Made by a program: the position numbers and the translations under genes | Notes under the pieces: model-generated | Databases searched by the model: none | What the model saw: only the letters and a program-made list of their open reading frames with translations | Told to the model about the DNA's origin: nothing | Shown: one piece after another, positions 1 through 64,000 of the stretch | Position numbering within the stretch: position 1 is the stretch's first letter | How the letters are laid out: each line of letters begins with the position of its first letter | Source: Deltaproteobacteria bacterium | Lineage (GTDB): Bacteria; Myxococcota_A; Polyangia; Polyangiales; JADJMO01 | NCBI GenBank assembly: GCA_016182965.1 | Contig: JACPFM010000002.1 | Location: 62,001 to 126,000, forward strand | Reading direction: 5' to 3' | Length of the DNA: 64,000 nt

Positions 1-1786
1 AGCTCGACCACACGAGCGTGCCCGCCCCGCTCACCTTCGTGACGAACGCGTCGTCGCACCGCTGGGGTCCGCACGACCCGCCACCCCAGATCGTGTCGAA
101 CCCGCCGGTGCTCGGGAAATTGCCCGAGCGGGTCTGACCCACGAGCAGCACGGCTCCGCTCGCGTCGATCGCGACGGAGGCGCCGTTCTCGATGTCGTTC
201 CCTCCGAGATACGACGACCACGCGAGCGTGCCCCCGCTGCTCACCTTGGTGACGAACGCGTCGGAGAGGCCGCCGTAGGTGGTCTGGAATCCGCCGGTGG
301 TCGGGAAATCGGCCGACTGCACCATGCCGACGACCAGCGCGTCGCCGCTCGGGTCGATGGCGACGCCGCGCGCGAAGTCGTGGCTCGATCCGCCGAGATA
401 CGACGACCAGGCGATCGCTCCGGCGCCGCTGATCTTCGTGATGAACGCGTCGTAGGCGCCGCCGCTGCCGCCGAGACTCGTGTCGAACCCGCCGCTGCTC
501 GGGAAGTCGGCCGAGGTCGTGGCGCCCACGACGAAGAGGTTCCCGCCAGTATCGACGGCGACGCTGCTCGCGTAGTCGGGCGCGCTGCCGCCGAGATACG
601 ACGACCACGCGATCGTCCCGGCGCTCCCGAGCTTCGTCACGAAGCCGTCCATGAGGTTCAGCGTCGTGTCGAACCCGCCCGTGGCCGGGAAGTCGGCGGA
701 GTCGGTGCCGCCCGTGACGAAGACGTTCCCGCTCCCGTCGACGGCGATCCCGTTTGCGCCGTCGTCGCCCGCGCCGCCCAGGTACGTCGACCAGACGTGC
801 GCTCCGGAGGCCGTGACCTTCGTCACGAACGCGTCGCGTTCGCCGCCGCCGAACGAGGTGTCGAGCCCCGCGGTCGCCGGGAAATCGCCGGATTTCGTGC
901 TACCCGCGAGGAGGACGTTCCCGGCCGCGTCGATCGTCATCGCGACGGTGCCCTCGTCGCCGCCGCCGCCGAGGTACGAAGACCACGACACCGCGGGATC
1001 GATCACGACAGGCACGTCGCCGCTCCACCCGTCGAGCTCGAATCCGACGTGACCGTCGCGCGCGACGTGGCGGATCCCGAGCTCGCGGCGCTGGCCGGCG
1101 TCGACCGCGAACGCGCGCAACCCGGTGACGCGCAGCAGGCCACGGCCGGTGTCGACCTCGAGATCGCGCCCCTCGTTTGCGACGCGAACTTCGCGCGGTC
1201 CCGTCCACTGCAGCGCGATTGCGCGGGGATCGGCGCCGGGCGAGAGGACGAATCGATACGCGAACCCGCCGCGCGCGGGCTCGACGACGAGATCGATCCC
1301 GGGATAGGCCTCCTCCCACGCGAGCTGCCCGAAGGTCGGCGCGCCGGCGCGCCATCGCGACGAGTCCCCGACGTGATCGTTCACCACGCCGCGCAGCGGG
1401 CGCTCCGCGACGGGCCCCTGCCGACGTGCGCCCACGAGCCGGGCCCGTACGCCGAATCGGCCCCCGTCCACCGCGAGCGAGAGTGCGAACCCCTCGTCGT
1501 CGAAGAACGCCGACGACTCTCGTCGCCGCAGCACGAACCGCTCGGAGCCATCCGTCGTCTTCACGAAGGACGAGGGGACGACGAACGCACGCGGATCCGC
1601 GGCGCCCGGGCGATCGCCGTCGAGCGCGCGCAGCGCACGCCGCGCGACGCGCGCCTCCTCCGTGCCTGCATGAGCGTGCGCAAACGCCGACGCACCCGCG
1701 TCGACGACGGACCCGCTCGCACCGTCGCACCCCGCCGCCAGCGCGATCGCCAACACACGACCCAAGCCGACGAACGTTCGCCTCAT
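1..1786 (-). CDS. SBBP beta-propeller lipoprotein, 3' end off window
   Basis: The frame is open from an ATG at 1786 to the window edge (about 595 codons, no stop), so the C-terminus is missing. The first 20 residues form a lipoprotein signal peptide ending in LAAGC. Residues of roughly 40-250 resemble the domain that often precedes SBBP repeats. Then come at least five repeats of about 55-60 residues, each starting with a WSSYLGG-like motif, followed by a D-x-x-G-N-V-like strand and ending near SxDFP(A/S/T)T, plus the start of a sixth. SBBP repeats are predicted propeller blades, common in large surface proteins of myxobacteria and planctomycetes. The likely location is the cell surface or outer membrane; ligand unknown. 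A GGAG lies just upstream of the ATG. Confidence is high for the family, low for any role. Confidence 0.85.
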   Translation of the reverse strand, partial: MRRTFVGLGRVLAIALAAGCDGASGSVVDAGASAFAHAHAGTEEARVARRALRALDGDRPGAADPRAFVVPSSFVKTTDGSERFVLRRRESSAFFDDEGFALSLAVDGGRFGVRARLVGARRQGPVAERPLRGVVNDHVGDSSRWRAGAPTFGQLAWEEAYPGIDLVVEPARGGFAYRFVLSPGADPRAIALQWTGPREVRVANEGRDLEVDTGRGLLRVTGLRAFAVDAGQRRELGIRHVARDGHVGFELDGWSGDVPVVIDPAVSWSSYLGGGGDEGTVAMTIDAAGNVLLAGSTKSGDFPATAGLDTSFGGGERDAFVTKVTASGAHVWSTYLGGAGDDGANGIAVDGSGNVFVTGGTDSADFPATGGFDTTLNLMDGFVTKLGSAGTIAWSSYLGGSAPDYASSVAVDTGGNLFVVGATTSADFPSSGGFDTSLGGSGGAYDAFITKISGAGAIAWSSYLGGSSHDFARGVAIDPSGDALVVGMVQSADFPTTGGFQTTYGGLSDAFVTKVSSGGTLAWSSYLGGNDIENGASVAIDASGAVLLVGQTRSGNFPSTGGFDTIWGGGSCGPQRCDDAFVTKVSGAGTLVWSS

Positions 1787-1880
1787 GACTCCGCTGCCCC
1801 CTTGGCCCCAGGAGATCACGGTTGCGAAAATTGAGAAAGGGGCGCTCGCGGCGAGCCTTCCCCCGCCTCGCCCGCCCGTC

Positions 1881-1904
1881 CGCTTCCGCGTTCGCGTTCG
1901 TGTT
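1881..1904. repeat. GCGAAC-type hexamer array, site 1
   Basis: Short run of (T/G)TCGCG units directly after the cytidine deaminase stop codon. It is the weakest of four such arrays in the window (others at 6838, 25179, 46444), all at the 3' ends of genes. Confidence 0.5.
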
Positions 1905-2336
1905 CTAGAGCTTCAGGCTCGCCGGCCCGAACGCCCCCGGCAGGATCTCGTCGAGCCGCACGAGCCTCCGCGCCCCCGTCGTCTGCGATACCAGCAGGAT
2001 CGGCAGCCGCGGCGCGAACTCGTTCAGCGTCTGCCGGCACAACCCGCACGGATACGCCGGCTCGGCGGCGCGGGTCATCACCACGCACGCGTCGTAGATG
2101 CGACGGCCGCTCGCGACGGCGGCGCTCACCGCGCCGCGCTCCGCGCAGATCGTGCCGCCGTAGCTCGCGTTCTCGACGTTGCACCCGGCCACCACCGAGC
2201 CATCTCCGCACGCGAGCGCGGCGCCGACCGCGTAGCTCGAGTACGGCGCGTACGCGTTGGCCATCGCGGCGCGCGCGGCGTCGATGAGCGGGTTCCACGC
2301 GGGATCGTCGGCCGAGTCGTAGGGCATCGCGTCCAT
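1905..2336 (-). CDS. cdd: Cytidine deaminase
   Basis: 143-aa protein of the usual length for tetrameric cytidine deaminases, which hydrolyse cytidine/deoxycytidine to uridine/deoxyuridine in pyrimidine salvage in the cytoplasm. The zinc site is complete: C64-A-E66 (E66 the catalytic acid) and PC97GLC100. The substrate-binding NVENASY motif lies at 53-59. The ATG at 2336 starts two bases after the TGA of the Ser/Thr kinase gene, so the two are probably co-transcribed and translationally coupled. A second ATG three codons in (2327) is an alternative start. Nothing in the sequence suggests a link to kinase signalling beyond the shared transcript. Followed by a short GCGAAC-type repeat. Confidence 0.93.
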   Translation of the reverse strand: MDAMPYDSADDPAWNPLIDAARAAMANAYAPYSSYAVGAALACGDGSVVAGCNVENASYGGTICAERGAVSAAVASGRRIYDACVVMTRAAEPAYPCGLCRQTLNEFAPRLPILLVSQTTGARRLVRLDEILPGAFGPASLKL

Positions 2337-2338
2337 CC

Positions 2339-3643
2339 TCACTTGAACAGGCCTTTGAGCTTCCCGAAGCCCTTCTCGTTGCCCGACGACTTCTTGGTCA
2401 CCGAGGTGGGCTTCGGCGCCGCCGACGTCGAGGCCGACGGGGCCGCGGAGGCCGACGCCGACACGGACGTCGAGGGCGCGTGCGCCGCCGCGGCGGGTTT
2501 GCGGCGGGGCCTCGCGTCTTCTTCTTCGTCCGTCGTCGGAGCGCCGCCGCGCAGCATGACGAAAAGCAGCGGCGCGAGCAGCACCAGCGCGATCGCGCCG
2601 GCCACCCACGCGCGCCGCGGCCGCGCCCACGCGAGCAGCCGCGCGGACGGCTTCGCCGTCGGGGCCGCGACCGCCGGCGCAGCCGCGGTCGCCTCGTCAG
2701 GGGTCGCCGACAGCGAGCGTTCGGCCGCCTCGAGCAGCGCGAGCGCCGCCGGGACGTCGGCGGGCCGCGCGTCGCGGCTCCGTTCGAGCAGCCGGGCGAC
2801 GAACGTCTCGAGCTCGGGCGTGATGGTGACGCCCGCCGGGGCCTTGGTCTCGAGCGCCGGCGCGACCTCGGCGAGCTGGTGCGCGACCGCCTCGAGCGGC
2901 TCCCCCTCGAAGGGCAGCTTGCCGGTGATCATCTCGAAGACGATCACGCCGATGGCGTAGAGGTCCGCGCGCTCGTCGACGATCTCGCCGTGCGCCTGCT
3001 CGGGCGGCATGTAGACCGGCGTGCCGTACACCCTGCCGGCGCGCGTCAGGTTCTTGCCGGGCGGGGGCACGCTCTCGCGCGTGTCGAGCTGCTTCGGATC
3101 GACCTTGGCGATGCCGAAGTCGAGCACCTTCACCGCCGTCCGGGCGTCGCTCGGCGGGCCGGACTCGGGCGCCCGCGACGCCTGATCGGCGAGCATCACG
3201 TTCTCGGGCTTGAGGTCTCGATGCACGACCCCCTTGGCGTGCGCCGCGCCGGCCGCGCCGAGAATGCGTCGCGCGATCTCGAGCGCGCGCGCGGGAGGCA
3301 GCGGGCCCTCCTTGATCGTCTTGCGGAGGCTCTGCCCGGCGACGTACTCGAGCACCAGGAAGAAGGTGCCGTCCTCGTCGCGACCGAAGTCGGTGCCGGC
3401 GGCGATCGCGGGATGGGTCACGTTCGCCGCGGCGACCGCCTCGCGCTCGAAGCGCGCCACGATTTCGGGTGTGGCGATGCGCGCGTCGAGGATCTTCAGC
3501 GCGTAGCGCTTCCGCAGTTGGAGGTGCTCGGCGAGCCAGACCTCGCCGACGGCGCCCGCGCCGAGCATGCGTTCGAGCTTGTAGCGCCCGGCGACGAGCT
3601 TGCCGGCGAAGCCGGCCGCCACGAGTCGCTCCGTCGGCGCCAT
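2339..3643 (-). CDS. Transmembrane Ser/Thr protein kinase
   Basis: 434 aa. A Hanks-type kinase domain fills residues 21-310: Gly loop GAGAVGEV at 28-35, catalytic K50, HRDLKPEN at 141-148 and DFG at 175-177. The activation segment ends GTPVYMPPEQ, with Pro where APEQ is usual. One membrane helix lies at about 346-364, followed by a 70-residue Ala/Ser/Pro/Lys-rich tail, so the kinase is cytoplasmic and the tail periplasmic. There are no PASTA, TPR or other sensor repeats. Kinases of this build are numerous in myxobacteria; the substrate is unknown. An FHA protein at 35620 is a conceivable reader but is not linked. A TAGGCT hexamer 7 nt before the ATG suggests a leaderless transcript, shared with cdd. 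Confidence 0.92.
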   Translation of the reverse strand: MAPTERLVAAGFAGKLVAGRYKLERMLGAGAVGEVWLAEHLQLRKRYALKILDARIATPEIVARFEREAVAAANVTHPAIAAGTDFGRDEDGTFFLVLEYVAGQSLRKTIKEGPLPPARALEIARRILGAAGAAHAKGVVHRDLKPENVMLADQASRAPESGPPSDARTAVKVLDFGIAKVDPKQLDTRESVPPPGKNLTRAGRVYGTPVYMPPEQAHGEIVDERADLYAIGVIVFEMITGKLPFEGEPLEAVAHQLAEVAPALETKAPAGVTITPELETFVARLLERSRDARPADVPAALALLEAAERSLSATPDEATAAAPAVAAPTAKPSARLLAWARPRRAWVAGAIALVLLAPLLFVMLRGGAPTTDEEEDARPRRKPAAAAHAPSTSVSASASAAPSASTSAAPKPTSVTKKSSGNEKGFGKLKGLFK

Positions 3644-3650
3644 TCGCGGG

Positions 3651-3656
3651 AGCCTA
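3651..3656 (-). promoter_or_regulatory. -10-like hexamer TAGGCT of the Ser/Thr kinase gene
   Basis: TAGGCT lies 7 nt before the ATG at 3643. Part of the recurrent leaderless pattern. Confidence 0.5.
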
Positions 3657-3676
3657 GCGCCCCACGGCGGTGAAGC

Positions 3677-4141
3677 TCAAAATTCGCTGGAGAACGCGAA
3701 CACGCCGCCGCGGCCCATGAAGCCGGAGGTCGGAGCCACCAGGAGTCGACCGACACCGACGAACTCCGCCGTCATGAAGTTGCGCCCGGTCACGGCGAGC
3801 GGGAACGTCAGGACGACCGACTTGCTCAGCTCCACCGTGCGCGTCTCGCCGAGCATCGGCAGCGCCAGCGCAGCGGCGGTCGAGGTGCCGACCACCGGCA
3901 GCCCGGTGATGCGCGAGTAGTCCTGGCGCGCGCGGACGACCGGGTGCTCCATCACCTCGCGAAGATCGAGGATCGCGTGCGGCAGGAAGAAGTCCGCGGT
4001 CAGCGTGGAACGGGGCGCGGCCTCCTGCAGGAACAGGCGCGGCGCGGCGAGGACATCGGCCGTGGAGGCGCTCACCGCGGCCGTCGCGAGGGCGACCGAG
4101 GCAGCGATGGACGCGGACAGCAGCGCGGCGACGACTCTCAT
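3677..4141 (-). CDS. Exported hypothetical protein
   Basis: 154 aa from the ATG at 4141. The frame stays open further upstream, but only this start places a signal peptide at the N-terminus (MRVVAALLSASIAAS..., cleavage likely after residue 30 or so). I do not recognise the mature part. It is mixed and mildly hydrophobic, with no Cys, and ends in a Gly/Phe-rich stretch (GFMGRGGVFAFSSEF) that might be a beta-strand. It sits upstream of the kinase on the same strand and divergent from lon. The 281-bp gap to lon contains no other gene. Confidence 0.6.
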   Translation of the reverse strand: MRVVAALLSASIAASVALATAAVSASTADVLAAPRLFLQEAAPRSTLTADFFLPHAILDLREVMEHPVVRARQDYSRITGLPVVGTSTAAALALPMLGETRTVELSKSVVLTFPLAVTGRNFMTAEFVGVGRLLVAPTSGFMGRGGVFAFSSEF

Positions 4142-4408
4142 CTGACTTCTTGGATGAGCATGAGAGATGCCGTTGCCTTCGTCCAGGAGATTCCTCAACG
4201 AATTCAGTGTTCTGTACACGCGTGTGCCACACGGTGCGCGCGGCCGCCACGCCTCAGGATCGATGCTTCGAGTCATCGATCCGCGAAAAAGCCCGGAGAT
4301 TCCGCCCTGCCGGGGTGCTGCGCAGAGTCCGCGCCGCGCGTCGTTCATGCGTGAAGTCACGCAGGACCGAATTGTGCGGCCTTGTGCGGAAGCGCGCCTC
4401 GCCGTACG

Positions 4409-4414
4409 TACATC
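4409..4414 (+). promoter_or_regulatory. Possible -10 hexamer TACATC of lon
   Basis: TACATC ends 8 nt before the lon ATG; weaker than the other members because the last base is C. No CIRCE or sigma-32-like site is evident in the gap. Confidence 0.3.
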
Positions 4415-4422
4415 CTACCGAC

Positions 4423-6834
<2,412 letters not shown>

Positions 6835-6837
6835 ACG

Positions 6838-6873
6838 CGGACGCGAAACGCGCACGCGAACGCGGACGCGTCG
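6838..6873. repeat. GCGAAC-type hexamer array, site 2
   Basis: Imperfect tandem GCG(G/A)AC/GCGAAAC units starting right after the lon stop codon. Same class as arrays at 1881, 25179 and 46444. Confidence 0.6.
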
Positions 6874-6986
6874 CTCGGCGGCAACGGTCCGCGACGCGGC
6901 TGCGCGAGGTCGCGTCGCGGCAGGCGAGGCCCGCGCGATGACCGTCCGAGCAACAGCGGATTGGTCGGGCGCATCCAGCGGTGAGC

Positions 6987-7646
6987 ATGCGCCGATTCCT
7001 CAGGGAGAACTCCCTCGGGCTCGTCCTGCTCGGGTTGTTCCTCGCGACGCTCGCGGGCAACGCGCTCGCAGGCTGGCACGTCGACTCGGAGGAGCGGCGG
7101 CTCCACCAGCAGGCGCCGATCGCGTTCGCGTCGTACCTCACGAGCTCGCACTTCCTCGAATCGGTGGCGGAGAACTGGGAGAGCGAGTTCCTCCAGATGG
7201 CCGCGTACGTGTGGCTCACGGCGTGGCTGCGTCAGAAGGGCTCGGCAGAGTCGAAGCCGCTCGGCCCCGACGAACGCGAAGAGATGGAGCTGCGGCCGCA
7301 TCCGTGGGCCCCTCGCGTCGTATTCCGCGGCGGGCTCCTGCTGAAGTTGTACTCGAGCTCCCTCTCGATCGCGTTGGCGGCGTTGTTCGTCGTCTCGTTC
7401 ATGCTGCACGCGGTCTCCGGCGCGGCGAAGCACAACGAGGAGATGAGGCTGCACGGCGGCGAGGGGCTGTCGGTGCTCGGGTACGTGCGCACCGCCCAGT
7501 TCTGGTTCGAGTCGATGCAGAACTGGCAGAGCGAGTTCCTCGCGGTCCTCGCGATCGTGCTGCTGTCCATCGGGCTGCGGCAGCGCGGCTCGCCGGAGTC
7601 GAAGCCGGTCAACGCGCCGCACGCCGTGACCGGCGAAGAGGTCTGA
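6987..7646 (+). CDS. DUF6766 family membrane protein
   Basis: 219 aa with about four membrane segments (near 9-29, 62-80, 120-145, 185-205). Two similar halves are visible: each has a Trp-rich ENWESEFLQ / QNWQSEFLA segment, a helix, then LRQKGSAESKP / LRQRGSPESKP. This duplicated layout matches what I remember of DUF6766, a small integral membrane family of unknown function. An in-frame GTG at 6981 would add two residues; the ATG is preferred. The gene stands alone between lon and convergent or divergent lipoprotein genes, with no clear operon partner. Confidence 0.8.
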   Translation: MRRFLRENSLGLVLLGLFLATLAGNALAGWHVDSEERRLHQQAPIAFASYLTSSHFLESVAENWESEFLQMAAYVWLTAWLRQKGSAESKPLGPDEREEMELRPHPWAPRVVFRGGLLLKLYSSSLSIALAALFVVSFMLHAVSGAAKHNEEMRLHGGEGLSVLGYVRTAQFWFESMQNWQSEFLAVLAIVLLSIGLRQRGSPESKPVNAPHAVTGEEV

Positions 7647-7706
7647 CGGTCGCGGTCGGGTCGAGGCGAGCGTCACCTGCAGGAGAGCGCGCTCGCGCTC
7701 GCGCGA

Positions 7707-7934
7707 TCACTCGACCGGCACGCACTGCCACATCGACGGTCCCTGCGTGTCCGGCTCGCAGGTGCACTTCATCTTCTTGCCGTCCTGCACGTAGGGGCAC
7801 TCCTGGTGCGCGGAGTTGCACCCCTTCGCCACGGGGTAGGCGTTCGGGCACGAGCCGCTCGAGCCGGAGGAGTCCTTGCGATCGCACCCGGCCAGGCAGG
7901 CGGCGATGACGAGCACGACGAGGATCGAGCGCAT
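7707..7934 (-). CDS. Small Cys-rich lipoprotein
   Basis: 75 aa. The signal peptide ends in a classical lipobox, LAGC, with C21 the lipidated residue. The mature part has six further Cys residues spaced like paired disulfides (CPNAYPVAKGC, CPYV, CTCEP, WQC), so it is an extracytoplasmic disulfide-stabilised peptide. I cannot name the family. The in-frame region upstream of 7934 lacks export features. A TACGCT hexamer lies 6 nt before the ATG. Confidence 0.75.
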   Translation of the reverse strand: MRSILVVLVIAACLAGCDRKDSSGSSGSCPNAYPVAKGCNSAHQECPYVQDGKKMKCTCEPDTQGPSMWQCVPVE

Positions 7935-7940
7935 GAAACG

Positions 7941-7946
7941 AGCGTA
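7941..7946 (-). promoter_or_regulatory. -10-like hexamer TACGCT of the small lipoprotein gene
   Basis: TACGCT lies 6 nt before the ATG at 7934, matching the recurring short-spacing pattern. Confidence 0.5.
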
Positions 7947-8076
7947 CGGGCGCGCATCGATCGACGTCCAGTGCGTTCCCCCGTGCAGGAACTTGGCCCC
8001 GCCCTCGCGTCCATGGCTCGTTCGGCCCACCTGCAAGCAGCGCCCCTCGCGCCTGCTGCCCGGAGGACTGCCGAAC

Positions 8077-9468
8077 ATGCGTCTGCCGCTCGCTGCCCTG
8101 ATCCTCGCGTCCCTCACGTTCGCGTCCTCCGCGCTCGCCGACGCGAAGAAGCCGGCGCACCCTCCGACCGCCGGCGCCGCGAAGGACGGCAAGGCCGGAA
8201 AGCCGAAGAAGCACGGTCCGACCGCGAAGCTCGATCACAAGCTCGATCACAAGAACGCGGCGAAGAAGGACGATCTGAAGAAGATCGAGCCGGCGAAGAC
8301 CGAGGCCGAGAAGAAGCCCGTGGCCAAGAGCGACAAGGCCGCGGCCGGCAAGGCCGGAGACAAGAGCGACAAGGTTGCCGACAAGAGCGACAAGGTCGCC
8401 GACAAGACCGAGAAGGCGCCGAAGACCGAGCCGAAGACGGCCAAGGCCCCCGACGCCGACGAGCCGCCGGAGGAGCTCACCGGAGCGCTCCCGCAGAAGA
8501 AGCTCGCCGACAAGAAGAAGAAGGACGCGAAGAAGGACGACGCGAAGTCGGACGGCAAGCCCGAGGCGAAGCCGGACGGCAAGCCCGACGCGAAGAAGGG
8601 CGACAAGCTCCTCCCGCTGCCGCACGGCGGAAAAGCCCCGAAGGAGAGCTCCGGTCTCGAGTTCCAGAAGCTCCAGAAGAAGCCCCTCGTCGAGAAGAAG
8701 GGGAAGATGAAGGCCTGCCTCAGCCCGGCGGTGACCTTCGCGCGCCTCGGTCAGGCCACCGACGTCAGCTTCTCGCTCACCACCTGCGCCGGCGGCACCG
8801 CGCCCGGCGCGGTCGAGAACCTCAGCATCCTCGCGCGTCCCTACGACGTGCCGGCGCCCAACGTCGCCCAGCCGATCGCGATCCTCGCGCTGCCGAAGAA
8901 GACCGCCAAGCCGAGCAAGGCGCTGGCGATGCCGACCGACGAGATCGCGCCCGGCATCCGGCGCATCGATCCCGGGATGGTGTCGCGGCTGCAGGCGATC
9001 GCCAACCGCTTCCCCGGCAAGACCATCACGCTGGTGAGCGGCTATCGTCCCGCGTCGAAGGGCAGCCCGCACCAGGCCGCGCGCGCGTTCGACCTCCGCA
9101 TCGACGGCGTGACCAACGAGGCGCTCGTCGCCTACTGCAAGACGCTCCAGGACACCGGCTGCGGCTACTACCCGAACTCGTACTTCGTGCACGTCGACGT
9201 GCGCCCCGCCGGCGTCGGTCACGTGTACTGGATCGACGTCAGCGGTCCCGGCGAGAAGCCGAGCTACGTCAAGCAGTGGCCGCTGCCCGAGAAGGCGAAG
9301 CCGGCCGACATGGCGAAGACCGGCGAGCCGAAGGTCGCCGCGAAGGAGGCGAAGGACGCCACTCCGGAGACGGAGATCACCGGCGCGCCGGCGACGACGA
9401 ACCCGGACGAGATCGGCACGCTCGAGGACGTCGACGACGAGCCCTCGACTCCGGCGTCGACGAACTGA
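8077..9468 (+). CDS. Secreted M15/MepK-like peptidase with Lys-rich linker
   Basis: 463 aa. A signal peptide (MRLPLAALILASLTFASSALA) is followed by a long Lys/Ala/Asp-rich low-complexity stretch to about residue 190. A globular part follows, then a D-Ala-D-Ala carboxypeptidase-like domain of the DUF882/YcbK (MepK) type at about 285-405. The zinc ligands are in place: H332 and D339 in SPHQAARAFDLRI and H372 in FVHVDVRP, with the SGYR motif before them. The family cleaves peptidoglycan cross-links, so this is probably a periplasmic murein hydrolase tethered by the basic linker to anionic wall or membrane. GGAGG at 8062-8066 decides the ATG at 8077; upstream in-frame Mets would bury the signal peptide. 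Confidence 0.85.
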   Translation: MRLPLAALILASLTFASSALADAKKPAHPPTAGAAKDGKAGKPKKHGPTAKLDHKLDHKNAAKKDDLKKIEPAKTEAEKKPVAKSDKAAAGKAGDKSDKVADKSDKVADKTEKAPKTEPKTAKAPDADEPPEELTGALPQKKLADKKKKDAKKDDAKSDGKPEAKPDGKPDAKKGDKLLPLPHGGKAPKESSGLEFQKLQKKPLVEKKGKMKACLSPAVTFARLGQATDVSFSLTTCAGGTAPGAVENLSILARPYDVPAPNVAQPIAILALPKKTAKPSKALAMPTDEIAPGIRRIDPGMVSRLQAIANRFPGKTITLVSGYRPASKGSPHQAARAFDLRIDGVTNEALVAYCKTLQDTGCGYYPNSYFVHVDVRPAGVGHVYWIDVSGPGEKPSYVKQWPLPEKAKPADMAKTGEPKVAAKEAKDATPETEITGAPATTNPDEIGTLEDVDDEPSTPASTN

Positions 9469-9537
9469 GACGCTCGGCTGCGCGTCGACCTCGCGTCGGC
9501 TGAAGCGCGGGTCGAAGATCGAAGCCAAGAACACGCA

Positions 9538-10293
9538 TCAGTGCAGGTGCAGGCGGCCGGTGGCGACCAGCCAGCCGACCAGGCCGCCGATCACCAGCGC
9601 GCCGATCATGATCAGCGCCGAGACGCGCGCGGGCGGCGCGGGGCGCTGCTGCCAGCCGACGGGGTTCTTCCGGATCAGGCGCTTGGCGACGACGAGCGCG
9701 ATCGCGCTGTCGCTCGCGACGCCGAGCAGGCCGGCGGTGCAGCGGATGGCCAGCTCGGTCGACTGCGAGCCCTTGTCGGTCGGCCCCTCGCTCTCCTTGC
9801 GTGCGACGGCGTAGATCAGCCCGAGGTTCGGCGGCAATCGCCCCGCCTGCTCGGCCGGTCCGAGCGCCCGCAGCACGGCGTTCCAGTCGCCGGCGCGAAG
9901 CAGCGGCTCGAGGACCTCGAGGCGCGGGTCGGCGTTGGTGACGACGTGGGGCTGCGCGGCATGTGCGCGATCGGCGCCGGTGCCGAGCGTGGTGGCGAGC
10001 TCCGGCCGCCGCCGCGGCTCCTCGACCTCGATGCTGCGGGCGGGTGGGCGCTCGGACGGCCGCTCGGCCGCCGGCTCGCGCGGCGGATGCGCCGAGGACG
10101 TCGGCGCCAACGCGGTGACGTCGGGCACCGGGATCGACGATCCGGTGACGAGCGACGGCCCGGGCGCGGGCTCCACCGAGGGCAAGGGCGCCGGCTCCAC
10201 CGAGATCCGCTTCTCCGGCGGAATGCTCTCCTCGCGCCGCGGATCGCGCCGGTCGCGGACCACCTGTTCGTCGATGTTGCGCCGACTGCTCAT
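9538..10293 (-). CDS. Tail-anchored hypothetical protein
   Basis: 251 aa. The first 100 residues are Pro/Glu/Arg-rich and probably disordered. A helical middle part (about 120-215, LEPLLRAGDWNAVLRALGP onward) looks like a helical-repeat domain. One membrane helix sits at the very C-terminus (about 228-247), leaving only a few residues outside, so the protein is tail-anchored facing the cytoplasm. I do not recognise the family. Two in-frame GTG codons precede the ATG at 10293. It is divergent from the SET-domain gene with 109 bp between starts. Confidence 0.65.
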   Translation of the reverse strand: MSSRRNIDEQVVRDRRDPRREESIPPEKRISVEPAPLPSVEPAPGPSLVTGSSIPVPDVTALAPTSSAHPPREPAAERPSERPPARSIEVEEPRRRPELATTLGTGADRAHAAQPHVVTNADPRLEVLEPLLRAGDWNAVLRALGPAEQAGRLPPNLGLIYAVARKESEGPTDKGSQSTELAIRCTAGLLGVASDSAIALVVAKRLIRKNPVGWQQRPAPPARVSALIMIGALVIGGLVGWLVATGRLHLH

Positions 10294-10389
10294 CACCACG
10301 ATCGTGACACGGCACAGGCGCAGGCGACCAACTTCTCACCGCCGCTCGCCGCGCCGGGCGGGCGCGAGCAACCGCCGCGCGAACGGATC

Positions 10390-10395
10390 TACACT
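10390..10395 (+). promoter_or_regulatory. -10-like hexamer TACACT of the SET gene
   Basis: TACACT is 7 nt upstream of the GTG start; no Shine-Dalgarno is present. Suggests a leaderless mRNA. Confidence 0.5.
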
Positions 10396-10402
10396 GCCTG
10401 CC

Positions 10403-10786
10403 GTGCAGACCGATCGGCTGGAGGTCCGGCTGACGCCCGATCGCGGCCGTGGCGTATTCGCCCGCGTCCCGATCGAAGACGGCGAGGTCATCGAGGACTG
10501 CCCGGTCATCGTGGTGCCCGAGGAGCAGGTGGCGGCGATGGGCGGGACCATCCTCCACGAGTACTTCTTCCGCTGGGGCGGCACGCACGACGCGGGCGCC
10601 ATCGCGCTCGGATTCGGCTCGCTCTACAACCACAGCGACGATCCGAACGCGATGTACGTGCGCAAGTACGAGCTCGGCATCCTGACGTTCGTCGCGCTGC
10701 GCGCGATCGCCGCCGGGGAAGAGATCACGGTGAGCTACCACGGGGGCTTCGGCGAGCGAGGCCCCCTCTGGTTCGAGCAGAAGTAG
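10403..10786 (+). CDS. SET-domain protein (putative lysine methyltransferase)
   Basis: 127 aa, little more than a bare SET domain. Visible hallmarks are GRGVFA near the N-terminus, GFGSLYNHSDDPNA with N76-H77-S78 (the pseudoknot motif that binds AdoMet), and the catalytic-region tyrosine Y112 in EEITVSYHG. Pre-SET and post-SET Cys clusters are absent. Stand-alone SET proteins of this size occur in many bacteria, and their targets are mostly unknown. The GTG at 10403 is the only reasonable start: the open frame upstream has no SET homology and is antisense to the divergent gene. A TACACT -10-like hexamer sits 7 nt before it. Confidence 0.85.
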   Translation: MQTDRLEVRLTPDRGRGVFARVPIEDGEVIEDCPVIVVPEEQVAAMGGTILHEYFFRWGGTHDAGAIALGFGSLYNHSDDPNAMYVRKYELGILTFVALRAIAAGEEITVSYHGGFGERGPLWFEQK

Positions 10787-10878
10787 CGCGTGTCCCTGAT
10801 GCGTGGGGGGCCGTGTCTTCGCATCGAAACGAGACCTCCACTGTCAGCCGAACAGAGGGGCGAGCTCGTCGTTGCCAG

Positions 10879-11050
10879 CTCCCGGATCGGGAGAACCTGA
10901 AGGCCGGGGCAGGTCACTGCCAGCCGAAGCCCGCCGTATCGGCGGGCTCCTGTTTCGGACGCACGCGCCGTGCGGCGAGGGACGCTTCGCGGAGCCCGCC
11001 GTTGGCGGGCTTCAGCCGAAACGATCCCTGCCCCAGCCTTCAGGCTGGGG
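10879..11050. repeat. Cluster of palindromes (REP-like element)
   Basis: The 368-bp gap after the SET gene holds no ORF I can support, but four palindromes. CTCCCGGATCGGGAG lies at 10879-10893, two AGCCCGCCG...CGGCGGGCT-type hairpins at about 10930-10950 and 10997-11015, and CCCCAGCCTTCAGGCTGGGG at 11031-11050. The outer parts (CCTGAAGGC-x-GGGGCAGG at 10896 and its inverse ending near 11047) pair with each other, so the unit is an inverted repeat of about 150 bp. Confidence 0.7.
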
Positions 11051-11094
11051 ATACAAGCTCTGCACGAACCGGTCGTTGAGCCGTCATCTCTCCC

Positions 11095-11112
11095 CTTCGA
11101 CCTTCGACCTCG
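11095..11112. repeat. CCTTCGACCTTCGACC half-element
   Basis: Single arm of the TCGAAGGT-type inverted repeat seen complete at 17112, 35495 and 39410. It lies 3' of the decayed MYXO-CTERM gene. Confidence 0.5.
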
Positions 11113-11154
11113 GCTTCGCGAGCCTTGATCCAGCTAGCGCGGACACGACAGCGC

Positions 11155-11763
11155 TCAGGCCGCGCGACGCCGCCGCGACAACGCAACCAGGGCTGCGAGC
11201 GCCAGGACGAGGCTGCCCGAAGCGCGGGACCCGCCGGTGCCGACCGAGCAGCCGCCGCCGTCCTCGGTCGGCGGCGTGCTCGCCGTGCACCGACCGGGGG
11301 TCTGCGAGAGATCACAGATGTTGCCCGGCGCGCAGTCGGACGAGGTGCCGCACGTGCGGCGTGCCGCCCGGCTCGGTCGAGATCGAGGAGAGGCCGTCGC
11401 CCGAGCAGCTCGACGTCGGCTTGGGCGCGCACTTGCCGTCGACGCAGCGGTAGCCGCCGATGCAGTGCGCGTCCTCCGCGCAGGTCGACCGACACGCCTT
11501 CGCGCTGTCGCACGCGAGGTTGCCCGCGCAGGGCGCCGGCGCGAGGCAGGTGCCGGCGCCGTCGCACACCGAGAGCTTCGCGTCCTTGCAGCCGTCGCCG
11601 CAGGTGGCGCGACGCAGGCGCCGGCGCCCGAGCAGAAGTTCCCGCTCTTGCAGCCCGCGTCGGACGAGCAGGTCGTCGCGCAGACCGCGCCGTTGCACTG
11701 GTACGCGCCGCAGCTGGTGGTCGGCGTGGCGGCCTGACACAGGCCGGACGAGTCGCACGTGCG
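11155..11763 (-). pseudogene. Decayed Cys-rich MYXO-CTERM surface protein
   Basis: Three consecutive minus-strand segments in three frames read as one Cys-rich protein. Segment one starts TCDSSGLCQ (about 11763), the second starts TCGDGCKDA (about 11610) and the third CGTSSDCAPG (about 11345). Regular C-x(4-10)-C spacing continues across the breaks. The end is a MYXO-CTERM-like anchor: GGGCSVGTGG, a hydrophobic helix, then RRRRAA and TGA at 11155. Each break is explained by one gained or lost base. A TGA lies in frame immediately upstream of segment one and no start is found, so the 5' end is also lost. The parent would be a surface protein sorted by the rhombosortase-like MYXO-CTERM system. 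Sequencing indels could explain the internal breaks but not the missing 5' part. Confidence 0.7.
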
Positions 11764-12052
11764 CGAAGCTCACGAGCGAGCCCGATTCGCACGAGGCCGC
11801 TGTGCAAAGCCTGCGCCGGGATGCGGCTGACAACGCGCATGAAGCGCGTATTGCGCGCTTGATTTCGCGAGTGGCGCCGAATGGGCGCTCCGGCGAGCGA
11901 CCGTCACGCGTTCGCGTACGCGCGCCCGACCGGCGCGCGGTCCTCGGTCGGGTGGGACGCGGTCGCACTCCGCGCGAAACGAAGAAATCAGAAGAGGGTC
12001 GCGCCGTGGGCAGTGGGAGCGACGAGCCCGGGCGCGCCGGCGAGGGGCGGAG
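11764..12052. other. Non-coding gap
   Basis: About 290 bp without a gene I can support. Some open frames exist on the minus strand but are Arg-rich with no homology. The right end carries the promoter of the gene at 12067. Confidence 0.5.
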
Positions 12053-12058
12053 TATAAA
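12053..12058 (+). promoter_or_regulatory. -10 hexamer TATAAA
   Basis: TATAAA in a GC-rich context, 8 nt before the GTG at 12067. Confidence 0.55.
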
Positions 12059-12066
12059 GACGGACC

Positions 12067-12441
12067 GTGGGCGCGCGGGGGGAGACGGACCAGGGCCCGA
12101 CCGACGCGCAGTTGGCCGTCCTCCAGGCGCTCTGGACGGGCGTGGTCAACGACTGGGACGACGAGGACCGCCACACCCGCTTCCTCGACCACGCCCGCGA
12201 GATCGGCGCCCTGCCCGAGGCGGCGCGGCGCTACGGCGCGCTCCGCGACGACCCCGAGCGGGGAGAGCTCGCGCGCAAGCGGCTGCAGGCGATCGCCCTG
12301 CTGGCGACGAACGAGCTCTACGCGACCCGGACCAGCCGGCCGAGCCGCCGGACGCCGGGGTGGCTCGTGGCCGTGGCCGTGGCCGTGTGCGTCGCGCTGC
12401 TCGGGTGGGCGGCGCTGGCCTTCGGCGTGGCCTCGCGCTGA
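12067..12441 (+). CDS. Small tail-anchored hypothetical protein
   Basis: 124 aa. An acidic helical region (about 10-90, with WDDEDRHTRFLDHAREIG) is followed by one membrane helix at 98-120 and a short tail, so it faces the cytoplasm. I do not recognise the family. It ends 24 bp before the S1-domain gene on the same strand and may be co-transcribed with it, though that gene has its own possible -10. GTG start with TATAAA 8 nt upstream and no Shine-Dalgarno. Confidence 0.65.
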   Translation: MGARGETDQGPTDAQLAVLQALWTGVVNDWDDEDRHTRFLDHAREIGALPEAARRYGALRDDPERGELARKRLQAIALLATNELYATRTSRPSRRTPGWLVAVAVAVCVALLGWAALAFGVASR

Positions 12442-12450
12442 CCTTCGCGC

Positions 12451-12456
12451 TAACAG
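12451..12456 (+). promoter_or_regulatory. Possible -10 hexamer TAACAG
   Basis: TAACAG is 9 nt before the ATG of the S1 gene; imperfect match (last base G). Confidence 0.3.
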
Positions 12457-12465
12457 GCTCCCGCC

Positions 12466-13929
12466 ATGTCCCGTCCCGACGACCAGGGGTCCTCGTCCGA
12501 GTCCTTTGCCGCGCTCTTCGAGGCCGAGTCGAAGAACAAGCCGCGCCGCGCCGCCGGCCGCGGGTACTCCCCCGGCGAGGTGGTCGAGGGCACGGTCGTT
12601 CGCGTCGGCAAAGACGCGGTGTTCCTCGACCTCGACGGCAAGCGCGAGGGCTACATCGAGATCACCGAGGTCCGCGACGAGTCGTCCGGCGAGGTCACCG
12701 TGGCCATCGGCGACATCGTCCGCGCCACCGTGATCAACGCGGGCGACGGCGACGGCGCGGTCCGCCTGGGCAAGAGCATGCCCAAGGGCCGCGGGGCCGA
12801 GGGGCTGCAGGCCGCCAAGGACGCGCAGCTCCCGGTCGAGGGCACGGTCACCGGCGTCAACAAGGGCGGGCTCGAGGTCACCGTCGACAACGTGCGCTGC
12901 TTCTGCCCTGCGCGCGCGGTCGATACGCGCTTCGTGCAGGACCTCAACGTCTGGATCGGTCAGAAGCTGAAGTTCCTCGTCACGCAGGTCTCCGGGCGCG
13001 ACGTGGTGCTCTCGCGCCGCGCGTTCCTCGAGCGCGAGGCCGACGAGGCGCGCGCGAAGATGGGGCACAAGCTGGTGCCCGGCGCGGTGCTCGAGGGCGT
13101 GGTCACCTCCACGCGCGAGTTCGGCGCGTTCATCGATCTCGGCGGCGTCGAGGCGCTCCTCCCCGCGAGCGAGCTCTCGCACGATCGCTCGCTCCGTCCG
13201 GCCGACGTGGTCAAGCCGGGTGAGACCATCCGCGTGCAGGTCCTCGAGGTCAGCCAGGACGACAAGCGCCCCGGTCAGCAGAAGATCACGCTGTCGCTCA
13301 AGGCGCTCGCCGGCGACCCGTGGGAGACCACCGCCAAGGAGCTGACCGAGGGCAGCATCCGCGACGGGCGCGTCGTGCGCGTGCAGCCGTTCGGCGCGTT
13401 CGTGCAGCTGGCTCCCGGGCTCGACGGCCTCTTGCACGTCAGCGAGCTCACGGGCGAGGAGGGGCAGACGAAGCTCCCGCAGGTCGGCGACATGGTGTCG
13501 GTCCGCGTGATCAAGGTCGATCTCGCGCAGCGCCGCATCGCGCTCGGCCCGTCCGATCGTCAGCCGCGCGCCGTGCGCGCCGCGTCGACCCTGGTGCAGG
13601 GCGCGGTGGTCAAGGGCAAGGTCTCCGCGGTCGAGAAGTTCGGCGTGTTCGTGCAGATCGAGGGCGGCGTCGGTCGCGGGCTCATCCCCGCCGGCGAGCT
13701 CGAGAAGCGCGGCGGCGACTTCTCCAAGCAGTTCCCGGTCGGCACCGAGGTGCAGGCGAAGATCGTGGCCATCGACGCGGCCGGCAAGATCCGCCTCTCG
13801 CTCAGCGCCGCGAAGGCCGACGAGGAGCGCGCGACGTTCGAGGACTACCGCGCGAAGGAGAACGAGCGCGCCCGCGGCGGCATCGGCTCGCTCGGCGCGA
13901 AGCTGCAGCAGGCGTTGAAGAAGAAGTAG
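12466..13929 (+). CDS. Multi-S1-domain RNA-binding protein (ribosomal S1-like)
   Basis: 487 aa with five S1 OB-fold repeats, roughly at 34-105, 122-192, 206-285, 295-370 and 381-455. The later repeats contain the typical FGAFI/FGAFV/FGVFV core. A Ser-rich acidic leader precedes them and a short basic tail (LQQALKKK) follows. Canonical proteobacterial S1 is longer (about 550-570 aa, six repeats), and here repeats 1 and 2 are divergent. It may therefore be a second S1-like protein instead of the housekeeping rpsA. Expected role: binding mRNA in the cytoplasm to aid translation or regulate RNA. It is single-gene or paired with the small membrane protein upstream. Confidence 0.85.
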   Translation: MSRPDDQGSSSESFAALFEAESKNKPRRAAGRGYSPGEVVEGTVVRVGKDAVFLDLDGKREGYIEITEVRDESSGEVTVAIGDIVRATVINAGDGDGAVRLGKSMPKGRGAEGLQAAKDAQLPVEGTVTGVNKGGLEVTVDNVRCFCPARAVDTRFVQDLNVWIGQKLKFLVTQVSGRDVVLSRRAFLEREADEARAKMGHKLVPGAVLEGVVTSTREFGAFIDLGGVEALLPASELSHDRSLRPADVVKPGETIRVQVLEVSQDDKRPGQQKITLSLKALAGDPWETTAKELTEGSIRDGRVVRVQPFGAFVQLAPGLDGLLHVSELTGEEGQTKLPQVGDMVSVRVIKVDLAQRRIALGPSDRQPRAVRAASTLVQGAVVKGKVSAVEKFGVFVQIEGGVGRGLIPAGELEKRGGDFSKQFPVGTEVQAKIVAIDAAGKIRLSLSAAKADEERATFEDYRAKENERARGGIGSLGAKLQQALKKK

Positions 13930-13950
13930 GCCGGGCACGTTCGGCCGACC

Positions 13951-13985
13951 GGTCGAAGTTCGGTCGAAGGTCCAGCCTTCGACGT
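13951..13985. repeat. GGTCGAAGTTCGGTCGAAGG half-element
   Basis: Degenerate copy of the TCGAAGGT inverted-repeat family 3' of the S1 gene; arms GGTCGAAGGTCCA and CCTTCGAC can pair. Confidence 0.45.
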
Positions 13986-14043
13986 CCTGTTCCGCTGTTC
14001 GTCGCCGGCGAGGATCTTGCGTGCTACGTTGCTTGTTGCGGCC

Positions 14044-14229
14044 ATGGACGATCGCGAATGGCAGCGGCAGTACGAGGAGCGCTGGGCGCGCGCCAAGGCG
14101 ATCGTCGCGCTGCACCCCGAGCTCGATCCGAGCGGCGTGTACCACGCGCTCTGCAGTCTGGCGCGCACGCCCGAGGAACGCCTCCGTCGCGGTTTGGCCC
14201 ATGGTCGACTCGGTACTCAGCAGCGTTGA
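14044..14229 (+). CDS. Small hypothetical protein
   Basis: 61 aa from the ATG at 14044, mostly helical and charged (MDDREWQRQYEERWARAKAI), ending in an Arg/Gln-rich tail. No Cys, signal or membrane segment. The N-terminal 45 residues look protein-like; the tail less so, and the end may be read out of frame. A TACGTT hexamer lies 13 nt upstream. Not recognised; could be spurious. Confidence 0.4.
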   Translation: MDDREWQRQYEERWARAKAIVALHPELDPSGVYHALCSLARTPEERLRRGLAHGRLGTQQR

Positions 14230-14290
14230 GCGGGCGTTCCTCGCCGCGCTCGACGAGCTAGGCGTCTTCGTTGGCGGGTGCCGTGGCGGC

Positions 14291-15304
14291 TCAGGTGCTG
14301 CAAGCCGCGACCACGCACTTCCTCGTCGTCCCGCTCGGACCGTCGGGCAGGCAGACCGCCGGCCAGAGGCAGTCGCTGCCCATGACACATGCGGCCCCAT
14401 CGGGCTTGGTTGGCACGCACGTGCCCTCGACGCACGTGCTCGACCGGGCGCACAGAGGAATGTTGCCGCCCAGATCGGCCGGGCACGGTTGCCCCTCGTC
14501 CGCCTTTCGTATGTCGACGCACCTGCCGCTCGCGCACCACAGGCCCTCGTAGACGTTGCACGCGACCATGCCGAGGCCGCACGGCGCTGCGCGCGCACCG
14601 AGCTTCTTGCAGGTGCCGCCGTCGCAGACCAACGGCCGCAGGCACGGCTCGGTGTCCGAGCACGCCGCACCCTGCGCGGCGCCCTCCACGCAGCGCTTTT
14701 CGCCGGAGCAGACCAGTCCCTGCGGGCACCCCGAGCGATCGGTCCCCCGCGACAGCCCGGGGACATCGATCGGCTTCACGAGCTGGAACTCGTGGGGTGC
14801 GACCGCGTCGCACTCAGGTTCCGTGGGCTCGGGGTCACAGCGGCCGCACCAGCGGTCGACGGACACGCTCGTTCGCAGGCAACTCGAGCGGCACTGCGCC
14901 GCGTAGCTGCACCCGGCTCCACTGATCCGCTCGCCCTCCGGCTTTGCGCACGCCGATGGATGCAAGCCCGTGAAGAGGTCCGTGCAGGCCATCGTCGTGA
15001 CGGCCTCCGCGCAATTCTCGAGGCCGCTTCGCTGTAGGTGGGCCCCCGCGGCCCCGATCGCGGAGCCGCAGTCGAGGACCACTCGCTTCCGGCACGTCTC
15101 GGTGTCGCCGAACGCGCGAAATACGACGGCCGGAGCGCACCCATCGAGCCGCGCGCAATACGCCGTGGCGAGCGCCTCGCAGCCGTCGATCTGGGCGTCG
15201 CCGACGTCTGCGGGCGCGTCGTTCGTCGTGCTGCACGACGAGCACGCGAGCGCCGTGCAGCAGATCCAGGCTGCCACGGAGAGGGCGGAGCGACGCAGGA
15301 TCAT
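14291..15304 (-). CDS. Cys-rich secreted (lipo)protein
   Basis: 337 aa with about 30 Cys residues. The N-terminus MILRRSALSVAAWICC is a signal peptide; the cluster ALACSSCS may hold a non-canonical lipobox. The first half has YCARLDGC and TCRKR elements typical of myxobacterial Cys-rich lipoproteins. The second half is a string of short disulfide units (CPQGLVCSGEKRC, CLRPLVCDGGTC, CGLGMVACN, CLWPAVC) like those found before MYXO-CTERM anchors, but no such anchor is present. Function unknown, probably outer-membrane surface. The ATG overlaps the upstream gene's stop by four bases (ATGA), implying coupled translation with it. Confidence 0.75.
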   Translation of the reverse strand: MILRRSALSVAAWICCTALACSSCSTTNDAPADVGDAQIDGCEALATAYCARLDGCAPAVVFRAFGDTETCRKRVVLDCGSAIGAAGAHLQRSGLENCAEAVTTMACTDLFTGLHPSACAKPEGERISGAGCSYAAQCRSSCLRTSVSVDRWCGRCDPEPTEPECDAVAPHEFQLVKPIDVPGLSRGTDRSGCPQGLVCSGEKRCVEGAAQGAACSDTEPCLRPLVCDGGTCKKLGARAAPCGLGMVACNVYEGLWCASGRCVDIRKADEGQPCPADLGGNIPLCARSSTCVEGTCVPTKPDGAACVMGSDCLWPAVCLPDGPSGTTRKCVVAACST

Positions 15305-15730
15305 GGCCGGAACCGGTACCGGAGAATGAGTCGGAGTGTGTCCGGCGTGCGTCCCGCGAGCGCCGCTCGGTCGATCTCGAAATCGATGTCGCCGATGAGC
15401 GCGCGGTCGACCAGGGGATCGACGGCGGTGCCACCGGACGAGGTGGTGCGGCGCTGCAGCGTGCAATCGTCGCGGATGACCTCGAGCGCGGAGGCGGGGC
15501 CCACGCACGCGGTCACGTCGTACGCGTCGTAGGCGGGTGCGAGGAGGATCTCGAGCGCCGAGGTGCTCGGAGCGCTCTTCGTACGCGACGTCATAGTCGA
15601 CAGCCGTGGCCGGCGCAGGCAGCGGAGAGCCGTCTCCGACCGCACGACGCGCGTGCCCACCGAGAATCGCTGCACCCGCCAGCGTGGCCAGCATCAAGCG
15701 GCGTCGACTCGATCGACTTGTCGTGCGCAT
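15301..15730 (-). pseudogene. Frameshifted exported protein, coupled to the Cys-rich gene
   Basis: The 5' segment from the ATG at 15730 reads MRTTSRSSRRRLMLATLAG..., a signal peptide with a twin-Arg-like SRRRLM motif, and continues to YDVAYEERSEHL. The reading then only makes sense in another frame (ALEILLAPAYDAYDV to LILRYRFRP, stop at 15301). Removing one G near 15560 joins the two into a protein of about 142 aa. I do not recognise it. The stop overlaps the start of the Cys-rich gene by four bases, so both were one transcript. A sequencing indel is as likely as a real mutation. Confidence 0.55.
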
Positions 15731-15979
15731 CGTGTTTCTCCGGGGACCGCAAGGCTTCATCGCGCGGCGCCCTTGTCGAGGCGACCGGCGGACGCGCTGA
15801 TTGAGGCGCGCCACGTAAGCGAGCGTCAAGCGCCGCGGGGCGGGTTCGGGAATTCGGTCAGGAGGGCCCACGGAGAGCGTCACGCGGTGTCGGATCTGAC
15901 GGGTTGTGTTGATCCACCGCAAGGTTCGCGGGTCGAGAGGGGCGAAGGTCAACGATCGTTCGGCCGTCGCAACGACGAT

Positions 15980-17017
15980 CTAGCTCGCCGGCGGCGGCTG
16001 CGCCGCCGGCATCACGCCGGTGGTCTTGGGGACGAATCCGCCCGGCTTCGACGGAGCCGGCATCGTCGGCGGCGGCCCGACCGGCGGCGGCGGAGCGGGT
16101 GCGACCGGCGGTGGCGCGGGCTGCCGCTCGCGCAGCACGCGGCTCGCCGAGTCGACGATGCGCTCGGTCAGCTCGCGGCACTCGTCGTCGTCGAGGTGCG
16201 GGCACTCCACGGCGACGCCGTCGACGGTCTGCAGGAAGAAGATCTCCTCGTCGTCCGGCGGGCAGCGCGCGAGCACCGCCGTCGCCGTGAGGCCGCTCCC
16301 GCCGCCCGCCGGATCGCCCTGGCGCTCCAGGTACTTCGAGTCGCACCCGAGCCGCTTCGCGCCGGCGTCGATCAGATCGAGGATGTTGTTCCCGCTCTCG
16401 AGCGGCGTGTAGGCCGTGCTGCTCGGGCGCGTGTCGCCGAGGTGGAGCGAGTACGTCACGCGCGCGCCGAGGCCGACGCCGCCGATCGATCCGCCGGGGG
16501 CGCCGGCGAAGAGGTACGAGCCCGCGCCCATCACGCTGAGCTCCTGATACTTGCCGACGTACTGCGAGAAGACCGGGCCGGCGAAGACCTGACCGTGGCT
16601 GCGCTTGTCGGTGACCTCGCCGCCTTCGCTCTTCATGGTGATGGTCGCGGTGCCGTAGGAGAGGCCGCTGCCGATCCGTAGCTGCGAGCTCTTGCCCGTC
16701 TTGGCGACCTTGAAGTCGAGGCGCAGCTCGCCCTGGCTGCCGCGGACCGACCCGTCGCCCGGGAGGCTCGTCGAGTGACCGGTGAAGCCGAGCGCGACGC
16801 GCGTGCTGCGGCGCACGTCGAAGTCGAAGCCGAGCGAGAACCCGAGCGCGTAGCCGCCGCCGTCCTGCTGGAGCGGCTTGGGCGGCGTCGCGGTGTCGCT
16901 CTCGCTGTACTTGAGCGACGGGTACACCGTGGCGTTCGCCTCGGCGTAGACGCCCATGCAGCCGGTGGACAGGGCGGCGAGCACGACGGCGAGCAGGACG
17001 AGCGAGGCGCGCGTCAT
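15980..17017 (-). CDS. Lipoprotein with beta-strand-rich middle and Pro-rich tail
   Basis: 345 aa. The signal peptide ends in LSTGC (C20), a lipobox. Residues 30-200 are rich in alternating strands with Gly/Ser turns and final aromatic residues, like a small outer-membrane barrel or sandwich. A second domain at about 215-300 holds CPPDDEEIFFLQTVDGVAVECP with paired Cys. The last 50 residues are Pro/Ala/Gly-rich. No family recognised. TAGAAC lies 7 nt before the ATG. Confidence 0.7.
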   Translation of the reverse strand: MTRASLVLLAVVLAALSTGCMGVYAEANATVYPSLKYSESDTATPPKPLQQDGGGYALGFSLGFDFDVRRSTRVALGFTGHSTSLPGDGSVRGSQGELRLDFKVAKTGKSSQLRIGSGLSYGTATITMKSEGGEVTDKRSHGQVFAGPVFSQYVGKYQELSVMGAGSYLFAGAPGGSIGGVGLGARVTYSLHLGDTRPSSTAYTPLESGNNILDLIDAGAKRLGCDSKYLERQGDPAGGGSGLTATAVLARCPPDDEEIFFLQTVDGVAVECPHLDDDECRELTERIVDSASRVLRERQPAPPPVAPAPPPPVGPPPTMPAPSKPGGFVPKTTGVMPAAQPPPAS

Positions 17018-17024
17018 CGGCGAC

Positions 17025-17030
17025 GTTCTA
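17025..17030 (-). promoter_or_regulatory. -10-like hexamer TAGAAC
   Basis: 7 nt before the ATG at 17017; no Shine-Dalgarno. Leaderless pattern. Confidence 0.4.
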
Positions 17031-17111
17031 ACACGCGCGGCGCGTTCGGGCCGTCGGCGCGCGGCTCGGCTGTGGTCGACGTCAGGTCCTCGTCGCTGGC
17101 GCAGACCCGGT

Positions 17112-17173
17112 CAAACGTCGAAGGTCCAAGGTCCAGCGAGAAGCCTTTCGCTTCGACCTTCGACCTTCGACCA
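17112..17173. repeat. TCGAAGGT-type inverted repeat, compact copy
   Basis: Left arm GTCGAAGGTCCAAGGTCC and right arm TTCGACCTTCGACCTTCGACC flank about 17 bp and can form a long hairpin. It lies 3' of the lipoprotein gene ending at 17199 and may act as its terminator. Same family as 35495 and 39410. Confidence 0.7.
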
Positions 17174-17198
17174 TGTCAGCCAGGGCGCACCAAGCGCA

Positions 17199-18200
17199 CT
17201 ACTTCGACGAAGCCGGCGCGGCGCTCGCACCAGGCGCCGCCGATCCGGCGCCCATCGGCATCGCGTGTCCGCCGTGCGCATCGGCGCCAGGCTCGGCCGT
17301 CGGGTCGAGCTTCACGGTGCGGGTGGTGCCGTTGAGCGGAGCGGCGATGACCTTGCCGTCCTTGTCGAGGTACTCGAGCTTGAACGAGTACTCGCCCTTG
17401 CCGAGGTTCTTCACGACCTTCGGCGCCCACTTGGTGAACTCGCCGGTGAGCGGCGTGTCGAGACCGGGGCCGGTGATCGTGTAGCGGACCTTGTCGCCCT
17501 TCTCGAGCGTCGTGCCCACCAGGTAGAAGTCGAGCAAGAGCTCCTTGGCCGCCGGACCGGCATAGGAGCCCTTGGGGCGGCTGTAGACGACGTGCGGCTT
17601 CTTGTAGTCGACGGTGGCCTTGCCCTTCTTGCCGACCCAGAAGGTCACCATCGAGAGCGCGCCCTTGCTCTTCACCGACTCGTGCGTGGGGCGGCTCGGG
17701 AACGCGTGCAGCACGTGCAGGCCCTCGGTGAGGTCGACGCCCGCGGGCAGCAGCTCGGCGATCTTCACGGGCGCCTTGGTGTCGTAGATGGGCTTGTAGG
17801 GGTGATCGTCGAGGATCAGGTGGACGTGGTTGCCGCCCTCCTTGGTCTCCCAGTTCTTCACGTCGAGGCGCACCGTCGCGTTCTTCGCCTTCTCGACGTC
17901 GCCGGCGGTGGTGCCCTCGGCGGGCGCGAGGATCTTCACGGTGGGCAGCGGCGTCGGATCGGCGCTAGGGGCCATGTCCTCGACGACCGGCGGCGGGGGC
18001 GGCGGCAGCGGCGTGGTGGCGATCGGCTCCGGGGTCGCCGCGGGTGACGGCGTCGGCGAAGGCGCGGGCGCGACCGTCTCGGTCGCCTTGGTCACCGTCG
18101 CCGTCTTCGGCTCCGGCTCGCCTCCTCCACACGCCGCGGTGACGATGACCGGACCAGCCGCCAACGCGAGCACGACGAGCAGGAGGGGGGATCGCTTCAT
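17199..18200 (-). CDS. Lipoprotein with possible His/Met metal-binding tail
   Basis: 333 aa. Signal peptide followed by VTAACGGGE (lipobox Cys about 24), then a Pro/Ala/Thr linker to about residue 90. The central part contains NHVHLILDDHPYKPIYD and a later EGLHVLHAFPSRPTHES, a His-dotted layout that loosely recalls DUF4399. A second Ig-like part follows (about 225-300). The tail has DAHGGHAMPMG, a plausible soft-metal (Cu) site, then an Ala/Ser end. I infer a periplasmic or outer-membrane beta-sandwich protein; metal binding is only a guess from the His and Met residues. Divergent from the gene at 18301. Confidence 0.7.
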   Translation of the reverse strand: MKRSPLLLVVLALAAGPVIVTAACGGGEPEPKTATVTKATETVAPAPSPTPSPAATPEPIATTPLPPPPPPVVEDMAPSADPTPLPTVKILAPAEGTTAGDVEKAKNATVRLDVKNWETKEGGNHVHLILDDHPYKPIYDTKAPVKIAELLPAGVDLTEGLHVLHAFPSRPTHESVKSKGALSMVTFWVGKKGKATVDYKKPHVVYSRPKGSYAGPAAKELLLDFYLVGTTLEKGDKVRYTITGPGLDTPLTGEFTKWAPKVVKNLGKGEYSFKLEYLDKDGKVIAAPLNGTTRTVKLDPTAEPGADAHGGHAMPMGAGSAAPGASAAPASSK

Positions 18201-18286
18201 GGAGACGATCTCATCCGGCCCGGGGAGGACGACAAGGGTCGGTGCGCTTGCCTCGCGTAGCGAATGAAGGTCGGCGCGAGGTGCGA

Positions 18287-18292
18287 TACGGT
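18287..18292 (+). promoter_or_regulatory. -10-like hexamer TACGGT
   Basis: 8 nt before the ATG at 18301; no Shine-Dalgarno. Confidence 0.5.
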
Positions 18293-18300
18293 GCCGCGCG

Positions 18301-19047
18301 ATGGCCTACCGAACGCCGGAGCCGAAGGAGCTCGGGCCGCTCCTCGGCGACTTCCGACCGCGAAACGCAGGGCGGATCGTCGCGTCGATCCTGCTGCTCC
18401 TCATCGGTGCGATGGTCGACCTCGGCGCGATCGTGTCCGGCCAGATGTCCTGGAACGGGTGGATCGTCGTGGCCGTCTGGGGCGTCGTGTTTCCGGCCGT
18501 GGGGCTGCTCATGCTCTTCGGTCGCAAGCCCGATCGGGTGCGCGTGCACGAGCTCGCGCTGGTCTCCGGTGAAGGCCGGGGCGAGGTCACCACGTCGTGG
18601 ACCGACGTCGTGGAGCTGCGCACCAGGCGGCACCTCGGCGGCCGGCGGCAGCACCTGAGCGCGGTGCTCGATCGTCACTTCGTGCGCACACGCGACGGCG
18701 GCGTCCACGAGCTGCGGTGCGCGCTCGTCGACCTCGAGGCGCTCCTCGAGCTGCTGCGCGCACGCACGATCGAGCCGCTGCTGACCGACGCTCGCGAGCG
18801 CATCGACCGCGGCGAGACGGTCTCCTTCGGCGCGCTCTCGCTCGACGCCGACGGCGTGCGCACCGCCGACGGCGCGCTCGGGTGGCCGTCGATCGAGGAG
18901 GTCGCGTTCGAGGGACCGGCCCAGAGCGTGGCCATCAAGGGCCGCGCTGGGAAGTGGCTCGAGGCGCCGCTCGACGAGGTGCCGAACGCGCACGTCCTCC
19001 GCGCGCTCTCGCGCGAGCGGCTCGCCGTCCCAGTGCCTGCGGGTTGA
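18301..19047 (+). CDS. Two-helix membrane protein (possibly DUF6585)
   Basis: 248 aa. Two membrane helices near residues 30-50 and 57-76, then a cytoplasmic domain with HELALVSGEGRGEVTTSWTDVVEL and a second ADGVRTADGALGWPSIEEV. This resembles the paired PH-like strands of DUF6585-type proteins; the match is from memory and tentative. It ends 50 bp before the TetR gene but is separated by that gene's own promoter. Leaderless start likely. Confidence 0.65.
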   Translation: MAYRTPEPKELGPLLGDFRPRNAGRIVASILLLLIGAMVDLGAIVSGQMSWNGWIVVAVWGVVFPAVGLLMLFGRKPDRVRVHELALVSGEGRGEVTTSWTDVVELRTRRHLGGRRQHLSAVLDRHFVRTRDGGVHELRCALVDLEALLELLRARTIEPLLTDARERIDRGETVSFGALSLDADGVRTADGALGWPSIEEVAFEGPAQSVAIKGRAGKWLEAPLDEVPNAHVLRALSRERLAVPVPAG

Positions 19048-19074
19048 CATGGTTTGACCAAGCGCCTAAACCAT
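19044..19074 (+). promoter_or_regulatory. Sigma-70-type promoter with overlapping operator
   Basis: TTGACA (19044-19049), a 17-nt spacer and TAAACC (19067-19072) form a good -35/-10 pair. An inverted repeat ATGGTTT-N12-AAACCAT (19049-19074) covers the spacer and -10. The dyad length and position fit a TetR-family operator, and the TetR gene begins 24 nt downstream, so the regulator probably represses its own operon with the GRE genes. Confidence 0.75.
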
Positions 19075-19097
19075 TTGCCCAAGAGGCAGGTCGGCGC

Positions 19098-19739
19098 ATG
19101 AAACCGGAAGAGACCCGCGAGAAGATCCTGGTCGCCGCCGACGACTTGTTCGGCGAGCTCGGGTTCGACGCGACCACGACGCGCGACATCGCCGCGCGCT
19201 CGGGCGTCAACAAGGCGCTCATCCACTACCACTTCGGCACGAAGGACGACCTCCTCGAGGCGCTCCTCGACGGCTACTACGCGCGCCTCACCGAGACGCT
19301 GCTCACGGCGCTGGGCGCGCGCGCTGGGAGGTCGCTGGAGGAGCAGGCGGAGGACGTCCTCGACGCCTACGGCGACTTCCTCGCCGAGAACCGCACCTTC
19401 TGCTGCATCGTGCAGCGCGAGGTCGGGAGCGGCCAGCACGTCGAGCGCATCGTCGCGCGCACGCTGCCCGCCTTCCAGGTCGGAGTGCAGTGGCTCGGTC
19501 GCATCGCGCCGCACGCGCCGGAGGGGCTCGAGCTCATCCAGGTGCTCACGAGCGTGTACGGCATGGTCGTCACCTACTTCACGCACGGCCACGTGCTGCA
19601 GCGGCTCACCGGCGCCGATCCCTTCTCGCCGAAGGCGCTCGAGGCCCGCAAGCGCCACGTGCGTCGCGTCGCGTCGCTCTTGCTCCGCGAGATCCAGCGC
19701 AAGCCCGCCTCGCGCGCGGGACGCAAGGGAGGGAGCTGA
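19098..19739 (+). CDS. TetR-family transcriptional regulator
   Basis: 213 aa. N-terminal HTH at about 4-50: TREKILVAADDLFGELGFDATTTRDIA, then SGVNKALIHYHFGTKDDLLEA, a textbook TetR helix-turn-helix. The C-terminal all-helical ligand domain (about 60-195) includes CCIVQREVGS and resembles TetR_C_33-type regulators, but the ligand is unknown. The ATG at 19098 follows AGAGGCAGG. The stop TGA (19737-19739) overlaps the start of the glycyl radical enzyme by one base (TGATG), so the regulator, enzyme and activase form one operon. It likely represses the operon until the GRE substrate or a related molecule binds. Confidence 0.93.
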   Translation: MKPEETREKILVAADDLFGELGFDATTTRDIAARSGVNKALIHYHFGTKDDLLEALLDGYYARLTETLLTALGARAGRSLEEQAEDVLDAYGDFLAENRTFCCIVQREVGSGQHVERIVARTLPAFQVGVQWLGRIAPHAPEGLELIQVLTSVYGMVVTYFTHGHVLQRLTGADPFSPKALEARKRHVRRVASLLLREIQRKPASRAGRKGGS

Positions 19740-22270
19740 TGCCGCTGCACCCGAAGAACGCCGCGCAGAAGGAGCGACTCCTCCGCGCCGAGCACTGGCT
19801 GTGCATGGAGCGGGCGCGCTTCTACACCGAGGCGCACCGCGAGACCGAGGGGCAGCACCCCTCGCTGTGCGCCGGGCGGGCCCTGCAGCGCGTGCTCGAG
19901 AACATGACCATCCGCATCGAGCCCGACGAGCTGCTCGTCGGCAACCGCGCGTCGAAGCGCATCGCGCCGCCCATCGCGCCCGAGCGCGGCGACTTCACCT
20001 TCGTGTTCGAGCACCTGTTCGACGACCTGAAGGCGTTCGGCTACCGCATCGATCCCCGAGACGAGCGCCTGCTGTTCGAGGAGCTCATCCCGTACTGGAA
20101 GGGCAAGACGGTGCGCGACGCGAAGATCGTCGCGCTGAAGGAGCGCGGCCTGTCGAGCCACCTCGACGTGTCGCCGAAGGAGCTCCGTCGAAAGCTGCGC
20201 AGCTTCGGCGTGCGCAAGCTCCTGCGGCTCGTGGACGACGGCGCCGCCGAAGGGGTGGGGGAGCGCTCCGTCGCGCGCGTGAGGCGCGCGGTCCGGCTGG
20301 CGTCCCACCTCCCGCGGCTCGCGCGCGCGGTGCGCGCCGGCGCCGGCGACAACCTCAAGGGCCGCGGTCGCTGCACCGACACGCAGGCGCACATCGTCCT
20401 CGGGCACGAGAAGGTCCTCTCGCTCGGGTTCTCGGGCATCCGCGAGCAGGCGCGCGCGCGCAAGGATCGCGCGACCGACGACGGCGAGCGGGCGTTCCTC
20501 GACGCGGTCGAGATCGTGTGCGACGCGATGCGCGCCTTCTCCGAGCGCTTCGCCGCGCTCGCCCGCGGCGAGGCCGCCGAGACCTCCGACCCCGCGCGTC
20601 GTCGCGAGCTCGAGAGCATCGCCGAGGCCTGCGGCCGCGTGCCCTGGCTCCCCCCGCGGAGCTTCGCCGAGGCGGTGCAGTCGATGTGGTTCACGCAGAA
20701 CGCGGCGATCATCAGCTACGGCGCCGGCAGCGGCATCACGCCCGGCCGCGTCGACCAGCTCCTCCATCCGTGGTTCTCGGCCGACGTCGCGAGCGGCGCG
20801 CTCGACCGCGCGCACGCGCTGCGGCTGCTCGAGGAATTCGTCATCAAGCTGAACGACAACGTGGTCATCTGGCCGAACATCGGCGGCGTGCAGCTGAACC
20901 ACCTCGGGTCGGACGTCGAGAACATCACGCTCGGCGGGGTCGACGCGCAGGGCGACGACGCGACCAGCGAGCTGACGTCTCTGTTCATCGAGGCCCTCGG
21001 AAACACCAACCTGGCGACCACCGCGTCGTTCCGCGTCTCGAAGGGGAGCCCGCGAGACTACGTACGACAGGTGGTGGCGGTACATCGCAAGACGAACTCG
21101 CCGGCCTTCCTCAACGACGAGACGGCGATCGCGGCGCTGGTCCGCGACGGGTACTCGCTGGAGGACGCGCGCCAGTACTGCCTCGTCGGCTGCGTCGAGC
21201 CGAGCGGCAACGGCGACACCTACGGCGCGACCGGCGGGTCGAAGGTCTACTTCCCGAGCGCGCTCGATCTGGTGTTCAACCGCGGCAAGACCACGTTCTT
21301 CGGGAGCCAGGACGGCGTCGACACCGGCGATCCCGCGGAGATGCGCTCGTTCGACGAGCTCCTCGCGGCGTTCTACCGACAGCTCGAGTCGATGGTCGAG
21401 TGGGTCACCGAGGCGACCAACCTGCGCGACGCGATCTGGGCCGAGCGGTTCCACAACCCGCTCATCTCCTGCACGATCGCCGGCTGCATCGAGCGCGCGA
21501 TGGACATGACCGCGGGCGGCGCGCGGTACAACTTCGGCTCCGTCGGCGGCGGCGGGCTCGGTACCGTCGTCGACTCGCTCGCCGCCGTGCGCAGGTTCGT
21601 CTTCGAGGAGAAGGCGCTGACGATGGACGAGCTCCGCGAGGCGCTCGCCACCGACTTCCGCGGCCGCGAGGGGCTGCGCCGGCGCCTCGCGAGCGGCCCG
21701 CGCTTCGGCAACGATCTCCAGGAGGTCGACGATCTGGCCCGCGATCTGGTCGATCGCTTCTGCGCGATGGTGTCCGCGCGGAAGACCTTCTGCGGCGGTC
21801 GGTACAAGGCGAGCCTCATCTCGTACGGGCTCAACGTGTACGAGGGCGCGCTCGAGCCGGCGACCCCCGACGGACGAGGCGCGGGCGAGCCGCTGTCGAA
21901 CAGCATGTCGCCGAGCAACGGCGCCGAGCGTCGCGGTCCGACGGCGGTGCTCAACTCGCTCTCGCGCATCGATCAGACGCGCATCGGCTACGGCAACTCC
22001 CTCAACATGCGCCTGCCGCTGGGCATCCTGAGGTCGGACAAGGGCGTCGAGAGCGTGGCGCACCTCGTCCGCGCGTACTTCGACAAGGGCGGCTTCCACG
22101 TGCAGTTCAACGCCGCCGACACCGCCACCCTGCGGGCCGCGCAGAAGGATCCGGCCGCCTACGCCGACCTCATCGTGCGGGTGTCCGGCTACTCGGCGTA
22201 CTTCACGCGGCTCGGCCGGCGCATCCAAGACGACATCATCGGGCGCACGGAGCTCTCGCCGTGTCACTGA
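19739..22270 (+). CDS. Glycyl radical enzyme, GCVEP dehydratase/lyase type
   Basis: 843 aa, one PFL-like barrel. The thiyl-radical site is C485 in VGC485VE487P, with Glu two residues later, as in glycerol/propanediol/hydroxyproline dehydratases, choline TMA-lyase and arylacetate decarboxylases; pyruvate formate-lyase has CCVSP instead. The radical glycine is G817 in RVSG817YSAYF. The Cys-Gly distance of 332 equals that of choline TMA-lyase as I recall it. The stretch after the Cys (SGNGDTYGATGGSKVYF) lacks the PGKTxGWHDxAFFN segment I associate with glycerol dehydratase, CutC and HypD, so the substrate is open. GGGAGG upstream supports the ATG. It overlaps its activase gene by ten bases. There are no microcompartment, transporter or aldehyde/alcohol dehydrogenase genes nearby. 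Confidence 0.95.
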   Translation: MPLHPKNAAQKERLLRAEHWLCMERARFYTEAHRETEGQHPSLCAGRALQRVLENMTIRIEPDELLVGNRASKRIAPPIAPERGDFTFVFEHLFDDLKAFGYRIDPRDERLLFEELIPYWKGKTVRDAKIVALKERGLSSHLDVSPKELRRKLRSFGVRKLLRLVDDGAAEGVGERSVARVRRAVRLASHLPRLARAVRAGAGDNLKGRGRCTDTQAHIVLGHEKVLSLGFSGIREQARARKDRATDDGERAFLDAVEIVCDAMRAFSERFAALARGEAAETSDPARRRELESIAEACGRVPWLPPRSFAEAVQSMWFTQNAAIISYGAGSGITPGRVDQLLHPWFSADVASGALDRAHALRLLEEFVIKLNDNVVIWPNIGGVQLNHLGSDVENITLGGVDAQGDDATSELTSLFIEALGNTNLATTASFRVSKGSPRDYVRQVVAVHRKTNSPAFLNDETAIAALVRDGYSLEDARQYCLVGCVEPSGNGDTYGATGGSKVYFPSALDLVFNRGKTTFFGSQDGVDTGDPAEMRSFDELLAAFYRQLESMVEWVTEATNLRDAIWAERFHNPLISCTIAGCIERAMDMTAGGARYNFGSVGGGGLGTVVDSLAAVRRFVFEEKALTMDELREALATDFRGREGLRRRLASGPRFGNDLQEVDDLARDLVDRFCAMVSARKTFCGGRYKASLISYGLNVYEGALEPATPDGRGAGEPLSNSMSPSNGAERRGPTAVLNSLSRIDQTRIGYGNSLNMRLPLGILRSDKGVESVAHLVRAYFDKGGFHVQFNAADTATLRAAQKDPAAYADLIVRVSGYSAYFTRLGRRIQDDIIGRTELSPCH

Positions 22271-23013
22271 ACGCGGAGACCGCCTGCCGCGTGTTCGACG
22301 TGCAGCGGTTCTCCATCCACGACGGGCCCGGCATCCGCACGACCGTGTTCCTCGCGGGTTGCCCGCTGCGCTGCGCCTTCTGCCAGAACCCCGAGTCCTT
22401 CCGCCCCGACGCGGCCGACCTCATGACGCCGCGGGCGATCATCGCCGAGGTGCTGAAGGACCGTGACTACTACGCGGTCAGCGGCGGCGGGCTGACGGTC
22501 TCGGGGGGCGACCCGCTCCTCCACGTGGCGCCGGTGCGCGCGCTGCTCGAGGAGGCGAGGCGAAACGACCTGCACACCTGCGTGCAGACCTCGGGGGCGG
22601 TGCCCGAGGCGAACCTCGCGGCGGTGCTCGGGCTCGTCGATCTCTTCCAGCTCGACCTCAAGCACATGGACGCGCGGCGCCATCGCGCGCTCACCGGCGC
22701 GAGCAACGAGCGCGTCCTCCGCGCCGCGGCGTTCCTCGCGGAGCGGGGCGCGGCGGTGCAGTTCCGCATGCCGCTGCTGCCGGGCGTGAACGACGACGAC
22801 GAGAACCTCGGCGCGCTCGCGCGCTTCCTCGCGGGGCTCTCCGTCCACGCGCTGGAGCTCGTGCCCTATCACCGGCTCTACCTCGACAAGTACGCGAGCC
22901 TCGGCCTCGAGCCGCGCCTGCGCGATCTGCAGCCGCCCTCGGCCGCCGATCGCGAGCGGGTCGTCGACCGACTGCGGCGCCACGGCGTCGCCGCGCGGAT
23001 CGAGCCCCTCTGA
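22261..23013 (+). CDS. Glycyl-radical-enzyme activase (radical SAM)
   Basis: 250 aa. Opens the [4Fe-4S]/AdoMet cluster with C34PLRC38AFC41, preceded by DGPGIRTTVF and followed by TVSGGDPLL (Asp where Glu is usual), all typical of activases that abstract hydrogen from the GRE glycine. The Cys-rich ferredoxin-like insert that usually follows the CxxxCxxC motif in dehydratase- and lyase-type activases (about 300 aa) is missing; the length is that of PflA. The GTG at 22261 lies inside the end of the GRE gene (10-bp overlap), a strong sign of coupled synthesis. Confidence 0.93.
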   Translation: MSLNAETACRVFDVQRFSIHDGPGIRTTVFLAGCPLRCAFCQNPESFRPDAADLMTPRAIIAEVLKDRDYYAVSGGGLTVSGGDPLLHVAPVRALLEEARRNDLHTCVQTSGAVPEANLAAVLGLVDLFQLDLKHMDARRHRALTGASNERVLRAAAFLAERGAAVQFRMPLLPGVNDDDENLGALARFLAGLSVHALELVPYHRLYLDKYASLGLEPRLRDLQPPSAADRERVVDRLRRHGVAARIEPL

Positions 23014-23019
23014 GCGCGC

Positions 23020-23036
23020 TCGGGCGCATGCGCCGA
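23020..23036 (+). terminator. Hairpin after the GRE operon
   Basis: TCGGGCGCATGCGCCGA forms a stem with one bulge, seven bases after the activase stop. There is no U-tract, so termination is uncertain. Confidence 0.35.
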
Positions 23037-23092
23037 GCCCCGGCTTGCTCGGATCGGAGTACGCTCCCGGACCCGCCAAGGAGCCGCACACG

Positions 23093-24940
23093 ATGGACAG
23101 CATCGACCGCGCGATCGTCGACCTCAACCGCGAGTACGCAGCCCTCCACACCGAGAAGGAGGAGCTGTTCTGGACGACGAAGATGGGGATCACGCGCGAG
23201 TACGCCGCGTTCAACGACGCGGAGAACGCGCTGCAGGCGTTCCGCCAGGACGCCGCGCGCCTCTCGCGGGTGCGCGCGCTCGCCGCCGAGGCGAAGACCG
23301 ACGCGCAGCGCGCGACGCTCGCCGGCTGGATCCGCTTCTTCGAGTGCGGCGTGATCGAGGATCCGGCGGCGCAGCGCGAGGCGGCCGAGACCGTCGAGCT
23401 CGAGAGCACGATCGCGAAGGCGCGCGGCGCCCTGCCGCTCGCGTGGACCCACCCGGAGACCGGCGAGCCGGTGCGCGCCAGCTCGGTGGCGCTCGCCCTC
23501 AAGGTCGCCTCCGACCCCGACGAGCGCGTGCGCAAGGCCGCCTTCCACGGGCTCGAGAGCATCGAGACGTTCGCGCTGCAGAGCGGGTTCCTCGATCTGG
23601 TGCGCCGCCGCAACCGCTTCGCGCGGCGCCTCGGCTACGCCGACTACTACGACTGGAAGGTCTCGACGACCGAGGGCTTCGACAAGAAGACCCTGTTCGC
23701 GCTGCTCGACGATCTCGAGGCGCGCACGCGCGAGGCGGGGCGTCGGCGCGTCGAGGCGGTGCGCGCCGCGCACGGCGACGGCGCCCTCGCGGCCTGGAAC
23801 TTCCGGTTCCACACGCAGGGCGACGTGCTCCGCGAGCTCGATCCGTACTTCCGCTTCGACGACGCGCTCTCGCGCTGGGGCCGCAGCTTCACCGCGCTCG
23901 GCATCCGCTTCGAGGGCGCGCTGCTCCAGCTCGATCTCATCGTCCGTGACGGCAAGTACGAGAACGGCTTCTGCCACGCGCCGGAGGTCCCCTACGAGGA
24001 CGCGACGGGCCGGGTGCGCGCGCGCGTGAACTTCACGAGCACCGCGGTGCCGGGCCAGGTCGGCTCCGGCAAGCGCGCGGCCGAGACCCTCTTCCACGAG
24101 GGCGGGCACGCGGCGCACTTCGCCAACATGCTGATGGGCGCGCCCTGCTTCTCGCAGGAGTTCGCCCCGACGAGCGCGGCCTTCGCCGAGACGCAGTCGA
24201 TGTTCTGCGACTCGCTGCTCGCCGACGCCGACTGGATGGCGCGCTACGCGCTCGATCGCGACGGCCGCCCGGCGCCGTGGGAGGTCGTCGAGAAGGCGAC
24301 GCGGCTCACGCAGGACAACGAGGTCGTGCACCTGCGCAACCTGCTGACGGTCTGCTACGCCGAGAAGGCGATCTACGAGATCCCCGAGGCCGAGCTGTCC
24401 GCCGATCGCATCATGGCGGAGATCCACCGCGTGGAGCGCGCGCTGAACTTCATCGATCGCTGCCCGCGCCCGACGCTCGCCGTGCCGCACCTGCTCGCGG
24501 GCGAGTCGTCGTGCATCTATCACGGCTACGTGCTCGCCCTCGGCGGCGTCGCGCAGACGCGCGCCTTCTTCGAGCAGCGCGACGGCTACCTGACCGACAA
24601 CCCGAACATCGGCCCGACGCTGCGCGAGAAGTACTGGCGCCCGGGCAACTCGATCACTTTCACCGACTATCTCGCGCGCCTCACCGGCTCGCCCTTCTCG
24701 TTCGACGCGCTCGTCGCCGACGTCTCCCGCACCGCCGACGAGGCGGTCGTCGATCAGCGCGAGCGCCTCGCGCGCGCAGCCGAGCGGCCGCGACCTCGAG
24801 GCCCCGTCGATCTCGATCTCACCCTGCGCATGGTCCACGGGGCCGAGGTGCTGGCGACGACCGAGACGGCGACCTTCGAAGAGGTCGCCGCGAGGTACGC
24901 CGACTGGGTGCGTTCACTCGAGCCGAAGAAGCCCGCCTGA
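23093..24940 (+). CDS. pepF: M3 peptidase, oligoendopeptidase F type
   Basis: 615 aa, close to the usual length. The zinc motif is H335EGGH339 (TLFHEGGHAAHF) with the third ligand E366 in FAETQSM, as in M3 thimet/oligoendopeptidases. The C-terminal part has SSCIYHGYVLA, which supplies the conserved substrate-binding His/Tyr. No signal peptide, so it degrades short peptides in the cytoplasm. AAGGAG 9 nt upstream decides the ATG at 23093; a TACGCT -10-like hexamer at 23060 gives a normal leader. It is monocistronic and has no visible link to the GRE operon. Confidence 0.92.
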   Translation: MDSIDRAIVDLNREYAALHTEKEELFWTTKMGITREYAAFNDAENALQAFRQDAARLSRVRALAAEAKTDAQRATLAGWIRFFECGVIEDPAAQREAAETVELESTIAKARGALPLAWTHPETGEPVRASSVALALKVASDPDERVRKAAFHGLESIETFALQSGFLDLVRRRNRFARRLGYADYYDWKVSTTEGFDKKTLFALLDDLEARTREAGRRRVEAVRAAHGDGALAAWNFRFHTQGDVLRELDPYFRFDDALSRWGRSFTALGIRFEGALLQLDLIVRDGKYENGFCHAPEVPYEDATGRVRARVNFTSTAVPGQVGSGKRAAETLFHEGGHAAHFANMLMGAPCFSQEFAPTSAAFAETQSMFCDSLLADADWMARYALDRDGRPAPWEVVEKATRLTQDNEVVHLRNLLTVCYAEKAIYEIPEAELSADRIMAEIHRVERALNFIDRCPRPTLAVPHLLAGESSCIYHGYVLALGGVAQTRAFFEQRDGYLTDNPNIGPTLREKYWRPGNSITFTDYLARLTGSPFSFDALVADVSRTADEAVVDQRERLARAAERPRPRGPVDLDLTLRMVHGAEVLATTETATFEEVAARYADWVRSLEPKKPA

Positions 24941-24997
24941 TCGCCGCGACTTCCTCGGTGCGTGCGTTTCGATATGCTCGCGCCGAGGAGGTGTGGA

Positions 24998-25177
24998 ATG
25001 GCGGAGAAGAAGGCCGAGCTGCTGACCGCGGGCAACATCGCCAAGGAGCTCGGGGTCGGCGACGCGAAGGTGAAGAAGGCGATCACCGAGCTCGGGCTGC
25101 AGCCCGACGCGAAGAAGGGCGCCTGCAGCTACTACGCGCGCGCGAACGTCGCGAAGATCAAGGCGGCGCTGAAGTAA
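24998..25177 (+). CDS. Small DNA-binding-like protein
   Basis: 59 aa. AELLTAGNIAKELGVGDAKVKKAITELG reads as a helix-turn-helix of the MerR/excisionase-like winged type, followed by LQPDAKKGACSYYARANVAKIKAAL, the expected wing and last helix. Similar short Lys/Ala-rich proteins occur in Myxococcota and other Deltaproteobacteria without known role. GAGGAGGTG upstream decides the ATG; TATGCT (24973) is a likely -10. It is convergent with the histidine kinase gene, whose 3' end overlaps it by about 20 bases. Confidence 0.75.
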   Translation: MAEKKAELLTAGNIAKELGVGDAKVKKAITELGLQPDAKKGACSYYARANVAKIKAALK

Positions 25178-26813
25178 CCGCGTCCGCGTTCGCGTCCCCG
25201 TTCGCGTCCGCGTTTGCGTTCGCGTTCGCGTTCGCGTTCGCGTTCGTGTGCGCGTTCGTGTGCGCGAGCGGCAGGTAGACCGAGAACTGCACGCCGTCGT
25301 CGGCGGCGTCGAGTTCGACGCGGCCGCCCATCGACGACAGGCCGTGCTGCACGACGAACAGGCCGAGGCCGGTGCCCTCGGCGCGCGTGGTGAAGAACGG
25401 CTCGAAGATGCGCCGGCCGGTCGCGGCGTCGATCGGATCGCCCTCGTTGTGGACGCGCAGACGGCACTCGCCCGCGGTCGGCGCCGCGTGGATGCGAATG
25501 CGCCCTCCGCGCGCGACGTGGTTCATCGCGTTGTCGACGAGGTTGAGGAGCACGCGACGCAGCGTGTCGCGGTCGGCGGTCACCCAGAGCGCCGGGTCGA
25601 CGACGGCCTCGGGCGCGCGGACCTCCGGGTGGACGCTGGACGCGGCGGCCACGACGTCGTCGACGACCTCGCGCAGCGAGACGGCCGTCGGATTCGTCTC
25701 GGTCGGGCGGGAGAACTGCAGCAGCTCGGCGACGACCCTGCGCAGCCTCGTCGCCTCCTCGCGGCTCGCGGCGAGCGCGGTGCGTCCCGCCTCGCTCAGC
25801 GTGCTCTCGTGCGCGATCGCGGCGAGCGCGACGGTGAGCACCGCCAGCGGGTGTCGGATCTCGTGCGCTACCACCGCGATGGTCTCGCCCATCGCCGCGA
25901 GGCGCTCTCGCCGCAACATCACCGATTGCAGGCGGGCGTTGCGGGCGATCGCGCCGAGCTGCGCCGCCAGGAGCTGGACGGCGACGAAGTCGTGATCGGT
26001 GAGATCGGCGCCCGCGACCGAGAGCACCGCGGCGATCGATCCCTCCGCCCAGATCGGGCACCAGATGCTGCGGCGCACGCGCGCCTCGGCCATGCTCCGG
26101 TCGAGGTCTGCGGCGAACTTCAGCGGCGCGTTCGCCGTCGACGGGAGGTTGTCGAGGAAGACGGCACGGCCGGTCTCGGCGACGTGGGTGGCGATCGGCG
26201 AGCTCTCGCGGTCGAGCCGTCGGCCGATGAGCGTTCGCCCGTACGCGGTGATCGGATCGTCCTCGCGCCCGAGCACGGAGATGGGCACGATCCGGCTCGC
26301 CTCGATCACGCTGTAGGCGACGGTCCAGCCGAGGTCGGCGAACGCTGGCTCGGCGCTCTTCAGGAAGGCGAGCACGTCGGGGCGGGCGCCGAAGGAGAGC
26401 TCCGCGAGCCGCCCGATGAGCGCCTCGGCGCGCGACGTCTCGGTCATGTCGCGCGCGGTGAGGACCAGCAGGTCACCGCTGCGCAAGGAGCGCAGATCGA
26501 CCAGCGCCTCGGCGCCGCTCGGACGCGCCAGGCGCACCCGGAACGTGACGGGGAGCGCCCACCCGGCCTCCTGCTGTCGCTCGATCTCGGTGAGGCGTCC
26601 AAGCTCTCCGGGGGCGAGGATCTCCGAAAGCGCCATCCCGATCAGCCGCTCGGACGGCGCGCCCATGAGCGCCGCGGCGCGCGCGTTCACCGCGGCGATG
26701 ACGCCGGCGCGGATCACGAAGACGGCCTCCGGCAGCTGGTCGACGCCGAGACGCCGCACGTCGCGTCGCAGGGCCCCACCTGCTCTCCGTCGTACTGCCT
26801 TCCGCCGTCTCAT
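25158..26813 (-). CDS. PAS-GAF sensor histidine kinase
   Basis: 551 aa, soluble. PAS at about 25-125 (QLPEAVFVIRAGVIAAVNA), GAF at about 140-290, HisKA with the phosphoacceptor H317 in VVAHEIRHPL, then HATPase with N428 (LVDNAMNH), NEGDP at 456-460 and GTGLGLF at 480-486. The last 35 residues are an Asn-Ala repeat (HTNAHTNANANANA...) encoded by the GCGAAC hexamer array, so the repeat has extended the ORF. No response regulator gene is adjacent; the STAS-like gene is divergent. The ATG at 26813 was chosen because upstream in-frame codons are Arg-rich without domain. Signal unknown. Confidence 0.9.
   Translation of the reverse strand: MRRRKAVRRRAGGALRRDVRRLGVDQLPEAVFVIRAGVIAAVNARAAALMGAPSERLIGMALSEILAPGELGRLTEIERQQEAGWALPVTFRVRLARPSGAEALVDLRSLRSGDLLVLTARDMTETSRAEALIGRLAELSFGARPDVLAFLKSAEPAFADLGWTVAYSVIEASRIVPISVLGREDDPITAYGRTLIGRRLDRESSPIATHVAETGRAVFLDNLPSTANAPLKFAADLDRSMAEARVRRSIWCPIWAEGSIAAVLSVAGADLTDHDFVAVQLLAAQLGAIARNARLQSVMLRRERLAAMGETIAVVAHEIRHPLAVLTVALAAIAHESTLSEAGRTALAASREEATRLRRVVAELLQFSRPTETNPTAVSLREVVDDVVAAASSVHPEVRAPEAVVDPALWVTADRDTLRRVLLNLVDNAMNHVARGGRIRIHAAPTAGECRLRVHNEGDPIDAATGRRIFEPFFTTRAEGTGLGLFVVQHGLSSMGGRVELDAADDGVQFSVYLPLAHTNAHTNANANANANANADANGDANADAVTSAPP
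25179..25264. repeat. GCGAAC-type hexamer array, site 3 (longest)
   Basis: About 14 units of (GCGTTC) with single changes, between the small HTH gene and the kinase core, and read as the C-terminus of the kinase on the minus strand. Confidence 0.85.
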
Positions 26814-27025
26814 CCCCGCCCCCGCAGCTCGAACGATGCCACGTCCGTCCTTCTTCCGCTCGGCCTCGCGTTCCGCAGACGAACGAGCGCGACACGGATG
26901 GCCTCCTCCCGGCCTCGGATCGAGACGTCGCGACGAGTGCGATCGCGCACGAACCCAACGTCGCACAGTCGCATCCAAACGCGCGTGCCGCGCGCGGAGC
27001 GCGGCGCGAGTGTCGAGGTCGAGCC

Positions 27026-27595
27026 TTGCGGTCTTCCCACACCCACGTAACCGAGCCGGTCGTACTCGCCGCGCGACCGGAGTTCTGCCTCGCCGCCGAT
27101 CGGGGCGCGGTGGTGGGAATCCATCGCGCACCCCTTCACGGCCCGCTGCTCAAGGCGATCCGCGAGGCCCTGCAGATCGCCGTCGACGCGCATCCCGCCG
27201 GGCTCGTCTGCCTCAGCGTCTTCCGGCTCTCGCGGCACTTCCCGCTCGACCCCGGCTTCGACAAGAACGTGCGCGAGCTCGCCGACACGCTGCGGGCCAT
27301 CGACCGCATGGTCATCGCCAACGCGACGCTCATCGAGTTCGGCGGCGTGCGCGCGGTGGCCATGCGCCTGGCGTCACGCGCGGTCATCAAGCTCGCGCGA
27401 CCGCGCGCCGAGATGGCCGACTTCGATCGGCTGACCGACGCCATCGCCTGGGTGCTCCCGTTCGCGAAGAGGGCCGGCGCACCGAGCGATCACATGAGCT
27501 GGGTGAAGCTCTACCGCCACGCCGAGCGGCACCTCCCCGACCTCGACGCCGTGTCGCACCCGGCGCACCCGGCGAAGGCGCGCACGGGCTCCTGA
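27026..27595 (+). CDS. STAS-like hypothetical protein
   Basis: Up to 189 aa. The core (about 30-150) has alternating strands and helices: GAVVGIHRAPL, GLVCLSVFRL, RMVIANATLIEFGGVRAVAMRL. The pattern recalls STAS/SpoIIAA-like proteins that are common in myxobacteria near sensor kinases. The start is unsure: no ATG lies before the core, and 27026 is a TTG. It is divergent from the PAS-GAF kinase with about 210 bp between, in which I see no clear promoter. Function unknown. Confidence 0.55.
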   Translation: MRSSHTHVTEPVVLAARPEFCLAADRGAVVGIHRAPLHGPLLKAIREALQIAVDAHPAGLVCLSVFRLSRHFPLDPGFDKNVRELADTLRAIDRMVIANATLIEFGGVRAVAMRLASRAVIKLARPRAEMADFDRLTDAIAWVLPFAKRAGAPSDHMSWVKLYRHAERHLPDLDAVSHPAHPAKARTGS

Positions 27596-28329
27596 TCACC
27601 GTCGCGGTCTGCGACGCGTCGCGCGCGCGCCGAGCAGCGCCGCGATCGCCAGGAGGAGCGGCGCACCCCCGCGCGACGGCCCCGCGCCGAGCGCGCAGCC
27701 GCCCACGTCGCCCTCGAGCGGCGCGGCCTCGGTCGGATCGCCGCTCACCGTGTCGGACGACTCGCACTCGTCGCCCATGCCGTCACCGTCGGAGTCGGCC
27801 TGATCGGGGTTCGCGATCCGTCGGGGTGTCGGATCTTGACGTAGTTGCCGCAGTAGCCGCCGCAGCTGTTGCCCGCCCACCCGAAGTCGCCGCACGCGTT
27901 CACCACGGCGACGACCTTGCCGTCGGCCGCGGCGAGTACAAGGTCGAGGAGAACGAGGCCGAGCTTGATCGGGAAGTCCGTGCCGCTGTGCGTGTCGTAG
28001 CAGGCGCCCTTGCACGCATAGTCGGTGCAGCCGCCGGCGCCGCCGTTGTTGTCGAACCCGTAGTTGCGCGCGGTCGCCGAGGTGAACGGCCTCCGGAGCT
28101 TCACGGCCGCCGCGGGCGCGGAGACGAGCAACACGGGCAGGGCGAGCAGCGCGACCCGCGCGAGCTTCCCGGCGAGTTCGGCGAGCGGGGGTTCATGGGC
28201 GCCGCACTGCTCAGCAACGGTCGTGCCGCGACGCTCGAGGCCGCGGGGCCGCGCCCGACGCGCGTTCTCCGGGCGCGATCCGAAAAAATCGGTGGGCGCC
28301 GCGCGCCGCGCGCACCGCCCGGGAGACAT
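27596..28329 (-). pseudogene. Broken M23-like peptidase with MYXO-CTERM anchor
   Basis: The 5' segment has a hydrophobic leader (VALLALPVLLVSAPAAA, about 28155) and an M23-like stretch with THSGTD and FGWAGNSCGGYCGNYVKIRHPDG. The frame then changes near 27815 and reads ANPDQADSDGDGMGDECE, a type-3 thrombospondin-like linker, then GGCALGAGP, a hydrophobic helix and RRRPRR, a MYXO-CTERM-like anchor. The HxH half of the M23 active site is absent, so a deletion as well as a frameshift has occurred. No good start codon is visible; the 5' limit given is approximate. Originally a surface-anchored murein hydrolase or M23 adaptor. Confidence 0.65.
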
Positions 28330-28377
28330 GCGTCACGGCCGCGTGACGCCGCTCGGCGCTATCGTTCGGTGACGGCC

Positions 28378-29730
28378 ATGACCGACGCGCAGCAGCTCGA
28401 ATCCATGCGGCACCTCGGGTGGGCCGCCGTGAGCGCCGCGTTCGGGTCGCTCGGCCGCTTCTGCATGGCGCTCGACGGCGACTTCCGCGTGCTGCACACC
28501 TCCGAACGGCTCGATCAGCTGCTCGGCCACGGCGCGCGCGAGAGCATCACCGGCAAGCCGATCGCCGCGCTGCTCGGCAACGAGCTGTTCGGGCGCGACG
28601 GCGCGCTCCGGCAGAAGGTGGCCGCCGGCAGGAAGTGCGAGGGGTGGCGCGCCACCCTGCGGCTCGAGCCGGAGGGGTCGCGGCTCGTCAGCGTCACCGC
28701 GGCGCGCCTGATCCACGACGCGTACGGCGTGTGCGATCGCGAGGCCCACTACATCGTGGTCATCCGGCCCGCCGAGGAGGATCCGGCCGCCGCCGCGGGG
28801 CCGACCGCGCTCGGCGGCATGATCGCCCGCTCCTCGCCGATGCTCCGCATCGCGCGGCTGATCGAGCAGCTGCAGCAGGCCGACACGACGGTCCTGCTCA
28901 CCGGCGAGAGCGGGACCGGCAAGGAGGTCGTCGCCCGCGCGATCCACCAGCACTCCACGCGCCGCGACGGCCCGTTCGTCGCCGTCAACTGCGGCGCCTT
29001 GCCCGGCGAGCTGCTGGAGAGCGAGCTCTTCGGCCACGCGCGCGGCGCCTTCACCGGCTCCGTACGCGATCGCGTCGGCCGCTTCGAGCTCGCGTCCAAG
29101 GGCACGCTGTTCCTCGACGAGATCGGCGACATGCCGCTGCCGCTGCAGGTGAAGCTCTTGCGCGTGCTGCAGGAGCACACGTTCGAGCGCATCGGCGAGA
29201 ACGTGAGCCGCAAGTCGAACGCGCGCATCGTCGCGGCGACCAACGTCGATCTCGCGCGCGCCGTCGCGGTGGGGAGCTTCCGCGAGGATCTCTTCTATCG
29301 CCTGCGCGTCGTGCCGATCGAGATCCCGCCGCTGCGCAATCGGCGGGCGGACATCGAGCCGCTGACCGAGTACCTCCTCGCGCGCGTCGGCGCGCGCGGC
29401 GGTCGCGCGCTCCGCCTGTCACCCGACGCGGCGCGCGTGCTCTTGTCGTACGAGTGGCCGGGCAACGTGCGCGAGCTCGAGAACGCGCTCGAGTTCGCCG
29501 TCGCGGTGTGCGAGGGGCAGACGATCCACCCGGAGGACCTGCCGAAGGAGCTCACCGAGCGCGGCGCACCCCACGAAGACCCGACCGGCGCGGCCGCGGA
29601 GCTGGAACGAAAGAAGCTCCGGCGCGTGCTCGAGAAGCACCACTGGCGGCGCGACGAGGCCGCCGTGGAGCTCGGCATGAGCCGCACCACGCTGTGGCGG
29701 AAGATGCGGGAGCTCGGCGTCCGGCGCTGA
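28378..29730 (+). CDS. Sigma-54-dependent activator with N-terminal PAS
   Basis: 450 aa. A PAS-like sensor domain at about 20-130 (GRFCMALDGDFRVLHTSERLDQLLG) replaces a receiver domain. The AAA+ domain has Walker A GESGTGK at 176-182, the sigma-54-contacting loop GAFTGS at 223-228 and Walker B GTLFLDEIGD. A Fis-type HTH fills about 405-448 (EAAVELGMSRTTLWRKMRELG). It thus activates RpoN promoters in response to a signal bound or felt by the PAS domain, perhaps redox. The ATG at 28378 follows a poor leader, with TATCGT 12 nt before it. It ends 90 bp before the sulfur operon, whose promoter region has a sigma-54-like site, so that operon is the likely target. Confidence 0.93.
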   Translation: MTDAQQLESMRHLGWAAVSAAFGSLGRFCMALDGDFRVLHTSERLDQLLGHGARESITGKPIAALLGNELFGRDGALRQKVAAGRKCEGWRATLRLEPEGSRLVSVTAARLIHDAYGVCDREAHYIVVIRPAEEDPAAAAGPTALGGMIARSSPMLRIARLIEQLQQADTTVLLTGESGTGKEVVARAIHQHSTRRDGPFVAVNCGALPGELLESELFGHARGAFTGSVRDRVGRFELASKGTLFLDEIGDMPLPLQVKLLRVLQEHTFERIGENVSRKSNARIVAATNVDLARAVAVGSFREDLFYRLRVVPIEIPPLRNRRADIEPLTEYLLARVGARGGRALRLSPDAARVLLSYEWPGNVRELENALEFAVAVCEGQTIHPEDLPKELTERGAPHEDPTGAAAELERKKLRRVLEKHHWRRDEAAVELGMSRTTLWRKMRELGVRR

Positions 29731-29735
29731 TCGTC

Positions 29736-29756
29736 GTTTCGACGTTTTGTTGAAAC
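29736..29756. promoter_or_regulatory. Dyad GTTTCGAC-N5-GTTGAAAC
   Basis: Inverted repeat with one mismatch per 8-bp arm, just upstream of the putative sigma-54 site. Candidate binding site for the activator, or a transcription-end hairpin of the preceding gene. Confidence 0.5.
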
Positions 29757-29766
29757 ATCGGGCGTT

Positions 29767-29780
29767 GGAACACCGGTAGC
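29767..29780 (+). promoter_or_regulatory. Sigma-54-like -24/-12 promoter
   Basis: TGG at -24 and GC at -12 with ten bases between (GG 29767-29768, GC 29779-29780), the spacing of RpoN promoters. The -12 reads TAGC instead of TTGC. Predicted start near 29792, before the SQR-like gene. Confidence 0.55.
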
Positions 29781-29819
29781 CCCTGTGATTTCGGTCGCTT
29801 CCGCGCGTTCGGCCGGGGC

Positions 29820-31106
29820 ATGACCTCTGCAGTCCCCCTCCGCGTGCCCGCAACGGCGGCGCACATGGAGGTGACCTTGAAACGCATCGTGATCCTCGGA
29901 GCGGGGACGGCCGGAACGACCATGGCCAACAAGCTCGTGCAGCATCTGCCCGAGAACGAGTGGCAGATCACCGTCGTCGATCGCGACGACGTGCACGTCT
30001 ACCAGCCGGGGCTCTTGTTCATCCCGTTCGGCGGGTATCGCGAGAGCCAGATCCTGCGATCGCGCCGGGTGCTCTTCGATCCGCGCGTCGACGTGCGGCT
30101 CGAAGGCATCGCGCGCGTCGAGCCCGAGAAGAACCAGGTCGTCCTCGGTGACCACCACAAGCTGCACTACGACGTGCTCGTCGTCGCGACGGGGAGCCGC
30201 ATCCTGCCCGAGCAGACCCCCGGGCTGACCTGCGAGGGCTGGCGCAAGACGGCGTTCGACTTCTACACGGTCGAAGGGGCCAAGGCGCTCGGCGCCACGC
30301 TCGATGGCTTCAAGGGTGGCCGCTTCGTCCTCAACGTCGTCGAGATGCCGATCAAGTGCCCGGTCGCGCCGCTCGAGATGCTCTTCCTCGCCGACGCGTA
30401 CTTCACGCAGCGAGGCATTCGCGACAAGGTCGAGCTCGCCTACGCGACGCCGCTCAGCGCCGCGTTCACCAAGCCGATCGCCGCCTCGCGCCTCGGCGAC
30501 ATGCTCCAGAGGCGCGGCATCGAGGTCATCCCCGACTTCAACGCCTCGGAGGTCGTCGGCGAGAAGCGGCTCCTCAAGGCGTTCGACGGGCGCGAGGTGC
30601 CCTACGACCTGCTGGTCTCCATCCCGCTGCACTCCGGCGCGGAGGTCATCGCCAGCTCCGGGATGGCCGACGCCGGCGGGTGGTTCCCCACCCACAAGCA
30701 CACGCTGCAGAGCAAGGCGCACCGGAACGTGTTCGCGCTCGGCGACGCGACGGATCTGCCCTCGTCGAAGGCCGGCGCGGTCGCGCACTTCCAGGCCGAC
30801 GTGCTGCTCGAGAACATCCTCCGCTTCGTCGCCGGTCGGGAGCTCGAGCCCGCGTTCGACGGCCACGCGAACTGCTTCATCGAGACCGGTCACGGCAAGG
30901 CGATGCTGATCGACTTCAACTACGAGACCGAGCCGCTGCCCGGCCGCTTCCCGCTGCCCGGCGTCGGTCCCTTCACGCTGCTCGAAGAGAGCGCGGCCAA
31001 CCACTGGGGCAAGCTGGCCTTCAAGTGGGTGTACTGGAACCAGCTCCTGCGCGGCAAGGAGCTGCCCCTCGATCACCGCATGTCGATGGCGGGGAAGTGG
31101 AGCTGA
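29820..31106 (+). CDS. SQR-like FAD-dependent oxidoreductase
   Basis: 428 aa from the ATG at 29820 (a start at 29865 or the TTG at 29877 is also possible; GGAGGTG lies before the latter). FAD motif RIVILGAGTAGTTMA at 22-36. Three Cys, C138, C180 (MPIKCPVAP) and C352 (HANCFIETG), match the redox/substrate Cys of sulfide:quinone oxidoreductases. There are no membrane helices; SQRs bind the membrane peripherally. The family oxidises sulfide to polysulfide and passes electrons to quinone. Together with the DsrE- and TusE-type proteins downstream it probably feeds sulfane sulfur into a protein-bound relay. Flavocytochrome c or type-II NADH dehydrogenase are less likely given the Cys. Confidence 0.9.
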   Translation: MTSAVPLRVPATAAHMEVTLKRIVILGAGTAGTTMANKLVQHLPENEWQITVVDRDDVHVYQPGLLFIPFGGYRESQILRSRRVLFDPRVDVRLEGIARVEPEKNQVVLGDHHKLHYDVLVVATGSRILPEQTPGLTCEGWRKTAFDFYTVEGAKALGATLDGFKGGRFVLNVVEMPIKCPVAPLEMLFLADAYFTQRGIRDKVELAYATPLSAAFTKPIAASRLGDMLQRRGIEVIPDFNASEVVGEKRLLKAFDGREVPYDLLVSIPLHSGAEVIASSGMADAGGWFPTHKHTLQSKAHRNVFALGDATDLPSSKAGAVAHFQADVLLENILRFVAGRELEPAFDGHANCFIETGHGKAMLIDFNYETEPLPGRFPLPGVGPFTLLEESAANHWGKLAFKWVYWNQLLRGKELPLDHRMSMAGKWS

Positions 31107-31108
31107 GC

Positions 31109-32038
31109 ATGGCAACGGCGATGGATCTGGGCACCGCGAACGCGATTCTGACGAAGCTCGACCTCCTCTCCGTGGAGATCGCGCGCATCGGCGAGCGACA
31201 GCGGCAGACCGAGGAGCTGATCGAGGAGTTCACGCCCATCCTCAAGGAGGTGATGGCGACGGCGACCGATCGCCTCGATCACTTCGAGAAGAAGGGCTAC
31301 TTCGCCTTCGGCAAGGAGGCGCTGGGGCTCGTCGATCGCGTCGTCGAGGGCTTCTCGCCCGACGACGTCCGGCAGCTCGGCGACGCGGTGGTCTCCATCC
31401 TCGACACCGTGCGCGCGCTCACGCAGCCCGACGTGCTCGCCATCGCCGGCGAGGTCTCGCAGGTGCTGGTGCGCGCCGACGAAGCGAAGCCGATCGGGAT
31501 CGTCGGCATGATGCGCGCGACCCGCAACGACGACGTGCAGCGCGGCATGGCGGTGATGATGGAGCTGCTCAAGCACGTCGGGCGCGCCGCGTCGGCCGCG
31601 TCGAAGAGCAAGAAGCCGCGCGCGGTGGTTCGGCAATCGGCGCGGCTCGCGCTGCCCGCAGCGCCGACGAAGGTCGACAGGTCGGCGCCGAAGCGCGCCG
31701 CGGTCTGCACCCCGCGGAACGAGCCGGTGGTCGCCGCGACCGTGATCGACGGCGTCGCCTTCACCGCCGACGGTCACGTCGTCGATCCGAACGCGTGGAC
31801 CCGCGAGCTCGGCGAGAAGATCGCCAAGACGCAGGGTCTGCCGCTCGGCGAGGTGCAGTGGAAGATCATCGAGTTCGCGCGCAAGGAGTTCCTCGAGACC
31901 AAGGCGTCGCCGAACATCCGCCGCATCACCCAGGCGGTCGGGCTCTCCACCAAGGAGATCTACCTCCTCTTCCCCAAGGCCCCCGCGCGCACGGTCGCCA
32001 AGATCGCCGGCATCCCCAAGCCGGCCGGCTGCCTGTGA
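31109..32038 (+). CDS. DUF1641-TusE/DsrC fusion
   Basis: 309 aa. The N-terminal half (about 1-165) is helical and has the DUF1641 core (GLVDRVVEGFSPDDVRQLGDAV); DUF1641 proteins are commonly encoded beside SQR and formate-dehydrogenase-like genes. A Lys/Arg/Pro linker at about 165-205 is followed by a TusE/DsrC domain (about 208-309; DPNAWTRELGEKIAKTQGL, IRRITQAVGLSTKEIYLLFP). It ends GIPKPAGC308L, with the penultimate Cys of the family, while the second Cys of true DsrC, eleven residues earlier, is Ala. It is thus a one-Cys TusE-like sulfur carrier tied to DUF1641. The ATG is two bases after the SQR stop. Confidence 0.9.
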   Translation: MATAMDLGTANAILTKLDLLSVEIARIGERQRQTEELIEEFTPILKEVMATATDRLDHFEKKGYFAFGKEALGLVDRVVEGFSPDDVRQLGDAVVSILDTVRALTQPDVLAIAGEVSQVLVRADEAKPIGIVGMMRATRNDDVQRGMAVMMELLKHVGRAASAASKSKKPRAVVRQSARLALPAAPTKVDRSAPKRAAVCTPRNEPVVAATVIDGVAFTADGHVVDPNAWTRELGEKIAKTQGLPLGEVQWKIIEFARKEFLETKASPNIRRITQAVGLSTKEIYLLFPKAPARTVAKIAGIPKPAGCL

Positions 32039-32072
32039 GCCCATTCCCCTGACCGAGCCGGAGACGAAATCC

Positions 32073-32549
32073 ATGGACGCCATCGCACCCACCCAACGCA
32101 AGGTCGCGCTCATCTGCTCGCACGGCGGGCTCGACGAGGTCTACCCCTCGCTCATCCTCGCCAACGCCGCCCGGCAGTCCGACATCGAGGCGATGATCTT
32201 CTTCACCTTCTGGGGCCTCGACGCGATCACCGAGAACAAGATCGACGCCCTGCACGTCAACCTCGCCGGCAACGCGTCGAACACGATGCCGACCGTGATC
32301 GCCGGGCTGCCCGGCATGGAGTCGCTCGCCGCCTCGATGATGGGCAAGCAGATGCGCGAGCTCGACATCCCCGGGGTCCGCGAGATGATGGGCATCCTCG
32401 ACGAGTCCGGCGTCGAGCTCTACGCCTGCGAGCTCGCGATGAAGATGTTCAAGCGGGAGAAGAAGGACCTCATCCCGCAGGTCAAGGACGTCATCACCGC
32501 CGGCGACTTCTACGACCTGAGCGTCGGCGCGCAGATCATCTTCACATGA
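32073..32549 (+). CDS. DsrE/DrsH-like sulfur carrier
   Basis: 158 aa. The DsrE fold is visible as KVALICSHGGLDEVYPSLILANAA, AMIFFTFWGLDAIT and a C-terminal IPQVKDVITAGDFYDLS. The two Cys are C15 and C119; C119 in ELYACELAMKMF is at the position of the persulfide Cys of DsrE2-type proteins. It probably accepts sulfane sulfur and passes it to the TusE-type domain. Its stop overlaps the next gene by four bases (ATGA). Confidence 0.9.
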   Translation: MDAIAPTQRKVALICSHGGLDEVYPSLILANAARQSDIEAMIFFTFWGLDAITENKIDALHVNLAGNASNTMPTVIAGLPGMESLAASMMGKQMRELDIPGVREMMGILDESGVELYACELAMKMFKREKKDLIPQVKDVITAGDFYDLSVGAQIIFT

Positions 32550-32815
32550 CCCGCGAGTGGACCCCCGAGCGCGCCGACGCGGTGGCCGGGAGGCTGGGCC
32601 TGCGGCTCGGTCCCGATCACTGGCGGGTCATCGCCGGCGCGCGCGAGCTGTCCGTCGCGGCGGGAGGTCCCCTCGACCTGCAACACCTCGCGGCGCACGT
32701 CGCGATGTCGACGCAGGCGCTGTTCGCGCTGTTCCCCGCGCCGGTGCCGGAGACGCTCGCCGCGATCTCCGGCGTCGGGCTCGGCGCCTCGGTCTCGCGT
32801 CGGCGCGTCACCTGA
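32546..32815 (+). CDS. Cys-less DsrC/TusE homologue
   Basis: 89 aa. Aligns with the TusE/DsrC core: EWTPERADAVAGRLGLRLGPDHWRVIAGAREL, then LDLQHLAAHVAMSTQALFALFP. The C-terminal arm is shortened (SGVGLGASVSRRRVT) and the protein has no Cys at all, so it cannot carry sulfur. Cys-free DsrC homologues have been proposed to have regulatory roles; this could instead be a decaying duplicate, but the intact frame and the ATGA coupling to the DsrE gene argue for function. Last gene of the operon. Confidence 0.8.
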   Translation: MTREWTPERADAVAGRLGLRLGPDHWRVIAGARELSVAAGGPLDLQHLAAHVAMSTQALFALFPAPVPETLAAISGVGLGASVSRRRVT

Positions 32816-32838
32816 CGGTACGAACGGCCGCGTTCACT

Positions 32839-32947
32839 TCCTTAACCCAGTTAGGAAACTTAACCGCGGGTCGTTCAGGTTCCGAACGCGACCGTAGCGA
32901 TCCAGAGGTCGAACGAAGCTCGCATATCCGGTTTTTCTCGGAGAAAA
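32839..32947. promoter_or_regulatory. AT-rich control region of the secreted hydrolase gene
   Basis: Contains TTCCTTAAC-CCA-GTTAGGAA (32839-32856), a CTTAACC direct repeat (32841, 32859) and the 15-bp palindrome TTTTCTCGGAGAAAA (32933-32947). These are rare AT-rich elements in this genome. I see no clean -35/-10. Probably regulator sites for the gene at 33000. Confidence 0.45.
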
Positions 32948-32999
32948 CGCGTGGTGAGGGCGGATAGGCACGTCGGCTGCAGTGGGGCGTGCAACCCCC

Positions 33000-33899
33000 A
33001 TGAAGCGCGTCCTCGCAGCTGCCCTCTCCACCCTCGCCGCCGCCAGCGTCTTCGCGTTCGCCCCCGAGGCGGGTGCGACCAACTACTCGCTGTGGATCCA
33101 CGGCCGCAACACCAGCGGCCTCGGGGCCCAGGGCAACTACGCAGACTTCGCGTACTGGGGGCCGTCGTCGTACTCGGCCGGCGTCAACAAGAAGTCGGTC
33201 AACTGGGGCGGCGTCGACCGGATCAGCCCCAGCAACTATCGCGTTCGCGACGCGCTGGACTGCTTCTGCACGGGCTCGAACTGGTGCTACATCGCCGCGC
33301 ACAGCGCCGGTGACGCGCAGATCGGCTACACGCTGGCGATGTACGGCGGCAGCTCGCGTTACAAGAAGAACGCGGTCGCGAACAGCAGCGGCGTGTGCGG
33401 CAACGTCGACGGCACGACTCAGGTCGGGTGGAACATCAAGTGGATCGACGTCGCCGCCGGCGCCGGCGGCGGCAGCGAGCTCGCCGATGCCGGCGAGTGG
33501 TTCGTCTCCGACAACCTCACCGCCGATCTCGTCACCACCACCACGCGCGCGCTCTACAACCACAACACGACGCGCTCGAAGTGGTTGTACAGGTTCGCCG
33601 GCGCGAGCGGAACGCTGTACTCGGGCCTCCTCCCCGGCCAGGACGACGAGGTGGTGTCGTACCACGCGGCCGGCGGCGTCTCGGGGACGAGCGGCGGATC
33701 GTTCTGCAACCCCGGTGACTGGTTCTGCGACGGCGACCTCTACACGGGGTCGAACGGCACGAGCAGCGGCCGCCCGCTGTGGAGCTACCAGACCGTCGAC
33801 TTCCGTGACGACGGCGAGTCGTACAACCACTACACCAACGGCAGCTGGGGCGGCATCGTCGGCAAGGTCCGCGCCGACATGGTGACGTACGCGTACTGA
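33000..33899 (+). CDS. Secreted alpha/beta-hydrolase-like protein
   Basis: 299 aa. Signal peptide MKRVLAAALSTLAAASVFAF with cleavage near AGA. The mature protein begins NYSLWIHGRN (oxyanion-hole HG type) and has AAHS102AGD, a lipase/esterase-type nucleophile elbow (AHSAG instead of GxSxG). Cys pairs at DCFC, WCY, GVCG and FCN...FCD suggest disulfides. Catalytic Asp and His are not certain, though DDGESYNHYTNGSWGG near the end is a candidate His region. It is probably an exported esterase or lipase; the substrate is not known. Monocistronic behind a palindrome-rich upstream region. Confidence 0.75.
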   Translation: MKRVLAAALSTLAAASVFAFAPEAGATNYSLWIHGRNTSGLGAQGNYADFAYWGPSSYSAGVNKKSVNWGGVDRISPSNYRVRDALDCFCTGSNWCYIAAHSAGDAQIGYTLAMYGGSSRYKKNAVANSSGVCGNVDGTTQVGWNIKWIDVAAGAGGGSELADAGEWFVSDNLTADLVTTTTRALYNHNTTRSKWLYRFAGASGTLYSGLLPGQDDEVVSYHAAGGVSGTSGGSFCNPGDWFCDGDLYTGSNGTSSGRPLWSYQTVDFRDDGESYNHYTNGSWGGIVGKVRADMVTYAY

Positions 33900-33920
33900 G
33901 CTGGTCAGATCCCGAGCGGG

Positions 33921-35174
33921 ATGGCGGAGCAAGTCGGCGCGCGACGCACGATCTGGATCGGCGTCGCGGCGTTGGCGATCGTAGCGCTCGTCCTCCTGCT
34001 CTGGCCCGGTCGCGAGCCCTCGAAGCCGACGAGCCCCGTCGTGGGGAGCGCCTCGACCTCGGGGGCTCCTGCCGTTGCGACGGCGGACAAGGTCGTCGCG
34101 CCGACCCCGTTCACCGCCGCGCCGGATGGCAGCGCCCCCGAGCCGCCGAAGACGATCTGGCAGCTACGGCTGAATCGCGCGCAGCAGACGCTCGACAAGT
34201 ACCTCGAGTCGACGCGCTACCCGCCGCACTCCCGTCCGATCTCCGAGATGCCCGATCTGCAGACCACCGAGCGTCGCGTCGAGAAGCAGCTCGGGTTCCG
34301 CAAGAAGAACGGCACCAAGCGCGGCGATCTGCGCCTGAACCTCACCCAGTCGAGCCAGCGGATCATCGCCGACGAGACGCTCCGCATGACGATCGCGTGC
34401 GTCTCGGGCAAGGGCATCGAGCCGAGCACGGTGCTCTCCGCGCGTTCGGAGGAGCTCCCGTCGCGAGGGCAGACCCAGACGCCGATCGCCTTCGTCGACG
34501 ACGGCTCGCACGGTGACGAGAAGGCCGGCGACCAGGTGTGGACGGCGCTGTTCCAGCCGGCGACCAGCGCGCAGTTCAACGGCTACAACGGCGACGTGCA
34601 GGTGCCGGTCGAGATCCGCTGCAGCGGCGACGAGGCGCTCACCTACTTCAACTTCTTCTACACCGCGAACGTCCCGGCGCGGTTCACCGGCAAGGTCCGC
34701 GAGGCCGTGGAGAAGGGATCGCTCGCGCTCTACCTCGAGCTCGAAGTGAAGAAGGCCGGCTGGTACAAGCTCGATCTGCGCGTCGACGACGCGAACGACA
34801 CGAGGCTCGCGTTCACGAGCTTCGACGCCGAGCTCCCGGTCGGGCTGCACGAGGCGAGGTTCGTGCTGTTCGGAAAGCTGATCGTCGACTACGCGGCGCA
34901 GCCGCCGTTCAAGCTCCGGGATCTCGACGGCTACCGGTTCGTCGCCGACACGAGCCCCGATCGCGAGTACCTGAAGCCGACGGCCGGCCCGATCTACACG
35001 ACGAAGACGTACCCCGCCGGGACCTTCTCCGACGCCGAGTGGACGAGCGAGGAGAAGGACCGGAACGTCGCCGAGTTCACCAAGGACGTGAAGGAGGCGA
35101 AGGAGAAGGTTGCCGACGAGCAGAGCGGCAAGATCCCGAAGGAGTACCCGCCGAGCAGCGCCCCGCCGAAGTGA
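33921..35174 (+). CDS. Choice-of-anchor X domain protein, membrane-anchored
   Basis: 417 aa. One N-terminal helix (IWIGVAALAIVALVLLLW) then a Ser/Thr/Pro linker and a long periplasmic part. Residues of about 145-325 have the pattern of choice-of-anchor X proteins (AFVDDGSHGDEKAGDQVWTALF, then YNGDVQVPVEI, VRVDDAND-like and LPVGLHEARFVLFGKL). The C-terminal tail is Lys/Glu-rich helical. Such proteins are typical of myxobacteria and poorly understood. The gene overlaps the start of the frameshifted methyltransferase (GTGA). Confidence 0.8.
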   Translation: MAEQVGARRTIWIGVAALAIVALVLLLWPGREPSKPTSPVVGSASTSGAPAVATADKVVAPTPFTAAPDGSAPEPPKTIWQLRLNRAQQTLDKYLESTRYPPHSRPISEMPDLQTTERRVEKQLGFRKKNGTKRGDLRLNLTQSSQRIIADETLRMTIACVSGKGIEPSTVLSARSEELPSRGQTQTPIAFVDDGSHGDEKAGDQVWTALFQPATSAQFNGYNGDVQVPVEIRCSGDEALTYFNFFYTANVPARFTGKVREAVEKGSLALYLELEVKKAGWYKLDLRVDDANDTRLAFTSFDAELPVGLHEARFVLFGKLIVDYAAQPPFKLRDLDGYRFVADTSPDREYLKPTAGPIYTTKTYPAGTFSDAEWTSEEKDRNVAEFTKDVKEAKEKVADEQSGKIPKEYPPSSAPPK

Positions 35175-35494
35175 GCGCCGCACGGCAGGTGCGCGTGCTC
35201 GACGTGGGCGCCGGGACGGCAACTGGCTCGAGGCGCACGCGTGCGCGCTCGGCGGGCGCGCGGAGCTGGTGGGCGTCGACCCGTCGGAGGCGATGCTCGC
35301 GCGCGCGCGCGGCAAGCTCACGTGCGTGCCGCTCGTGGTCGCGAGCGCCGAGGCGCTGCCGTTCGCGGACGGCGCCTTCGATTTCGTGGTCTCGCGCTTC
35401 GCGTTCCATCATTTCGGCGACAAGCCACGCGCGCTCGACGAGCTCACCCGGGTCGTCGCGCCCGGCGGCGCGCTCGCGCTCGCGAACTTCGAAC
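35171..35494 (+). pseudogene. Frameshifted, truncated class I methyltransferase
   Basis: GTG at 35171 starts VSAARQVRVLDVGAGT, the AdoMet-binding motif I. One C is missing near 35217; after it a different frame reads NWLEAHACALGGRAELVGVDPSEAML, ASAEALPFADGAFDFVVSRFAFHHF and VVAPGGALALANFER, all Methyltransf_11 motifs. The frame then runs directly into the TCGAAGGT repeat at 35495, so the C-terminal third is lost. The single-base change could be a sequencing error; the truncation by the repeat could not. Confidence 0.7.
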
Positions 35495-35622
35495 GGTCGA
35501 AGGTCGAATCGAGGCCCATTTCCCCGGGGTTCCAGGGGCTTGGCCCCTGGTTCGACCTTCGACTTCTCGACCTTCGACCAGCCTCGACGGAAGATCCGCC
35601 TTCCTGACGACTGACGACTCTA
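35495..35622. repeat. TCGAAGGT inverted repeat with TGACGAC heptads, copy 1
   Basis: Left arm GGTCGAAGGTCGAA, central GGGGTTCCAGGGGC / GCCCCTGG hairpin, right arms TTCGACCTTCGAC and CTCGACCTTCGACC, then two TGACGAC heptads. Truncates the methyltransferase on the left and reaches the stop codon of the FHA gene on the right. Core shared with 39410. Confidence 0.85.
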
Positions 35623-36969
35623 CGACGTCACTTCGACGCGCAGGATCTTCTTGCCGATGAAGATGTAGTCGCCGTGCGAGAGCTCGCGCTCGCCGCGCAG
35701 CCGGATGTACGTGCCGTTGCGCGAGTTGAGGTCGGTGAGCACGAACTTGGTGCCGCTCGGATCCGCGTCGACCTTGCAGTGGGTCGCGCTCATGTACACG
35801 TCGGTCGGGTAGTTCATCTCGCCGCCTTCGCGGCCGATGGTGATGCCCGTCTCGCGCGCGCAGACCACGTTGCCGACCGCGCCGCCCTGGAGGATCTGCA
35901 CCACGCGGAACGGGCTCGGGCGCTTGGGCGACGACCAGAAGTAGGTGCCGTCGGGATCGGGGTGGTCGGTGGCCTTCGGCGTCGCGTCGATGCGGAAGAC
36001 CTCTTCGCCGGCGAGGAACATGTCACCCGCCTGCGCCTCGACCGCGCCGCGGACGCGCACGTACACGCCGTTCAGCGAGCCTTCGTCGCGCACGACGAGC
36101 CGGCCCTCGCGGTAGAAGAGGTTCGCGTGCCGCGGCGACACGAAGCGGTCCTCGGGGAACGTGAGGTGACCCTGACGTCCGACCACGTGCTCCTGCGCGT
36201 TGAGCGCGAAAGACAGGCCCTCCATCGCCGCGTCGCCCTCGGCGCGGATGAGGATCAGCTTGGCGCGGCCGGGCACCTGCAGCGTGCCGTAGTACTCCTC
36301 GCGCAGCGTGAGGATGTCCGGCGGGACGGCGGCGCCGCAGCGGCCACAGAACTTGTGGCCGCTCGGGATCGGCGTTTGGCAGGAACGACAGATATAGTTT
36401 TTCGCTTGCTCCATCAGCTCCTCCTTCGTCCTTCCACGCGCCGCTCCGCCCACTGGCGGGCGAATCGGTATCTTCCCTGAGGTCTCGTGCCCCCATGACT
36501 CCGGGGAGCCGCGCACGACCTCCACCCTCGGTACAATCGATGGGCTCGGGCGCGAAGGCATAACGTCCGGCGCCTGCGGTCTGACGCGGCGCTCGGACAT
36601 CGGCGGCAGCTCCGCGGTGGACGGGCGGCGCACCGGCGGCAGCTCCGGCGGCACCTCCATCACCCGGGCGGCCGGCTTCTGGGTGGGCACCTTCGAGATC
36701 GGCGGCACCGACTCGACCTTCGGCCCGGGCTTGGGCACCTCGGGCCTGGTCGAGGGCGTCGACGCCTGGGCCGGCGGCGTGGCGTGCATCGGCGGCGGCG
36801 CGAGGCTCGCGACCTTCTCGCGGTAGAGCGTCAGATCGTGGCCGCACGTCGAGCAACGCGCGGTGCCCATCGGGCTGTACGCGTCACAACGGCCGCAGAC
36901 GACACCTAGCTCCAGGTTCACGTTCGACCCGAGAATCCGGGCGCGCGAGGCGCCCTCAGGGTGGATCAC
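35620..36969 (-). CDS. Double zinc-ribbon, double FHA-domain protein
   Basis: 449 aa, cytoplasmic. N-terminal C4 ribbon (VCGRCDAYSPMGTARCSTCG, about 24-43), a long Pro/Ser/Val linker, a second ribbon (YICRSCQ...FCGRCG, about 191-212), then FHA domains at about 250-335 (GRQGHLTFPED, SPRHANL, SLNGVYVR) and about 365-448 (IGREGGEMNYPTD, SATHCKV, NSRNGTYIR). FHA domains bind pThr, so this probably reads kinase output. The start is a GTG at 36969; an internal ATG is unlikely. It follows cysS by about 55 bp on the same strand and may share its transcript. Confidence 0.9.
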   Translation of the reverse strand: MIHPEGASRARILGSNVNLELGVVCGRCDAYSPMGTARCSTCGHDLTLYREKVASLAPPPMHATPPAQASTPSTRPEVPKPGPKVESVPPISKVPTQKPAARVMEVPPELPPVRRPSTAELPPMSERRVRPQAPDVMPSRPSPSIVPRVEVVRGSPESWGHETSGKIPIRPPVGGAARGRTKEELMEQAKNYICRSCQTPIPSGHKFCGRCGAAVPPDILTLREEYYGTLQVPGRAKLILIRAEGDAAMEGLSFALNAQEHVVGRQGHLTFPEDRFVSPRHANLFYREGRLVVRDEGSLNGVYVRVRGAVEAQAGDMFLAGEEVFRIDATPKATDHPDPDGTYFWSSPKRPSPFRVVQILQGGAVGNVVCARETGITIGREGGEMNYPTDVYMSATHCKVDADPSGTKFVLTDLNSRNGTYIRLRGERELSHGDYIFIGKKILRVEVTS

Positions 36970-37024
36970 CGTATCGGGACGCGACGAGGAGGGTCAAGGT
37001 CGGGGAGGAGCCGCTCGGGCGCCG

Positions 37025-38572
<1,548 letters not shown>

Positions 38573-38696
38573 GATGAAGACGAGCTCGTTTCGCCCCGCC
38601 GAACGCGGGGCGCAACAGCTCGGATGACGCTCGGCGTCAGCGGATTGTGCGGTCGCCGGCCGTCGGGCGCCAGGGGGCGATCGGGGTTTTCTCCGC

Positions 38697-38702
38697 TACG
38701 CT
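38697..38702 (+). promoter_or_regulatory. -10-like hexamer TACGCT
   Basis: 8 nt before the ATG at 38711; identical hexamer and near-identical spacing at 46895 and 51540. Confidence 0.6.
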
Positions 38703-38710
38703 TGGCCCCG

Positions 38711-39403
38711 ATGGCGAATTCGACGGTGCGCAGCGACGGCGCGAAGACCCCCGACACCACCGCCCTCGCTCGACCCGACTCGCGCGCGCTCGCGATGGAG
38801 GTGCTGCGGGCGAGCGGCATCGGCCTGCTCGCCGGTCGCGTGCTCATCCCGACCCCGCGTCTGGTCGCGATCGCGCGCGACGCGCTCGCCAAGGTCAAGG
38901 CGGTCGAGTCGATCGATCTCGTCCCCGGCGAGGGTGAGGTCCGCATCCACCTCGTGCTACAGATGGCCGGCAGCGCCACGCGCGTCGTGGTGCGCGTCGC
39001 GGTCGCTGCGTTCCACGTCAACGACAAGGGCGGCGCGTTGCTCCTGCGGCTCCTCGAGCCGCCGACCTTCTCGGGCAAGAACGGCGGCCGGAGCTCCGGC
39101 CTCCTCGGGATGATCGGCACCTTCGGCGAGGCGGCCCTGAGCTCGATGGGGCCCGAGCGCATCCTGCAGACGGTCGCCGAGTTCATCGGGCCGCCGGTGA
39201 AGGCGCGCCGCGATCTGCTGATCCTCGACCTCGGCTCGATCCCCCGGCTCAAGAAGGCGCTCGCGCGCGAGACGGTCGTCGGGCGCGTGGGGGAGATCGT
39301 CCACGTGAGCGGCGCGCGGTTCCGCCCCGGCGGGCTGGAGATCACGCTGCAGATCCAGCGCGCGCCGATCCTCGCGTCGCTGCGCCAGCGGCTGTTCGGC
39401 TGA
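38711..39403 (+). CDS. Hypothetical cytoplasmic protein
   Basis: 230 aa without signal or membrane segment. A helical N-terminal part with RPDSRALAMEVLRASGIGLLAGR is followed by two strand-rich parts: VESIDLVPGEGEVRIHLVLQM and VGEIVHVSGARFRPGGLEITLQI. It is not recognised. The frame upstream is open but unrelated, antisense to cysS. Leaderless start likely. Ends at the left edge of the repeat at 39410. Confidence 0.65.
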   Translation: MANSTVRSDGAKTPDTTALARPDSRALAMEVLRASGIGLLAGRVLIPTPRLVAIARDALAKVKAVESIDLVPGEGEVRIHLVLQMAGSATRVVVRVAVAAFHVNDKGGALLLRLLEPPTFSGKNGGRSSGLLGMIGTFGEAALSSMGPERILQTVAEFIGPPVKARRDLLILDLGSIPRLKKALARETVVGRVGEIVHVSGARFRPGGLEITLQIQRAPILASLRQRLFG

Positions 39404-39409
39404 TGGGGA

Positions 39410-39629
39410 GTCGTCAGTCGTCAGTCGTCAGTCGAGAATCGCCGCGGTATAGGCATCGCCGCCGCGTCCGCTGCGTCGACAAGGTCGAAGGTCGAAGGGA
39501 GAGGCCGCGCCTCCGGGGTTCCAGGGGGCCCGCCCCTGGTTCGACCTTCGACCCTTTCGACCTTCGACCCGGTCTCGACGAAAGCTCCCGACTGACGACT
39601 GACGACTGACGACTGACGACTGACGACTA
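39410..39629. repeat. TCGAAGGT inverted repeat with TGACGAC heptads, copy 2 (complete)
   Basis: Left: three TCGTCAG heptads (39410-39434). Core: AAGGTCGAAGGTCGAAGGG, GGGGTTCCAGGGGGC / GCCCCTGG, then TTCGACCTTCGACC twice (39482-39570). Right: five to six TGACGAC heptads (39589-39628). The whole unit is an inverted repeat of about 220 bp between convergent genes, touching both stop codons. Confidence 0.88.
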
Positions 39630-40310
39630 CAGATTGACCCACACTACGAGCAGCGCGGTGTGCATCAGGCGGCCGTCGCGGTTCGGGCGGTAGAACGCGT
39701 TGGCCACGTAGGTCGGCTCGAAGATCAGCTTCTTCGAGACCGCGTACTGGAAGCCGACGGCGAACCGGTTCTGATCGAGGCCCGGCTTGGGCCCGCGATC
39801 GGGCGACGCGAGGTGGAACATGATCTCGTCCCACACGACCACGCCGAACCCGTGCCACGCCTTCGGGCGATAGACGAAGCGCGGCATGAAGCGCACGCGC
39901 CAGGAGGGACCGTCGAGGGTCTCGATGAACCGCTGCTCCAGGCGCAGGCGATGGACGAGCGTCACCTCGCGCACGTCGGCCTGGTGCGTGAGCTGCTGCC
40001 ACGCCCGGTGCTCGTCCTTGAAGACCGGCGTCAGCTGCGGCGTCCAGGCGTAGCCGGCCCACGCGGTGAAGCCGCTCCCGAGGCCGTAGTTGAGCGCGGG
40101 GCGCAGCATCATGCGCGTGTCGTCGTGCGGGAGCCTTCGCCCCTGCGCCTCGGCGTAGAGGCGCAGCTTCCCGGCGACCGGGGCCTGGAGGACCACCGCG
40201 CCCCACAGCTGCTCGTCGACCTCGAACGCATGGGCGGCTCGGGGAGCGCTCAGCGACACGGCGGCAACGGCGGCAATGGCTGCGGCCCAGCAGGCGACCT
40301 TCGTCTTCAT
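39627..40310 (-). CDS. DUF2490 outer-membrane protein
   Basis: 227 aa. Signal peptide (MKTKVACWAAAIAAVAAVSLSA, cleaved near AHA), then DEQLWGAVVLQAPVAGKLRLYAEAQGR, the DUF2490 opening. Alternating strands continue (RLRLEQRFIE, VRFMPRFVYRP, NRFAVGFQYAVS) to a hydrophobic-aromatic C-terminus, so it is a small outer-membrane beta barrel of unknown function. The ATG at 40310 is preferred over the open upstream frame because of the signal peptide. TATACG sits 7 nt upstream. Its stop lies on the edge of the repeat at 39410. Confidence 0.85.
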   Translation of the reverse strand: MKTKVACWAAAIAAVAAVSLSAPRAAHAFEVDEQLWGAVVLQAPVAGKLRLYAEAQGRRLPHDDTRMMLRPALNYGLGSGFTAWAGYAWTPQLTPVFKDEHRAWQQLTHQADVREVTLVHRLRLEQRFIETLDGPSWRVRFMPRFVYRPKAWHGFGVVVWDEIMFHLASPDRGPKPGLDQNRFAVGFQYAVSKKLIFEPTYVANAFYRPNRDGRLMHTALLVVWVNL

Positions 40311-40317
40311 GTCGCGG

Positions 40318-40323
40318 CGTATA
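40318..40323 (-). promoter_or_regulatory. -10-like hexamer TATACG
   Basis: 7 nt before the ATG at 40310. Leaderless pattern. Confidence 0.45.
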
Positions 40324-40438
40324 GATCGAGATCGCGCTGCGCGACCATGGCCGGCGATGACGGTAAGCACGAAGTCGGCAGGGATGCCGAGCGATCCCTG
40401 AGTTGCGTCATGGCGCGCGCAGGACAACAGTGCCGCGC

Positions 40439-41608
40439 ATGGCTCACTTCCGCTGGATGACCGCGGGCGAGTCGCACGGCCCCGGGCTCGTCGCGCTCAT
40501 CGACGGCGTCCCGGCCGGCCTCGCGCTGGCCGCCGCCGACATCGACGAGGGCCTCGCGCGGAGGCAGCGCGGATACGGCCGCGGTGGTCGCATGAAGATC
40601 GAGACCGATCGCGTGACGCTGCAGACCGGCGTCCGCGGCGGCGAGACGCTCGGCGCGCCCATCGCCCTGCTCGTTCCCAACCGCGACTTCGAGAGCTGGA
40701 AGGGGCGCATGGGCCCCGAGCCCTTCGAAACGCCGCCCGAGCCGGTGGTGCGTCCGCGCCCCGGTCACGCCGATCTCGCCGGTGGCCTGAAGTACGACCG
40801 CCGCGATCTGCGCGACATCCTCGAGCGCGCGAGCGCGCGCGAGACGACCATGCGGGTCGCGGTCGGCGGCGTCGCGCGCGCGCTCTTGCGCGCCGTCGGC
40901 GTCGAGGTGTTCGCGCACGTGGTGTCGATCGGCGACGTCGAGGCGACCGCGCACCGCGGGCTCGACGTCGAGACCGTTCGTCTGCGCGCGCGCGGCAGCG
41001 ACTTGTCGTGCGCCGATCCCGACGCCGAGCAGCGCATGAAGGAGGCGATCCACGCCGCCTCGCACGCGGGCGACACGCTCGGCGGCGTGTTCGAGGTCGT
41101 CGCCACGGGCGTGCCCGTGGGCCTCGGCAGCCACGTGCAGTGGGATCGCAAGCTCGATGGGCGCATCGCGCAAGCCATGATGTGCATCCAGGCGATCAAG
41201 GGCGTCGAGATCGGCCTCGGCTTCCACGCCGCGCGCGTCCGCGGCAGCGAGGTGCACGACCCGATCGGCTGGGACGATCAGGCGGCGGCGTTCACCCGCG
41301 CGCGCAACGGAGCGGGCGGGCTCGAGGGTGGGATCACCAACGGCCAGCCGCTCGTCGTGCGCGCGGCGATGAAGCCGATCGCAACCTTGCGCAACCCGCT
41401 CCCCAGCGTCCACGTCGACACCAAGCAGGCCTCCGACGCCGCGTTCGAGCGGAGCGACATCTGCGCGGTGGCCGCCGCGAGCGTCGTCGGAGAGGCGATG
41501 CTCGCCATCGTCCTCGCTGACGCCCTGCTCGAGAAATTCGGCTCCGATTCGATGAGAGAGCTGAAGAGGAACCTCGACGGTTACCGCGCGCAGGTGCAGG
41601 CGTACTGA
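40439..41608 (+). CDS. aroC: Chorismate synthase
   Basis: 389 aa. Converts EPSP to chorismate with reduced FMN, the last step of the shikimate pathway. Signature motifs: GESHGPGLVALIDGVPAG at the N-terminus (His for catalysis), RRQRGYGRGGRMKIE, ERASARETTMRVAVG, GGLEGGITNGQP, and KPIATLRNPLPSV. Length and order are normal for the monofunctional bacterial type. The ATG at 40439 was chosen by the family start (MAHFRWMTAGESHG). It stands alone; AroKB is at 56117. Confidence 0.97.
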   Translation: MAHFRWMTAGESHGPGLVALIDGVPAGLALAAADIDEGLARRQRGYGRGGRMKIETDRVTLQTGVRGGETLGAPIALLVPNRDFESWKGRMGPEPFETPPEPVVRPRPGHADLAGGLKYDRRDLRDILERASARETTMRVAVGGVARALLRAVGVEVFAHVVSIGDVEATAHRGLDVETVRLRARGSDLSCADPDAEQRMKEAIHAASHAGDTLGGVFEVVATGVPVGLGSHVQWDRKLDGRIAQAMMCIQAIKGVEIGLGFHAARVRGSEVHDPIGWDDQAAAFTRARNGAGGLEGGITNGQPLVVRAAMKPIATLRNPLPSVHVDTKQASDAAFERSDICAVAAASVVGEAMLAIVLADALLEKFGSDSMRELKRNLDGYRAQVQAY

Positions 41609-41691
41609 CAGGTGCCGAACGCGCGCACACGCGCGCCGGCCCGAAATTCGTCGCCTTGCGCGACGGCGCCGCTCGGTCACCATCAAGGGAG

Positions 41692-41808
41692 ATGATGACC
41701 CACGCCGCGATCGTCGCTTTCGTCTGCCTCGCGATGTGCCTCGGCCTGCTGTTCGGCGTGCGCACGCCGGCGATGATGGTCGCGCGCGTGCGCCGCCGCC
41801 GCCGCTGA
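41692..41808 (+). CDS. Possible small membrane protein
   Basis: 38 aa. ATG ATG start directly after AAGGGAG, one hydrophobic helix (HAAIVAFVCLAMCLGLLFG) and a basic end VARVRRRRR before TGA. The layout is that of a one-pass membrane microprotein with a cytoplasmic Arg tail. Too short for homology by eye; may be chance. Confidence 0.4.
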   Translation: MMTHAAIVAFVCLAMCLGLLFGVRTPAMMVARVRRRRR

Positions 41809-41821
41809 TCGTCGCGCACGG

Positions 41822-42997
41822 CTACTTCGCGTATCGCGCGATCAACGGTCCGAACGCCGCGTCGACGGCCTTCGCGGCGCCTTCGCCGCCGAGGTTGGTC
41901 ACCGCGACGAAGGCGCGGTCCCTCTTCGGCGCGAGCCACGCGGTGGCGAAGAACATGGTGTTGGAGCCGCTGTGCGTGAGCACGGTGCCGCCGCCCCAGG
42001 CGCGATCGGCGACGATCCATCCAAGCGCGTAGTCGCCGCCCGCCGGCGGCGTGTGGAGCTTCTCGAAGGCCGCGGGCTGCAGCGCAGGCAGCGAGGTGGG
42101 CACGCCGCGCGCGCCGCGCAGGTGCACGGCGAGGAAGCGGCCCCAGTCGGCGAGGCTGCAGTGCACGGTGCCGGCGGGACCGAGCGCCGCCGGGTTGTCG
42201 GCGAGCCGCCCGGGCGCGATCGGCGCGGGCTTGCCGCTCTTGATCACGTGGCCCCACGGCTGATCGACGTTGCCCACCGTGGCCGGTGCGCCGAAGCCGC
42301 AGGTGGTCATCGCCAGCGGCGCGAACAGGCGGGTGCGCATGCGGCTCTCCCACGCGTCGGCGGTCGCGTCCTCGAGCGCGGCGCCGGCCGTCATGTAGCC
42401 CGCGTTCGAGTAGAGGAACGCGGTGCCCGGCGTCGTCTCGGGCGCGCGCTGCAGCATGCCGAGGACCGCGGCGCGTCGCAGCGCGCGCGGGTCGCCGGCT
42501 TTCCACATCTCGCTCCACAGATCGTCGGGCACGTTCGCGGGCGCGCCGCCGCGGTGCTGCAGGAGCTGCTCGATGGTGACGTCGCGGTACCCGGCGTCGA
42601 GAGTCTCGGGGAACGCCGCCGCGAGCGTCGTGCTCCACGCGATCTTCGCGTCGGCGACGTCGAGCGCGATCAGCGTGGCGGTCATCGCCTTGGTGTCGGA
42701 GCCGAGATGCCACTTGTCGTCGCGCGTGACGGGGGTCGGATCCCCCAGCTTGCGCGCGCCGACGGCGCCGATCGCGAGCAGTCCGTCGCTCGAGAACACC
42801 GCGGCCGCGAGCGCGGGCAGCGCGTTGGCCGCGCGGATCGGCTCGAGCAGTTCCTCGAGGGCGTCGACGGCGGGCGCGGCGTCGGGCGGCGTGGAGTCGG
42901 TCGGCCCCACGCCGGCGTCGACGGCCGGCGTGGTCGCGGGCGAAGCGTCGTCGCACGCGGCCAACGCGAGGGCGGCGAAGAGCAGCACGGAGCGCAT
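41822..42997 (-). CDS. Serine beta-lactamase-like lipoprotein (class C / esterase family)
   Basis: 391 aa. Lipobox LAAC15 after a short signal peptide, then an Asp/Pro/Ala linker. The penicillin-binding fold has S100-D-T-K103 (SxxK), Y196SN198 and H342SG344 in place of KTG. HSG is the usual form in class C-like esterases, carboxypeptidases and transpeptidase-like proteins of this family, so true beta-lactamase activity is unsure. It is outer- or inner-membrane anchored, facing outward. TACGAT lies 9 nt before the ATG. Confidence 0.87.
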   Translation of the reverse strand: MRSVLLFAALALAACDDASPATTPAVDAGVGPTDSTPPDAAPAVDALEELLEPIRAANALPALAAAVFSSDGLLAIGAVGARKLGDPTPVTRDDKWHLGSDTKAMTATLIALDVADAKIAWSTTLAAAFPETLDAGYRDVTIEQLLQHRGGAPANVPDDLWSEMWKAGDPRALRRAAVLGMLQRAPETTPGTAFLYSNAGYMTAGAALEDATADAWESRMRTRLFAPLAMTTCGFGAPATVGNVDQPWGHVIKSGKPAPIAPGRLADNPAALGPAGTVHCSLADWGRFLAVHLRGARGVPTSLPALQPAAFEKLHTPPAGGDYALGWIVADRAWGGGTVLTHSGSNTMFFATAWLAPKRDRAFVAVTNLGGEGAAKAVDAAFGPLIARYAK

Positions 42998-43006
42998 GAT
43001 CGCCGC

Positions 43007-43012
43007 ATCGTA
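43007..43012 (-). promoter_or_regulatory. -10-like hexamer TACGAT
   Basis: 9 nt before the ATG at 42997, good TAnnnT match. Confidence 0.5.
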
Positions 43013-43061
43013 CGGCACCGCGACGAAGGCGGTGAGGGACTCCGGTCGCTTGCTCCAGCGG

Positions 43062-43293
43062 CCCCCGGACTGAAGTCCGGGGCACCGACAGCCGGGCCAA
43101 GCCCTCCGGGCTGCGAGCCGCTCGTTCTCGAGGAAGTGCAGCGGTCGACCGGCCAGTGAAGTCGCCGGCACCCTGTTCTCATCCTGTTCGCCGCTGGATG
43201 TTCTTGCAGCGACAGCTCCGAGCCAGTCCGGCGAGTCGGTGAAGTCCGAAGGACTTGAGCTGCCGTCGGTGCCCCGGACTTCAGTCCGGGGGG
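43062..43293. repeat. MITE-like element with palindromic ends, copy 1
   Basis: About 232 bp, no ORF. Left end CCCCGGACTGAAGTCCGGGG, then GCACCGAC; right end GTCGGTGC then CCCCGGACTTCAGTCCGGGG. Internal GTGAAGTCCGAAGGACTTGA is a further inverted repeat. Inverted copy at 58263. Confidence 0.85.
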
Positions 43294-43310
43294 TATTTTC
43301 CGACAGACCT

Positions 43311-43535
43311 TCAGCGGGCGCGCCGGAGTCTCTTCGAGATCGCGCGCACTCCGTCTTCGAGTTTGGACAAGGCGCGGTGGCGCTCGGCGCCGAGGCGCTC
43401 TTCGACCGCGCCGAGGACGACCTCGGCGTTGCCTTGGACGCGCAGCTCCTCGTCGTGGGTGAGCCGGCCCCAGGCGGCCTTGATGCGACCGCGAATCTGC
43501 TTCCACCGACCCTGGTTCACGCTGGGCTTCGTCAT
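43311..43535 (-). CDS. CsbD family protein
   Basis: 74 aa. VNQGRWKQIRGRIKAAWGRLTHDEEL and RVQGNAEVVLGAVEERLG are the two CsbD motifs. The C-terminal third (LSKLEDGVRAISKRLRRAR) is basic. CsbD proteins are general-stress proteins of unknown biochemistry. Ends about 18 bp from the MITE-like repeat. Confidence 0.88.
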   Translation of the reverse strand: MTKPSVNQGRWKQIRGRIKAAWGRLTHDEELRVQGNAEVVLGAVEERLGAERHRALSKLEDGVRAISKRLRRAR

Positions 43536-43562
43536 GACGACCTCCTGGAGTGCACGTGGAAA

Positions 43563-45083
43563 TCAGCTCGCGCGGAGGCCGCGCGCGGCCATCACGTCTT
43601 CGGCGAGCGCGGTGACCACGCGCGGGTCGCGGAAGACGTTCAGCTCGGGCGCGAGCACCTTCGCGTACCGGTCGAAGTAGATCATCTGCTTGCTCACGAG
43701 GACCATCTCGCGCGGCAGCCGCAGGCCGTGGCGCACGCTGGTGCGCAGGATCGCCGGTAGCATGTCGGCGTACTTCGCCTGCGCACCGCCGAGCATCGGC
43801 TCGAACGACGCGCGCAGATCGAGGGCCAGCGCCGCGCGGTCGACCTTCGACGACGCCGAGCCCATCGCGATCATCACGTCGACCACGCGCTCGAAGTCGC
43901 CGAGCGCGAAGGCGAGGAGGTAGTCGGTGATCTGCGCGCGACGCTCGTCGGAGAAGCGCCCGACGATGCCGAAGTCGAGGAAGCCGATGCGGCCGTCGTC
44001 GAGCGCCATCAGGTTGCCGGCGTGCACGTCGCCGTGGAAGAACCCGTGGAAGACGAGGCAGCGGAACCACGCCCGCATGCCGGCGAGCAGCTTCCCCTCG
44101 CCGTCGACGTTACGCGCGCGGATGCGCTCGACGTCGTCGACGCGGTGGCCGTGGAAGCGCTCCATCACCAGCACGCGCGGTCGCACGAGCCCCTCGATCG
44201 GCCGCGGCGCGACCACGTCGTCGTGCCCGTGCTGCGCCATGATGCGGTTGAACGCGGTCATGTTCGCCGCCTCGAGGCCGAAATCGAGCTCGTCGGCGAG
44301 CGTCGCCGCGAAGTCCTCGACGATGCCGACCGGGTTGGCCATCTCGACCACGCGCTGCTTCTCGAGCCGGCCCGCCACGAAGCGGAGGATCGACAGATCG
44401 GCCGCGAGCACCGGCGGGAGGCCGGGGCGCTGCACCTTGATCACCACGTCCTCGCCGCTCTTGAGGCGCGCGGCGTGGACCTGCGCGATCGACGCCGAGG
44501 CGAGCGGCGTCGCGTCGATGTCCGCGAAGACCTCGTGCGCGGGTCGACCGAGCTCCGATTCGAGGGTGCGCGTCACCTCGTCGAACGCGAAGGGGGGCGC
44601 CGCATCGAGGCAGGCGCGCAGCTCCTGGCAGTACGGCTCGGGGAACAGCCCGTGGCTCGAGGCGACGAGCTGGCCGAGCTTCACGTACGTCGTTCCGAGC
44701 TCCTCGAACGCGTGGCGGACGGCCACCGGCCCGGCGTGGGCGTCGCCGCGCAGCTTCGCCCGCACCCAGCGGAACACGGTGCGCAGCGCGACGCGCGCCG
44801 TGACCAGCACGCGCCTCGTGTTGGTCGCGATCGCGGCGGCCGATCGGCGGAGCGCCGCCACCGCCTCGTCGATCGGCACCCCGATCGGCTCGGCGATCGC
44901 CAGCGAGCTCGGCCTTGCGCCGACCGCGGCGCACGCCGGGCAGACACAGCTCCAGCCCCCGCGCGTACGGCCGAGGTGGGCCGCGTCGCCGACGTCGAGC
45001 GAGGAGCCGCAGAAATCGCACGGCATCGCGCGGTTGAGGGTGATCCCGAGGAAGACCGTCGGGGCGAGGTGGCCGGCGCTCAT
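43563..45083 (-). CDS. ABC1/UbiB-type kinase with N-terminal zinc ribbon
   Basis: 506 aa. A C4 ribbon precedes the kinase-like domain: C22-x2-C25 (PCDFCGSS) and C48-x2-C51 (CVCPACA). The ABC1 core has TTYVKLGQLVASSHGLFP, the Ala-rich loop SASIAQVHAA, VVIKVQRPG, DVHAGN and LDFGI. UbiB/ADCK proteins support ubiquinone synthesis, but others have unknown targets, and a zinc ribbon at the N-terminus is not usual. No C-terminal membrane helices are seen. The ATG at 45083 is preferred to the GTG at 45092. The promoter is covered by three operator-like repeats. Confidence 0.9.
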   Translation of the reverse strand: MSAGHLAPTVFLGITLNRAMPCDFCGSSLDVGDAAHLGRTRGGWSCVCPACAAVGARPSSLAIAEPIGVPIDEAVAALRRSAAAIATNTRRVLVTARVALRTVFRWVRAKLRGDAHAGPVAVRHAFEELGTTYVKLGQLVASSHGLFPEPYCQELRACLDAAPPFAFDEVTRTLESELGRPAHEVFADIDATPLASASIAQVHAARLKSGEDVVIKVQRPGLPPVLAADLSILRFVAGRLEKQRVVEMANPVGIVEDFAATLADELDFGLEAANMTAFNRIMAQHGHDDVVAPRPIEGLVRPRVLVMERFHGHRVDDVERIRARNVDGEGKLLAGMRAWFRCLVFHGFFHGDVHAGNLMALDDGRIGFLDFGIVGRFSDERRAQITDYLLAFALGDFERVVDVMIAMGSASSKVDRAALALDLRASFEPMLGGAQAKYADMLPAILRTSVRHGLRLPREMVLVSKQMIYFDRYAKVLAPELNVFRDPRVVTALAEDVMAARGLRAS

Positions 45084-45119
45084 GCGTGACACAATGAATC
45101 ACGCTGTATCACGCGTCAA
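45084..45119 (-). promoter_or_regulatory. Promoter with three GCGTGAYNCA half-sites
   Basis: TTGACG (45114-45119), 17-nt spacer, CATTGT (45091-45096), then 7 nt to the ATG. Half-sites GCGTGATACA (45105-45114), GCGTGATTCA (45095-45104) in direct order, and the inverse TGTGTCACGC (45084-45093). Strong sign of repression. Confidence 0.7.
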
Positions 45120-45241
45120 CACAATTTCAGCGGTGACCGTTACAGTGACGTGTGTGTCTGTCCGGACGGTCGGCGACCGGGCGCGCGGGCTCGTCCTGCA
45201 TCGCCCTGGCTTCGCGACTTCGACGGCTTCTTCGCCGAGCG

Positions 45242-45601
45242 CTACGTCCCACGCTTCGCGGTCTTCCTCGCGGTCTTCTTCGAAGTCTTCTTCGACCTCT
45301 TCTTCGCGGGCCTCTTCGCCGTCTTCTTCGCGCCCTTCTTCGCGGCCTTCTTGGCGCCGGCCTTCGCGGCCTTCTTGCCGCCCTTCTTGCCGCCCTTCTT
45401 CGCGGGCTCCGTGTTCGTCGCCTTCCCGCGCCCCGAGCCGCTCTCCTTCCCGCCGCCGGTCATCGCGTTGACCGTGGCCCACGCGCGGCGCTTCGACTCC
45501 TTCTTGCTCTTCCCGCGCTCCGCGTAGCCCTCGGCGATGTGCTCCGCCTGTCGCTTCTGCTTCGGGGTGTACGCCTTCTTCGAACCGCGCCTGCTGGCCA
45601 T
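45242..45601 (-). CDS. Basic protein: conserved small domain plus H1-like tail
   Basis: 119 aa. The first 60 residues (YTPKQKRQAEHIAEGYAERG, then RRAWATVNAMTGGGKESGSGRG) match a short family often labelled plasmid-stabilisation protein, though its role is not shown. The last 50 residues are a Lys/Ala/Thr tail (KKAAKAGAKKAAKKG...) like histone H1 or AlgP/Hc1. It probably binds DNA; chromatin role inferred only. The ATG at 45601 excludes an antisense-like upstream extension. Confidence 0.8.
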   Translation of the reverse strand: MASRRGSKKAYTPKQKRQAEHIAEGYAERGKSKKESKRRAWATVNAMTGGGKESGSGRGKATNTEPAKKGGKKGGKKAAKAGAKKAAKKGAKKTAKRPAKKRSKKTSKKTARKTAKRGT

Positions 45602-45703
45602 GCTTCGCCTCCGCGCGATCCGATGCCGAGCAGAGTCGTCCATCGCGCGGCCGCCATCTGCGACGCGAGCCGGCATCGTACCGCGGGCGTGAAGGAGGCC
45701 GAC

Positions 45704-46435
45704 GTGAGCGATCCGGTTCGTCTCTACTACTGGCCGACGATCCAGGGACGCGGCGAGTTCGTGCGGCTCGTGCTGGAGGAGGCCGGGGCGCCGTACGTCG
45801 ACGTCGCGCGACTGCCGGCGAAGCAGGGCGGCGGCACCGCGGCGATCGCGCGCGTGCTGCGCGGCGAGCTCGGCGGGCTCGCGCCGTTCGCGCCGCCCAT
45901 CCTCGTCGATCGCGATCTGGTCATCGCGCAGACCGCGAACATCTGCGCCTACGTCGCGAAGCGCCAAGGGCTGATCGGCAAAGGCGTGGCGACGCGGGCG
46001 CGCGCCGCACAGCTGCAGCTGACCGTCGCTGACGTCGTCGCCGAGGTGCACGACACGCATCATCCCATCGCGGTGAGCGAGTACTACGAGGATCAGAAGC
46101 GCGAGGCGAAGCTCCGCGCGAGGTCGTTCCGCGAGGAGCGCATGCCGAAGTTCCTCGGCTACTTCGAGCGCGAGCTGGCGCACGACCATCTGCTCGGCGC
46201 GTTCACCTACGTCGACCTGTCGATGTTCCAGCTCCTCGAGGGGCTCGCCTACGCGTTCCCTCGCGCGTTCGCGCGCGTGACGAAGAAGACGCCGAAGCTC
46301 CTCGCGCTCCGCGATCGCGTCGCGGCGCGCCCGAACGTGGCGGCCTACCTGGCGTCGCCGCGGCGCATCCCGTTCAACGAGATGGGGATCTTCCGTCGCT
46401 ACCCCGAGCTCGACGATCCGCCGTCGACGCGATAG
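45704..46435 (+). CDS. Glutathione S-transferase family protein
   Basis: 243 aa. N-terminal thioredoxin-like domain: VRLYYWPTIQGRGEFVRLVLEEAGAPY with Tyr/Ser area for GSH, APPILVDRDLVIAQTANICAYVA (the Pro-Ile/Gln-Thr binding face). The helical C-terminal domain has LGAFTYVDLSMFQLLEGL. GTG at 45704 chosen for GAAGGAGG upstream. Likely conjugates or reduces electrophiles in the cytoplasm; class unsure. Confidence 0.88.
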   Translation: MSDPVRLYYWPTIQGRGEFVRLVLEEAGAPYVDVARLPAKQGGGTAAIARVLRGELGGLAPFAPPILVDRDLVIAQTANICAYVAKRQGLIGKGVATRARAAQLQLTVADVVAEVHDTHHPIAVSEYYEDQKREAKLRARSFREERMPKFLGYFERELAHDHLLGAFTYVDLSMFQLLEGLAYAFPRAFARVTKKTPKLLALRDRVAARPNVAAYLASPRRIPFNEMGIFRRYPELDDPPSTR

Positions 46436-46443
46436 GCGCCCGC

Positions 46444-46502
46444 GCGCGCAGCGAAAGGCGAAAGGCGAAAGGCGAACGCGAGGGCGAACGCGAACGCGAA
46501 CC
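46444..46502. repeat. GCGAAC / GCGAAAG hexamer-heptamer array, site 4
   Basis: Three GCGAAAG units, then GCGAACGCGAGG and three GCGAAC units, right after the GST stop codon. Confidence 0.8.
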
Positions 46503-46525
46503 ATGCAGGCGGCGCGGCTGCTCCG

Positions 46526-46807
46526 TCACTCGCAGGACTCGAGCGCGTCGAACGTCGCACGCACGTCGGCGGGTGCGAGCTGGGCCGAGCCCGTCGGGAA
46601 CAGGTGCATCGACCCCTCGCTGGCGGACAACGTCGCGCCCGCGATCCTCACGAACGCGTTCGACTTCTTCTCGAGGTAGTCGCTCTCCTTGACCTCGATC
46701 GCCGCGCCGGTCTTCTTCGCGATGCATCGCGCGAGCTCGACGTGGTCGGGGAGGTTGCCGTGATAGCCGAAGAAGAGGATCGAGCGCGCCGGTCCCGCCT
46801 TCTTGTT
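46526..46807 (-). CDS. Small hypothetical protein, start unresolved
   Basis: About 93 readable residues (NKKAGPARSILFFGYHGNLPD ... LESCE). There is no ATG, GTG or TTG in frame before the core. ATG at about 46828 leads in another frame, so either a one-base indel or a rare start is involved. The SILFFGYHGNLPDHVELARCIAKK part looks like a small alpha/beta fold. The 5' limit is approximate. Overlaps the promoter area of the divergent gene at 46910. Confidence 0.45.
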   Translation of the reverse strand, partial: NKKAGPARSILFFGYHGNLPDHVELARCIAKKTGAAIEVKESDYLEKKSNAFVRIAGATLSASEGSMHLFPTGSAQLAPADVRATFDALESCE

Positions 46808-46894
46808 CTCCCAGGAGACGGATCCATGTGAATGAGGCGTCTCGCTCTCCGACGCTCCGTGGTTCGACAGCCCGACAGCCCCGCGAAGCTCGCG

Positions 46895-46900
46895 TACGCT
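46895..46900 (+). promoter_or_regulatory. -10-like hexamer TACGCT
   Basis: 9 nt before the ATG at 46910; no Shine-Dalgarno. Confidence 0.55.
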
Positions 46901-46909
46901 GACCGGGAC

Positions 46910-47542
46910 ATGAGACCTCGACCCGCTCCCCCTGGCAGCTCCGGCGCCAAGCCGCCGCAGAAGACAGTCGCGTGGCCTCTCATCGTGTTGGCTCTGATCG
47001 TCGGTGCGGCGATCCTGATCAAGGTCACCGGGATCGTCCGGATCAGCGGGGTCACCGCGAAGGGCATCGAGGAGGCGCGCGAAGAGGCGTTCCGCCCGCA
47101 CCTCGGCGAGTACCTGTCGCGCGACGGCCTGACCGACGCGAGCGCGGAGGGCAAACCCTACATCGCCGGCCGGCTCGTCGCGATCGACGTGCCGAAGCAG
47201 AAGGTCGCGCACGATGTGCTGACATGGTTGCCGGGCGAGATCCGGGCCGAGAGCCACGCCGAGGTCGGCACCGTGGTGTGGGTCGACTGTCACGAGCAGC
47301 AAGGCGCGTCGTACGAGATCGAGGGCCAACCCGACAAGAAGCTCGCGGGCCTGGTGTCCGCCTGCACGGTGACGATCATCGACCGAGGCGCGCGCAAGAT
47401 CGTCGGCCGGACCACGATTCTCGGCGAGCAGTCGGAGGTCACCAAGCTCACCCAGCAGCAGGTGGAGAGCGACGGCGCGATCGTCTCCGAGCGCCCGCTC
47501 GGCAAGGTCGTCGACCATCTGAAGGCGCTGCCCCGCCGCTGA
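46910..47542 (+). CDS. Single-pass membrane protein, unknown
   Basis: 210 aa. A short Pro-rich cytoplasmic start, one helix (VAWPLIVLALIVGAAILI, 20-37) and a periplasmic strand-rich domain with YIAGRLVAIDVPKQKV, GTVVWVDCHEQ and LAGLVSACTVTIIDR (two Cys, perhaps a disulfide). It ends EERPLGKVVDHLKALP-like. Not recognised. Convergent with the zinc-ribbon ORF. Confidence 0.65.
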   Translation: MRPRPAPPGSSGAKPPQKTVAWPLIVLALIVGAAILIKVTGIVRISGVTAKGIEEAREEAFRPHLGEYLSRDGLTDASAEGKPYIAGRLVAIDVPKQKVAHDVLTWLPGEIRAESHAEVGTVVWVDCHEQQGASYEIEGQPDKKLAGLVSACTVTIIDRGARKIVGRTTILGEQSEVTKLTQQQVESDGAIVSERPLGKVVDHLKALPRR

Positions 47543-47578
47543 ACCCGATGCCGAGAGCCTTCGATGCGCGCCTCGGAG

Positions 47579-47689
47579 TCACGAGCCGAGCGGCGCGCCG
47601 CACGCGTCGCATTCCTTCGCGCGGTACGACGCCGACGTCGCGCAGTTCAGGCACTTCTTCGGGAGCCATCGCCTCGAGCGCGACGACAT
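47579..47689 (-). CDS. Zinc-ribbon microprotein
   Basis: 36 aa, MSSRSRRWLPKKCLNCATSA..., with CLNC and CDACG fourteen residues apart, an evident C4 zinc ribbon. It lies 30 bp downstream of the hydroxyacyl-CoA dehydrogenase stop on the same strand. Could be a real small protein or the relic of a longer one. Confidence 0.45.
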   Translation of the reverse strand: MSSRSRRWLPKKCLNCATSASYRAKECDACGAPLGS

Positions 47690-47719
47690 CCGCGAGGTCG
47701 TGCCCGCGCGCGCGATCTC

Positions 47720-48592
47720 TCAGGGCTCCTTCGGCCCCTCCGCGGTCCAAACGTAGAAGCCCCGCCCGGTCTTCTTCCCGAGGTACCCGGCCCGAACGAG
47801 CTTCCGTAGGATCGTCGGCGGCCGGAACTGCTCGCCGATCTCGCGCTGCAGGTGCTCGAGGATCGCGAGGCGCACGTCGAGCCCCACCAGGTCGGTGAGC
47901 TTCAGCGGTCCCATCGGGTGGCGGTAGCCGAGCTCCATGCCGCGATCGATGTCGCCGGCGCTCGCCACGCCCGTCTCCAGCATGCGCATCGCCTCGGCCC
48001 CGAGGAGCACGCCGAGGCGCGAGGTCGCGAAGCCCGGCGTGTCGTTGACCAGGATCGCCGTCTTGCCGATGGTCTTGGCGAAGGCGCGCGCGCGCTCCAC
48101 CGTCGACTCGCTGGTGCTGACGCCGCGCACGATCTCGAGCAGCTCCATCACCGGCACCGGGTTGAAGAAGTGCACGCCGATCGTGCGGTCGGCCGCGCCG
48201 ATGCGCGCGCCGAGGTCGGTGATCGACAGGCTCGAGGTGTTCGAGCCGAGGAGCGCGTCGGCCGGGGCGGCGGCGATCACCTTGCGGAAGACCTCCACCT
48301 TCAGCGCCATGTCCTCGGGGATCGCCTCGATGACCATCGAGGCGCCCTCGGCCGCGGCGGCGATGTCGGTGACCGGCGCGATCGCGCCGAGGATGCGATC
48401 GACCTCGGCGGCCGTCGTCTTCCCCTTCGCCACCAGCTTGTCGAGGCCGGCGCGGATCTGCGCGCGCCCCTTCTCGACGCGCGCGGCGTCGACGTCGTAG
48501 AGCTTCACGCTCGCGCCGACCCCGGCGCAGACCTGCGCGATGCCGTTGCCCATCGTCCCCGCACCCAGGATCGCGATCGTTCCGAGCTCCAT
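47720..48592 (-). CDS. 3-hydroxyacyl-CoA dehydrogenase (hydroxybutyryl type)
   Basis: 290 aa. NAD-binding TIAILGAGTMGNGIAQVCA at the N-terminus, VIEAIPEDMALK, GSNTSSLSIT, the catalytic His and Glu in HFFNPVPVMELLEI, and NDTPGFATSRLG. Length fits monofunctional short HAD/Hbd enzymes that oxidise 3-hydroxybutyryl-CoA or the reverse. The ATG at 48592 matches the family start. No thiolase or crotonase next to it. Confidence 0.93.
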   Translation of the reverse strand: MELGTIAILGAGTMGNGIAQVCAGVGASVKLYDVDAARVEKGRAQIRAGLDKLVAKGKTTAAEVDRILGAIAPVTDIAAAAEGASMVIEAIPEDMALKVEVFRKVIAAAPADALLGSNTSSLSITDLGARIGAADRTIGVHFFNPVPVMELLEIVRGVSTSESTVERARAFAKTIGKTAILVNDTPGFATSRLGVLLGAEAMRMLETGVASAGDIDRGMELGYRHPMGPLKLTDLVGLDVRLAILEHLQREIGEQFRPPTILRKLVRAGYLGKKTGRGFYVWTAEGPKEP

Positions 48593-48687
48593 GGGGCGCC
48601 GATTCGCCCGGCGGCGCCGCGGACGCAACGCGCCGGCCTGGACGCACCGCGGCGACGCCGCAGGGGGCGCGACAGGCGCCGGCGGAC

Positions 48688-50217
48688 GTGCGACCGTTCC
48701 GGCAGGTGACCGACGATCCCGAGGGCGACGCGCTCGAACGCGAGATCCAGGCCGATCGCGAGGAGCTGCGCATGCGGCGGCGCCGACGCCTGCTGTTCGC
48801 GCCGCCGCTCGTCGCGCTGGCCATCGCGGCGTGGGCGCGCGGCGTCTCGCGCCCGCGCGAGGTGTTCGGGGCGCGCGTGTACGCCGGCGCCCAGTCGCCT
48901 CCGAACCAGCCGCTGCGGGTGCGGGTCGAGGTCGTGCGGGCGGTCCCCGGCATCGAGGGGGCGTGGGCCGCGACCGGCCTCGCGCTGCGACCGACCGCCG
49001 ACGGCGTGCGCGGTCGCGCGGAGACGACCGACGATCGCGGCATCTCCGAGGTGGTGATCGACGCGCCGGTGCCGAACTCGGTCACCATCGAGGCGCAGCT
49101 GCCCGATGGCGCGTTCCATCCGATCGGTTCGCTCAGCCCCGCGGCGCTGCCGCCGCCCGATCCGAAGCACGGCGCGCTGAGCAAGGTGCGCCGCACCGGC
49201 GGGACGATGAGCGGCGAGCTGAAGGTCGCCGTCGCGCCGGAGCTCGGCGCGCTCGCGCCGCCGCTCTCGGCCGCGGTGTGGATCCGCGTGCGCGACGCCG
49301 CCGGCGCGCCGGTCGCCGGCGCCGCACTCGCGTTCGTCGCCGAGGGCGGACTCTCGGGCGATCCGGCGCCTGCGACCTCCGACGCCGGCGGTCTGGCGCG
49401 CGTACCGGTCAGCCCGATCGCCGCGCCGGTGGTGCTCACCGTCCAGGCGCAGAAGGGCGACAAGAGAGGCGGATGGAGCGGGATCGTCGGCTCGGTCCTC
49501 GGCTCGCCGCGCCCGACGAGCGACGGTCGGCTCCTCTTGGGATCGAAGTCCATCGAGCTGATGGCGTCCGCGTCCCATGGCCTCGCCTATTTCGATCTCT
49601 GGCGCTCGGGCGTCCGCGTCGGCGGCGGCAAGGTCCGCTTCGACGGCGGTCGCGCCATGCTTCCGCTCCCGGACGGTCTCGACGGCGTGATCGACCTCGA
49701 GGCCAACCCGAGCCCGTTCCCCTCGAGCGCGGACGATCTCGCGCACGCCGCGACGTGGCCCCTGGTGCTCGCGAAGGACGAGGTCGACGCCTGGGGCGCG
49801 ATCGCCACCTCCCCGCGCTTCGACGAGCACGTGCCCTCGAGCGGCACGATCGCGAGCTACGGCGCGGCCGTCGCCGCGACGATCGCGTTCGCACCACCGG
49901 CGGTGCCCGCGCGCCCGCTCGTGTCCGACGGCCTGAAGCCCGGCCTCACGCGGGAGTTCGCGCGCGGGCGGGCCGTGCGGCGCGCGGCGAGCGCCGCGGT
50001 CGTCGGGGGCGGCGTCCTCGAGCTCGGGTTGATGATCGCGCTCGGCGTGTTCGCGGCGCCGCCGACCGTCGAAGACGCGATGCACGCGCTCGGCGAGAGG
50101 CCCCCCTCGAACTCCAAGGCGAGATCGAAGCAGCTGCTCGGCGTGCTCCTCGCGGGCATCGGCATCGTCGCCCTGCTCTTCGCGGCGCTCGCGACCATGG
50201 CGTGGGGCATGCCGTGA
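48688..50217 (+). CDS. Membrane protein with large extracytoplasmic Ig-like region
   Basis: 509 aa. Charged N-terminus, a helix at about 35-52, a long periplasmic part (about 55-440) with Ig-like strands (DAAGAPVAGAALAFVAEGGLSG is a typical carboxypeptidase-regulatory-like unit), then two more helices near 435-455 and 480-500. Starts with a GTG at 48688. Its TGA overlaps the GTG of the DUF2252 gene (GTGA), so the two are coupled. Function unknown. Confidence 0.7.
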   Translation: MRPFRQVTDDPEGDALEREIQADREELRMRRRRRLLFAPPLVALAIAAWARGVSRPREVFGARVYAGAQSPPNQPLRVRVEVVRAVPGIEGAWAATGLALRPTADGVRGRAETTDDRGISEVVIDAPVPNSVTIEAQLPDGAFHPIGSLSPAALPPPDPKHGALSKVRRTGGTMSGELKVAVAPELGALAPPLSAAVWIRVRDAAGAPVAGAALAFVAEGGLSGDPAPATSDAGGLARVPVSPIAAPVVLTVQAQKGDKRGGWSGIVGSVLGSPRPTSDGRLLLGSKSIELMASASHGLAYFDLWRSGVRVGGGKVRFDGGRAMLPLPDGLDGVIDLEANPSPFPSSADDLAHAATWPLVLAKDEVDAWGAIATSPRFDEHVPSSGTIASYGAAVAATIAFAPPAVPARPLVSDGLKPGLTREFARGRAVRRAASAAVVGGGVLELGLMIALGVFAAPPTVEDAMHALGERPPSNSKARSKQLLGVLLAGIGIVALLFAALATMAWGMP

Positions 50218-51527
50218 AGACCGACAAGAACGAGCGGAGCGAGAAGGGCGACAAGAACAGGGGCACCTTCCCCGACGCCGTGCCGAGCCCGACCGAGCGC
50301 GCCGAGCACCTGTCGACGCTCAAGGCGTGGAAGATGGCGCTCGACGCGCACGCCTTCGTGCGCGCCCGCTGCGATCTCTTCTACGAGACCCTGCAGGGCG
50401 GCCTCGACGACGGCGTCCCCGGCGCCGCGCCGATCTGGATCAGCGGCGACTGCCACGGCGAGAACCTCGGCGCCGTCGGCAGCATCCTCGCGCGTGAGGG
50501 CGGCACCGCGTCGTTCGAGCTGAACGACTTCGACGAGACTGTGCTCGGGTGGGCGGCGCACGATCTGCTGCGCCTCGCGCTCGACATGACCGTCGCCGCG
50601 CGATCGTACGAGGAGCTGCGCGGCGTCGAGAGCGTGGCCATCGTCGCGTCGGCGCTCGAGGGCTACTGCGAGGCGCTGTCGCGGTCCTCGCCCGAGAAGG
50701 CGCTGGCGCTCGACGCGGCGCCGCCGCAGCTGCGCAAGCTGCTGCGCCGCACCGCGGATCAGACGCAGACCGATCTGCTCGACAGGCGCGTGCCGCGCGG
50801 CGCCGACGGCAGGCGTCGCTTCGCGCACGGCGCGCGCTACTTCCCGCTCGCCGACGCGGAGCGCGCCGCGATCGACGCGCTCGTCGAGCGCGACGAGGTC
50901 CGCAGGCTGATCGCCTCGATGACCGACGACGCGCCCGACGCCGACGTCGAGGTGCTCGACGCGGCGTTCCGCGTCGCCGGGACCGGCTCGCTCGGCTGCT
51001 TCCGCGCCGCCGCCCTGGTGCGCATCGGCGGCAAGAAGAAGCAGCGCGCGAACGAGGACGATCACCTCCTGCGGCTCGTCGACATCAAGGAGGCGCTGCC
51101 CGCCCGCGCCATCCGACATCCGCACGCGAAGACGCCGAGCGACGACGCGGAGCGGGTCGTGTCCGGCGCGCGCGCGCTGGCTCCGAGCGTCGGCGAGCGG
51201 ATGATCGCGGCGACCTTCCTCGATCGCCGCGTCGTCGTTCGCGAGCTGCTGCCCCAGGATCGCAAGGTGACGCTCGAGCTCCTCAAGCGCGGCGAGGCCG
51301 CGCCGATCGCGCGGCACCTCGGGGCCGTCGTCGGGCGCGCGCACGCGCGGCAGCTCGCGGCGCCCGAGGCCGCCGCGTGGTCGGCGCAGCTGCTGCCCGG
51401 CGGCACCTGCGACGGCTGCCCGCCGGGCTGGCTGTGGGACAGCCTGATCCATCTCGTGGGGGTGCACGAGGCGGCCTACCTCCGCCACTGCGGCGCGCTG
51501 GTCGAGAAGTATCCGCACCTCCGCTGA
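50214..51527 (+). CDS. DUF2252 family protein
   Basis: 437 aa. WISGDCHGENLGAVGS and SFELNDFDETVLGWAAHDLLRLA are the DUF2252 hallmarks and resemble the HxD-x4-N and DFD loops of aminoglycoside-kinase-like folds. Later motifs are GLGS-like TGSLGCFRAAALV, LRLVDIKEA and RVVVRELLPQD. Enzymatic activity is not known. The GTG at 50214 gives a charged leader of about 20 residues; an ATG is absent there. Confidence 0.85.
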   Translation: MKTDKNERSEKGDKNRGTFPDAVPSPTERAEHLSTLKAWKMALDAHAFVRARCDLFYETLQGGLDDGVPGAAPIWISGDCHGENLGAVGSILAREGGTASFELNDFDETVLGWAAHDLLRLALDMTVAARSYEELRGVESVAIVASALEGYCEALSRSSPEKALALDAAPPQLRKLLRRTADQTQTDLLDRRVPRGADGRRRFAHGARYFPLADAERAAIDALVERDEVRRLIASMTDDAPDADVEVLDAAFRVAGTGSLGCFRAAALVRIGGKKKQRANEDDHLLRLVDIKEALPARAIRHPHAKTPSDDAERVVSGARALAPSVGERMIAATFLDRRVVVRELLPQDRKVTLELLKRGEAAPIARHLGAVVGRAHARQLAAPEAAAWSAQLLPGGTCDGCPPGWLWDSLIHLVGVHEAAYLRHCGALVEKYPHLR

Positions 51528-51539
51528 GGGGCCTTGCGC

Positions 51540-51545
51540 TACGCT
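51540..51545 (+). promoter_or_regulatory. -10-like hexamer TACGCT
   Basis: 10 nt before the ATG at 51556. Confidence 0.5.
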
Positions 51546-51555
51546 CGCGCGTTCG

Positions 51556-52794
51556 ATGCGGATCGAGCGACCGGCGGCGATCCTCGCGCTGCTCACCGGG
51601 CTGAACTTCCTCAACTACGTCGACCGCTACCTGGTCGCCGCGGTGTCGCCGAAGTTCCAGGAGGAGCTCGCGCTCTCGCAGTTCCAGACGGGGCTGGTGA
51701 TCAGCGCGTTCATGGTCGGCTACTTCGTGACCAGCCCGATCTTCGGCGCCCTCGGCGACCGCCCGGGCGGCGCGCGCCGGCACCTGATGGCGCTCGGCGT
51801 CGCGCTGTGGAGCGTGGCCACGGTGCTGTCCGGCATGGCCCACGGCATCACCTCGATGGTGCTCGCGCGCGTGGCGGTCGGCGTCGGCGAGGCGAGCTAC
51901 GCGACCATCGCGCCCACGATCATCGACGACCTCGCCCCCGCGGGGCGCAAGAACCGCTGGCTCGCCATCTTCTATCTGGCGACGCCGGTCGGCAGCGCGC
52001 TCGGCTACCTGCTCGGCGGCTTCCTCGAGCACGCGTACGGGTGGCGCTCGGCGTTCTTCGTCGCCGGCGGGCCGGGCGTGGCGCTCGCGCTGCTCGTGCT
52101 CCTGGTCCGCGATCCCGTGCGTATCGCGCCGATCGAGCACGCCGACAAAGGCGGGCTCCGCGTGCTGCTCCGCTCGCCGATGTACGTCGCGTGCGTCGCC
52201 GGCTACTGCGCGTACACGTTCGCGGTCGGCGGCTTCGCGGCGTGGGCGCCGAAGTTCCTCTATCAGGTGCACCGCCTCCCGCTGGTGAAGGCCGACTTCT
52301 TCTTCGGCGTGGTGGCGGTCCTCGCCGGCATCATCGGCACGGTGCTCGGCGGCACGGTCGCCGATCGCGGCCTGAAGGGCGCGACGGAGGACCAGCGCAT
52401 CCGCGCGTACCTCCGCTACTCGGCCATCGTGACGGCGATCGGCGTCCCGCTGGCCGCCGCCACCGTCGTCGCGGGCTCGCCGCTCCTGTTCTTCGTCGCG
52501 ATCTTCCTCTGCGAGACGGCGCTGTTCGCGTCGACCTCGCCGATCAACGCGGTGATCCTCGGCTCGGTGCCGCCCGCGGTGCGCGCGACGGCGATGGCCG
52601 CCAGCATCTTCGCCATCCACGCGCTCGGTGACTTCATCAGCCCGCCGCTCATCGGGTGGGTCGCCGATCGCGCGACGCTCCGCGCCGGCCTGTGGCTGCT
52701 GCCGGTGGCGGTCGCGGTGTGCGCGGTGATCTGGTGGCGCGGGTCGCGCGCGGTGATCAACCGTGCGCCGGACCAGGCGCCAGCGCTTCACTGA
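51556..52794 (+). CDS. MFS transporter, spinster-like
   Basis: 412 aa, twelve predicted membrane helices. LNFLNYVDRYLVAAVSP and GALGDRPGGARRHLMALG are the first-helix and loop-2-3 motifs of the major facilitator family; the NYVDRY element is typical of the spinster-like branch. Substrate unknown. Its last 38 bases overlap the convergent selA gene. Confidence 0.9.
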   Translation: MRIERPAAILALLTGLNFLNYVDRYLVAAVSPKFQEELALSQFQTGLVISAFMVGYFVTSPIFGALGDRPGGARRHLMALGVALWSVATVLSGMAHGITSMVLARVAVGVGEASYATIAPTIIDDLAPAGRKNRWLAIFYLATPVGSALGYLLGGFLEHAYGWRSAFFVAGGPGVALALLVLLVRDPVRIAPIEHADKGGLRVLLRSPMYVACVAGYCAYTFAVGGFAAWAPKFLYQVHRLPLVKADFFFGVVAVLAGIIGTVLGGTVADRGLKGATEDQRIRAYLRYSAIVTAIGVPLAAATVVAGSPLLFFVAIFLCETALFASTSPINAVILGSVPPAVRATAMAASIFAIHALGDFISPPLIGWVADRATLRAGLWLLPVAVAVCAVIWWRGSRAVINRAPDQAPALH

Positions 52795-54112
52795 CGCGCT
52801 CGGCGAGCGTCGGCAGCGTCTCGTCGTCGACCGCGCGCAGGTCGAGGAGCAGCGCGCCGCCCTCGATGCGCCCGACGACCGCCGGAGTCCCCGCCCGGAG
52901 CCGCGCGGCGAGCCCGTCGACGTCGGGGACGGCGAGCCGCACCGCGCACGAGGGCAGCGTCGCCATCGGCTGCGCGCCCGCGCCGACCCGCGCCACGGTG
53001 TCGACGATCTCGCCGACCTCGAGCAGCTCCCGCAGGCGCGCGGCGCGCGCCCGCACCGCCTCGCGCGAGATCGACAGCGCCGACAGCGTGGGCAAGCTCA
53101 GCGCCGCCCCGCGCTCGTACGCGCCGAGCGTTGCGTCGAGCGCGGCCAGGACGAGCTTCCCCCCACGCACCGCGCGCATCAGCGGGTGCTTGCGCATCGC
53201 CGAAATCGCCTCGCCGCGGCCGACAGCGAGGCCCGCCTGCGGTCCGCCGAGCAGCTTGTCGCCGCTGAACACCACCACGTCCGCGCCCGCGCGGATCGCC
53301 GAAGGCACGTCGGGCTCGTCGGGCAGCCCGATCGACGCGCCGGGGACGAGCAGCCCCGAGCCGAGGTCGTAGACCACGCGGGCGTCGCGCGAACGCCCGA
53401 GCGCGACCAGCTCCTCGATCGACGCCTCCTCGGTGAACCCCACGATGGCGAAGTTCGAGCGGTGCACCTTCAGCAGGATGGCGCGCTCCTCGCTCTCGAG
53501 CGCGCGACGGTAGTCGTCGATGCGCGTGCGGTTGGTGGTGCCCACCTCGACGAGGCGCGCGCCTCCGGTCGCCACGATGTCGGGGATGCGGAACGCGCCG
53601 CCGATCTCGACCAGCTCGCCGCGCGAGACGATCACGGCGGACGTGCGGGCGAGCGCCGACAGCGCGAGGAGGAGCGCCGCCGCCGCGTTGTTCGCGACCA
53701 GCGCGTCGTCGGCGCCGGTGATCCGTCGCAACCGGGCCGAGGCGTGGACGTGGCGCGAGCCGCGCTCGCCCGTGGAGAGATCGAGCTCGAGCGACGAGTA
53801 GCCGCTGCCGGCGACCAGGATCGACTCGCGCGCCTCGCGGCCGAGCGGGGCGCGCCCGAGGTTGGTGTGCAAGACGACGCCCGTCGCGTTGATCGCCGAG
53901 ACCAGCGTGCCCCGTCGATCGTGCGAGAGCGACGCTCCGGCCGCCTCGACGATCGACGCCTCGTCCGCCGCGTGCGCGCCGTCACGCGCCCGCGCGACCG
54001 CGTCGCGGAGCGCGTCGGTCACGGCGCCCTTGCCGTGCCGATCGATCAAGGCACGAACGGCCGGGTGCGCGAGCATCCGGCCGATCGCGGGGAGCGAGGC
54101 GCGCGGGTCCAC
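52757..54112 (-). CDS. selA: L-seryl-tRNA(Sec) selenium transferase
   Basis: 451 aa. PLP enzyme that turns Ser-tRNA(Sec) into Sec-tRNA(Sec) with selenophosphate. INATGVVLHTNLGRAPL, GYSSLELDLSTGERGSRH and the PLP lysine K286 in FSGDKLLGGPQAG are diagnostic. GTG start at 54112 is 11 bp after the stop of a lipoprotein gene on the same strand. No selB, selD or tRNA-Sec is in the window. The presence of SelA implies selenoproteins elsewhere; I saw no evident Sec codon here. Confidence 0.95.
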   Translation of the reverse strand: MDPRASLPAIGRMLAHPAVRALIDRHGKGAVTDALRDAVARARDGAHAADEASIVEAAGASLSHDRRGTLVSAINATGVVLHTNLGRAPLGREARESILVAGSGYSSLELDLSTGERGSRHVHASARLRRITGADDALVANNAAAALLLALSALARTSAVIVSRGELVEIGGAFRIPDIVATGGARLVEVGTTNRTRIDDYRRALESEERAILLKVHRSNFAIVGFTEEASIEELVALGRSRDARVVYDLGSGLLVPGASIGLPDEPDVPSAIRAGADVVVFSGDKLLGGPQAGLAVGRGEAISAMRKHPLMRAVRGGKLVLAALDATLGAYERGAALSLPTLSALSISREAVRARAARLRELLEVGEIVDTVARVGAGAQPMATLPSCAVRLAVPDVDGLAARLRAGTPAVVGRIEGGALLLDLRAVDDETLPTLAERVSEALAPGPAHG

Positions 54113-54123
54113 GCGGGCCGCGG

Positions 54124-54993
54124 CTACTCGCAGAAGAACGACGCGGTGTTGCACCTCGCCGGGCCGCCGGAGACCGGGCTGAGCATCGTCGAGCACTCGG
54201 CGTCGGTGGAGCACGGGGTGCAGAGCGGGATGACGCCCTGACACACGCGGCAGTCGGTGAACGCGTCCTGCCCGACGGCGCAGATCGTCTTCTGTGCCGA
54301 GCCGCCGGCGCTCGTCGACAGCGGCGCGAGGCAGTTGCGCGAGCTGACGGTGGAGTCGATCGCGTCGGCCGGCACCTGCACGCCGCACCCGTAGCAGACG
54401 GTGATCGGATACGTGAAGGGGCCCGTCTCGACCGCGGTGTTGCCGAGCGTGCGCCCGAAGACCTTGATCTTCGCGTGGATCGCCAGGGTGGTGCCGATGG
54501 GCGCGCCGGCGAAATTCGCGCGCCGGTAGGCCTGGAGGACCACGGGCGGAATGACCTCGACCGAGGTGACGCCGTACGTCGCGTCGGCGCTGGTGGTCGG
54601 GTCGATGGTGCCGGTCGCGATGACCGAGAACGGATTGGCAAGGCCGCCCCCGAGGTTGACCGCCGCGCCGCTCGGCGTGAGCAGCTCGACCTCGGCGCCC
54701 TCGATGAGCACGCGGTTCGGCTCCGCGCGCGACTGGCGCGGCTCACCGCGCGACAGCAGCTGGTTGCCGACCAGCGGGTGGATGACGTAGTGCGACGCGA
54801 TGCCCATGTCGAGGAACCCGCTCGGCGTGGTCAGCGCGGTCACGTCGCTGTTGAAGGTGCACTCGGGCGCCTCCACCGCCTGGATCTGGCGGATGAAGAT
54901 CGTCTGGCCGTTTTCGGCGCAGCTCGGGATCAGCGCGCAGAAGGCACCGGCGATCCCAACGGCGGAAGTGAGTTTCATCCAAGACGCGGCCAT
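54124..54993 (-). CDS. Lipoprotein with Cys-rich C-terminus
   Basis: 289 aa. Signal peptide with a possible lipobox LIPSC (about residue 26). A long strand-rich domain (residues 50-200, with LDMGIASHYVIHPLVGNQLL, AEVELLTPSGAAVNLGG) is followed by a Cys-rich end with CYGCG, CRVCQGVIPLCTPC and CSTMLS. The sequence and paired Cys resemble other Myxococcota outer-membrane lipoproteins of unknown role. GGAGGG 8 nt upstream and TACACT further up give a normal leader; co-transcribed with selA. Confidence 0.75.
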   Translation of the reverse strand: MAASWMKLTSAVGIAGAFCALIPSCAENGQTIFIRQIQAVEAPECTFNSDVTALTTPSGFLDMGIASHYVIHPLVGNQLLSRGEPRQSRAEPNRVLIEGAEVELLTPSGAAVNLGGGLANPFSVIATGTIDPTTSADATYGVTSVEVIPPVVLQAYRRANFAGAPIGTTLAIHAKIKVFGRTLGNTAVETGPFTYPITVCYGCGVQVPADAIDSTVSSRNCLAPLSTSAGGSAQKTICAVGQDAFTDCRVCQGVIPLCTPCSTDAECSTMLSPVSGGPARCNTASFFCE

Positions 54994-55068
54994 GCCGACC
55001 CTCCAAGTCTTCCCTGGAGTGTAGGTCGCCGCCCCGCGCAGGACCAAATAACCGGCGCTCGCGCAGCT

Positions 55069-56079
55069 TCAGGTGTGCGGTACCCAGCCGAGCTCGTTGT
55101 TCTTGAACGCCGATCGCGGCGAGTAGGAGGGGCCGGCCTCCCACCCCCACGCAGCGTGGGCGCTTCCCGGCGCCGCGGCGGGCAGCAGGCGCGCGGCAAG
55201 CGCCGAGAGCCGCGCGAACAGCTTCGGGAAGAGGGCGCGAAGCAGCCACGCCGCGCGGGCCTGCAGCCCGATCACGACGAAGGGCTCTCCGCGTTCGATC
55301 GCATCGGCGATGCGCCGGGCCGCCCGCCGCGCGCGCATCGCCGTGAACGGCAGGGTGTCGCCGATGGCGAACCAGCGATACTCGGCCGCGGCGTTGCCCT
55401 TGAAGCGGGCGTTGCGCGGGCTGCCGGTCCGCATCAGCCCCGGGCAGATGGTGCTGACCCGGATGCCGTGCGGCGCGAGCTCCGCCGCGATCGCGTCCGA
55501 GAGCCCGACCAGAGCGTGCTTGCTGGCGCTGTAGGGCGAGAGGTGCGGCACCGCGCTCAACCCGCCGATCGAGGCGATGTTCACGATCCGCCCGCTCTTG
55601 CGCGCGCGCCTCTCGTCGATCACGGCGCGCATCGTCCGCAGCGGACCCCAGAAATGCGTGTCCATCGAGCGCGCATAGTCGTCGAGGGTCATCGTCTCGA
55701 GCGGACCGACCTCGATCTCGCCGGCGCCGTTCACCAGCGCGTCGATGCGACCGAAGGTGGCGCGCGCGGCGGCGACCATCTGGCGGACGTCACTCGGGTC
55801 ACGCACGTCGCATGGCACCGCGAGCACATCGGCGCCGCGCTCCTCGAGCTCGCGGTGCGCTTCGGCGAGCGTGTGCGGGTCGCGGGCGACCAGCACCAGC
55901 TTGGCCCCGCGGTCGGCGAGCTCCCGCGCAAGGACGAGCCCGAGCCCGCGGGCGCCGCCGGTCACGACCACGACCTTGCCCTTCAACGAGAAGTGCGCGC
56001 GTCGTCGCGCGATCGCGCGCAGCGCGAAAGCTCCGCCGAGCAGACCCAACAACCACCTGACGCTTCGCGTATCGCTCAT
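55069..56079 (-). CDS. Short-chain dehydrogenase/reductase with membrane helix
   Basis: 336 aa. An N-terminal hydrophobic helix (VRWLLGLLGGAFALRAIARR) precedes the Rossmann core: TGGARGLGLVLA, NGAGE (NAG variant), and the catalytic S-x-Y-x-x-x-K (YSASKHALV). The C-terminal 70 residues are Ala/Leu-rich, perhaps another membrane contact. Substrate unknown, probably a lipid or steroid. The ATG at 56079 lies 38 bp after the AroKB stop, so the two may share a transcript; a TTG at 56115 is an alternative. Confidence 0.87.
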   Translation of the reverse strand: MSDTRSVRWLLGLLGGAFALRAIARRRAHFSLKGKVVVVTGGARGLGLVLARELADRGAKLVLVARDPHTLAEAHRELEERGADVLAVPCDVRDPSDVRQMVAAARATFGRIDALVNGAGEIEVGPLETMTLDDYARSMDTHFWGPLRTMRAVIDERRARKSGRIVNIASIGGLSAVPHLSPYSASKHALVGLSDAIAAELAPHGIRVSTICPGLMRTGSPRNARFKGNAAAEYRWFAIGDTLPFTAMRARRAARRIADAIERGEPFVVIGLQARAAWLLRALFPKLFARLSALAARLLPAAAPGSAHAAWGWEAGPSYSPRSAFKNNELGWVPHT

Positions 56080-56116
56080 CCGTAGCGCCTCCACGATCGC
56101 TCGCAGAGGCTGCAAG

Positions 56117-57667
56117 TCAGACGCCCAGCGCGGCGCGCACCTCGGGCAGCGTCAGCCGTACGTTGCGCGGGCGCGCGACGTCCTCGAGCAGCACGAAGGC
56201 GATCGCGTCGCCCTCGCGCTTCTTGTCCGAGACGATGCGCGGGAGCGCCTCGGCGAGCGGCTCCGCGTCGAGGTCGACCGGGAGCCCGAGCGCCGACAGG
56301 AGCGCCTCGGTGCGCGCGAGCAGCGCCTTCGGCGTGAGGCCGCGCGAGACGCCGATGCGCAGCGCGGCGATCATCCCCAGCGCGACCGCCTCGCCGTGCG
56401 TGAGGCGCTCGTAGCCGGCGTGCGACTCGAGCGCGTGGCCCACGGTGTGCCCGAAGTTGAGCGCGGCCCGCGCGCCGGTGAGATCGCGCTCGTCGGCGGC
56501 GACCACGCGCGCCTTGTGGGCGATCGACGCGCGCACGATGCGCACGAGATCGCGCTCGCCCCGCTCGAGGTCCTCGAGCAGCGCGCGGTCGCCGACGAGC
56601 GCGGTCTTCGCGACTTCGCTCATGCCGGAGCGCACCTCGCGCGTGGAGAGCGTCGAGAGCAGCTCGACGTCGGCGATCACGCCGGAGGGTTGATGGAACG
56701 CGCCGACCAGGTTCTTGCCCTGCGGCCGATCGATCGCGGTCTTGCCGCCGACCGAGGCGTCGACCATCGAGAGGAGCGTCGTCGGCACCTGCACGAAGCG
56801 CACGCCGCGGAGCAGCGTCGAAGCGGCGAACCCCGCGAGATCGCCGACCACGCCGCCGCCGACGGCGAGGACGACGCCGCGGCGATCGAGACCCGCGTCG
56901 AGCGCGGCGTCCCAGATGGCCTCGACGCTCGCGATGGCCTTGTGGATCTCGCCCGTCGGGAGGATCACCCGCCCGGCGAGCTCGAGGTCGTCGAGCCTCG
57001 GGCCGACCAGCGGCCACGCGCGGTCGTCGCTCACCAGCAGGACCTTGCCGCCGAGGGCTTGCAGCAGCGGTCGCAGCTCGCGCCGCGCGCCTTCGCCGAC
57101 CTCGATGCGATAGGTGCGCTCACCGAGCGCGACCGCCACCGGATCGCGGTTCCACGAGGCGAGCGCCCCGCCGGCGACCTCGTCGGCCGTGCGCCGATGC
57201 GTGGAGATGCGCGCGTGCGCCTCGGCGTAGGCCTCCGCGCGCGCGGCGATCACCGCCCGCAGCCGCGCCGCCGGATCGCCCTCGGCGAGCAGCGGCCTTC
57301 CGGCGATCTGCTCGGGGCCGAGCCGCGCGAGGAGCGTCTCGACCGGCGCGTCGAGCGTCAGGAGGATGGCACGGTCGATCAGGAGCCGGCGCGTCTCGGG
57401 ATCGACCACGGCGCCGCCGCCGAGCGAGAGCACCCGCGGCGGCCCCTCGAGCAGCTCGGCGAGCGTGGCGCGCTCGCGGGCGCGGAACCCGACCTCGCCC
57501 TCGAGCCGGAAGATCTCGGGGATGGAGCGGCCGCTGGCGCGGGCGATCTCCTCGTCGACGTCGACGAACGGCACGCCGGCGAGCTCCGCCACGCGACGAC
57601 CCACGGTGCTCTTGCCGACCCCCATCGGGCCGGACAGAGCGAGCGGACGGACCCTGGCGCGATCCAT
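56117..57667 (-). CDS. aroKB: Shikimate kinase / 3-dehydroquinate synthase fusion
   Basis: 516 aa. The N-terminal 170 residues are shikimate kinase: P-loop GPMGVGKST, VDVDEEIARASG and GGGAV. The rest (about 180-516) is dehydroquinate synthase: GGGVVGDLAGFAASTLLRG, QVPTTLLSMVDASVGGKT, the metal-binding MSEVAK and FGHTVGHALE. One chain thus performs steps 2 and 5 of the shikimate pathway. Such fusions are known in some bacteria. AroC is at 40439. TAATCT is 7 nt before the ATG. Confidence 0.95.
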   Translation of the reverse strand: MDRARVRPLALSGPMGVGKSTVGRRVAELAGVPFVDVDEEIARASGRSIPEIFRLEGEVGFRARERATLAELLEGPPRVLSLGGGAVVDPETRRLLIDRAILLTLDAPVETLLARLGPEQIAGRPLLAEGDPAARLRAVIAARAEAYAEAHARISTHRRTADEVAGGALASWNRDPVAVALGERTYRIEVGEGARRELRPLLQALGGKVLLVSDDRAWPLVGPRLDDLELAGRVILPTGEIHKAIASVEAIWDAALDAGLDRRGVVLAVGGGVVGDLAGFAASTLLRGVRFVQVPTTLLSMVDASVGGKTAIDRPQGKNLVGAFHQPSGVIADVELLSTLSTREVRSGMSEVAKTALVGDRALLEDLERGERDLVRIVRASIAHKARVVAADERDLTGARAALNFGHTVGHALESHAGYERLTHGEAVALGMIAALRIGVSRGLTPKALLARTEALLSALGLPVDLDAEPLAEALPRIVSDKKREGDAIAFVLLEDVARPRNVRLTLPEVRAALGV

Positions 57668-57674
57668 GCTGGCC

Positions 57675-57680
57675 AGATTA
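57675..57680 (-). promoter_or_regulatory. -10-like hexamer TAATCT
   Basis: 7 nt before the aroKB ATG; near-consensus. Confidence 0.55.
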
Positions 57681-57793
57681 GTCGGCAGGCCCGCGATCGC
57701 CAGGGTGGAGCCTCGGGAACAACGCTACGCTCGTGCGGTCCAAGGTCCGGCGGTCGGGGCGTCGCGCAGGGCGCCGCTTGGAGGAGGTGGGCG

Positions 57794-58249
57794 ATGGGGC
57801 GAGCGTGCTCGAGGGGCGCAGTGAGTCTGGCGGCGGTCCTCACGATCGCAGCAGCCGCCGCGCCCGCCGGCGCGTACGTCGTCCCCGAAATCCCCGCGCC
57901 GTGGCTCGACGACATCGCCGCGGCGGTCGTGACCACGACAGGGCCGGTCATCTACGTCAACGTCGCCCGCTGCAAAGAGGTCGGCGCCGACGTCTGCGCC
58001 TTCGTCCGGCAGCACGAGCACGCGCACATCCGGCTCAACCACGCGTCGTCGTTCTACACCTCGTATGTGAACGGTCGCGCCCTCGCCGAGGCCGAGGCGG
58101 ATTGTTGGGCGGCGCGCAACGCGCTGCTCATCCAGGTGAAGGCGGCCGTGGCCCACTTCGAGTCACCGGCGCTGGCGACGCTCGAAGTCGGCGACCACGG
58201 CACCGGCCTGCAGCGCGCCAAGCGCATCAAGGCGTGCCGCAAGCTCTGA
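57794..58249 (+). CDS. Small secreted zincin-like protein (HEHAH)
   Basis: 151 aa. Signal peptide (MGRACSRGAVSLAAVLTIAA..., cleaved near AGA). The mature part has RQH74EHAH78IRLNH, a zincin motif HExxH, and a following AEAEADCWAA helix that could supply the Glu ligand (E99 or E101). Four Cys (C60, C68, C104, C148 or so) probably form disulfides. No full-length peptidase family recognised; its small size suggests a minimal metallopeptidase or an inactive relative. GGAGGAGGTGG upstream; TACGCT at 57726 is a plausible -10. Confidence 0.7.
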   Translation: MGRACSRGAVSLAAVLTIAAAAAPAGAYVVPEIPAPWLDDIAAAVVTTTGPVIYVNVARCKEVGADVCAFVRQHEHAHIRLNHASSFYTSYVNGRALAEAEADCWAARNALLIQVKAAVAHFESPALATLEVGDHGTGLQRAKRIKACRKL

Positions 58250-58262
58250 CGAGCCTGAGAAT

Positions 58263-58489
58263 CCCCCGGACTGAAGTCCGGGGCACCGACTGCACCTCAA
58301 GTCCTACGGACTTCACCGAATCGCCAGTCTGGCTTGGAGATGTCGCTGCAGAGTCGGCCAGTCACCGGCGAGTCTGAGCCCCGCGGCCGCTCTCGAGGCA
58401 GGTCGACCGAACGCACTTCCTCGGCACAAACACTCGCCAGCCCGGAGGGCTTCGCTCTGCTGTCGGTGCCCCGGGTTTCAACCCGGGGG
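58263..58489. repeat. MITE-like element with palindromic ends, copy 2 (inverted)
   Basis: About 227 bp, no ORF. Left end CCCCGGACTGAAGTCCGGGG; right end CCCCGGGTTTCAACCCGGGG. The reverse complement matches copy 1 across most of its length (about 70-80% by eye), including GGGGCACCGACAGC, AAGCCCTCCGGGCT, GAGGAAGTGC and GGTCGACC. Confidence 0.85.
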
Positions 58490-58515
58490 ATTGCCTGACA
58501 GCGGCTGACTGCGCG

Positions 58516-59550
58516 CTACTTGCAGCGCGCCGCGCCCTTCTTCGCCTCTTCTTCGACCTTGGTGCCGGGCTTCGCCGCCGCTGCGAGCTTCGCCGCCTGC
58601 TCGTAGTGCGCCTTGCACGCCTTCTTGTCGCCGGCGTCTTCGGCGAACTTCGCGGCGTAGAAGTGGTTCTTCGAGGAGGCCTCGATCTTGATCGCCTCGT
58701 CGAGGTCATTGCGCGCGCCGTCGACGTCCTTCGCGGCGTGCTTGCACAGCGCGCGCTCGGTGTAGAACGCGCCCGACGCCTTGGCCGCGATCGCCTGATC
58801 CATCGCTGCGACGCAGCCGGGCAGATCGCCGACCTCCTTCAGCTTGAGGCCGGAGAGCGCGATGAGCGACGAGTCGCCCTTGGCCTTGGCGATCGCACCC
58901 TTGAAGGCCTTGGCGGCGGCGTCCTTTTCGCCGGCCTCGAGGAGCTCTTCGCCGTGATCGAAGCGGAGCTTGCCGTCGTCGGGGCGGAGGGTCACCGCGT
59001 TGGCGTAGGCCTTGGCGGCGAGCGCGTGATCGCCCTTGCCGTGGAGCGCGAGCGCGAGGTGCAGGTGCAGCTCGTAGGTGCCCTTGGCGTGCTCGAGGCC
59101 CGCGCGCGCGACCTTCGCCGCGTCGTCCCACTTCTCGCGCTTGATGTAGAGCGCCGAGAGGAAGATCGACGCGCCGACCAGCTTGGGGTCGGACTCGAGC
59201 GCCGCCTTGTAGTGCTTCTCGGCGGCGTCGAGGTCTTTGTCGGCGTCTTCGGCGACGATGCCGCGCGCGTAGTGCGCCACCGCGTCCTTCGGGTTCTTGA
59301 GGAGGACCGCGTCGGCCTTCGCCTTGGCGTCGGGCCAGTTCTTCGCCTCGGCCGCCTCGAGCGCGGCCATCGCCTCGGCGCTCGCGCCGCCGGTGTCGGC
59401 CGCGCCCACCTGGGGCGGCTTGTCGTCGAGGTTCGGCTTGGGCGCCTCGGCCTGCGAGGGACCGCTGCCGCCGCACCCGAGTCCGCAGCCCACGACCAAC
59501 AGCACCACTCCGACCCGTGCCAGGCTCGATGTGCGTTCCAGGCGCTTCAT
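58516..59550 (-). CDS. TPR-repeat lipoprotein
   Basis: 344 aa. Signal peptide with VGCGLGCGG (lipobox Cys). At least six TPR-like helix pairs from about 60 to 320 (for example AVAHYARGIVAEDADKDLDAA and ELHLHLALALHGKGDHALA). It is a protein-interaction scaffold, outer or inner membrane. Its ATG overlaps the glnD stop (ATGA), so it is made from the glnD transcript. Confidence 0.87.
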   Translation of the reverse strand: MKRLERTSSLARVGVVLLVVGCGLGCGGSGPSQAEAPKPNLDDKPPQVGAADTGGASAEAMAALEAAEAKNWPDAKAKADAVLLKNPKDAVAHYARGIVAEDADKDLDAAEKHYKAALESDPKLVGASIFLSALYIKREKWDDAAKVARAGLEHAKGTYELHLHLALALHGKGDHALAAKAYANAVTLRPDDGKLRFDHGEELLEAGEKDAAAKAFKGAIAKAKGDSSLIALSGLKLKEVGDLPGCVAAMDQAIAAKASGAFYTERALCKHAAKDVDGARNDLDEAIKIEASSKNHFYAAKFAEDAGDKKACKAHYEQAAKLAAAAKPGTKVEEEAKKGAARCK

Positions 59551-62408
59551 GCTGCGATCCCCTCTCGCGCGAGCCGCTCGATGGCGGCGCCGATCACCCG
59601 CTTGATCTCCTCGCGGCGGGCGGCGTCACGCACCTTCGATCCGTCGATCTCGGTGACGTAGAAGCTGTCGGCCGCGCGGGCGCCCTCGGTGGCGATCTTC
59701 GACCTCGCGATCGAGAGACCGGCGTCGTGGAGCGCCCGTGCGATCGTATACAGGAGACCGGGCCGATCCTTGGCATAGACGTCGATGACCGTGAAGCGAC
59801 GCGAGGCGCGGTCGTCGATCTCGACGCCCGTCGCGACCGCGGGCGCCGGCCGCTCGCGCATGCCTCCGGCGCCGCGCCGCTCGCGCAGGAGCGCCTCGGC
59901 CTCGACGCTCCCGGCGAGCAGCGCCTGGAGATCGCTCCCGATTCGCGCGAGCTCGCGCTCGGACAGCGGCTCGATCGCCTCCTCGCCGTCGCGCGCGAAC
60001 CTCCGGACCGAGAAGAAGTCGACCGCCTCGCTCTTGCCGCCGTCGCGCTGGTAGAGCGGCCGGAGGAAGATGTGCGCGGTCATGACGTCGAGCCGGTTGG
60101 CCGCGAGCGCGGCCGCGATCATCGCGAGGAGACCGGGCCGATCGTCGGCGGCGATGCACAGCTCGATGGCGTCGGCGTGGCGCGACGGCACCACGTCGAC
60201 GACGACGCTCTTGTCCTTGCGACGCTCGACCACCGCGGCGTGCGCGGCGACCTGCGCGCCGCCGTGCCCGATGAAGTAGCTCTTGGGCATGCCCTCGAGG
60301 TACGCGGTGATCCACCTCGGATCGCCCTTGCCTTCGCGATCGACTCGCAGCGCGAGCGCGGCCTCGAGGGCCTCGCGCCGCACCCGCGCGAGGATGACGT
60401 CGGCGGTGTCGACGCCGCGCTGCTGGCTCGCGAGGTGATGGCTGGTCGCGAGGAACAGATCGTCGAGCATGCGCGCCTTCCACGAGGTCATCGCGGTCGG
60501 CGAGGTGGTGGAGATGTCGGCCACCGTCAGCAGGTAGAGGTGCTGCAGGCGCTCGAGCGGCGAGCCGCCGCTCTTGGCGATCGTCTCGGCGAAGCCGGCG
60601 ACGGTGGCCGGATCGTCGAGGTCGCGGCGCGTGGCGACGTGGTACATCGTCAGGTGCTCGGAGATGAGCCAGCGCACCTCCTCGGCGTCTTCCTGCGACA
60701 GGCCGAGTCGCGCGCAGATCGGCCGCGACATCTCGGCGCCGCGCTCGCTGTGCCCGGCGCCGCCCGCGCCCTTGCCCACGTCGTGCAAGAGCGTGGCGAC
60801 GTACAGCGGCACCTTGCGCTGGTTGTCGCCCGCGAGGCGGCAGGCGAGCGGGTACTCCGAGGCGAGCTCGCCGCGCGCGAGCGTGCGGAGGCGATCGACG
60901 GCGGCGACGCTGTGAACGTCGACCGTGTACACGTGGTAGATGTCGTGGTGCACGCGGCCGACGACCGGATCGAACTCCGGGATCATCGCCAGGAGGAGCC
61001 CGACGTCGTGCAGCTCGCGGAGGATCGAGCCGCCGGTGCGCACCTGCTCGTGGCCGGGCCCCTGCTCGTGGACCAGGCGATCGGCGACGGTGGTCAGGCA
61101 CTCGAGGAACAGCTGCTTCGCCTCGGGCGAGGCGCGGAGCGCCGCAGCGAACTCCGGCTCGCGCGCGGCCCGGGTGATCGCGTCGCGCGTGTAGGGGTAC
61201 ACCGGCAGGCCCCTGCGCATCGCCGCGTGGTAGAGGCGCATGGCCAGGGCCGGCTCGTTGTAGACGTGCGCGGGGTGCTCGAGGGTCGCGTGGCCGTCGA
61301 ACGTGCGCACGCCCTTGGCGAGCACCTCCTGCTGCACCTGCCGGCCGCGCGCGCGCGGCGGCGCGCATAGATCGAGGACGCGCTCGACGAGGCGCTCGAC
61401 CGTGCGCGCGTGCCCGTAGTAGCGCTGCATCAGCCGCTCGGCGGCGACCGCGTCGGGCTCGTCGGGCGGCTGCCCCGCCCGCGAAGACGAGGGCGCGGCC
61501 TCGCCGTGGGCGCGGCCGATCTCCTCCTGCGCGTCGAAGGTGAGGCGATCGCTCCGCCGGTCGGCGCGCACGTGCAGCCGGGAACGCACGTTCCACAGGA
61601 AGGCCTCGGCCGCGGCGATCTCCTGGTGCTCGCGCGGCAGCAGCACGCCGAGGGTGACGAGGCCGGCGAGCTCCTTGACGCCGTAGCGGGCGCGCGCGGC
61701 CCAGCGGGCGATGTCGAGATCGCGCAGGCCGCCGGCGCCCGATTTGACGTCGGGCTCGAGGAGGAACAGCGAGCCGCCGTACTTGCCGTGGCGGCTCGCC
61801 CGCTCCTCGCGCAGCCGCCGCACGAACCCGCCGATGTCGGCCTGGAAGAAGCCGCCGAGCGCGCGCTCGACGAGCGCGTCGACGCGCGCGCGCGGCCCGG
61901 CGACGACCCGCAGATCGAGCAGCGAAGTCGCCGTGGTGAGATCGGTGCGGGCGAGCTCGAGGGCGTCGTCGATCGCGAGGACCTGGTGGCCGACCGAGCA
62001 GCCGGCGTCCCACAACGGGTACAGCAGGGCTTCGGCGACCTCCTGCGCGCGGTCGGAGTCGTGATCGACCACGATGCGCACGTCGAGATCGCTGCGCGGC
62101 GCGAGGAGACCTCGACCGTACGAGCCGACGCCGGCGAGCGTGCAGTCGATCCACTTGCCGGTGCGACCGAGCGAGGCCTGCGTGCAGGGGAGCAGCGCCG
62201 ACAGGAGGCCGTCGATGGTGCGGGCGTACGCTCGGCCCGCGTCGCTCGCGGCCGCGCCGCCGCGGATGCGGGCGTCGAACTCGCCCCGGTAGCGCACGAG
62301 GTACTCGCGGAGCGTCGCGGTCAGCCTCGGCTCGCACGCGGCGGGCCCGGGGGGCACGCTCGATACCGGAGGGGCAGCGGGCATCCGCGAAGAAGATGGG
62401 GACGACAT
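59547..62408 (-). CDS. glnD: GlnD, PII uridylyltransferase / uridylyl-removing enzyme
   Basis: 953 aa. Nucleotidyltransferase GVGSYGRGLLAPRSDLDVRI (metal Asp pair SDLD), a GlnD helical domain (KSGAGGLRDLDIARWAARA), HD phosphohydrolase HDVGKG with the flanking HSERGAEM and WLISEHLTM, and two ACT domains at about 740-840 and 875-945. Modifies PII in response to glutamine and so sets nitrogen control. The ATG at 62408 is chosen for a sensible N-terminus; the open frame upstream is Arg-rich. Confidence 0.96.
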   Translation of the reverse strand: MSSPSSSRMPAAPPVSSVPPGPAACEPRLTATLREYLVRYRGEFDARIRGGAAASDAGRAYARTIDGLLSALLPCTQASLGRTGKWIDCTLAGVGSYGRGLLAPRSDLDVRIVVDHDSDRAQEVAEALLYPLWDAGCSVGHQVLAIDDALELARTDLTTATSLLDLRVVAGPRARVDALVERALGGFFQADIGGFVRRLREERASRHGKYGGSLFLLEPDVKSGAGGLRDLDIARWAARARYGVKELAGLVTLGVLLPREHQEIAAAEAFLWNVRSRLHVRADRRSDRLTFDAQEEIGRAHGEAAPSSSRAGQPPDEPDAVAAERLMQRYYGHARTVERLVERVLDLCAPPRARGRQVQQEVLAKGVRTFDGHATLEHPAHVYNEPALAMRLYHAAMRRGLPVYPYTRDAITRAAREPEFAAALRASPEAKQLFLECLTTVADRLVHEQGPGHEQVRTGGSILRELHDVGLLLAMIPEFDPVVGRVHHDIYHVYTVDVHSVAAVDRLRTLARGELASEYPLACRLAGDNQRKVPLYVATLLHDVGKGAGGAGHSERGAEMSRPICARLGLSQEDAEEVRWLISEHLTMYHVATRRDLDDPATVAGFAETIAKSGGSPLERLQHLYLLTVADISTTSPTAMTSWKARMLDDLFLATSHHLASQQRGVDTADVILARVRREALEAALALRVDREGKGDPRWITAYLEGMPKSYFIGHGGAQVAAHAAVVERRKDKSVVVDVVPSRHADAIELCIAADDRPGLLAMIAAALAANRLDVMTAHIFLRPLYQRDGGKSEAVDFFSVRRFARDGEEAIEPLSERELARIGSDLQALLAGSVEAEALLRERRGAGGMRERPAPAVATGVEIDDRASRRFTVIDVYAKDRPGLLYTIARALHDAGLSIARSKIATEGARAADSFYVTEIDGSKVRDAARREEIKRVIGAAIERLAREGIAA

Positions 62409-62548
62409 GCGGCTCCGGAACCGCCGCGCTCGCGCGGCGAGTAGCACGTCATGGCGCGCCACGACCGCGTTGTCCAGAGGGAACCTGCTCGGGAATCCTT
62501 GCGCATCCCTCCGCGCATCCACCTGGGGTGTGGCAACATCCAGATCTC

Positions 62549-63937
62549 GTGCCCGCTCCGCCCCCGTCCAGCTCCCGTGAAACCGGTCGGGTCGCGCCCG
62601 AGTCCGCGCGGGAGCGCGCACACTTCTCGCTGTTCGGCATCCCGGTCCGCATCGGGCTCGGCTTCTGGCTGATCGCCTTCGTGCTCGGGTTCCAGCCGGG
62701 CGCCGCCTCGTTCGCGGCGGGCGCGCGCAACGCGCTCGCGTGGACCGCCATCCTCTTCGTCTCCATCCTCCTCCACGAGCTCGGTCACGCGTTGGTCGCG
62801 CGTGCGTTCGGGGCGAGGCCCGTCATCTCGCTGCACGCGTTCGGCGGCCTCACGCAGTACATCGGCGTGGGGATGAGCCGCGGCCGGCAGATCCTGGTCT
62901 CGCTCGCCGGTCCCTTCACCGGCTTCGCCTTCGGCGCGCTCGTGTTCCTCGCCGGGCGCAGGTTCGCCGCCGTCGACCCGGCGCTGGTCCGGCACCTCCT
63001 CCTGGTGAACGTCGGGTGGGGCATGGTCAACCTGCTGCCGGTGCTGCCGCTCGACGGCGGCAACGTGCTCGCGGCGGCGCTCGGACCGAAGCGCACGTTC
63101 GCGACGTGGGTGATCTCCGGCACGTTCGCGGTCGCCGTCACGGTGCTCGGCCTGTACCTCAGGCAGATCTTCATCGTCGTGCTCTTCGGCTTCGCCGCGG
63201 TGCAGGCCATCGGGCAGGCCAGGCTCGCGTGGGCGGCGCGCGTCGACGCGCGCGACGGCCTCGAGCGCCTGCTCGCCTCTGCGAAGCTCGCGCTCGAGCG
63301 CGGCGAGCTCGACGACGCGCACCTGATCGCCGACGACGTGATCGGTCGCGCGAAGAGCCAGGCGGTCCGCAACGGCGGCTACACCGCGCTCGCGTGGGTC
63401 TTCGTCGAGCGCGGCCAGGGCTCGAAGGCGAAGGCGGCGCTCGCCGAGATCGATCCGCCCTACGCGGTCGACCCGTACACCATGGCCGCCGTCGAAGACG
63501 CCGCGGGCGACGCCGGGCGCGCGCGCGCCATCCTCGAGGAGGCGCGCCGGCAGGGGTTCCGCACCATCGAGGCGGGCAAGCTGCTCATCGACCTCTACGC
63601 GCGCGACGGCCGCCTCGAGGCCGCCGTCGACGTCGCGCAGGAGGACGCCGACCTGCTCTCGCGCGACGAGGTGCACGCCGTCTTCCAGGCGGCGATGGAC
63701 GGCGGCGCCACGCGCGCCGCCGCGCGGGTCGCCGCGCGCATGTTCGAGCTGCACGGCCGCCCGAGCGACGCGATCGACGAGGCGCGCGCCCTCGCGCTGT
63801 CCGACGACGTCGCCGGCGCGCTCGCCGCGCTCGCCCACGCGGTCGCCGTCGGTCCCATCGATCGCGAGGCGATCCGAAACGATCCGGCGTTCGCGCAGCT
63901 GGTGGGCGACGAGCGGTTCGAACGCATCGTGTCTTGA
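62549..63937 (+). CDS. M50 site-2-type metalloprotease with C-terminal helical repeats
   Basis: 462 aa from GTG 62549 (GTG at 62528 also possible). Six membrane helices in the first 215 residues with the zinc motif H76ELGH80 and the third ligand in NLLPVLPLDGG. Instead of PDZ or CBS domains, the cytoplasmic part (about 220-460) is a row of helical pairs resembling TPR. Intramembrane protease of the SpoIVFB-like class; substrate may be a membrane-bound regulator. Divergent from glnD. Confidence 0.87.
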   Translation: MPAPPPSSSRETGRVAPESARERAHFSLFGIPVRIGLGFWLIAFVLGFQPGAASFAAGARNALAWTAILFVSILLHELGHALVARAFGARPVISLHAFGGLTQYIGVGMSRGRQILVSLAGPFTGFAFGALVFLAGRRFAAVDPALVRHLLLVNVGWGMVNLLPVLPLDGGNVLAAALGPKRTFATWVISGTFAVAVTVLGLYLRQIFIVVLFGFAAVQAIGQARLAWAARVDARDGLERLLASAKLALERGELDDAHLIADDVIGRAKSQAVRNGGYTALAWVFVERGQGSKAKAALAEIDPPYAVDPYTMAAVEDAAGDAGRARAILEEARRQGFRTIEAGKLLIDLYARDGRLEAAVDVAQEDADLLSRDEVHAVFQAAMDGGATRAAARVAARMFELHGRPSDAIDEARALALSDDVAGALAALAHAVAVGPIDREAIRNDPAFAQLVGDERFERIVS

Positions 63938-64000
63938 TGACCCATCGGAAGACCCCCACGACTCACCACACGACCTCGACCGGCGTGTGACGCTCCACGA
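63938..64000. other. Window end
   Basis: Sixty bases without a recognisable gene or motif. Confidence 0.5.

Follow-up and report, generated by a model that had tools for sequence, protein, structure and literature searches.

What becomes of the sulfur of sulfide:quinone oxidoreductase (SQR) in bacteria without recognisable dsr and sox genes, and what role does DUF1641 play beside this enzyme? A group of five genes in the window, that is, the whole stretch of 64,000 nucleotides analysed here, bears on both questions and on the regulation of sulfide metabolism in the source phylum, which is probably Myxococcota. A PAS/sigma-54 activator, a type III SQR, a DUF1641–TusE fusion, a DsrE_2 family protein and an arm-less, Cys-less DsrC homologue all lie on the + strand within 28378–32815, and open reading frames and family profiles place them where a first-pass annotation had reported them. 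The operon probably encodes an SQR that oxidises sulfide together with dedicated proteins to carry the sulfur, and a sulfur-responsive sigma-54 activator probably controls it.

The SQR and fusion genes are separated by 2 bp and the fusion and DsrE genes by 34 bp, and the DsrE gene overlaps the last gene by 4 bp. The tight or overlapping spacing claimed for the whole group thus holds from SQR through the last gene but not for the activator, which is not tightly spaced because 89 bp separate it from the first in-frame ATG of the SQR frame, or 146 bp from a downstream TTG.

SQRs of the NF049943 type are present in 33 of 282 genomes of the phylum. A DsrC-family domain follows 42–804 bp downstream on the same strand in 32 of these genomes, and the contig of the 33rd ends inside the fusion gene; type III SQRs as described for NF049943 differ in this respect from the loci of the phylum. 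The order SQR, TusE, DsrE is found at 32 of 34 SQR loci (window included), and the contig ends before DsrE at the other two (L041 and L061). The grouping of SQR, TusE and DsrE is conserved beyond what chance would give. The first-pass annotation had staked its reading on the same gene order in relatives, which is borne out for these three genes; the activator and the Cys-less DsrC homologue, which it listed in the same gene run, lie outside the conserved unit. Five of 33 operons have a SQR-to-DsrC spacing of only 42–118 bp, too short to accommodate DUF1641, and in two operons DUF1641 has a reading frame of its own, so that tethering is not essential. No conserved acceptor gene was found in the clustered called neighbours of 33 SQR loci (L111 left out), a clustering that relied on a crude gene caller, which missed real genes including the window activator and fusion, and on stretches several of which were short. 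One five-locus neighbour group holds activators. A five-locus group on the opposite strand was rejected as the antisense shadow of the fusion gene.

The flavoprotein scores 605.9 bits against NCBIfam NF049943 (SQR_III_seleno; curated cut-off, 525). The first in-frame ATG, at 29820, is probably not its real start: the NF049943 match begins only at residue 21, and TTG 29877 (residue 20), which sits behind GGAGGT, fits better. The gene is placed at 29877–31106 with this putative TTG start, and its Cys residues are numbered from 29820. C180 and C352 are Cys in 34/34 BLAST-selected homologues, the window included, and each is paired with a Cys in the alignment to the SQR chain 8dhk_A. Two canonical catalytic Cys are named for type III SQRs (PMC13047784). 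C138, which had been proposed as a further relay residue, is Cys in the window protein alone (1/34 homologues) and drops out. The HxxU motif of NF049943, given in a table row of PMC13188914, fits HANC352 of the window. Unlike the selenoprotein subtype, the window SQR has Cys rather than Sec at this position, as do all 34 homologues, and a Sec form was rejected because none of the 35 matches listed has a stop in frame. Judged by its sequence, the enzyme belongs in Cys form to a family with selenoprotein members, and sulfide:quinone activity is predicted for it.

The fusion gene (31109–32038) matches DUF1641 (PF07849) with 51.3 bits (cut-off, 21) and the Pfam DsrC family with 88.4 bits, and its TusE part exceeds the TIGR03342 cut-off (70.5 vs 53.5). 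It starts at ATG 31109, so the earlier numbering of C308 is right. In the structure model, a helical part (residues ~1–166) is joined by a flexible linker (~167–205), over which model confidence is low, to a DsrC/TusE fold (~206–309) with C308 as the penultimate residue. A fold search matched the TusE half to eight DsrC-family chains (TM-score by target, 0.73–0.82); these were all the matches with E <= 0.001, and none was credible for the DUF1641 half. PF07849 is matched at E <= 0.001 and the penultimate Cys is present in all 29 aligned fusions, and the C308 position is Cys in 38/38 BLAST-selected homologues that reach the C-terminus (window included). The second DsrC Cys, 11 residues before the penultimate one, is absent in 27 of the 29 fusions, which is the TusE pattern. 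The window protein does not qualify as a true DsrC, the partner of DsrAB: its second Cys is Ala, and dsrA is not over the cut-off in the genome. The single-Cys TusE pattern has been reported for organisms without DsrAB (PMC3397948). B. subtilis ForC1 depends on DUF1641 to reduce menadione (PMC8808070), and DUF1641 directly follows a SQR homologue, with TusA ahead, in one Halobaculum and one Haloarcula plasmid. No published description of DUF1641 together with DsrC, or of an operon like SQR/DUF1641–TusE/DsrE, was found in a literature that omits most subscription journals, the latter being judged largely by listing entries.

The DsrE_2 family protein (32073–32549) is, from its sequence, a probable sulfurtransferase. 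It matches the broad family PF13686 with 102.8 bits and only this family, falling below the cut-off for the DsrE2 family NF047629 (83.9 against 210). Its active-site candidate, C119, is Cys in 36/36 BLAST-selected homologues, the window included. The invariance of C180, C119 and C308 agrees with the sulfur relay proposed in the first-pass annotation. Sulfur transfer from DsrE to DsrC has been demonstrated, and reverse transfer was not detected (PMC3397948). The last gene (32546–32815) matches PF04358 marginally (25.7 bits; cut-off, 24.9), the match ending at position 100 of 107, and neither a Cys nor a C-terminal arm is found in its sequence or within the extent of the match. Two further arm-less DsrC proteins occur elsewhere, and all three cases known from this analysis lie in clusters with a PAS activator of the window's kind. 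In the source genome, DsrC-family matches are limited to the fusion and two arm-less proteins. A selenocysteine in the third DsrC match was rejected: its in-frame TGA is the normal stop of the gene, past which the search had continued to translate. As to a DNA-binding or regulatory role of DsrC, the term "DNA-binding" is absent from the available text of PMC3397948.

The reported lack of dsrAB and sox genes nearby extends to the whole 91%-complete genome, in which neither dsrA nor soxB is above the cut-off. Four CCG (Hdr-type, HdrB-like) domain matches lie on other contigs (C163, C96 and C83). A Lactamase_B–Rhodanese protein is encoded outside the operon at G000:C65, and its MBL part shares 46% identity with an MBL protein encoded next to an SQR homologue of Paraburkholderia; as a query, that MBL protein falls below NCBIfam cut-offs (GloB, the best, 91.6 vs 200.8; Blh, 82.9 vs 625). 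The MnmA family is over its cut-off in the genome, and TusA is not, its nearest match scoring 27.7 vs 28.6. MnmA and the MBL–rhodanese fusion are candidate acceptors outside the operon.

The activator (28378–29730) has the layout PAS-AAA+-Fis, with matches to Sigma54_activat (232.9 bits) and HTH_8 (48.4); its PAS domain scores 16.5 bits, below the cut-off of 22.6, and has the predicted fold of a PAS domain. There are 68 activator matches in the source genome, the window's included, and one other is full length. The activator is present at 7 of 34 SQR loci, and no sigma-54 activator lies in the stretch examined at the other 27, so the module does not generally depend on it. Among 21 strong family members, 17 adjoin a sulfur cluster (six a SQR operon, nine a PhsABC-type cluster and two a PhsABC-type cytochrome only). 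The remaining four have cut 3' flanks, a feature recognised as common to them after they had been seen, and 5' flanks without either cluster. Two weak members adjoin neither cluster. The arrangement of activator gene and sulfur cluster varies within the family, and a PAS Cys pair common to 11 of 14 single-PAS members is absent from the window activator. The activator's sensor family is sulfur-linked.

A probable activator binding region (29736–29772, + strand) holds the repeats TGAAACA (29751–29757) and TGGAACA (29766–29772) and the near match GTTTCGAC (29736–29743). The TGNAAC/GTTNCA motif is enriched at activator-linked operons, with 3.5 copies per 250 bp in 16 linked regions vs 0.35 in 26 unlinked ones. 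Because it was by visual inspection of these linked regions that the repeat was recognised, the value of 3e-8 and the pattern ranking computed on them are not independent tests. The RpoN promoter suggested earlier comes down to a weak candidate −24/−12 site, GGGCATGACCTCTGCA (GG-N10-GC; 29816–29831, + strand), which scores 10.7 bits with weights set by hand from the general consensus and lies within the range of positions of relatives' stronger sites. A second possible site, near 29766, reaches 7.8 bits. Sigma-54 significance is likewise not attained in the source genome's PhsA region (p 0.085), and in none of 10 regions before the cytochrome gene did sigma-54 sites beat all reshuffles. Control of the operon by the activator, as first proposed, is upheld in part: members of its family accompany two types of sulfur cluster whose upstream regions have a repeat in common, but the RpoN site is weak.

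In the mechanism that we infer, SQR, with C180/C352 and FAD, would oxidise sulfide and reduce quinone. DUF1641, probably the partner of SQR at the membrane, would dock on the quinone side of the enzyme, like ForE on Bacillus formate dehydrogenase, and would carry the TusE domain via a disordered linker. C119 of DsrE would take the SQR-bound sulfane sulfur and pass it to C308 of TusE, which in turn may deliver it to an acceptor encoded elsewhere, such as the MBL–rhodanese protein or MnmA. The PAS domain may sense a reduced or sulfane sulfur signal, and the activator would bind the TGNAAC/GTTNCA repeats and drive the operon; its one full-length paralogue may play the same role at a PhsABC-type cluster. 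A bolder version, which we regard as rather doubtful, is a SQR with a built-in swinging acceptor: electrons would leave via DUF1641 and quinone and sulfur on the tethered TusE, without glutathione, and the arm-less DsrC proteins, rather than belonging to the relay, would be regulatory partners that signal to the activator how far the carrier is loaded.

The same genes could serve ordinary detoxification, in which SQR would form a low-molecular-weight persulfide, the unlinked MBL–rhodanese protein would convert it to sulfite, and TusE and DsrE would not form an obligatory relay but act as accessory buffers. Detoxification by FisR-controlled SQR-PDO operons is well established (PMC7315123), and the genome does encode the protein at G000:C65 with its likeness to the Paraburkholderia SQR neighbour. 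However, that gene lies outside the operon, and TusE and DsrE are present in every uncut locus. Moreover, its product is no more than a putative persulfide dioxygenase, with the Paraburkholderia query itself under all NCBIfam cut-offs, and we consider this reading unlikely. Delivery of sulfur from C308 to MnmA to make 2-thiouridine in tRNA, the E. coli route, would suit the single Cys of TusE type, the presence of MnmA, the lack of a TusA over the cut-off, one match being close, and the short list of DsrC-family matches in the genome. However, the constant partner is SQR and not a desulfurase, and DsrC-family genes occur in just 45 of 282 genomes, whereas tRNA thiouridylation is, to our knowledge, near-universal, so most relatives do without. 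Such a biosynthetic relay is very unlikely.

It is also conceivable that the activator is a mere neighbour with another target and that the operon has a promoter of another kind. The weak sigma-54 site, the 146 bp gap to the likely SQR start and the many SQR loci without an activator in the stretch examined would fit this. However, strong family members lie at sulfur clusters wherever their 3' flanks are not cut, and the repeats lie between the activator and SQR, which makes a chance neighbour distinctly unlikely. On the favoured reading, a sulfur-responsive activator of a SQR with its own carriers, the activator family and the repeat predict that a single genome has a sulfur regulon of two operons, and the recurrent fusion is a clue to direct handover of sulfur from SQR to a protein carrier.

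The DsrE/DsrC and TusBCD/TusE relays likewise combine a DsrE-type protein with a DsrC fold bearing a penultimate Cys. In contrast to them, the window operon has no DsrF/H or TusB/C, the genome has no dsrA over the cut-off, and TusE is joined to DUF1641 in one protein and linked to SQR. The FisR-SQR-PDO operons of Cupriavidus and Acinetobacter also place a sigma-54 activator beside a SQR operon (PMC7315123), whereas the window has a PAS sensor and relay proteins instead of PDO/TauE. The activator is FisR-like by its domain layout (regulatory domain, AAA+, Fis HTH) and its position next to SQR. Four plasmid stretches with SQR, examined for a FisR counterpart, carry no annotated sigma-54 activator. 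ForE of the B. subtilis ForCE system is also a DUF1641 protein that partners a quinone-reducing enzyme (PMC8808070); in the window the partner is SQR, DUF1641 carries TusE, and coupling to quinone is predicted by analogy. Haloarchaeal TusA-SQR-DUF1641 clusters likewise have a SQR homologue followed by DUF1641 with a carrier gene adjacent, but their carrier is a separate TusA and their SQR identity is ~37%. SQR/relay and FisR-like systems are known, and the window operon is a variant of them in which a DUF1641–TusE fusion is tied to SQR.

The five genes that the first-pass annotation had proposed at 28378-32815 on the forward strand are real and lie where it placed them: a PAS/sigma-54 activator (28378-29730), an SQR-like flavoprotein, a DUF1641-TusE fusion, DsrE and a DsrC homologue without the C-terminal arm (32546-32815). 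With 605.9 bits, the flavoprotein clears the curated cut-off (525) of NCBIfam NF049943, the selenoprotein subtype of type III sulfide:quinone reductase. The motif of this family is HxxU in a review table (PMC13188914), and the window SQR carries the Cys form, HANC352, at this position. The family match begins at residue 21 of the longest SQR open reading frame, which fits translation beginning at TTG 29877, after GGAGGT, rather than at ATG 29820, from which SQR residues are numbered here. A sensor kinase upstream of the activator (PAS-GAF-HisKA-HATPase; 25158-27131, reverse strand) shows no sign of operon membership.

The core of the operon is conserved. Across 282 genomes drawn from the phylum, the fusion protein has matches (E ≤ 0.001) in 48 genomes, a DsrC-family domain exceeds its cut-off in 45 and NF049943 SQR in 33; the named relatives of the fusion from a contig search (n = 4) are Myxococcaceae, Myxococcales and Myxococcus MAGs, so the phylum is probably Myxococcota. 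A same-strand DsrC-family match lies 42-804 bp downstream of SQR in all SQR genomes but one (32 of 33); in the exception, G251, the contig stops within the fusion gene. A single DUF1641-TusE gene follows SQR in 25 of the 33 (25 of the 29 rows of A2, the alignment of fusion proteins), with no stops and with both Pfam domains matched in all; DUF1641 and TusE are separate frames in two (G198, G027), and five leave no space for DUF1641 (G249, G012, G071, G046, G281). Among 34 SQR loci, comprising flanks from 30 of the 33 SQR genomes (without G012, G071 and G281) and four named MAG loci, DsrE follows SQR and TusE in 32, and the other two stretches end before the DsrE position. Neighbour clustering of 33 SQR loci (all but L111, several represented by short stretches), with a crude gene caller that overlooked some real genes including the window's activator and fusion, found no further gene conserved in more than five. 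The conserved module therefore consists of SQR, TusE and DsrE, DUF1641 being optional, and for this core the proposed gene order is kept in relatives. The activator (present in the stretch examined at 7 of 34 SQR loci) and the last gene are not part of it.

A relay of sulfur through SQR C180, DsrE C119 and TusE C308 (numbered from ATG 31109) is plausible. Counting the window proteins, Cys is invariant at C180 and C352 in 34 of 34 SQR matches (>50% identity), at C119 in 36 of 36 DsrE matches (>45%) and at C308 in 38 of 38 TusE matches reaching the C-terminus; C15 of DsrE is less constant (27 of 36). SQR C138, also suggested as a relay residue, is dropped, being Cys in the window protein only (1 of 34). 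At the second DsrC Cys position, 27 of the 29 A2 fusions have another residue (Ala 24, Ser 2, Thr 1), and judged by sequence the Cys arrangement of the fusion is the TusE pattern, which an excerpt of PMC3397948 describes for organisms without DsrAB. The two fusions with a second Cys at the CysB position may function like true DsrC. The same excerpt reports in vitro sulfur transfer from DsrE to DsrC, with no reverse transfer detected, which by analogy favours DsrE to TusE as the direction in the window operon. At L069, a locus of another genome (G179, contig C2; 6733-7539, reverse strand), a single open frame holds two tandem DsrC domains, both without the penultimate C-terminal Cys and each with a Cys near the CysB position.

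As to where the sulfur might be delivered, in the window's genome (91% complete) neither dsrA (best, 36.2 bits against 392.85) nor soxB (89.2 against 550) exceeds its cut-off. The genome holds four CCG-domain matches on contigs other than the window's, one TusA match slightly below cut-off (27.7 against 28.6), MnmA, and an unlinked Lactamase_B-Rhodanese fusion (contig C65; locus L170, 1141-2193, reverse strand) that, as a guess, is a candidate persulfide dioxygenase. None of them falls inside the operon.

Control of the operon by the activator is probably right, since its family lies mostly by sulfur clusters, although the activator falls outside the conserved unit. The genome has 68 sigma-54 activator matches, the window's included; only one other is full-length (residues 12-448, 58% identity, 511 bits), the next best (311 bits) begins at residue 136, and all the rest begin at residue 71 or later. 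This paralogue is found on contig C139 beside a cluster (locus L070, 8606-15838 with the paralogue included, forward strand) made up of a PhsA-like molybdoenzyme, whose 476 bits fall short of the PhsA cut-off (694), a 4Fe-4S ferredoxin subunit, NrfD, a multihaem cytochrome, an arm-less DsrC and a protein with a weak match to YeeE/thiosulfate transporters (30.4 bits against 400). A PAS-alignment search of the 282 genomes gave 23 matches, spread over 21 genomes. Among the strong members (21, E ≤ 1.7e-17), nine neighbour a PhsABC-type cluster and six the SQR operon; two lie beside the cytochrome of a Phs-type cluster at a contig end, and four (L101, L104, L109, L113) have a 3' flank of 2 to about 600 bp and neither cluster 5'. 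Neither type of cluster occurs in the stretches examined around the two weak members (E 3e-9 and 9e-9). One MAG locus (L005) adds a further activator-linked SQR.

The last gene has no Cys and a marginal Pfam DsrC score (25.7 against 24.9). Single short arm-less forms number three in the 282 genomes (the window; C139, with a Cys elsewhere; G196, contig C251), all in clusters carrying the PAS activator. A regulatory role is hypothesized from these three cases in only two genomes; the excerpted literature examined yielded no published support for it.

The PAS fold of the activator sensor is modelled confidently (pLDDT 86.8, pTM 0.83), with PAS structures as top fold hits; Pfam PAS matches (E ≤ 0.01) occur in four of seven members under each of two models. 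Among 20 aligned members, a Cys pair is common to 11 of 14 with a single PAS. The six with two (L005, L061, L064, L065, L112, L114) have instead a conserved C-x5-C-x2-C-x3-C in an extra N-terminal PAS, possibly a metal or Fe-S site. Neither motif is present in the window protein, L101 or L103. These residue patterns suggest a thiol sensor for the family but not for the window member. According to part of PMC7315123, Acinetobacter FisR lacks the Cupriavidus regulatory Cys and still mediates the sulfide response.

TGNAAC/GTTNCA shows the largest excess among ranked one-gap five-base patterns, twice the runner-up. Upstream of SQR or PhsA (250 bp) it averages 3.5 copies at 16 activator-linked loci and 0.35 at 26 unlinked SQR loci (L048 left out for insufficient sequence), and random windows average 0.26; at least two copies occur at 15 of 16 linked loci (the exception, PhsA of the window's genome, has one) and 2 of 26 unlinked. 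Because the motif was read from the same regions, this enrichment is a description, not an independent test. Sigma-54 -24/-12 sites score better than all 200 first-order reshuffles before PhsA at eight of nine loci (not in the window's genome, p 0.085) and before SQR at 9 of 33, seven of these nine without an adjacent activator. Strong sites stand before SQR at L043, L044, L049, L055, L056, L057 and L060, with PAS activator and repeats absent nearby, so a different activator probably serves these seven operons. For the window operon, the putative RpoN promoter is possible but weak, because the promoter-position candidate (29816-29831, 10.7 bits) is unremarkable alone and the best match in the window falls within the activator gene.

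In an AlphaFold2 model of the fusion (29 sequences), helices lie within residues 2-166, residues 169-192 and 195-201 have low confidence, and the DsrC domain mostly exceeds pLDDT 90; the arrangement of the two domains is not fixed (pTM 0.40). All eight fold hits (E ≤ 0.001) are DsrC family. The region aligned to window residues 167-205 varies in A2 from 27 to 68 residues, with 19-68% Pro+Ala.

No earlier description of this operon was found in the literature searched, whose coverage is incomplete. ForE1, the DUF1641 subunit of B. subtilis ForCE, is required for menadione reduction and most likely also for menaquinone binding, as stated in a portion of PMC8808070. On one Halobaculum and one Haloarcula plasmid, TusA precedes an SQR homologue that is directly followed by DUF1641; in Chlorohelix, TusA likewise precedes the SQR homologue, but DUF1641 is absent from the annotation of that stretch. 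By analogy, we infer that DUF1641 would be a quinone-side partner of SQR and that the sulfur carrier became fused to DUF1641 in these bacteria. The operon as a whole is one more form of the SQR and sulfur-relay systems already known.

What the first reader, a model, noticed from the sequence alone, without database searches (positions are those of the whole stretch)
35495..39629. Composite inverted repeat: TCGAAGGT arms, GGGGTTCCAGGGG core, TGACGAC heptads
Copies at 35495-35622 and 39410-39629 share the same nested design, with shorter relatives at 11095, 13951 and 17112. All are intergenic, at gene ends. In the best copy the heptad runs on the two sides are inverted to each other. I know no family with this layout. 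It may be a mobile REP-like unit or a double terminator.
Basis: seen in the sequence. Interest (0 to 1): 0.68.

Follow-up and report, generated by a model that had tools for sequence, protein, structure and literature searches.

The report
Nested heptad repeats behind stop codons
Hundreds of DNA elements built from two tandem 7-letter words, arranged as nested mirror images, sit directly behind stop codons in this bacterium but are missing from its sampled relatives, so they look like a recently spread REP-like repeat of a new design whose job at gene ends is unknown.

Summary
In the 9.59-Mb draft genome, (TGACGAC)2 occurs 1403 times, (TCGAAGG)2 328 times and GGGGTTCCAGGGG 48 times; the same patterns read backwards occur 0 times. 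The elements follow a strict order: stop codon, (AGTCGTC)n, (GGTCGAA)n, GC hairpin, (TTCGACC)n, (GACGACT)n. Outermost arms are 39:0 and 34:0 in one polarity. They occupy 28% of convergent, 6% of tandem and 0.6% of divergent gaps. A 164-bp unit with imperfect terminal inverted repeats sits in fixed phase inside the AGTCGTC arrays (at least 40 copies, up to 96% to consensus). The same-genus genome lacks them; at one orthologous gap a 334-bp element stands against 6 bp, protein ends conserved. I read them as nested, non-autonomous, REP/MITE-like repeats with heptad microsatellite arms, accumulated directly behind stop codons. They are not REPs: no short palindromic unit, no link to Y1 (RAYT-type) transposases. 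A terminator role is unproven: no T-run, no covariation. The closest described kind is intergenic heptamer repeats (Xanthomonas/Nostoc GGGAATC; Beggiatoaceae TAACTGA). Related CAGTNNN heptad arrays in other phyla show the same stop-codon polarity (22:6, p=0.004).

The parts
39401..39403 (+). TGA stop of the + gene 38711-39403; the left heptad arm starts 5 nt behind it
39409..39434 (+). outer left arm (AGTCGTC) x3.7, element 2
39481..39498 (+). inner left arm (GGTCGAA) x2.6, element 2
39515..39527 (+). core GGGGTTCCAGGGG; with the following CCCCTGG it forms the GC hairpin
39540..39569 (-). inner right arm (TTCGACC), two runs, element 2
39458..39592 (-). copy of the dispersed 164-bp unit (model positions 6-143)
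   Evidence: E 6.8e-27
39589..39628 (-). outer right arm (GACGACT) x5.7, element 2
39627..39629 (-). TAG stop of the - gene 39627-40310 (DUF2490); it overlaps the array (TAGTCGTC)
35467..35600 (-). copy of the dispersed 164-bp unit (model positions 7-140), element 1; its far end is missing
   Evidence: E 1.4e-34
35495..35508 (+). inner left arm (GGTCGAA) x2, element 1
35526..35538 (+). core GGGGTTCCAGGGG, element 1
35551..35579 (-). inner right arm (TTCGACC), two runs, element 1
35604..35619 (-). outer right arm (GACGACT) x2.3, element 1; no left partner
35620..35622 (-). TAG stop of the - gene 35620-36969 (FHA and zinc-ribbon domains), directly behind the array
11094..11110 (-). GGTCGAA-family arm alone (x2.4)
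13951..13985 (+). degenerate GGTCGAA-family inverted pair
   Evidence: seen in the sequence
17112..17172 (+). GGTCGAA-family inverted pair: degenerate left arm, TTCGACC x3.1 right arm

Best explanation
These are nested, non-autonomous dispersed elements of MITE/REP type whose arms are heptad microsatellites. Layer 1 (T elements): (AGTCGTC)n - loop - (GACGACT)n, sometimes with a further ~55-bp conserved flank, lodged directly behind stop codons, mostly between convergent genes. Layer 2: a 164-bp imperfect palindrome (terminal inverted repeats about GAGAG-TGTGAA-TC) that contains (GGTCGAA)n / (TTCGACC)n arms and a GC hairpin, inserted in fixed phase within the AGTCGTC arrays. A GGTCGAA family with the same arm-loop-arm plan also exists alone. 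Shown: dispersal, order, polarity, nesting, stop-codon adjacency, absence from the same-genus genome and nearly empty orthologous gaps. Inferred: that copies moved in trans by an unidentified enzyme; that the copy-number differences of the arms come from slippage; and that in mRNA each element folds into one long hairpin next to the stop codon of both neighbouring genes, acting (if it acts) on ribosome release, mRNA 3' ends or converging transcription, as E. coli REPs close to stop codons do.
For: Copy number with clean controls. Polarity 39:0 and 34:0, although either order would fold. 28% / 6% / 0.6% of convergent / tandem / divergent gaps occupied. 59 of 98 T arms start within 8 nt of a stop codon and 31 more at 46-76 nt, mostly across the conserved flank; 8% expected within 8 nt for insertion uniform per base. 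The 164-bp unit has fixed ends and is flanked by direct AGTCGTC heptads; at least 40 copies, up to 96% to consensus. Gap of 334 bp here against 6 bp in the same genus with protein ends conserved, and four more longer-versus-shorter pairs. Single-hairpin fold, z = -9.2.
Against: No transposase could be linked: the Y1_Tnp genes have no element beside them. No clean target-site duplication could be read. Most pairwise identities between unit copies are moderate (median 60%), so movement is mostly old or the units evolve fast. Arm copy numbers are uncorrelated (rho about 0) and the covariation term gives no support, so selection for base pairing is not shown. No expression data.
Confidence: 0.6

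Rival explanations
1. Selected bidirectional 3'-end devices: the hairpin ends or protects the mRNAs of both convergent genes, and the heptads evolved in place for that role.
For: Placement between convergent genes, one long hairpin from either side, near-absence from divergent gaps. In the orthologous L031/L236 gap the related genome carries an ordinary short hairpin instead (seen in the sequence).
Against: No T-run, no covariation, only a weak general hairpin signal behind stop codons, most genes lack the element, and the same-genus genome does without it.
Confidence: 0.2
2. Pure microsatellite behaviour: heptads arose repeatedly by slippage and local inversion or gene conversion in tolerant gene-end spacers, without transposition.
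For: Variable copy number and uncorrelated arms; CAGTNNN-type heptads in many unrelated phyla with different loops.
Against: The 164-bp unit with fixed ends and up to 96% similarity to consensus cannot arise by slippage. Two non-repetitive conserved modules are shared across loci. The polarity is absolute in this genome.
Confidence: 0.12
3. A dedicated targeted mechanism writes heptads directly behind stop codons (enzyme- or RNA-guided), independent of classical transposition.
For: Flush placement far above expectation; the same polarity in other phyla, 22 sense to 6 antisense, 6/6 arm order; both words also stand behind stop codons in two genomes of another family.
Against: No enzyme candidate. 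Purging of copies that hit genes or promoters explains much of the placement. The cross-phylum set rests on simple ORF calls.
Confidence: 0.08

Closest known systems
GGGAATC / GGGGA(C/T)T heptamer repeats of Xanthomonas and Nostoc (PMC4692102)
   [quoted passage not shown] some inverted pairs
   Different: One G-rich word proposed to form quadruplexes; here two non-G4 words, nested, as ordered inverted arms, with a conserved 164-bp unit in between
TAACTGA direct repeats of Beggiatoaceae, Cyanobacteria and Bacteroidetes (PMC4679880)
   Same: Tandem 7-mers; the word is ACTGATA by rotation, the same ACTGNNN class as ACTGACG here; patchy spread over phyla
   Different: Mostly within a few nucleotides upstream of start codons in the type genome, and nearly all direct (169 direct sets, one indirect); here behind stop codons and mostly as ordered inverted arms
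REP / BIME / REPIN elements with RAYT transposases (PMC2817692, PMC3733652, PMC12306157)
   Same: Intergenic, mosaic, inverted, hundreds of copies, often close behind stop codons
   Different: REPs are 20-40 bp single palindromes, most with GTAG or CGTC tags; no such unit and no RAYT linkage here
MITEs
   Same: Short non-coding units with imperfect terminal inverted repeats, dispersed, recent copies
   Different: No parent transposon and no clear target duplication found
Cyanobacterial STRR heptamers (own knowledge; the Calothrix heptanucleotides are cited in PMC4692102)
   Same: Short tandem heptamers between genes
   Different: Not known to me as nested inverted composites fixed to stop codons

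Membership tests
REP/BIME | 20-40 bp palindromic unit, most tagged GTAG or CGTC | tested here: not met
   The arms are tandem heptads and the whole inverted structure is about 80-500 bp long; no tagged short palindrome is the repeating unit. CGTC occurs inside AGTCGTC only as part of the heptad.
REP/BIME | RAYT gene flanked by the repeats | tested here: not met
   Six Y1_Tnp matches in the genome; in the 6-13 kb stretches taken around them the only element is one array about 5 kb from one gene; some stretches were cut by contig ends
REP/BIME | extragenic, high copy, close behind stop codons | tested here: met
Intergenic heptamer repeats | tandem 7-bp units, intergenic, many loci | tested here: met
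Intergenic heptamer repeats | strand bias relative to the neighbouring stop codon | tested here: met
   97 of 102 outermost T-family arms read AGTCGTC in the sense of the gene; partly implied by the fixed arm order
MITE | terminal inverted repeats on a short non-coding unit | tested here: met
   164-bp unit with imperfect GAGAG-TGTGAA-TC ends
MITE | target-site duplication and a related autonomous transposon | tested here: inconclusive
   Flanks are heptad arrays, so a duplication cannot be read; no parent transposon was identified, and only Y1-type transposases were searched
Intrinsic terminator | GC hairpin followed by a T-run | tested here: not met
   The scan finds no terminator-like site in either element
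Known structured RNA (Rfam 15) | match at or above the gathering score | tested here: not met

The most novel reading that the evidence does not exclude
CAGTNNN-type heptad arrays are deposited, or selectively kept, directly behind stop codons in one fixed polarity across several bacterial phyla, by a dedicated and still unknown process; this genome shows it in hypertrophied, nested form.
Probability: 0.12. Interest if true: 0.88.

Novelty: new variant of a known kind. Interest (0 to 1): 0.6.

Why it matters
Intergenic heptamer repeats have been noted in scattered bacteria without an agreed origin or role. This genome has hundreds, in a rigid nested order tied to stop codons, while the sampled same-genus genome has none. 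That makes two questions testable: how such repeats spread, and whether a long hairpin at the stop codon of two convergent genes affects translation termination, mRNA ends or converging polymerases.

Tried and rejected
RAYT mobilisation: no linkage. Intrinsic terminator: no T-run. Selected RNA helix: covariation term +0.84, i.e. no support. Concerted copy number of arms: rho about 0. General hairpins behind all stop codons: weak only (mean z -0.27 against 0.00 in coding controls). Phage or plasmid origin: unit absent from IMG/VR, complete element without a match among plasmids; the T heptad is no commoner in viral contigs (5) than a permuted word (8). A stop-abutting flank module without heptads: never seen. 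Earlier description of these strings: none in the paper library. Homology of the cross-phylum arrays by loop sequence: 27% of arrays in this genome continue with CGAGA[CG] against 1.8% background, but 0 of 89 in other phyla, so those arrays are probably of independent origin. An in-frame shadow ORF (36863-39403 +) misled an early gene assignment; the codon model gives 38711-39403 + and 37025-38572 - (tRNA synthetase domains) instead.

Full report
Setting. The window is G000:C131:62001-126000 of a draft genome (9.59 Mb, 226 contigs, 91% complete), 71% GC. The order-wide searches covered 184 genomes, with one other in the same genus, G051.

The observation. Copy 2 is complete; copy 1 lacks the left outer arm; the three 'relatives' carry only the inner word. 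Genome-wide exact counts are (TCGAAGG)2 328, (TGACGAC)2 1403 and GGGGTTCCAGGGG 48, with 0 for each reversed control. From 134 arrays behind 387 of the 14-mer hits in the sample I estimate roughly 490 T arrays in the genome (extrapolation). Among non-coding tandem repeats of period 4-30 in 464 kb, period 7 stands out (59 arrays), and 40 of those are these two words.

Sample. I read 1.19 Mb: about 0.36 Mb chosen by contig only, most of the rest around core copies, plus the window. Genes were called with a simple codon-model caller of my own, not a curated annotation.

Anatomy. In 105 clusters the order is t - G - core - g - T, where t = (AGTCGTC)n, G = (GGTCGAA)n, g and T their reverse complements; layers may be missing. 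Outermost arms are t..T 39 and T..t 0, G..g 34 and g..G 0. Both orders would fold equally well, so the polarity is a family trait, not a by-product of pairing. Aligning the core copies gives a 164-bp unit with imperfect terminal inverted repeats (AGAGAGTGTGAATC ... GATTGCTTCACATGCTCTC) that sits between direct AGTCGTC heptads in constant phase. One copy (L065) has its inner part flipped relative to the ends, as expected from recombination between the inverted arms (seen in the alignment). Whole-genome search found at least 40 copies, the best 96% to consensus; in G051 there are only two short heptad matches and in three further family genomes nothing. Pairwise identities between copies run from a 5th percentile of 41% to a maximum of 94%, median 60%.

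Position. Elements occupy 48 of 174 convergent gaps, 36 of 581 tandem gaps and 1 of 156 divergent gaps. Of 98 T arms facing a stop codon within 110 nt, 59 begin within 8 nt, often overlapping it (TAGTCGTC, TGAGTCGTC), 31 lie 46-76 nt away, and 8 elsewhere. A conserved ~55-bp flank fills the longer distance and itself starts close to the stop; it was never found without heptads. Insertion uniform per base over present-day empty gaps would put 8% within 8 nt; a gap-wise model puts 28-38%. Part of this can be selection against hits in genes and promoters.

Empty sites. Orthologues of element-bearing genes in G051 end at the same residue, give or take a few, and their gaps are mostly short. The cleanest case: L100 15091-15424, 334 bp between stop codons here, against 6 bp in G051 (L243). 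Others: 268 against about 36, 212 against 42, 161 against 98, 564 against 172. So the elements are additions behind otherwise conserved gene ends, inferred to be insertions in this lineage.

Mobility. Fixed ends, nesting and near-consensus copies argue for movement. The enzyme is unknown. Y1_Tnp (RAYT-type) genes exist in this genome and in G051 but have no elements beside them here.

Function. Copy 2 folds as one hairpin of -138.5 kcal/mol, z = -9.2. There is no T-run, no covariation support, and arm lengths vary independently. By analogy with E. coli, where REPs closer than 16 nt to a stop codon reduce translation (reported in PMC12306157), an effect on ribosomes at the stop codon is plausible. 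This is inference.

Distribution. A 22-mer of the unit is absent from the rest of GTDB r220 and from IMG/VR. In the order, (TGACGAC)3 occurs in 4 of 184 genomes: this one (862 matches), G082 (8), G083 (9) and G176 (2). In G082 and G083, members of another family, several arrays of both words stand directly behind stop codons. Across GTDB the T3 string occurs in many phyla (83 stretches when the scan stopped). There the arrays mix with CAGTNNN variants and show a stop-codon polarity of 22 sense to 6 antisense (p = 0.004), and all six inverted pairs have the order t..T. Their loops are unrelated to those here, so convergence is as likely as descent. The known TAACTGA repeats (PMC4679880) are ACTGATA by rotation and so belong to the same word class; that is my own comparison.

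Verdict. A new variant of a known kind: intergenic heptamer repeats assembled into nested REP/MITE-like composites directly behind stop codons. The anatomy and distribution are solid; mobility is likely; function is open.

Noticed in passing
window 35110-35607 (+): Methyltransferase-like ORF (Methyltransf_11, profile positions 16-94 of 95) that lacks the start of the domain, runs into element 1 and stops at its first TGACGAC heptad; probably a gene remnant whose present 3' end is supplied by the element.
   Followed up: partly
window 43062-43292 and 58263-58489: Two inverted copies of another intergenic repeat (88 nt at 91% and 52 nt at 87%), with CCCCCGGACTGAAGTCCGGGG-type palindromes; a similar CCCCAGCCTTCAGGCTGGGG lies near 11035.
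   Followed up: no
L081 4095-4130 and L091 19487 onward: A third tandem heptad, (CTAGAGT)n, next to AGTCGTC arrays.
   Followed up: no
window 45218-45433 and 25190-25275: 12-bp periodic coding-type repeats (CTTCGCGGC.. and CGTTCG..), apparently within genes.
   Followed up: no
L104 5896-5930 and L112 9621-9656: In two species of another genus (G082, G083) the same gene end carries (GGTCGAA)x5 directly behind its stop codon and 1 nt before the next start: a position conserved between species.
   Followed up: partly
L162, L147, L167, L126, L152, L196: Inverted AGTCNTC pairs of the same arm order in Acidobacteria, Thermomicrobiales, Acidimicrobiia and Planctomycetota.
   Followed up: partly
window 39627-40310 (-): DUF2490 gene (E 4.9e-37) whose TAG stop overlaps the heptad array.
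   Followed up: no
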